DNA of 23,511 nt from Basidiobolus heterosporus B8920 (lineage: Eukaryota; Basidiobolomycota; Basidiobolomycetes; Basidiobolales; Basidiobolaceae). The stretch lies in contig JNET01030729.1 of NCBI GenBank assembly GCA_000697455.1, forward strand, positions 1-23,511. The letters run 5' to 3'. The notes beneath the pieces are model-generated. The model saw only the letters and a program-made list of their open reading frames with translations, was not told where the DNA came from and did no database searches. This document shows, in pieces, positions 1 to 23,511 of the stretch (position 1 is the first letter of the stretch; the number at the start of each line of letters is the position of its first letter). The position numbers and the translations under genes were made by a program.

Positions 1-764
1 TCATCGTCCCAAAAGTAACCAAATAGGCGAAGGATATTCGGATGTCTGTGGGGAAGCAATGAGTTGAGCACAAAAAGACAAGCGTGGACTTTTCATGGCT
101 AGAAAGTACCTCAAGTGCATTTGAATTTCTATTTCCCTTCGTACTTGTTTCTCCAGCTGAGATTCCACAAACTCCGATTTCTTTAGTGCTTTTAGCGCGA
201 AGATATATCCAGTGCTCTTAAGTTTCGCTAGATATACTCTACCGAACTTTCCTCGGCCTAGAGTTTTGGCAATATGGAAATCATGCAAGGTGTGTCGCCG
301 GTATGGAATTCTAAACAATCAAAACTTGTAAATACGCTGCACACGTACACAGTACGTTTGCTTGGATTCACCTGTCTTCCATTCCGAGGTGGTTATGAGC
401 CTTCTGCGCTTTGGGTGTTAAAGTTGGAGGAGGCATGAGCTGAGCATCGGTAAGTCTGGCTTGGGGATTGGTACTGGTCGGCATTCCGGTTTCTTCGTTT
501 GTGAACCGACTAGCTAGAGCCTTGTTCACTCCAGGTGGTTTTGTCTTTAGCCCTGGCTTGATCCCGACAGGTCTCCCTTTTGCTGCGGTAGAGATTGGAG
601 CTTTCGCCTGCCTCGAAATCATCTGTCGGGGTCGACTCTGTAAAAGGTAGGAATTAGTGGTATGTGGAAAATGAGGATGCGTTTAAGATAGATTTTACTG
701 AATCATTGGGTGCTTCTTGGTTTTTCCCACGAAGCTTGACTTCAGGTCTTTTTAACGCCTCCAT
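1..764 (-). CDS. IPL1: Aurora-family protein kinase, N-terminal part (runs off window)
   Basis: Serine/threonine kinase of the Aurora/Ipl1 family, which acts in the chromosomal passenger complex to correct kinetochore-microtubule attachment. Four exons join in frame: 764-699, 637-372, 310-110 and 45-1, with introns GTAAAA..TTACAG, GTGAAT..GTTTAG and GTACTT..CCACAG. The first 192 residues are visible. Residues 1-118 are a basic, Pro/Lys-rich tail. The kinase domain follows: Gly-rich loop GRGKFGRV (129-136), ATP lysine K151 in FALK, and the alpha-C glutamate E170 in VRREIEIQ. The third splice restores the Aurora signature RHPNILRLFGYF. The start is the only in-frame Met upstream of the first splice and gives a 22-residue first exon. 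The catalytic loop, activation loop and C-terminus lie outside the window. It is co-oriented with SLY1, whose stop is 434 bp upstream. Family call is firm; Aurora is preferred over other AGC-like kinases because of the HPNILRLFGYF block. Confidence 0.9.
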
Positions 765-1198
765 AGTAAGGTGAAGTTGATGGGTTTACAAAATAGAATA
801 GCGGGACAATATTAACCTCTCCGAACACCGTAGAGTTACTGAAAAAGCAGTTGCCAGTTCATAAGGAAGTTAAATTTCATTGAATCATAGTTACATAAGT
901 CTCTTGAAGTTTATCCAGTCACATCCATCGTCTCACCAATCAGACGTTCATCAGGTTGTTGATGCTTTTGATTTGGATGGTACAAAATCAAAACAAACAA
1001 ATTCTTGTCTTGAATGGTTAAATGCTATATTGTGCAGATTTCCCTCATTTAAATAGATATATATATATATAATCATATAACGTAGATGGATGATTATTCG
1101 AGATGTGTGTGGGTTGTGGGGTGTGGACTGATGGGATCTGTATAAGAAATCCATGTTTTTTATTATTATTGTTCATATTATAGTATGCCTTCTTTTGC
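765..1198. other. Intergenic between Aurora kinase and SLY1
   Basis: No coding sequence is supported. The stretch must hold the 3' UTR of SLY1 (an AATAAA on the minus strand at about 1163-1158) and the promoter of the kinase. A short (TA)n run lies near 1056-1070. Confidence 0.6.
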
Positions 1199-3930
1199 TT
1201 ATTCTTTGCCTAACATTCCAAGCTGTTGCAAGAACCCTCTGGGAGTAAGAAGCTCAGTTGAGCCATAAGTGATCTTCTTCTTAATTACTTGTCGCTAAAT
1301 AGTTTAACTAAGATCAGGAAATGCTTTAAAACGAACCAACCTATAAAATAACCCCTTTACCTGTGCAAATTCTTGCAGATTTTGATACTCTACGTAATTT
1401 CCTCCTCCCACAACAAATACAATGGCTTCTTGGAATGGAACCTTACCACGAGTGTATTTGCCAACACTACTGCGACTCAATTTAGGATTGAAGTAGAGAT
1501 AATCATCTGTCTCATTGACACCACTGCTGGGATCCATCATTTGCTCTACCACTTTAGTGACATTCAGGTCTTTACGCGTGGGTAGTAAATTCTTAAAGCT
1601 AGACAAGAGATTGCCGTAAGCTCCACCCATGATACTTCCCTCTTTCAAATGATCCGTCAACTGAAAGATGTTCAATGATGTTTGTTAGTATGTATTAGTG
1701 AACATTTCAGTGGTCGATGAGTGTTACCTTGTTACCAATGGAACTAAAGCGATTAAGGAAATCTGGCGCCTTGTATGCACTTGGGTTCACATTTGTAACT
1801 GCAGTCATGCGGGTGAAAGCACGAACCCTAATTTTCAACAATTGAGTAAATGTGATATGTTTAGACAAGAAATGCGCTTGTGTAATTACCTTTTGAGGTA
1901 GTGTAATGGCTTCATGTCGCATTCGGCACTTTCCAAAGCTGCTTCATACTCGTTCATATCCTCTTGTGAAATCGTTTCCACCGATAAGTAGTATATCAAG
2001 AATAGTCGCATTTTGTCTTCGGGTTTCTTTGCTGGATCCTTGATAGCCTCCAGGATGGTGGCTTTGTTCTTATTTTAATAAAACATAGCATCAGTAACAA
2101 GAAATATCAAAATACCGCTTGCTATACTAACCTGCTTACCCATAGACTCTTCCATTTGAAAGAAGACGTCTAGTTGGCGATCTTTGATGATATTTAGAAG
2201 TGCGGTAGCGATATTCATGTGCATGTCAATGGTGGCTTTTCTAGCCGTCAACTCGGGGAGTGCAGTAATTGCCGATTTCAAATGTTTTGCATTGGAGGTG
2301 AGGTCCCTGTGAATAAGATAGCAAATTAGACCCGGCGCGCGGTAAAAACTCCAACGTGTAACTCACATCTGATTCACATCATCAAGGGAAGTCAACCCGC
2401 TCATTTTGGTGATCTCAGCCGCATCTTGCTTGTATTTGCTGAGCTCCAGATCAATCTCCTCTAGATATAGTGGCTTAATACAAATCAACAAAAGAATTGA
2501 TGTCCAAATCGTTACCAGCAACTTGAGGGAAAGGAGCCGCGGCATTTTTGGCCCAAAAGAAATCCTGGATATCAAGATCGTATCCTTTTTTGCTGGTTCT
2601 CCCTTGTTCTTGTGTCTGTAAATATGGTCAGCAAGATAGCTTCGTGTGTAACACCACAATATTCAGATCTAACCTGAACGACGATTCTATTCAGCTTCAT
2701 ATCTAAGGCGTCATGAACCAAAGCTTGGTATGTCCATGAATGACTGAAGAGAGGAGCAAGATCAATGCTTCTATCAAGCAAAATCAAAACTAAAAGGCAA
2801 GATCTTAGCTACCAGTAGACTTCTACTATTACGACATTAGTAAGCAACTTACCTGGGCTTTGAGTGGCTAGCCCTGAAGCATCAGCAAACAGGTTTGCTC
2901 TGTTATTTAAGACGTGATCTCTTAGCTTGGTATCAAGGCGTTGAGATATCATCTCGGCGGCACCACCTCTAGGACATCTAATAACAGGAACAACGCCTAT
3001 TGAACTGTAAGTATCTTCTACAGTAATAAATCCACTTTCCAATATAAGGCAATACCCATAGTGACTAGGACGGAGAATAAAGAATTGACGATTTGGTCAA
3101 TCATTGCTTCTATAGAAGTCTCCGGAGCGGAGGGATCGTTCAGCTGAAGGTAGGAATTATGTATGTTCAAGGAGAACATATTGGATTCAGAACAGACAAA
3201 GTTTAAGTATTGATCGTACACCTGTGCAAACAGAATTTTAGTCAATGACTACGGCAAAATAAAAAATCTGTGACTACCTGCGCAATTTGGTCTGAGGTGT
3301 TTGTTGTAATAGCAGTAGAAGCAAGGTCTTCGAGTAAAGGGCGGGGAAGGGCAGAAGAGAAATTCAAATAATACGATTCGTATAGATTCTTCGACAAGTC
3401 CTAAAGAATGGATTCAATGCTAAATCAAATGACCACTAGTAGTCTCAAAATTGAGTAAATCTCGGTTCTACCTCACTTATTTTCTTCAAGTTTTCTTGGG
3501 TTGGTTCCACAAAATAAATTGCTGGGACATCAGGAATTGCAAGACGCTCACTATTCAATAGCCTAGTACAAAAGGAGAAGATTGAGAAAATCTAGAGTAA
3601 TAACAGATGTAAAAATAGAGTGCGTACATATGGACTGTAACTCCGTTTTCTCGCAAGTCGTTAACCCGAAGTACGGACGAAATGAGATCTTGTCCAAATT
3701 GATCGAAGATGAGAACTTTCCAGACAGGATCGCCAGATGCCAACCCAATTAGCGGGATGTTCGATTCCTCGTTATTGGATGTGTCTTCGTGGTTGAGGTT
3801 AAGCATTTTTACGATAGCATCTAAGATAGAGATACTAGTTGTCAGGTTGATGAAATGGGGCAACCTTGATATGGTAGGGAATACACTTGCCTATTTGCTT
3901 ATCCCTTAAGGATTTCTCGACTGTCTCCAT
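1199..3930 (-). CDS. SLY1: SLY1, Sec1/Munc18-family SNARE regulator
   Basis: SM protein that binds the syntaxin Sed5/Ufe1 class and promotes SNARE assembly in ER-Golgi transport. I assemble 14 exons: 3930-3891, 3820-3628, 3562-3472, 3400-3278, 3221-3056, 2996-2853, 2789-2674, 2615-2516, 2460-2367, 2306-2132, 2068-1890, 1827-1728, 1660-1361 and 1279-1199. They total 1902 nt, or 633 residues plus TAA, close to yeast Sly1 (666). Frame is kept at every junction. Family hallmarks in order: SLRDKQI at the N-terminus, [109 protein letters not shown], and [14 protein letters not shown] near the C-terminus. Intron 1 starts with GC (AG|GCAAGT), the rest with GT. Exons 10 and 12 each carry a second possible donor a few bases upstream that would break the frame. 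The start codon is the first Met before SLRD. Confidence 0.95.
3821..3890 (-). other. GC-AG intron 1 of SLY1
   Basis: The first SLY1 intron begins AG|GCAAGT and ends CTTAG. Splicing here joins ..DKQI to DAIVKML, matching the family. No GT donor near it restores this join. The donor fits the strong consensus known for GC-AG introns. Confidence 0.85.
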
Positions 3931-5429
3931 GTTTCGTAGTGTTTTTCAATTGAAATGGTGCTTGTAATGTCGCCTTGTTCAGCTTAGAGAATAAATTTAT
4001 GCTTATGCCTCGACAACAGAAGATCAAAAATAGCTTTAATTTGAGTCAAGTTTGGTGAATAAATTTAATTACTATATGAATTACGCAAATAAATGGCATT
4101 TGCCAATCATCAATTTGATATATCATGATTCTATGTTCAATGAAATGATGAATGCATAACTTAAATGACAAATCTAAGAAAAGATGTATAACATCAGCAA
4201 CAAAATAATATATGATTGATGAAAATGAAGGCTCCGTGCCATATACAATATATCCAGACTTGCGTCGATGTCTGTGGCAAGAAATGATGCCTTCAGAATG
4301 ATCCAACTAAGCCTTGGGAACACTATTCCGATATAGCCACCATAGCCACCATAGCCACCATAACCTCAACAACCACTTAGACGTTCACCTAAGACGTGAA
4401 AGACACGAGAGGCAAGAAACATCCTCATCCTTGATCGCCCACAGAGCACTGCTTCATAATCTCTTTCTCAATACAGTGTCAATACAGTGCAGATGAGCGA
4501 TGATTTCATTTAAACAATGACAGCATTTATTGATGTTTGTGCCTTTGAATCATTCATCGAATCATCTGATTTAATAACTCCGATAAGCAGCTCGAAGTAC
4601 CATAGAGAACCTCACCGAAGGTTTATTTTATTGAGTATCGCTTGCTTCAACTCTACTCAAGGCCATACTATCTTTGCTCTTCTGTCACCCTACCATATTC
4701 GCACTCAGATTGAAACATGATTACCTCATCCGCCGTGTATTCCTGTTGCTAATCTAACTTTCATCTATGTATGCTCTTGAACCTGGGGTAGGATGGCCCC
4801 TGAAGCACTTCTAGGTAACTTCAGCCTCGTCAAGGCATTATTTGTTGTACTAAGTCGACCGTAGCAATTGGATCCGCATTCACTGTCTTTGAAATCTCAA
4901 AACATCATTCGTTGATGTGAGCATGATTTCTCTTGATATAGATTAGTTTCCTATAAATATATGCAAGAAAGGAGTACGTTGAAGGTCAGCTATTGATCTC
5001 CTTCTATTATCTTCTCTCCTTATTCTCCTTTTCCCCTTAACTTCTATTTCTCTAATTGCGTAAACGGATCCAATCTATTCTCCTCAACAGGCCATTCAAT
5101 AATCCTCATTCTCCCTTTTTATGGGCCTTTTCACATTCAAGTTCCAGTCGAATTTCCTTCATTTTCTTTAAAAATCGCCCCCTCTCCTATTGTTATGTTC
5201 CTTGAGTGATAAGTAACACTGCTTCTTTACATACGTCCACCCAGAGAGCTAACGAGAGCTCGACAATTCTTTAACTTGGTATACTTGTACAAGTAACGAT
5301 TCACCACACTCCTATTAGCCTCATATCTACCCCACTATAACCCACTATAACACATAAACCTTAAGTTACCAGTTTCAAGCAAACTATCCCACGCCTTGGT
5401 CTATCATAAAATATTTACCACCAAACAAA
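3931..5429. other. Intergenic between divergent SLY1 and SUKH gene
   Basis: About 1.5 kb with no supported coding sequence. It holds the two divergent promoters, a 9-bp triplication at 4333-4359, and a pyrimidine-rich plus-strand stretch around 4995-5060 followed by a duplicated 10-mer near 5330-5350, typical of a fungal 5' UTR/promoter for the downstream gene. A weak Gly-Tyr-rich reading of the triplication on the minus strand has no supporting start or splice sites. Confidence 0.5.
4333..4359. repeat. 9-bp tandem repeat, 3 units
   Basis: Three perfect copies of ATAGCCACC, followed by a partial ATAACC. It is a short minisatellite in intergenic DNA. Confidence 0.9.
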
Positions 5430-6050
5430 ATGCCGGCTTTGACGCTCTGTCAAGTTAAAGAGGAAGCTCGCGAACTAGGACAGCGACTTTTTGAGGAAGA
5501 TATATATTTTCAATTACCACTTACAGACCAAAAAATTTCCGAATTCGAAAGAGAACACTTCATTCGTTTACCTGAAGATTATCGTACAGTTCTTAGTCAA
5601 ATTGGGAACGGAACTTGCCCAAGTGGTGGACTACTTCCTTTAGGCTATGTTCCCTATGAATATCCAGTGCCCTATAGTGATTTGTTAAAAAACCTCTGTG
5701 AGCCTTTTCCCTTAACCGAAGATTTTATATTTGAAGTTGAGGGTAATTTAGACGATGAATTCTTGGACTCTCTAAACCATGGTCACATAGTCTTGGCTAG
5801 CGATGACTATCTTAATCATTGGATTCTTGTTGTAGAGGGACCCTCAAGAGGAGAAGTTTGGCGAAGAAAGAGCGATATCGGCTTTACGCGTTGGGCTACC
5901 AAAATGGAGTTCTTTTCCTGGTTAGAAGCAAGATTAATCACGCTTAAAAGTTGCACTGAGGAAACTAGCGATGAAGACAGTGACATGGGCATGGACACCG
6001 ATGAAGACTCCGATGGTGATTGGGAAGAAGATATCAAGGAAGAAAGTTGA
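5430..6050 (+). CDS. SMI1/KNR4 (SUKH) domain protein with acidic tail
   Basis: Single-exon protein of 206 residues. The SUKH fold (SMI1/KNR4) is found in yeast Knr4, a regulator of cell-wall synthesis and signalling, and in bacterial immunity proteins of toxin systems. The recognisable core is ISEFEREH..RLPEDYR (LPEDY at 47-51), the IGNG motif at 58-61 and GLLPLG at 67-72, followed by a block around residues 115-165 (HIVLASDDY..HWILVVEGPSRGEVWRR). Residues about 176-206 are a Glu/Asp/Ser-rich acidic tail. ATG lies in a good eukaryotic context (ACAAAATG). At this length it is only the SUKH module, much shorter than Knr4 (505 residues), and the IGNG/GLLPLG spacing resembles bacterial SUKH-1 members. 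Cell-wall signalling is therefore not assured. Domain call is confident; function is not known. Confidence 0.85.
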   Translation: MPALTLCQVKEEARELGQRLFEEDIYFQLPLTDQKISEFEREHFIRLPEDYRTVLSQIGNGTCPSGGLLPLGYVPYEYPVPYSDLLKNLCEPFPLTEDFIFEVEGNLDDEFLDSLNHGHIVLASDDYLNHWILVVEGPSRGEVWRRKSDIGFTRWATKMEFFSWLEARLITLKSCTEETSDEDSDMGMDTDEDSDGDWEEDIKEES

Positions 6051-6655
6051 TTGTAGACCGATATTTCGAACACTCCTGTCCTCTACGCGATTTATGTTCG
6101 CATCTTTCTATTCTGTACTTTTACATCAAATTTCACGAATATTCTTTCTCTTGAAAGTCACCTTTGTACTGCCGATTTTCAAATCTTTCGTTCAGATATA
6201 TTCAAGGGTTTTCGCAACATTGTTATGTAAATATTTACTAGAGATAGAAGAGAATCTCACTTCATCTAAGGATCCCTCAGGTGAGGTTGAGAGTACGAAA
6301 AATAGACGAACTTGAATAGGCTTCATATCCTTTAACCCAACGCATATTGGTATAAATAAACTCTTGACATGTATCTTTGATTGATCGTATGTAAGATATG
6401 ATTCGGATATTTACGATCAGATTTTCCAAAACAACCCAATGCGGTGGCCAACATTCAGCCCTTAGTATCAAGTTGTTTCAAAAATGTTGGGTGGCAGGTT
6501 CATGCCTAAGTAGACCTCGAATCCAACGTCGGGTTGCCGTGTGGGTTTTAGAACTCAACAGCCATCACGACAAACAAATCAAAGAGCACATCTTCCATGA
6601 ATATATGTTACAGGCCAGTTTGAAGCTTGCAAGACCAAACACTCCGACCTGCAAT
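6051..6655. other. Intergenic, 3' UTR and promoter
   Basis: No supported gene. Open frames at 5971-6315 and 6398-6706 lack recognisable domains; the first overlaps the SUKH gene in another frame and the second runs across the TATA box of the next gene. The stretch probably holds the 3' UTR of the SUKH gene and the upstream region of the secreted-protein gene. Confidence 0.5.
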
Positions 6656-6662
6656 TATATAA
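6656..6662 (+). promoter_or_regulatory. TATA box of secreted microexon gene
   Basis: TATATAA, 46 nt before the ATG at 6708, leaving room for a transcription start about 25-30 nt downstream and a short leader. Confidence 0.65.
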
Positions 6663-6707
6663 GACTTTCCAACAGGTTTCGTATCTGGTCATCACTCCTG
6701 GTTTAAC

Positions 6708-7923
6708 ATGCGTCTAGTTTACCTTCAAATAACTCTAATCTCATTTGCGGTAGCCGCACCAATAGACCAAATAGTGTTCGGTTTAAAGAAAAATCCGGTT
6801 CATGAGGGCACTAATAACATCAACCGCCTAAAAGAGATGCAAGTTTCCAAGAACCAACATGAACCCAAGTCGATGGATATGAAATCATCAGGTAACCGTT
6901 TGATACTCGGCGTAAACGGCATTGAACACTGCATCTAATGCTTCATAGATCAAAAACCCCTAACCACTGAATGCAACGGCAGCGCAATGGATGATGGTCA
7001 GTACAACGAGCCTTTTATGGGATTTCTTCAATCAAAGATGGAAGAACAGTCTCGATATTTACCCATTAAGGAAATAGCCTACGAACAAGGTAAATAAAAA
7101 AAAACTCAAGTAAAATTCAACCAACTTTAAAATCCATTCCAGGTATATTCTCATTGAGCTTTCCCGGAGGATTCATGGGTAAGCACCAACATAACCAAAA
7201 TTGGGAAATTGGGAATCCCCTTTACTTATCTAGTCTTGCTCCTCACTAGATACTATTGACCAATCTGGGATAAAAGGATCTTTGAGTCCTAGTAAGTCAA
7301 CCATTTTTCTAAACCTCAAACAGACCTAACCTTTACTTAGAAATACTTGCTGGTTCATTTGGGAAAGTTCCAGAGACTGTTTCAGGTAATTCGCACATGA
7401 ATTGGCTTATTTAGTAATTACTCGTTAACATTTATCCACGTAGGAATAGATTTTATCCCAGGGTTCCCTATGGGAATGATGAGCATGGTACAAAGTAAGA
7501 GTGATTGATTTCCACACAATTCGAACTACCATTGATCATCATTGTGCCTGCACCAGATATGATTTCTAACCTCGCTGGTATTGGCATCGAGCCAATGAGT
7601 ATTCCCCCATTGAATGGTATGCCACTAGAGCACTAGAAACACCACAGATAACACAAATACCAATGCTGATTCATTGCTCATTTCATAGGAATGGATGTGG
7701 TGCCCTTGGGAATCCCGGGTAAGAGTTTGTCAGCTTTTCCCCGTATCTTCTATTCTTTAACACATCTATGCTGTTTACAGTCCCACAACAATTTGCTCCT
7801 AGCCTCAATTCGGTAAGGATATGTTGGATTGGATGTATTGCGTGTATTGCGTGTATTGCGTGCAAGTGAACTGACTTCGTATTCATCAAGGAGCTGTCTC
7901 TAATGGAGATCATGATCTCGTGA
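6708..7923 (+). CDS. Secreted protein encoded by microexons
   Basis: I assemble ten exons: 6708-6891, 6949-7089, 7143-7178, 7250-7291, 7341-7385, 7444-7494, 7557-7616, 7689-7718, 7781-7812 and 7891-7923 (654 nt, 217 residues). Every intron is GT-AG, 49-78 nt. Exons 3-8 are 36, 42, 45, 51, 60 and 30 nt, all multiples of three, and introns 1-8 are all phase 1, so any middle exon can be skipped without a frameshift. Residues 1-17 (MRLVYLQITLISFAVAA) form a signal peptide with likely cleavage before APIDQ. The first two exons encode a hydrophilic region with one Cys. The microexons encode Gly/Pro/Met/Ile-rich segments (LSFPGGFM, IDFIPGFPMGMM, MDVVPLGIP). I recognise no domain. This architecture resembles alternatively spliced secreted effectors such as SP7 relatives of mycorrhizal fungi and microexon genes of schistosomes, by analogy only. 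The last exon is the least certain; reading through its donor gives another short tail. It is convergent with UreD. Confidence 0.75.
7835..7861. repeat. 9-bp tandem repeat, 3 units
   Basis: Three perfect copies of GTATTGCGT inside the last intron (7813-7890) of the microexon gene. If that intron is retained the repeat reads as a Cys-Ile-Ala triplication before a TGA. Confidence 0.9.
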
Positions 7924-8074
7924 ATTGATAGGGAAATAAACAACTTTAATTAAGTGAGATTAAATTTTCAAACTGCCTATGTATCTGAATGGGGTAGGGT
8001 TAAGGTTAGGTAGTGATTTACAAGGGTTAGTAATAAAACACTGGTCTTCTATATATTCATTCTTACGGATCATT

Positions 8075-9037
8075 CTAAATGAGCATTCGAGAGTAAACAT
8101 CATCCCCGATAATAGGGACAATCTCTCTCAAATGTTCCTTCACGAAAAGTCGGATTTCTTCGGTGGTCAGAGCGGCAGCACGAAGAATCACTCCCTCGTC
8201 ATTGCCAATCACTGAGGCAGACCAGATGGGACTTTGTGGGGGAAGCTTGGGGTTTCTTGGGGAAATGGACATCTTGTTGAACTCTTCAAGAATACTCTTG
8301 ATGATTGGCTTCAAGTGGGGTCCGTATATAACCAAGATAGCATAACACTCATAAGGAGCCACACGGTATCCATAGTTTGTGTGTTGACCATAGCGGTTCA
8401 TGGATGCCTTCTCCTCTGCAGAACGTTTAGCACCTCCCTCCAATTCTTTGACCCGATCGTCATCACGGATAACTTGCGCGTCACGAAGAACAAGTTTGCC
8501 ATCGTGGAAAATATTGTTAACGGAATTGTATTCGGCAAACTCCCAACTCTCTCCACGACTCATTCTTCCACTTGTAAACCAATCCAACATCACCAAGGAA
8601 CCAGTGCCTGAGATATGGAAGTCTTGAGTCTGATGGTACATGGCATCTCTGAAGCAAGTTACTTGATCTGGAAGTAACACCAAAAGTCCCTCATCCTCAA
8701 TAGTATACTTGAAGTGTTGGGCTGAAGCGTCGGTAGACAGGGGTAGTTTGGGATTACGTTTTTTGAAAACTTTAGTAGAACCTTGAGTGAGCATGGCCAA
8801 CTTGGCGCCTGTTTTCACCGATATGTTCATGGTGACTACATCACCACAAACTAGACCACCACCGTAGGTCAAAGCGTATATAAGAGCAGTTTTTTTCAAA
8901 TGAGCAGAAGGTCGGATCAGCTTCAAAGGGTAACGGGAATGAAAGCGTGTGAGCGTAGCGGTGTCACCAACGACGGCACACTCAATCATACCCTGGCCCT
9001 GCTCGATTGTCACAGAATTCGGTAAGATTTTAGACAT
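8075..9037 (-). CDS. ureD: Urease accessory protein UreD
   Basis: Single-exon protein of 320 residues, normal for fungal UreD (UreH). With UreF and UreG it forms the chaperone complex that activates apo-urease by carbamylation and nickel insertion in the cytosol. Family motifs are clear: YGGGLVCGD at 58-66, the VKTGAKLAMLTQGSTKVFK block at about 74-92 (the classic TQ..TKV motif), LLPDQVTCFRDA at about 121-132, and WFTSGRMSRGE at 153-163. The C-terminal part ends with the usual ILRAAALTTEEIRLFVKEHL segment. The start ATG is followed directly by conserved sequence and preceded by in-frame non-conserved DNA. No urease structural gene or other accessory gene is nearby, as expected in fungi, where these genes are dispersed. 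Identification is secure. Confidence 0.95.
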   Translation of the reverse strand: MSKILPNSVTIEQGQGMIECAVVGDTATLTRFHSRYPLKLIRPSAHLKKTALIYALTYGGGLVCGDVVTMNISVKTGAKLAMLTQGSTKVFKKRNPKLPLSTDASAQHFKYTIEDEGLLVLLPDQVTCFRDAMYHQTQDFHISGTGSLVMLDWFTSGRMSRGESWEFAEYNSVNNIFHDGKLVLRDAQVIRDDDRVKELEGGAKRSAEEKASMNRYGQHTNYGYRVAPYECYAILVIYGPHLKPIIKSILEEFNKMSISPRNPKLPPQSPIWSASVIGNDEGVILRAAALTTEEIRLFVKEHLREIVPIIGDDVYSRMLI

Positions 9038-9715
9038 CGCGTGTGATAGAATTTACAAAGGAAAGAAAGAATTAACAAGGTTTAACTCAAAAGTTCTAGT
9101 AATCAACAATTGGGATTTCACGATCTTTTATGTGAATGAAGGTGCTATCGTGGCTAGACTCATAACTTCATACTTGGGAAAACAAAAATACCAAATACGG
9201 TAGAATCCCATATATGCATAAACATCGAATCTGGTAAAATACTAAATTCGAATCAGCTCCTTTTCCGTGTTGACTAAAATCGGAAGGATTAACAGATAGC
9301 AGAAACACGTCTGATTTCAATGGAATGCTGAAGATATCCAGACTTGAGTGAAATCTGTAGTTTCCAATGTTCTAGCTGAAGAATACTGAGCTTTGAGTCG
9401 GTAACGATGATGGCGATGTGCGATGTGCGTTGTGCGATGTGCGATGTTCACGGTAACCGTACTGGTAATTGGATGGTGGTAGTGGTAAGAAAATGTGAAT
9501 AGTGAGACATCTCCTTGTAGTGTGCTATGGTTCTGATGACGAATAACTGTTTTTTGTGCGGGTGTACGTCATTCTACTAAAGATAAACAAGATATTGGTT
9601 TAATCAAATAACTACGCATCATAAGTGACTACGTAAATAACATTTCTATCGTGGCCCTTGTATAAGTAAACAGGGGGTTGTAAGAGCAAATTTTTTTCAG
9701 TAGACGAGGCAGGAG
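9038..9715. other. Intergenic between UreD and snoRNA host gene
   Basis: No coding sequence supported. It should contain the UreD promoter (read leftwards) and the upstream region of the snoRNA host gene. A 7-bp minisatellite lies at 9413-9447. Confidence 0.55.
9413..9447. repeat. 7-bp tandem repeat, 5 units
   Basis: Five units of GCGATGT, the third with one substitution (GCGTTGT), in the upstream region shared by UreD and the snoRNA host gene. Confidence 0.9.
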
Positions 9716-9722
9716 TATATAA
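9716..9722 (+). promoter_or_regulatory. TATA box of snoRNA host gene
   Basis: TATATAA lies 60 nt before the first splice donor at 9783. This predicts a first exon of about 30-40 nt. Confidence 0.55.
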
Positions 9723-9824
9723 GCTGATTATGACTCCTTTGACCGATATACTTCACATTCTAGGATGCCTCAGTGTAAATAGGTAAGTGTCAATCAATTG
9801 ATTCCTTTTTAATTGTTCATGTGA

Positions 9825-9900
9825 ATGACGATACCAAGCACGTCAGTCAGTAAGTTCCTCGGAACGTTGTTGACCTAATTATCTATACCCAAATTTCTGA
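9825..9900 (+). ncRNA. Box C/D snoRNA-like RNA, copy 1
   Basis: A 76-nt unit from C-box-like ATGACGA (9825-9831) to D-box CTGA (9897-9900). Similarity among the three copies begins at the C box and stops one base after D. The element CTATACCCAAATTT immediately before box D is identical in all copies. The internal hairpin has loop CTCG and keeps pairing through G-U wobbles where ACTG has become GTTG. The terminal stem is weak in this copy, unlike the other two. Confidence 0.7.
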
Positions 9901-10063
9901 CCCTCATTGTTATTCATTGTTTCCAAATATCCAATGACTTGAAATTAATTAATCCCTCTCTTAGCATAAAGTCTAGGCTGTGTCTCATGTCCAAGTAACA
10001 CTTATGTCAGTTGCATTCTCTGTATGTATGTTCAAAGTATTGAATTATTAAGGCATTTCTAGA

Positions 10064-10139
10064 GTGACGAGATTAAGCACGTCAGTCAGTAAGTTCTTTG
10101 GAACACTGTTGACCTAATTATCTATACCCAAATTTCTGA
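10064..10139 (+). ncRNA. Box C/D snoRNA-like RNA, copy 2
   Basis: A 76-nt unit with C box GTGACGA (10064-10070) and D box CTGA (10136-10139). The flanks form a terminal stem, TCTAG (10058-10062) with CTAGA (10140-10144), whose sequence is unlike that of copy 3, so pairing rather than sequence is kept. The internal hairpin GTTC-TTTG-GAAC is extended by CAGT/ACTG and GTCA/TGAC. The 3' antisense element is the same as in copies 1 and 3. Confidence 0.75.
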
Positions 10140-10261
10140 CTAGATGCCATTTAAGTATATCCAATACTATTACAAATACTTATACCTCATTCTTTCTAGG
10201 TAACTGTGATATCTATCTGTATGTACCAATAGGTAATTGTTTAACTTAGCCTTTGACGCGG

Positions 10262-10337
10262 ATGACGAGACCAAGCACGTCAGTCAGTAAGTTCTTCGGA
10301 ACACTGTTGACCTAATTATCTATACCCAAATTTCTGA
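10262..10337 (+). ncRNA. Box C/D snoRNA-like RNA, copy 3
   Basis: A 76-nt unit with C box ATGACGA (10262-10268) and D box CTGA (10334-10337). The terminal stem is CGCG (10257-10260) with CGCG (10338-10341). The internal hairpin has a UUCG loop, GTTC-TTCG-GAAC. C box differs from the RTGATGA consensus by T to C at its fifth position in all three copies, the main reason for caution. Confidence 0.75.
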
Positions 10338-10650
10338 CGCGCTAAAATTCTTCCATTATGCCAATTTTCACTAATCCATTCATTCAGTCCTTGTATAGAT
10401 CAACCAGTTTTAATGTAAATTTTGAAAATAAACCGTTTACATGTTGTTATCCTATCATTGCTTATCAATATTATGCGAGAAATTTCCATTAATACTAATA
10501 TCAATGTGGGTCAGGGATGCTACTAATTGATGGTAGTATTTCTGTGGTTTGATGAGTAATACGAGTATGTAGATTTTGCTGTAATTAGTATATGTAAACA
10601 CGATTTAGAGATTCTGGAAGTTACGGTTGGAAATAATCTAGTCTGAAAAA

Positions 10651-10813
10651 TTCTGGGAGTTGTTGGAAGTGATTCGGGGAATTAGAAAAATATGTGGTTT
10701 TCACTTGTAGATTTATTGAATTGAAAGTTGGCTTTTATACTTGTCAAGAACTAAACAAAGCAATATGTGTAATTTGTTAAGGAAAGTCCTAGAGACATAT
10801 GTGCATAGCTTTG
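10651..10813. mobile_element. Truncated LTR fragment, copy A
   Basis: About 160 bp matching the 5' portion of the LTR family (TTCTGGGAGTTGTTGG onward), without the terminal TGTTGTGAG. It is an old, diverged remnant in the same orientation as the others. Confidence 0.65.
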
Positions 10814-10965
10814 GATAAATAGATATTTTAATACATTGGAAGGAGCAAAGTGCCTTCAACTAAATTGGCATAGATGCTGAAGACAAATTCCATATCTAAT
10901 TCACTACAGCTAAAACTGCAAAGAAAGCCTGTAAAGCCCCACAAGATGCCAACTAAGCTAGTTAT

Positions 10966-11313
10966 TGTTGTGAGATTCTGGGAGTTATTCAAAGTGATTT
11001 GGAGAATTAGAAGAATATGTGGTTTTCACTTATAGATTTATTAAATATAAAGTTGACTCTTATACTTTTGTCAAGAAGTAAACAAATCAATGTATAGAAT
11101 GTGTTAAGGAAGGTCCCAGGAACATGAGTGCAAAGTTTGGGGTCATTTGGACATGTTTGAAAAAGTCAAGTATTCTAGGTACTTCTAAGTTAGTGAAAAA
11201 TACTCTAAGTAAAACCCAAGTGTGAGTTTTGGGTGAGAAGGAATTGAAAAGTAAACATCACAAGGGTAAGATCTAGTATGAATAATTACATGTTAAATTA
11301 TGTGAGTTTCAAT
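10966..11313. mobile_element. LTR fragment, copy B
   Basis: Begins with the family terminus TGTTGTGAGATTCTGG and shares about 350 bp with the copy at 12172, including the block around AAGTTTGGGGTCATTTGG. No matching 3' terminus was found for it. A faint further match near 11645-11690 may be another decayed copy. Confidence 0.7.
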
Positions 11314-12171
11314 GGAAATAACATGTTACTAAGTAAAGTCATAGGAGTATCTGTAACAAGTCTTAGGTGATTTGTTTGTCTCTGAAAATATAGGTAATCT
11401 GAATACTAAGTGTATGAATTATCTTCAGTATGACCTAAGTGCATCTTGTATAGGGTAAAACTGGCGAGTGAACTCAAGATGGGGTGATCTTGTATGCTTA
11501 GTTAGATGCTAAGATATTTGAATTTTACTCATTTATTGCATGTGAAATCATATTTGAAGTTTTGTCACAAGGAAAACCAAGTAACTATTGAAATTCACCC
11601 ATTTATCATCTAATTTTATTTATATTAGATCTTGCTCCAGTGATTGGGAAGTTATTGAAAGAGTTTTAGAAAAACAGAAGAATATAAAGTTATGGCAAAA
11701 AATTTAGTTACTCTAGCACCTAAGTACTCATATAATTAGGTACATAAGAGATATTTTGTGCTAATGAGACATTTGTCCAAGCTTTAAGTGCAAAATCATT
11801 TTGGATTAACTACAAGATTACAAAAATGTTGGATTTGTAAGAAATCTTAGACATGCTCAAATGAGTTGAAGCCTCTAAAGTATACTTTTAGAATCCTTTA
11901 AAATAGTATATAATAGTTGCTCTACTTGGTGACAGCAAGAGGTTGAGATATCTTTCTTCGCTACAAAAAATATCAGGTGAAAATGCAACAATTTCTTAAT
12001 ATCCTAGGCACTTCCAATATCTCTATTTTTGCTTTCAACAATTAAGGCATTTGTAGTATGCTAACAGTGCTTCTAAAGATATATTCCATGTGCCTGGATC
12101 ATTTTAACATTTTTTAGAAAGACAAATAGCTTGTGTACTTTTATTCTAGTAAGAGCATGCAAAGTGAGTCT
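11314..12171. other. Gene-free AT-rich DNA between LTR copies
   Basis: No frame of interest and no retrotransposon protein domain is visible. Probably degraded element sequence. Confidence 0.45.
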
Positions 12172-12515
12172 TGTTGTGAGATTCATGGAGTTATTGGAAA
12201 TGATTTGGAGAATTAGAAGAATATGTGGTTTTCACTTGCAGATTCACTGAATGTCAAGTTGACTTTTATACTTTTGTCAAGAAGTAAGCAAAGCAACATG
12301 TAGAATGTGTTAATAAAGGTCCCAGGAGCATGAGTGTAAGTTTGAGGTCATTTAGACATGTTTGAGAAAGTTAAGTATTCTGGGTACTTCTAAGTTGGTG
12401 AAAAATAATCAAAGTAAACCTGAGTATGAATTTGGGGTAAAAGGAAATAACCAAGTAAAGATAATAAGGATGAGATCAAGTATGAATAATTAGATGCTAA
12501 ATTATGTGAATTTCA
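12172..12515. mobile_element. LTR fragment, copy C
   Basis: Starts TGTTGTGAGATTC and is alignable with copy B across about 340 bp. A small frame at 12528-12731 just downstream lacks any transposon domain. Confidence 0.7.
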
Positions 12516-12826
12516 ACAAGTCTCAGGTTGTATGCATGGATTTTGGATAAACTCTCAAGTGTATTATTGAAAGTGAAAACAGTGAAACTGCAAGTATATT
12601 GTGATATTAAAAAGATGTTTTGTACTCTCACCAGGTCCTTTATGGTAAGGAAGAAAGGCATTCAGTTGAAGCTAAAAGAGAATATGATAAAGGCTACTCA
12701 AGGTGGTTCTGAAAAAGCTCTGATAACTTAGCACTTATGTAGTAAAACTATGTCTTGCCTTTACTATATCTACTAAATATCTTCTCCTTACCCCAAGTTG
12801 AACATTCACACTACCTCAGAGATAAC

Positions 12827-13414
12827 TGTTGTGAGATTCTGGGAGTTATTGGAAGTGACTTGGAGAGTTAGAAGAATATGTGGTTTTCACTTATTGATTT
12901 ATTGAATGTAAAGTTAGCATTTATACTTTTGTCAAGAAGTAAATAAAGCAATGTGTTGAATATGTTAAAGAAGGTCCCAGGATCATGTGTGCAAAGTTTG
13001 GGGTCATTTGGACATGTTTGAAAAAGTCAAGTATTCTGGGTATTTCTGCCTTGCACTAGAACTAAGTGCTGAAACTACTATGTACTATCCTTGAGGGTTC
13101 TGAAAGCATACTGAAAAATTTCAGCTCATTTGAACATGTTTAGGATTTTCTATCAATACAACATTTTTATACTATTTTAACTAATCCAAATTGATCTTGT
13201 ACTTGTGAGATATTTGTCTCAGTCACACTGTGTAAGATATCACTTGTATGTCTAATTACTTGAGTATTTAGGTGCTAAACTATCCCGATTTAAATAATTA
13301 CGCCTATTTTAGTCAGGAGTGTGAATATCAGTTTTACACTCAATATATCAATACATAAAATCATGTGTTCTAGCTCTCAATGTTATTTATAGCAACTGCC
13401 AGAATCTCATTACA
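12827..13414. mobile_element. Nearly complete solo LTR, copy D
   Basis: A 588-bp element beginning TGTTGTGAGATTCTGG and ending CCAGAATCTCATTACA. The ends are inverted repeats matching at 14 of 16 positions and carry the TG..CA termini of LTRs. Flanks are ATAAC and AAAAC, a possible decayed 5-bp target duplication. There is no internal gag-pol sequence, tRNA primer site or second LTR beside it, so a solo LTR is the simplest reading. A non-autonomous DNA transposon is the alternative because of the long terminal inverted repeats. Confidence 0.65.
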
Positions 13415-15170
13415 AAAACAGGTAAATGTTAGATTTACGAGACATCTCAAATATGACCAGATTAGCTGCAACATCAGCAATATATGATAGTCTTTTTATT
13501 TAGTTTTGACAAAAGGCATACATTGTTGAGGTTTGCATAATTTAGCGACTTATTATTAGCTAGAATAATTAGGTGTAAATTATGTGAATTTACACAGATG
13601 AGCATGCTAAGAGGGGTTAGGTGGGTAATGTTGAAGTTCATATCGAACTTATTCACCCTAAATCTTTATTATTCATGAATCGAAAAAAATCAATCTACGT
13701 ATATCTACATCTTTTGGCATAACACGGGTCTCAATTCTCTCAACACCTCCAAAACTCTTACAACCTTCCAGCAATACTTCAATGGCAGGCTTATTTCCAC
13801 CACTATTTCTACCACCTCAAGCGTATCAAGTCTTATCACTTCACAGATAAGTAGATCCGATTTTTACTAGATAAGCATGAACCATGGACGAATTTGTGGT
13901 GGATTTTTTTGGTTTCTCTCAAATTGTACATATTTAATGATGTAGAATTCGGATAAATATTTAACATGCATAAAATCCACTAGTAAAAAAATGCCAAAAC
14001 TAGTTAAATGACTTTTGGCTAACTGGGAAAGCTGGGAAAGCTGTGAAAGTGATGTTCGTATTTAGCAACAATTTAGGAAAAGTTGGGCCACATCTTAGCT
14101 TCCAAATCAACATATTCAATAGACTATGTAGATTTCACTCAATTTGAACACGTGGTAATTGTTAGATATCTTTGCATTGAAGTCAAAGAATCTGTTGGTG
14201 TAAAGGCAAATATTTAGACTCCAACATCAACACTAAGCTTGAACGACATATACCAAACATATATTGACCATCTTTGTATTGAAAAAACATCCCTTTTTTT
14301 CTCTACTCACGAATAAAGTCGAATTTAGATGAATTCGGTACATATTTACGCTAAATGACTAGAATAAATGCGGGAATGAAATGAACTAATTTGAGATCGA
14401 TCATATAAAAATAGTTAAATCATATCGTAGTGGTTATATGGTGTTGGTGTTAGTGTTAGTGTTAGTATTAGTGTTGACTAACTAGTAATGGGATTTTTCT
14501 TCATGGAATCTACCAAACATACCCTCAAATACTCACCTTAAAACTACGGAGGCATAAAAACAAAACACTGACAATCTCAAGTTCAGATAGAATATGATCG
14601 TCAAGTTGTTGCTAAGCCTTAGGTATGTGACTCCACTGTCTTGTGGATTTATCTGACTTTATCATGACATTGAAGCATTCCGAGTAAAGACTTCAATTTC
14701 CGATCATCCGTAAGCGAGCAAAAAGCATATTATCAGGCTATCCGATCTTTCCGTAGTGAATGGGCTCATTCAGCCTGTATAATTATCCACATTTCACGTT
14801 TAATCAATATCAAACATCATTGATAAGCAATCACTATATCTGCTTGAGTAGGTAGTGTCAAGATGCCTATACTTGGTAGTTGCTCTTAGCCTGTTATCTG
14901 GGCTGAGTTAGTACTAAGCCCATCCTGGAGACGTTTACTCCTGAATTGGCGATATCGGTTATATGGAAAGAAGCAGATGTCTATATTTGGTGAGAAAATA
15001 AATTTCAATGTATGACAAAAATCTTCTGGATGTCTTCTGCACTACCAATCGGAAAGAGTTGCCGTGATATTGCCACACATCGAGAATGAATCAGGACCTA
15101 TGAGCTCGATCGTAAGCATTACGTCTAATTATGATCGATGAGGGTCCGCTTTCCGGTGTAACTCAAAGGT
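13415..15170. other. Gene-free AT-rich region
   Basis: No supported gene. A short LTR-family echo occurs at about 13561-13592 and a GTGTTA-type microsatellite at 14441-14475. The distal part must include the promoter of the small gene at 15241. Confidence 0.5.
14441..14475. repeat. GTGTTA microsatellite
   Basis: Six imperfect units of a GTGTTA-like hexamer (variants GTGTTG and GTATTA). Confidence 0.85.
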
Positions 15171-15177
15171 TATAAAT
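15171..15177 (+). promoter_or_regulatory. TATA box of small paralogue A
   Basis: TATAAAT 70 nt before the ATG at 15241. The paralogue on the other strand has a TATA box at a similar distance. Confidence 0.55.
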
Positions 15178-15240
15178 TGAAGCCATCAAGGCATTTTAGT
15201 CATCACAAGAGAGGCCCTCACCAATATACATATTTTCATC

Positions 15241-15489
15241 ATGCTTTGCATCCTTCGCACAAACAGTACTTCTCGGTATCAACCATTAGAGTCCGCAGAT
15301 ATTCAATCTTTATGCACAAAGAAATCGCTTCCACCAAGAAACTCCTCCTTGATTCATTCCTCAGCTTTACCTTATAGCTGTGATAAAAGGGGAGCCATCC
15401 AGAATCGGGCAAACCTTCCGCGTTTCGAGGAGATGCTTCAGAACGACACCATTGTACGCGTCACCTTGACCCCCCACGTTGCCATGTAG
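15241..15489 (+). CDS. Small protein of unrecognised family, paralogue A
   Basis: Single-exon frame for 82 residues. It is supported as a gene by its similarity to the frame at 16990-16739 on the other strand. Shared features in order: MxC start, YQxL near residue 14, PPR followed by SL near the middle, a YxC motif, then the best-conserved block LPRFEEMLQND with VR and LTP, ending within a few residues after TP. There is no signal peptide or membrane segment. An N-terminal Cys (residue 3) is shared. I do not recognise the family. The compact C-terminal half could be a small folded domain and the N-terminal half is Ser-rich and probably disordered. A TATA box at 15171 supports transcription. 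The alternative frame 15177-15377 overlaps it and shows no similarity to the paralogue. Confidence 0.6.
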   Translation: MLCILRTNSTSRYQPLESADIQSLCTKKSLPPRNSSLIHSSALPYSCDKRGAIQNRANLPRFEEMLQNDTIVRVTLTPHVAM

Positions 15490-16738
15490 TGGCTGCCGTA
15501 AACCACTTGAGCTGGAACTTCGAGTCAATTAATGACCATTTGATATTGTCATGTTAATAGAATAGAATCCATACTTTCATATATACATAGACACCATAGA
15601 AACATTAATATACACCATTAATCCGCAACTACTGATACCTGAATATACCCATCACTACATAATAAATTCTTTAGACCATCCAAAAAGTCATGGTGTGACT
15701 GGCATTCTGTTGAGCTAATATTATATGAATAATAAATAAATCACAAAGTCACGGGAATATTTGAGTTTATGGTTGTGATCGGGGTACACAGACTCATATT
15801 TTGGCGTGATTCAGATGATGATTTCATAATGCTACTGAAGGTGTCAGTGAAATCCGTACTGCTTTCTCACCTTGGACCATTTCATCAAAGTTACGTAATG
15901 TACAGCAAATTTTGGGCGAATTCTTGGTGACATTCTGCCGGTGTGTACTACCTTTTGGCGTGTAGAGACTAACGGGTTTATGATTAGTAGATATACTCTT
16001 CATGGTGAAGTCGAAGCGCGTGGTGGATGTGTGAAGGTTTGACTTATATACAGACTAGGCTATTCACTCAAGCAAGTGTTCTTGAGTATATATCTATTAT
16101 CACCTTATTGCTGAACGTGGCTAACCCTAAATGAGGTAAGCGATGAGGTGTCATTTTCCAAGTGTTTCTCACTTAATTGGTCCAATCTCACCAATCGCGG
16201 AGAGACATTCATGGATTTCCAAAGGAAGTGAATCAAATGTTACTACTCCTTTCGTAGTTCAGAAATTACCAGGGATCTCGATGATAATTTCACATGGGAA
16301 TTCTGGGATTACTTTGTTGATAGAATTCCACATTTTTCGACTAAGCGATATTTATACTTTAAAAGGAATTTTGGAGATGTCAGATAAATTACAAGTATAC
16401 ATGTTTATTTTATATGGCTAATTTATGGGGATGCTGTAGATATATTTGTTAGTCTTGATGATGTCTATGTTTTAAGTAATTTTACTGGTATCTAGGTTAG
16501 ATTATTACTATAGGAGTGGGGTTATATTCTGCAATGTACTCCAAAACGTTGATTTGGCAATAATGCATTGGTATACGGATACGGTTGCTCACTTGTGCTA
16601 CGTCTTCGTTAGCACGACGAGGCTACTAAGTCGATAGGTGGAAGATCAGATGACCGATTTGTCACATCCATCTTCAACTGGAGGCTGAGTTTGATGTCAA
16701 TCATTCATGTCAGACAAGTATTGCTGGATATTGTTCCT
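15490..16738. other. Intergenic between convergent paralogues
   Basis: No supported gene. A frame at 16143-16421 has no recognisable feature and is rejected. The stretch holds the two 3' UTRs. Confidence 0.45.
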
Positions 16739-16990
16739 CTATATCGCAATGGCTGGCGTAATTCTAATCCGCACTACATCGTTGTTCTGTAGCATTTGTT
16801 CGAACCGAGGTAGACTATCTCTGTCCTGCAGTGTGCCGTCTGAGTTGCACTTATATACCAATCGACGAAGGGAGTCTTTTCTGGGAGGAGGGGTAATGGT
16901 ACTATAACTTGATTTTGCTACTTCGTTATCTGACGTTGATAACAGTTGATAGTTGTTGAAGGGAAGTTTAAAGCATGAAAGGCAGACCAT
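16739..16990 (-). CDS. Small protein of unrecognised family, paralogue B
   Basis: Single-exon frame for 83 residues, the counterpart of the plus-strand gene at 15241. It starts MVCLSC (two early Cys, possibly lipidated; inference), has YQLL at about 14-17, PPPRKDSL in the middle, YKC, then LPRFEQMLQNNDVVRIRITP and the stop five residues later. The length, start position and stop position all match paralogue A, and substitutions are largely conservative (V/I, R/K, E/Q, L/I), as expected under protein-level constraint. The function is unknown. The two genes point toward each other, about 1.25 kb apart, consistent with an inverted duplication followed by long divergence. Confidence 0.65.
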   Translation of the reverse strand: MVCLSCFKLPFNNYQLLSTSDNEVAKSSYSTITPPPRKDSLRRLVYKCNSDGTLQDRDSLPRFEQMLQNNDVVRIRITPAIAI

Positions 16991-17038
16991 GTTTTACAAT
17001 CTTTGAGCAAGTTAGGACTCTTCTGTTATTGAAGCGAC

Positions 17039-17046
17039 TATTTATA
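17039..17046 (-). promoter_or_regulatory. TATA box of small paralogue B
   Basis: TATAAATA on the minus strand, about 49 nt before the ATG at 16990. Confidence 0.55.
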
Positions 17047-17049
17047 TTA

Positions 17050-18263
17050 TGCAATTTTTCTCGGGATTTGCAATGGTTGCAAATTCGGTCATCCTCTCTA
17101 CTTTTGGTAATTGTACTCATACGCGAGCATCATCATCATTGCTAAACAGTGACGAGTTGTCATTACATGGCTATCTCTTTGTTATGTCGCTGATGATATT
17201 TGAACAAATCATCTCATCTCCGCACCACGATTTTAGCTAACCTTAACCAGAATAGCTAGATTTGATTCCTCCAAGTGCATGATAACCAATAAGTATTGCT
17301 ATCTTGACATCATGGTTTTATTCGCGCATACCACGCGTAAAGCTATGTCAGCTTTGTTTCTACAGTAGTGAGTAATGAACATGGTCAGCTCTAGTTAGTT
17401 CATGTCCATTACTTGATCGAAGGCTAACATCATCGTGTTCCTAATTAATTTTAGAAGTGAGACAAAAGCTATAGACTTGCGAGTAATTGAGACAATCCAA
17501 ACGTGTATACTGCCATAATACCAAGAATATATTGCACAGGTTAAGGATGCAGAAAACAATTATGCTTTGAAGATGCTTACCTAGTGATGCAGCTCTTATC
17601 TGACTTCTTGCACACAGAATATTCTTTTTCTCGATGTTTTATTAGGTGAAGTTGTAGAGATAAACTCCATCCTAAAACAGGCTTAATTAATACGCATATG
17701 GCGCATTAAATTGCCAGGTTTGAAGAATCCCAAATTGATAATTCATTTATTTTCATCAACGATCCCGGTTTAGTGATTCGCCTAATCCTCCCCAAACCTC
17801 CTCTCATCATTGATTGAAAAGTGCCATACTCTTGTTTTCTTTGTAGCACCACGCTGTTGGACACAAAGTTCATGTGAATGGAATTCCATGTAAAGCTGTT
17901 TCATCTGGAAGGTGGAGTTTGAAACATCTTGACGGAAAGAATGAGACAGTGGTGATTCATATGATCTTCAATGTTACTCAATGACGAATAGAGAAGTAAT
18001 CATGAAATGATGCAGAAGAGAATGATAGCATCTTCTTAATCTCCGAATTTTTTCATGCAAATCCATGGTACAACAATGATCTGCACTAGCCTTTAAAAAT
18101 GAGCATATCCGGTAATCCTTCAACACAAAATAAGTGATTTATTGGCGATAATTTTGAAAAAATTTTAAACATATCGAATACAGTTAAATGAAGAGGGGGA
18201 GGCTACAATACATGATGTTGATTCACAGTCAAGATTCCTTTACTTACGATAGAGATTTATCCA
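17050..18263. other. Gene-free region
   Basis: No supported coding sequence. A frame at 17049-17240 lacks similarity or domain features. The right end is the 3' UTR of the membrane-protein gene. Confidence 0.45.
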
Positions 18264-19416
18264 TTACTTCATCAATCTTTGTTCTTCATTGGTCTCCTCA
18301 AATGAATCAAATTTCTCATCATCTATTTCGAGTTCATACTGAACAATTCTAGAGTATTCTTCATCATGTATATAACCCGAAGAGTTACGTTCACGTAAGC
18401 GACGATATACCAACAACGGCAACAACACAAAGCAGGCAAGGAAACCACTGATCATCAAAGTAGCCATGGCACTAGCTCTAGCTGCTTCAGGGTTTTCATG
18501 TATCCAGGAATGAAGACGATCACGTAGGGAAGATAGGTTACAAGGATATTCAGAAGAGTCTTGAAAAATATACAAGTTTAGATAAGTTCAGTACATGTGT
18601 GATACTGTAAATAGCGCAACTCACCTGTTTCTTCTGGCATGAGAGGTACATTAGGCTGAGAAACCGTGAGATCTCCTCGTAGAGAAGGCAGATATCCTGT
18701 GACATTACCATCATCATCAAGGTCAATGATCTGTTGACTAATACTAGTCTGAACTATTTCACATCCATTGATTTCAGTGATGATTTCCTCCAAGGTAACC
18801 CGATCTACATCTCGACCCAAAGTAGAGTTGTATACTTTATCCCGGATAGCGGTTACTTGTAGAGCTATAACACCTTGGTAGAACGCTCCTAATACTTGCT
18901 CAGGGGGCATTGTCAATGCTTCAGGCGTGATGGCTAAAGCAGCATCAATCTAATGATTTTTTAGTGTCTATACAAAGGAGAAAAGATTCAGTATTAGTGT
19001 ACCTTGAGGTTTGAAGTTCCATACTCAATAGGAGCATTATTTAGTAGGATCTAGAAAAATGAGTGAGATTTTTGTAGAGCATTGTATGGATAGTAGCTTC
19101 ACGAGTTCTACCTGGCTTTTGGTGATTTGAAAGTCCAAAACGACATGACTGAACTTAGCTGCAACTAATTCACCGTTGTCACCAACAAGATCATCCACAC
19201 GATCAATGGCAATGGCTACCCTTTGGGAGTTGCTTGAGGTTCTACCAATAACTAGGTCTAAGGAGGTACGAGGAATATCCACTAAGGGATCACCATGGAT
19301 AATTGCTGGAGATTGATGTCACTTTGTTAGTAATCAACTTGACAACCATCCCAACTTCTTATATTACCCAGTGAGGCTAGCCCAAGAGCCAGGAGTACAC
19401 CAAATCGCCCGAGCAT
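18264..19416 (-). CDS. Type I membrane protein, unknown family
   Basis: Five exons join in frame: 19416-19368, 19305-19112, 19050-19003, 18949-18625 and 18559-18264 (912 nt, 303 residues). All introns are GT-AG, 47-75 nt. Residues 1-18 (MLGRFGVLLALGLASLAI) form a signal peptide. The lumenal region to about residue 235 has possible N-glycosylation sites (NST, NVT, NLS) and a single pair of Cys (in NGCEIV and YPCNLS). A membrane segment spans about 236-257 (MATLMISGFLACFVLLPLLV), followed by a basic stop-transfer YRRLRER and an acidic cytoplasmic tail of about 45 residues. I do not recognise the family. A region rich in beta-prone sequence (VVLDFQITKS, LTMPPEQVLGAF) suggests a folded ectodomain. 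The gene is divergent from another type I membrane protein at 20209. Topology is confident; function is unknown. Confidence 0.8.
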
Positions 19417-20208
19417 GGTCAAATTCTTGTAGGAAAAAATAATTAGTGTCTTGAAAAGTTAAAGGCCTCATCCTCTCTGGTACCTTGCTAATACAATACA
19501 GAAACACAATGGAATACAGGAGAAAGGGAAATTGGAAGGGGCAAGGTAAGAAATGGGCAATTCGAATGAATAATAGGTTGACCTCCCTAAGCTATATATA
19601 TGCTGTACATATGGACCGTGAAAATCCAGTGTGAATATCCAGTGTGAGGATGCATAACACTGTTTCAAAACCAAATGCTTCAATGATCCTTGATACGGAT
19701 CCTGACTTACTCCTCACTTCCATCAAGACTCATCACCCATCACCCATTGCCCATCACCCATCACCCATCACCCATCACCTTCATCCCTCAGCCTCGATCC
19801 ATCTTCAGATTTTCTTATTAGAATGTAAATGGCATTAATTGGATATCACCTTAGGTAGGTCTTGCACATCTCAGTTACATCCCGGAACAGTGATCGCGAG
19901 AGATTGATTTTCATTATTACCCCGAACGAAGCAAAAGCCCTTGAGGACAATAAGCTGATATGTAGCCATCTCAGATTTTAACAAGAACTTTGCAGATGTG
20001 TCTGCTTTTGCCTGCATGATTTTAAACAAGCCGAGGTTTTCTGTGGGTTGACAATTGTTTGAATTTTCTCCGTGTAAAGGGTTTCCATTCAATTCAACCT
20101 GCTAATTTGTCTTTAATTATCCATCAACTTGCTCTCAGCCTCTTTCATTCTCGTTCACATCTACCGTCACAGAAAACACCAAGTTGTGTTGAAGCTGTAT
20201 GTTTTAGT
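19417..20208. other. Divergent promoter region of two membrane-protein genes
   Basis: Nearly 800 bp between two outward-facing starts. It holds a CATCACC minisatellite (19731-19779) and a TATATATA run near 19592-19600. Frames at 19468-19683, 19644-19838 and 19871-20092 are not supported. Confidence 0.5.
19731..19779. repeat. 7-bp tandem repeat, 7 units
   Basis: Seven units of CATCACC, one changed to CATTGCC. Confidence 0.9.
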
Positions 20209-21003
20209 ATGAATTGGTGTATTCTACTTTGCGTAATCTTTATCGCAACATTGGTAGACGAAGCAGTGTCGTCCCACATTACAAGGAGAGACTCCAATAT
20301 TAAACCTTCCAATCCCCTTGGTCTTCAGATTAAGTATAGAGTGGCGTGGATAGATGAAAGCAGCGGGTTATTCGGTGGAAACCTGACTATAACAATGCCA
20401 ACATCGTCACTAAATACAAAGTGGAGCTTGAAGTTTATTTTCAGCGATTTCAAGACTAGAATCAACGAGTATTGGGGTGATTGGACCTTAGAGAGGTATC
20501 GAAGTGGGTGGTACGTAGTCTTGCCTGTTGCTAACCCCACAAGTTTAACAGATTCCTATCTTTTCAATGGCCAATTCTTTCCCCAACTGGGGTCTTCGAA
20601 GGGTTCCTTATTTAATACCACCACTCCCTCTTCTTACACTTTGATAATGAGCGCTTCACCCGGAGATGGATCAGGCGTCCACTTGGTTTCTCCGTTCGAT
20701 TACATCAACGAGCCTCTAGATTCTAACGTACAGACTAAGCCCTTTGGTCCGTATTTTCGTGTCTCATCACCTCTTACAAAGCCCTCATCCTCGACCACAG
20801 ATCCAAGTCAGTATGGAGAGGGAACAAATATTCAGACTACGCCAATTGGACTGTACATCTATTCAATAGTGTTTGTGATCGGGTTGATTGTTTTTGGTGT
20901 GGGAACCATACAGCGTCGAAGGTACCGTGGCCAGTTTAGAGAGCAGAACAAATTACAGCAGGAGCAAATTAAACTTATAGAAGAAGCAAACAAATCTTTC
21001 TAA
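20209..21003 (+). CDS. Type I membrane protein, CBM2-like ectodomain (tentative)
   Basis: I start at the Met at 20209 rather than the upstream in-frame Met at 20059, because MNWCILLCVIFIATL then begins a signal peptide; the first 50 codons of the longer frame would bury it. The product has 264 residues. The ectodomain, about 40-150, has an alternating aromatic/hydrophobic pattern: YRVAW, GNLTITMP, WSLKFIFSDF, INEYWGDW, and GWYVVLP. This recalls the beta-sandwich layout of family 2 carbohydrate-binding modules (N..W.L.W.F....I...W......G..Y.V), but it is only a resemblance. A Ser/Thr/Pro-rich linker (about 185-212) precedes a membrane segment at 213-234 and a basic, Gln/Glu-rich cytoplasmic tail that could form a short coiled coil. 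AATAAA follows at 21152-21157. Intronless, unlike its divergent neighbour. Topology is confident; sugar binding is speculative. Confidence 0.8.
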   Translation: MNWCILLCVIFIATLVDEAVSSHITRRDSNIKPSNPLGLQIKYRVAWIDESSGLFGGNLTITMPTSSLNTKWSLKFIFSDFKTRINEYWGDWTLERYRSGWYVVLPVANPTSLTDSYLFNGQFFPQLGSSKGSLFNTTTPSSYTLIMSASPGDGSGVHLVSPFDYINEPLDSNVQTKPFGPYFRVSSPLTKPSSSTTDPSQYGEGTNIQTTPIGLYIYSIVFVIGLIVFGVGTIQRRRYRGQFREQNKLQQEQIKLIEEANKSF

Positions 21004-21519
21004 AGAAATCGTACTGGACTTCTAGTAGCAATCCTAGTGTACATTACATTACATTAACGATGTCCTTACAGCCTCCAAGAATGTTACATTTCAGTTGGTA
21101 AATATTTGTTCGATTGGTTTTTGAATTTCCTTTACTGTTTAGAATTTGTAAAATAAATATGATTGCCTCAATGTAGGATAATTTATAGTAATTTTCAATA
21201 AATGAAAGAGAAGATATATTCACACGTAGCGTTTTGACATTAGTCAAGTATGGTTAGTATCAGATGCTCACATCCAATTTCTAAACAGTTTAACCAACAT
21301 TCAGTTGTATCTGACTTAGTACCCTTTCTTTTCGATTTTGAGCCCCTATTTTATAGTAGTTCCAGTTTATCCTTCAAATTGCTATTCTTGTCTCTTATCA
21401 CTCTCTTACTTTTAACAAACTTGAACTTCCTTTCATCTTATATTACGTTAACTCTAATTCTCTGTAAAAAAAAACATTTGCCATCTAGTTAGTTGTAGAA
21501 TAGTAAAGATCAGTTGAAA
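21004..21519. other. Intergenic, 3' UTR and YPT7 promoter
   Basis: No supported coding sequence; AATAAA at 21152-21157 belongs to the upstream gene. A pyrimidine-rich stretch at 21320-21470 is typical of a fungal promoter. The frame at 21250-21492 is rejected. Confidence 0.5.
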
Positions 21520-22431
21520 ATGGCCAAAGAAATACTAAAGGTGGTCTTGATCGGGGATGGCGGAGTCGGCAAAGTCAGTGATACTTAATATATATATTTC
21601 TTACCGATTTTCTTACCTCCTAAAAATACTAAATCTCGAACTTAACGATCTTTCTTATTCTACATCTATGTACTGATAGACCTCGTTGCGTAATCAAGTT
21701 GGTATTTCTCTATTTACTCCAAAATATCTTAGTAAAGAAACTCCTCGTTTGTGGAAACGAGAACTACTCGACTTTTAACTCCTCACTCACCCAGTTTTCA
21801 TATCTAGTTTATACACAAACGTTTCACCAATGCTTACAAAGCAACTATAGGTGCTGACTTTATCGCTAAAGAGATTAACCTAGAAGATGGCAAAAAATAT
21901 ATGTTACAAATATGGGATACTGCAGGTAAGTACTTATTCAAATCATGATTATTTACGTGTATGAAGCCAACGTTTACACTCACTTTAGGCCAGGAGCGTT
22001 TTCAATCCTTAGGCATAGCTTTTTACAGGGGTGCAGATGCCTGCGTGTTGGTATACGATGTCAACAATTACCTTACTTTTGAACACTTAGAGCGTTGGCG
22101 AACAGAGTTCTTAAAACAAGCTGGGGTAGCTGATCCAACGGAGTTCCCTTTCGTCATGATCGGGAACAAGATTGATATTGATGAAAGAGTGGTGTCACGC
22201 AGACAGGCCAAAGCCTTTGCTTTACGCCATAGTGGAAAAAGTATGGAAATACCATGCTTCGAAGCGAGTGCCAAAGAAGGTACGAATGTGGAGCAGGCAT
22301 TCAGCTATATCGCAAAAATGGTGAAAATTCCGCAGATGGAATTTGATATGTTCAGCGAGGGAGACACAAGTAACAACAATACCTTTCAACTGCCTACTGA
22401 CACAACCTCTAAACGTTACGGCTGCTGTTAA
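21520..22431 (+). CDS. YPT7: Rab7/Ypt7 small GTPase
   Basis: Four exons join in frame: 21520-21573, 21680-21697, 21808-21925 and 21989-22431 (633 nt, 210 residues, close to the usual 207). Rab7-type GTPases control fusion of late endosomes, autophagosomes and vacuoles through HOPS. The P-loop GDGGVGK ends exon 1 and is completed by TS in exon 2, which is only 18 nt (TSLRNQ). Intron 2 starts GTTGGT, a weak but frame-preserving donor. The switch I region reads YKATIGADF, typical of Rab7. [21 protein letters not shown] gives switch II, NKID the guanine specificity motif, and SAK the last G box. The tail ends RYGCC, a CC geranylgeranylation site. The fourth exon follows a phase-1 intron in WDTAG/Q. 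AATAAA at 22692-22697 is a candidate polyadenylation signal. Rab7 is preferred over other Rabs by GADF, FQSLG.AFYRGAD and the EFLKQA helix. Confidence 0.93.
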
Positions 22432-23057
22432 ACAAACTCTATACTTTTGAAGTATTCTTCATCCTCTTGGGGCGTCGCTCACACTGACCCATCTATTTCT
22501 CAAATTTTGGGAAAAGTTAATTCGCTACATGTTCTGTATACTGCCATAATATGCCAATCTTTGTAGGCCCACACGACGTTTCCTTTGTAATTTAATCATT
22601 GAGCAAACTAATAATAATCTTACTTGTCCACCCGGTTGTTAATGTACGGTTGCATATATAAAAAGAACAGTCACGTTTAATCTATCGATTGAATAAATGG
22701 TGGAACATAGTATCAATCGTTATCTCTTTATTCCAAATTAGTGTTTTATAGTAAGCTTTAGTCTTTGTTTCCAGACCTCACTGAGCCCAATTGGCAAATG
22801 CTTCTTACACTTACAGCAGTACACATCATTACACACCATTGCAGGAGAGACAAAGCGATGATGCTGGTGACCATCGGACAAAAGGAGTACTGCGTTCGCC
22901 GCAGCAGGACGCAGTATCTCAAGTGTTGATATACCGGACCTTCACTGAAATAGTCAGTAGGGTGCAGAGAGAAAGAATCAAGGCGCAAGATTATCGATGC
23001 AATAAGAGGCTATGCCTTGGTATGTTAATGATGGTCCAAGGTCAATCGATGAGTATT
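22432..23057. other. Intergenic between convergent YPT7 and ubiquitin-AN1 genes
   Basis: It holds two 3' UTRs. Frames at 22758-22988 and 22791-23090 show no domains; the second overlaps the ubiquitin-AN1 gene in the opposite sense. No gene is supported. Confidence 0.5.
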
Positions 23058-23510
<453 letters not shown>

Positions 23511-23511
23511 C

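Follow-up and report, generated by a model that had tools for sequence, protein, structure and literature searches.

The window, which is the whole stretch of 23,511 nt that was analysed (contig JNET01030729.1 of Basidiobolus heterosporus B8920, assembly GCA_000697455.1, forward strand), carries at 6708–7923 (+) a predicted gene whose neighbours are SMI1/KNR4, in the same orientation, and UreD, on the opposite strand. A Sly1 gene in the same window served as the known gene for comparison. The coordinates of all features are listed in Table 1. The UreD product places the DNA in Basidiobolus: it was 88% identical to that of Basidiobolus meristosporus and 83% to that of B. ranarum, and the other 118 among the best 120 of 591 proteins showed at most 40% identity.

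The model at 6708–7923 starts with ATG and has ten exons and nine GT..AG introns of 49–78 nt, with a predicted product of 217 aa. Introns 1–8 (consecutive, 49–72 nt) are all in phase 1 and intron 9 is in phase 0, and exons 2–8 are all symmetric (141, 36, 42, 45, 51, 60 and 30 nt). A preliminary description of this DNA had reported six exons of 30–60 nt, each a multiple of three and bounded by phase-1 introns. This short-exon run was borne out, and the phase-1 symmetry reaches beyond it, to exon 2 (141 nt). Exon 2 encodes one Cys and one N-glycosylation sequon, NGS. For exon 6, a second in-frame acceptor at 7462 is likewise compatible with the chain.

Table 1. Coordinates of the modelled gene and of other features in the window.
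Feature	Position	Strand	Description
Sly1 gene	1199–3930	-	near-complete 14-exon model
Rival start	6605	+	chosen by the gene finder
TATA-like element	6656–6661	+	TATATA; 52 nt 5' of the ATG, downstream of the rival start
Exon 1	6708–6891	+	184 nt; signal-peptide-like start MRLVYLQITLISFAVA, onset of the hydrophilic part; phase-1 end
Exon 2	6949–7089	+	141 nt, phase 1-1; remainder of the hydrophilic part
Exon 3, short	7143–7178	+	36 nt, phase 1-1; GIFSLSFPGGFM
Exon 4, short	7250–7291	+	42 nt, phase 1-1; DTIDQSGIKGSLSP
Exon 5, short	7341–7385	+	45 nt, phase 1-1; KILAGSFGKVPETVS
Exon 6, short	7444–7494	+	51 nt, phase 1-1; GIDFIPGFPMGMMSMVQ
Exon 7, short	7557–7616	+	60 nt, phase 1-1; NMISNLAGIGIEPMSIPPLN
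Exon 8, short	7689–7718	+	30 nt, phase 1-1; GMDVVPLGIP
Exon 9	7781–7812	+	32 nt, phase 1 in, phase 0 out; VPQQFAPSLNS
Intron 9	7813–7890	+	78 nt, phase 0; holds a 9-nt tandem repeat
Tandem repeat in intron 9	7834–7862		nine-base unit TGTATTGCG, 3.2 copies
Exon 10	7891–7923	+	33 nt; stop codon TGA
Poly(A)-signal-like hexamer	7935–7940	+	AATAAA; shortly 3' of the stop at 7923
UreD gene	8075–9040	-
86-nt units	9816–10338	+	three copies
AT-rich stretch	10650–13047		repeats of 93 and 221 nt
Intronless ORF	20209–21003	+	264 aa

The start codon was placed by weighing two candidates. The gene finder described below chose the rival start at all five penalties instead of 6708 (at penalty 7 with a score of 101.2, against 93.6 for 6708); the resulting model splices the signal peptide out and keeps the phase-1 chain. 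The start at 6708 was favoured because of its signal-peptide-like beginning and because the TATA-like element lies between the two starts, and this choice is a judgement. Residues 1–16 resemble a signal peptide with an A-x-A site. The signal peptide given in the preliminary description was missed by a crude rule at the first threshold, and then ranked 2 or 3 among the 105 ATG frames of the window; what stands of the claim is an N-terminus that points weakly to the secreted type. The product is probably secreted, as judged from its sequence.

Other stretches of the window were recorded in passing. The other two 86-nt units share 84% and 91% identity with the first one. All three match the C/D-box snoRNA snR40 (E 9e-4 to 2.3e-3; 30.8, 29.9 and 29.1 bits, under the Rfam gathering score of 50) and, by eye, each appears to be intronic in a transcript with very short exons; the stretch is possibly an snR40 host gene. 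In the AT-rich stretch, a 93-nt repeat occurs four times (85–87% identity with the first copy), and a 221-nt repeat that overlaps it occurs three times. The intronless ORF is, by eye, hydrophobic at its N-terminus and again in one stretch late in the protein; no Pfam family was found for it, and its product is perhaps a further membrane-anchored surface protein.

The exon chain against shuffled and other DNA

Exons 3–8 contained no stop codon in the claimed frame and nine and two in the other two frames; across the nine introns, stops numbered 10, 15 and 13 by frame. Codon usage favoured the claimed frame in exons 2–8 and was neutral in exon 1.

Chains of same-phase exons were searched for under loose splice rules, with open internal exons of 15–150 nt, each a multiple of three and all of one phase, separated by introns of 45–90 nt. 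The longest chain in the region was eight exons in phase 1 and one in each other phase, and on the reverse strand of the region no chain exceeded two. The chain of eight consisted of the seven exons of the model and a spurious acceptor inside exon 1, with exon 6 entered through the acceptor at 7462. Among 1000 dinucleotide-shuffled sequences, the longest chain in any phase reached four once, three in 14 and less in 985. Tiles of genomic DNA (518 tiles, 197,731 bases) were drawn from the window and from 19 loci on 17 other contigs, and the chain was at most four in the other 517. Under a stricter version of the test, which required a branch-point motif, the chain was five, against at most two in 200 shuffles; the intron preceding exon 3 lacks the motif required. 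No second gene was recognisable in six inspected stretches elsewhere with chains of four. Searching the whole genome for the splice pattern gave no information, as the reversed control had more matches (819) than the pattern itself (429).

A gene finder without a term for symmetry was also used, with a codon table taken from four neighbouring coding stretches and hand-set splice weights. All seven internal exons of the chain (7/7) were recovered at each intron penalty from 7 to 11, with scores of 59.5–101.2 against shuffle maxima of 16.5–48.7 (100 shuffles per penalty). At penalty 7 the finder inserted one additional intron at the 3' end of the gene, and at low penalty it invented introns in other DNA. 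Overall scores equal to or above that of the gene were reached by 18 of 408 other tiles at penalty 9 and by 23 of 408 at penalty 10, as is expected if real genes lie there. The distinguishing mark of the gene is its run of short symmetric exons, which numbered at most four in the compared tiles.

On Sly1, a known gene with many introns, the finder came close to the right structure, with a model that was nearly end to end. At penalty 10 the predicted Sly1 product of 631 aa matched Pfam Sec1 over profile positions 1–575 (E 3e-135) and yeast Sly1 over residues 6–629 (E 1.7e-140), with a four-residue gap in the alignment near one junction, where a splice site may be misplaced; at other penalties Sly1 was modelled less cleanly. 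Its 13 introns measure 55–78 nt and are distributed over phases 0, 1 and 2 as 5, 5 and 3, and its 12 internal exons measure 79–300 nt. Because the phases of Sly1 are mixed and its internal exons are of this size, a chain of short phase-1 exons is not the default of this genome. From sequence alone, the gene structure at 6708–7923 is judged to be real and unusual.

The predicted product and the searches for relatives

The predicted protein falls into two parts. Residues 18–108 are hydrophilic (GRAVY -1.05) and are encoded by exons 1–2; the tail of 100 residues is hydrophobic (GRAVY +0.41) and is encoded mainly by the six short exons. The tail is composed of 14% Gly, 12% Ser, 12% Pro, 11% Ile and 8% Met. 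By charge and hydropathy (Uversky line), the N-part would be classed as disordered and the tail as ordered, which counts against a disordered tail. Duplication of exons was considered as a source of the short exons and was not borne out: the best uncorrected p was 0.01–0.02 among 28 pairs of cassette peptides and 0.02–0.06 among 15 pairs of cassette DNA units, and both lose significance after correction for multiple testing.

Searches of the protein database gave no match at E ≤10 for the whole protein among 875 word-sharing candidates, and none at E ≤10 for exons 1–2 alone (one candidate). Exons 3–10, searched separately, likewise gave no relative. No Pfam family was found for the spliced product, in agreement with the preliminary description, which had recognised no domain, and the PDB sequences gave a single row (E 0.64), judged to be chance. 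The database includes the UreD proteins of both Basidiobolus species named above, and the gene is still without a match there; Basidiobolus relatives of such a gene may be unannotated in it.

In 8.1 Mb of the genome itself, no paralogue was found by protein, and a comparison of the gene and promoter DNA with the genome revealed no second copy. The database search needs shared five-letter words, and both it and the genome search are weak for short, diverged exons. Of the gene's own exons, the genome search recovered 1, 2, 5, 6 and 7 and missed 3, 4 and 8, so diverged paralogues could escape it. Within this sensitivity, the term undescribed agrees with the homologue and paralogue searches, and the family that had been proposed is unsupported, since the 8.1 Mb yielded no paralogue and the database no homologue. 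In the searches made, the predicted gene is a single-copy orphan. Among the matches listed in a limited open-access literature search, none dealt with fungal microexon genes.

Comparison with known short-exon and modular genes

No homology was found to schistosome microexon genes (MEGs), aphid bicycle genes, SP7-like effectors or tropoelastin, and the comparison concerns design. Among these systems the schistosome MEGs look most alike. In the part of the MEG paper available (PMC4671649), they are described as having a signal peptide in the 5' exon, central short and mostly symmetric exons and a small secreted product, with hydrophobic and hydrophilic parts in some members. Symmetry is found in 26 of 33 MEG microexons, and here in 6/6 short exons, or 7/7 with exon 2 (PMC4671649, same part). 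The MEG microexons are shorter than 36 bp, whereas here one of the six short exons is (30 nt) and one is exactly 36 nt; the long 3' flanking exon of MEGs is to be set beside last exons of 32 and 33 nt (coding part only), and their long 5' flanking exon is to be compared with a coding part of 184 nt with a signal-peptide-like start (PMC4671649, same part). MEGs are also genes of a trematode and not of a fungus, and for the Basidiobolus gene neither a homologue nor paralogues were found. The likeness to MEGs that had been drawn earlier thus holds for the symmetric short exons and not for exon size, as 1/6 is below 36 nt. For some schistosome MEGs, a mucin-like net joined by hydrophobic domains has been suggested as one possibility (PMC4671649, same part).

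Aphid bicycle genes, in the available part of their description (PMC9168663), are fast-evolving putative effectors whose numerous small internal exons share a single phase almost throughout, a principle seen here as well. That phase is phase 2 and the exons number about 17 on average (PMC9168663, same part), whereas the Basidiobolus gene has ten exons and all seven of its symmetric internal exons are in phase 1.

The preliminary description had also invoked SP7-like effectors, which are fungal and modular and have a signal peptide. According to the available part of the SP7 paper (PMC11333574), these proteins contain 6–11 hydrophilic imperfect repeats with a conserved island, several have an NLS, and one conserved intron precedes the first repeat; the family is reported there only from Glomeromycotina. 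The Basidiobolus gene has nine introns, and its tail is hydrophobic (GRAVY +0.41) and without significant repeats after correction for the 28 pairs, so that the comparison with SP7, as far as that part of the paper goes, fails. The word microexon does not occur in the main text of the SP7 paper (PMC11333574).

A parallel with tropoelastin is a resemblance in design only. The exons of tropoelastin are symmetric, with one split phase. As described in the available part of PMC7947355, each hydrophobic, Gly/Pro-rich, low-complexity domain of the vertebrate protein comes from a single exon, and alternative splicing is known. Elastin is described in the same part of PMC7947355 as having long introns, VPGVG-type repeats and Lys cross-linking domains that alternate with the hydrophobic ones. 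The Basidiobolus gene has none of these; its tail contains 3% Lys and, by eye, no Lys-Pro or Lys-Ala motif.

Origin, splicing and possible role of the exon series

Our tentative reading is that the product is an orphan, secreted or placed at the surface and modular in its tail, that the transcript is mostly constitutively spliced, and that cassettes can be gained or lost in frame. It would be a small secreted or cell-surface protein in two parts, the hydrophilic N-part and the hydrophobic low-complexity tail. The signal peptide would direct secretion, splicing across the short introns would be mostly constitutive, and the common phase would be the trace of a tail that grew as cassettes were gained and lost in frame. 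This tail may be flexible and serve on the surface of hyphae or spores in self-association or adhesion, in which case the number of cassettes would be free to vary with the protein intact. An adhesion or matrix role is a guess from composition. Basidiobolus lives in amphibian and reptile guts and produces capilloconidia with adhesive tips that stick to insects (available part of PMC10964425), and such a tip is a place where a protein of this kind could act.

It is possible, if doubtful, that the gene is real and its symmetry without meaning, the introns having been inserted singly and all having fallen in phase 1 by chance and by phase-1 bias. Secreted and Gly-rich proteins show a bias towards phase-1 introns, and three of the eight junction codons encode Gly; the signs of exon duplication were unconvincing, and eight phase-1 introns out of eight have p 5e-4 at the Sly1 share of 5/13, for a pattern noticed post hoc in the whole window. 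Against this reading, the remaining five junction codons encode Asp, Asp, Lys, Asn and Val, and no other chain longer than four was found across 198 kb.

It is unlikely that exon skipping diversifies a secreted effector or surface protein here, with the symmetry kept because skipping is used and one gene yielding many isoforms. All 128 combinations of skipping among exons 2–8 (128/128) stay open as far as the same stop, the product is an orphan without a Pfam domain, and a parallel argument has been published for schistosome MEGs (available part of PMC4671649). No skip creates a stop because the exon-final bases are G or A, which is what ordinary donor sites are expected to give; the open frame is permissive and no proof of use. 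The skipping of a single exon would require a composite intron of 152–251 nt, as against 55–78 nt for the modelled Sly1 introns. Where the introns of a genome are this short, splicing proceeds mostly by intron definition, with retention rather than skipping, and short-intron fungi favour intron retention. Since the introns of both the gene and Sly1 are short, routine exon skipping is disfavoured, and no paralogue was found in the 8.1 Mb. Of the spliced variants proposed in the preliminary description, the open frames are thus upheld, and the long composite introns speak against their production. Constitutive splicing with evolutionary gain and loss of cassettes appears more likely than programmed skipping. 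If any one of introns 1–7 or 9 stays in the transcript, an in-frame stop results; retained intron 8 has no stop in the first frame, but shifts the frame, and retained intron 9 would give an alternative Cys-rich C-terminus, encoded by the 9-nt repeat, and an early stop.

We consider it quite improbable that the gene represents a convergent fungal microexon design, with phase-1 cassettes spliced into variants at the surface or at contact with an animal host and with sister genes unrelated in sequence elsewhere in Basidiobolus. It is very improbable that the chain is an artefact that arose in noncoding or decayed DNA rich in splice sites: no homologue of the model was found in the searches made, the finder invents introns elsewhere at low penalty and other tiles (18/408 or 23/408) score as high or higher, but the finder score lies beyond the shuffles at every penalty, the symmetric chain lies beyond both shuffles and other tiles, and codon usage backs the claimed frame in exons 2–8 (exon 1 being neutral).

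Such genes could be missed, as sequence search finds no hold on them and exons of 30–60 nt may easily be lost in automatic annotation. In schistosomes and aphids, secreted genes that have few relatives are known to contain series of short exons, and the proteins are thought to act on the host. If a fungus from the guts of amphibians and reptiles provided a clean case, a convergent origin of the design would be suggested. The gene offers a test, in a lineage with very short introns, of whether exon symmetry serves splicing or modular protein evolution only.
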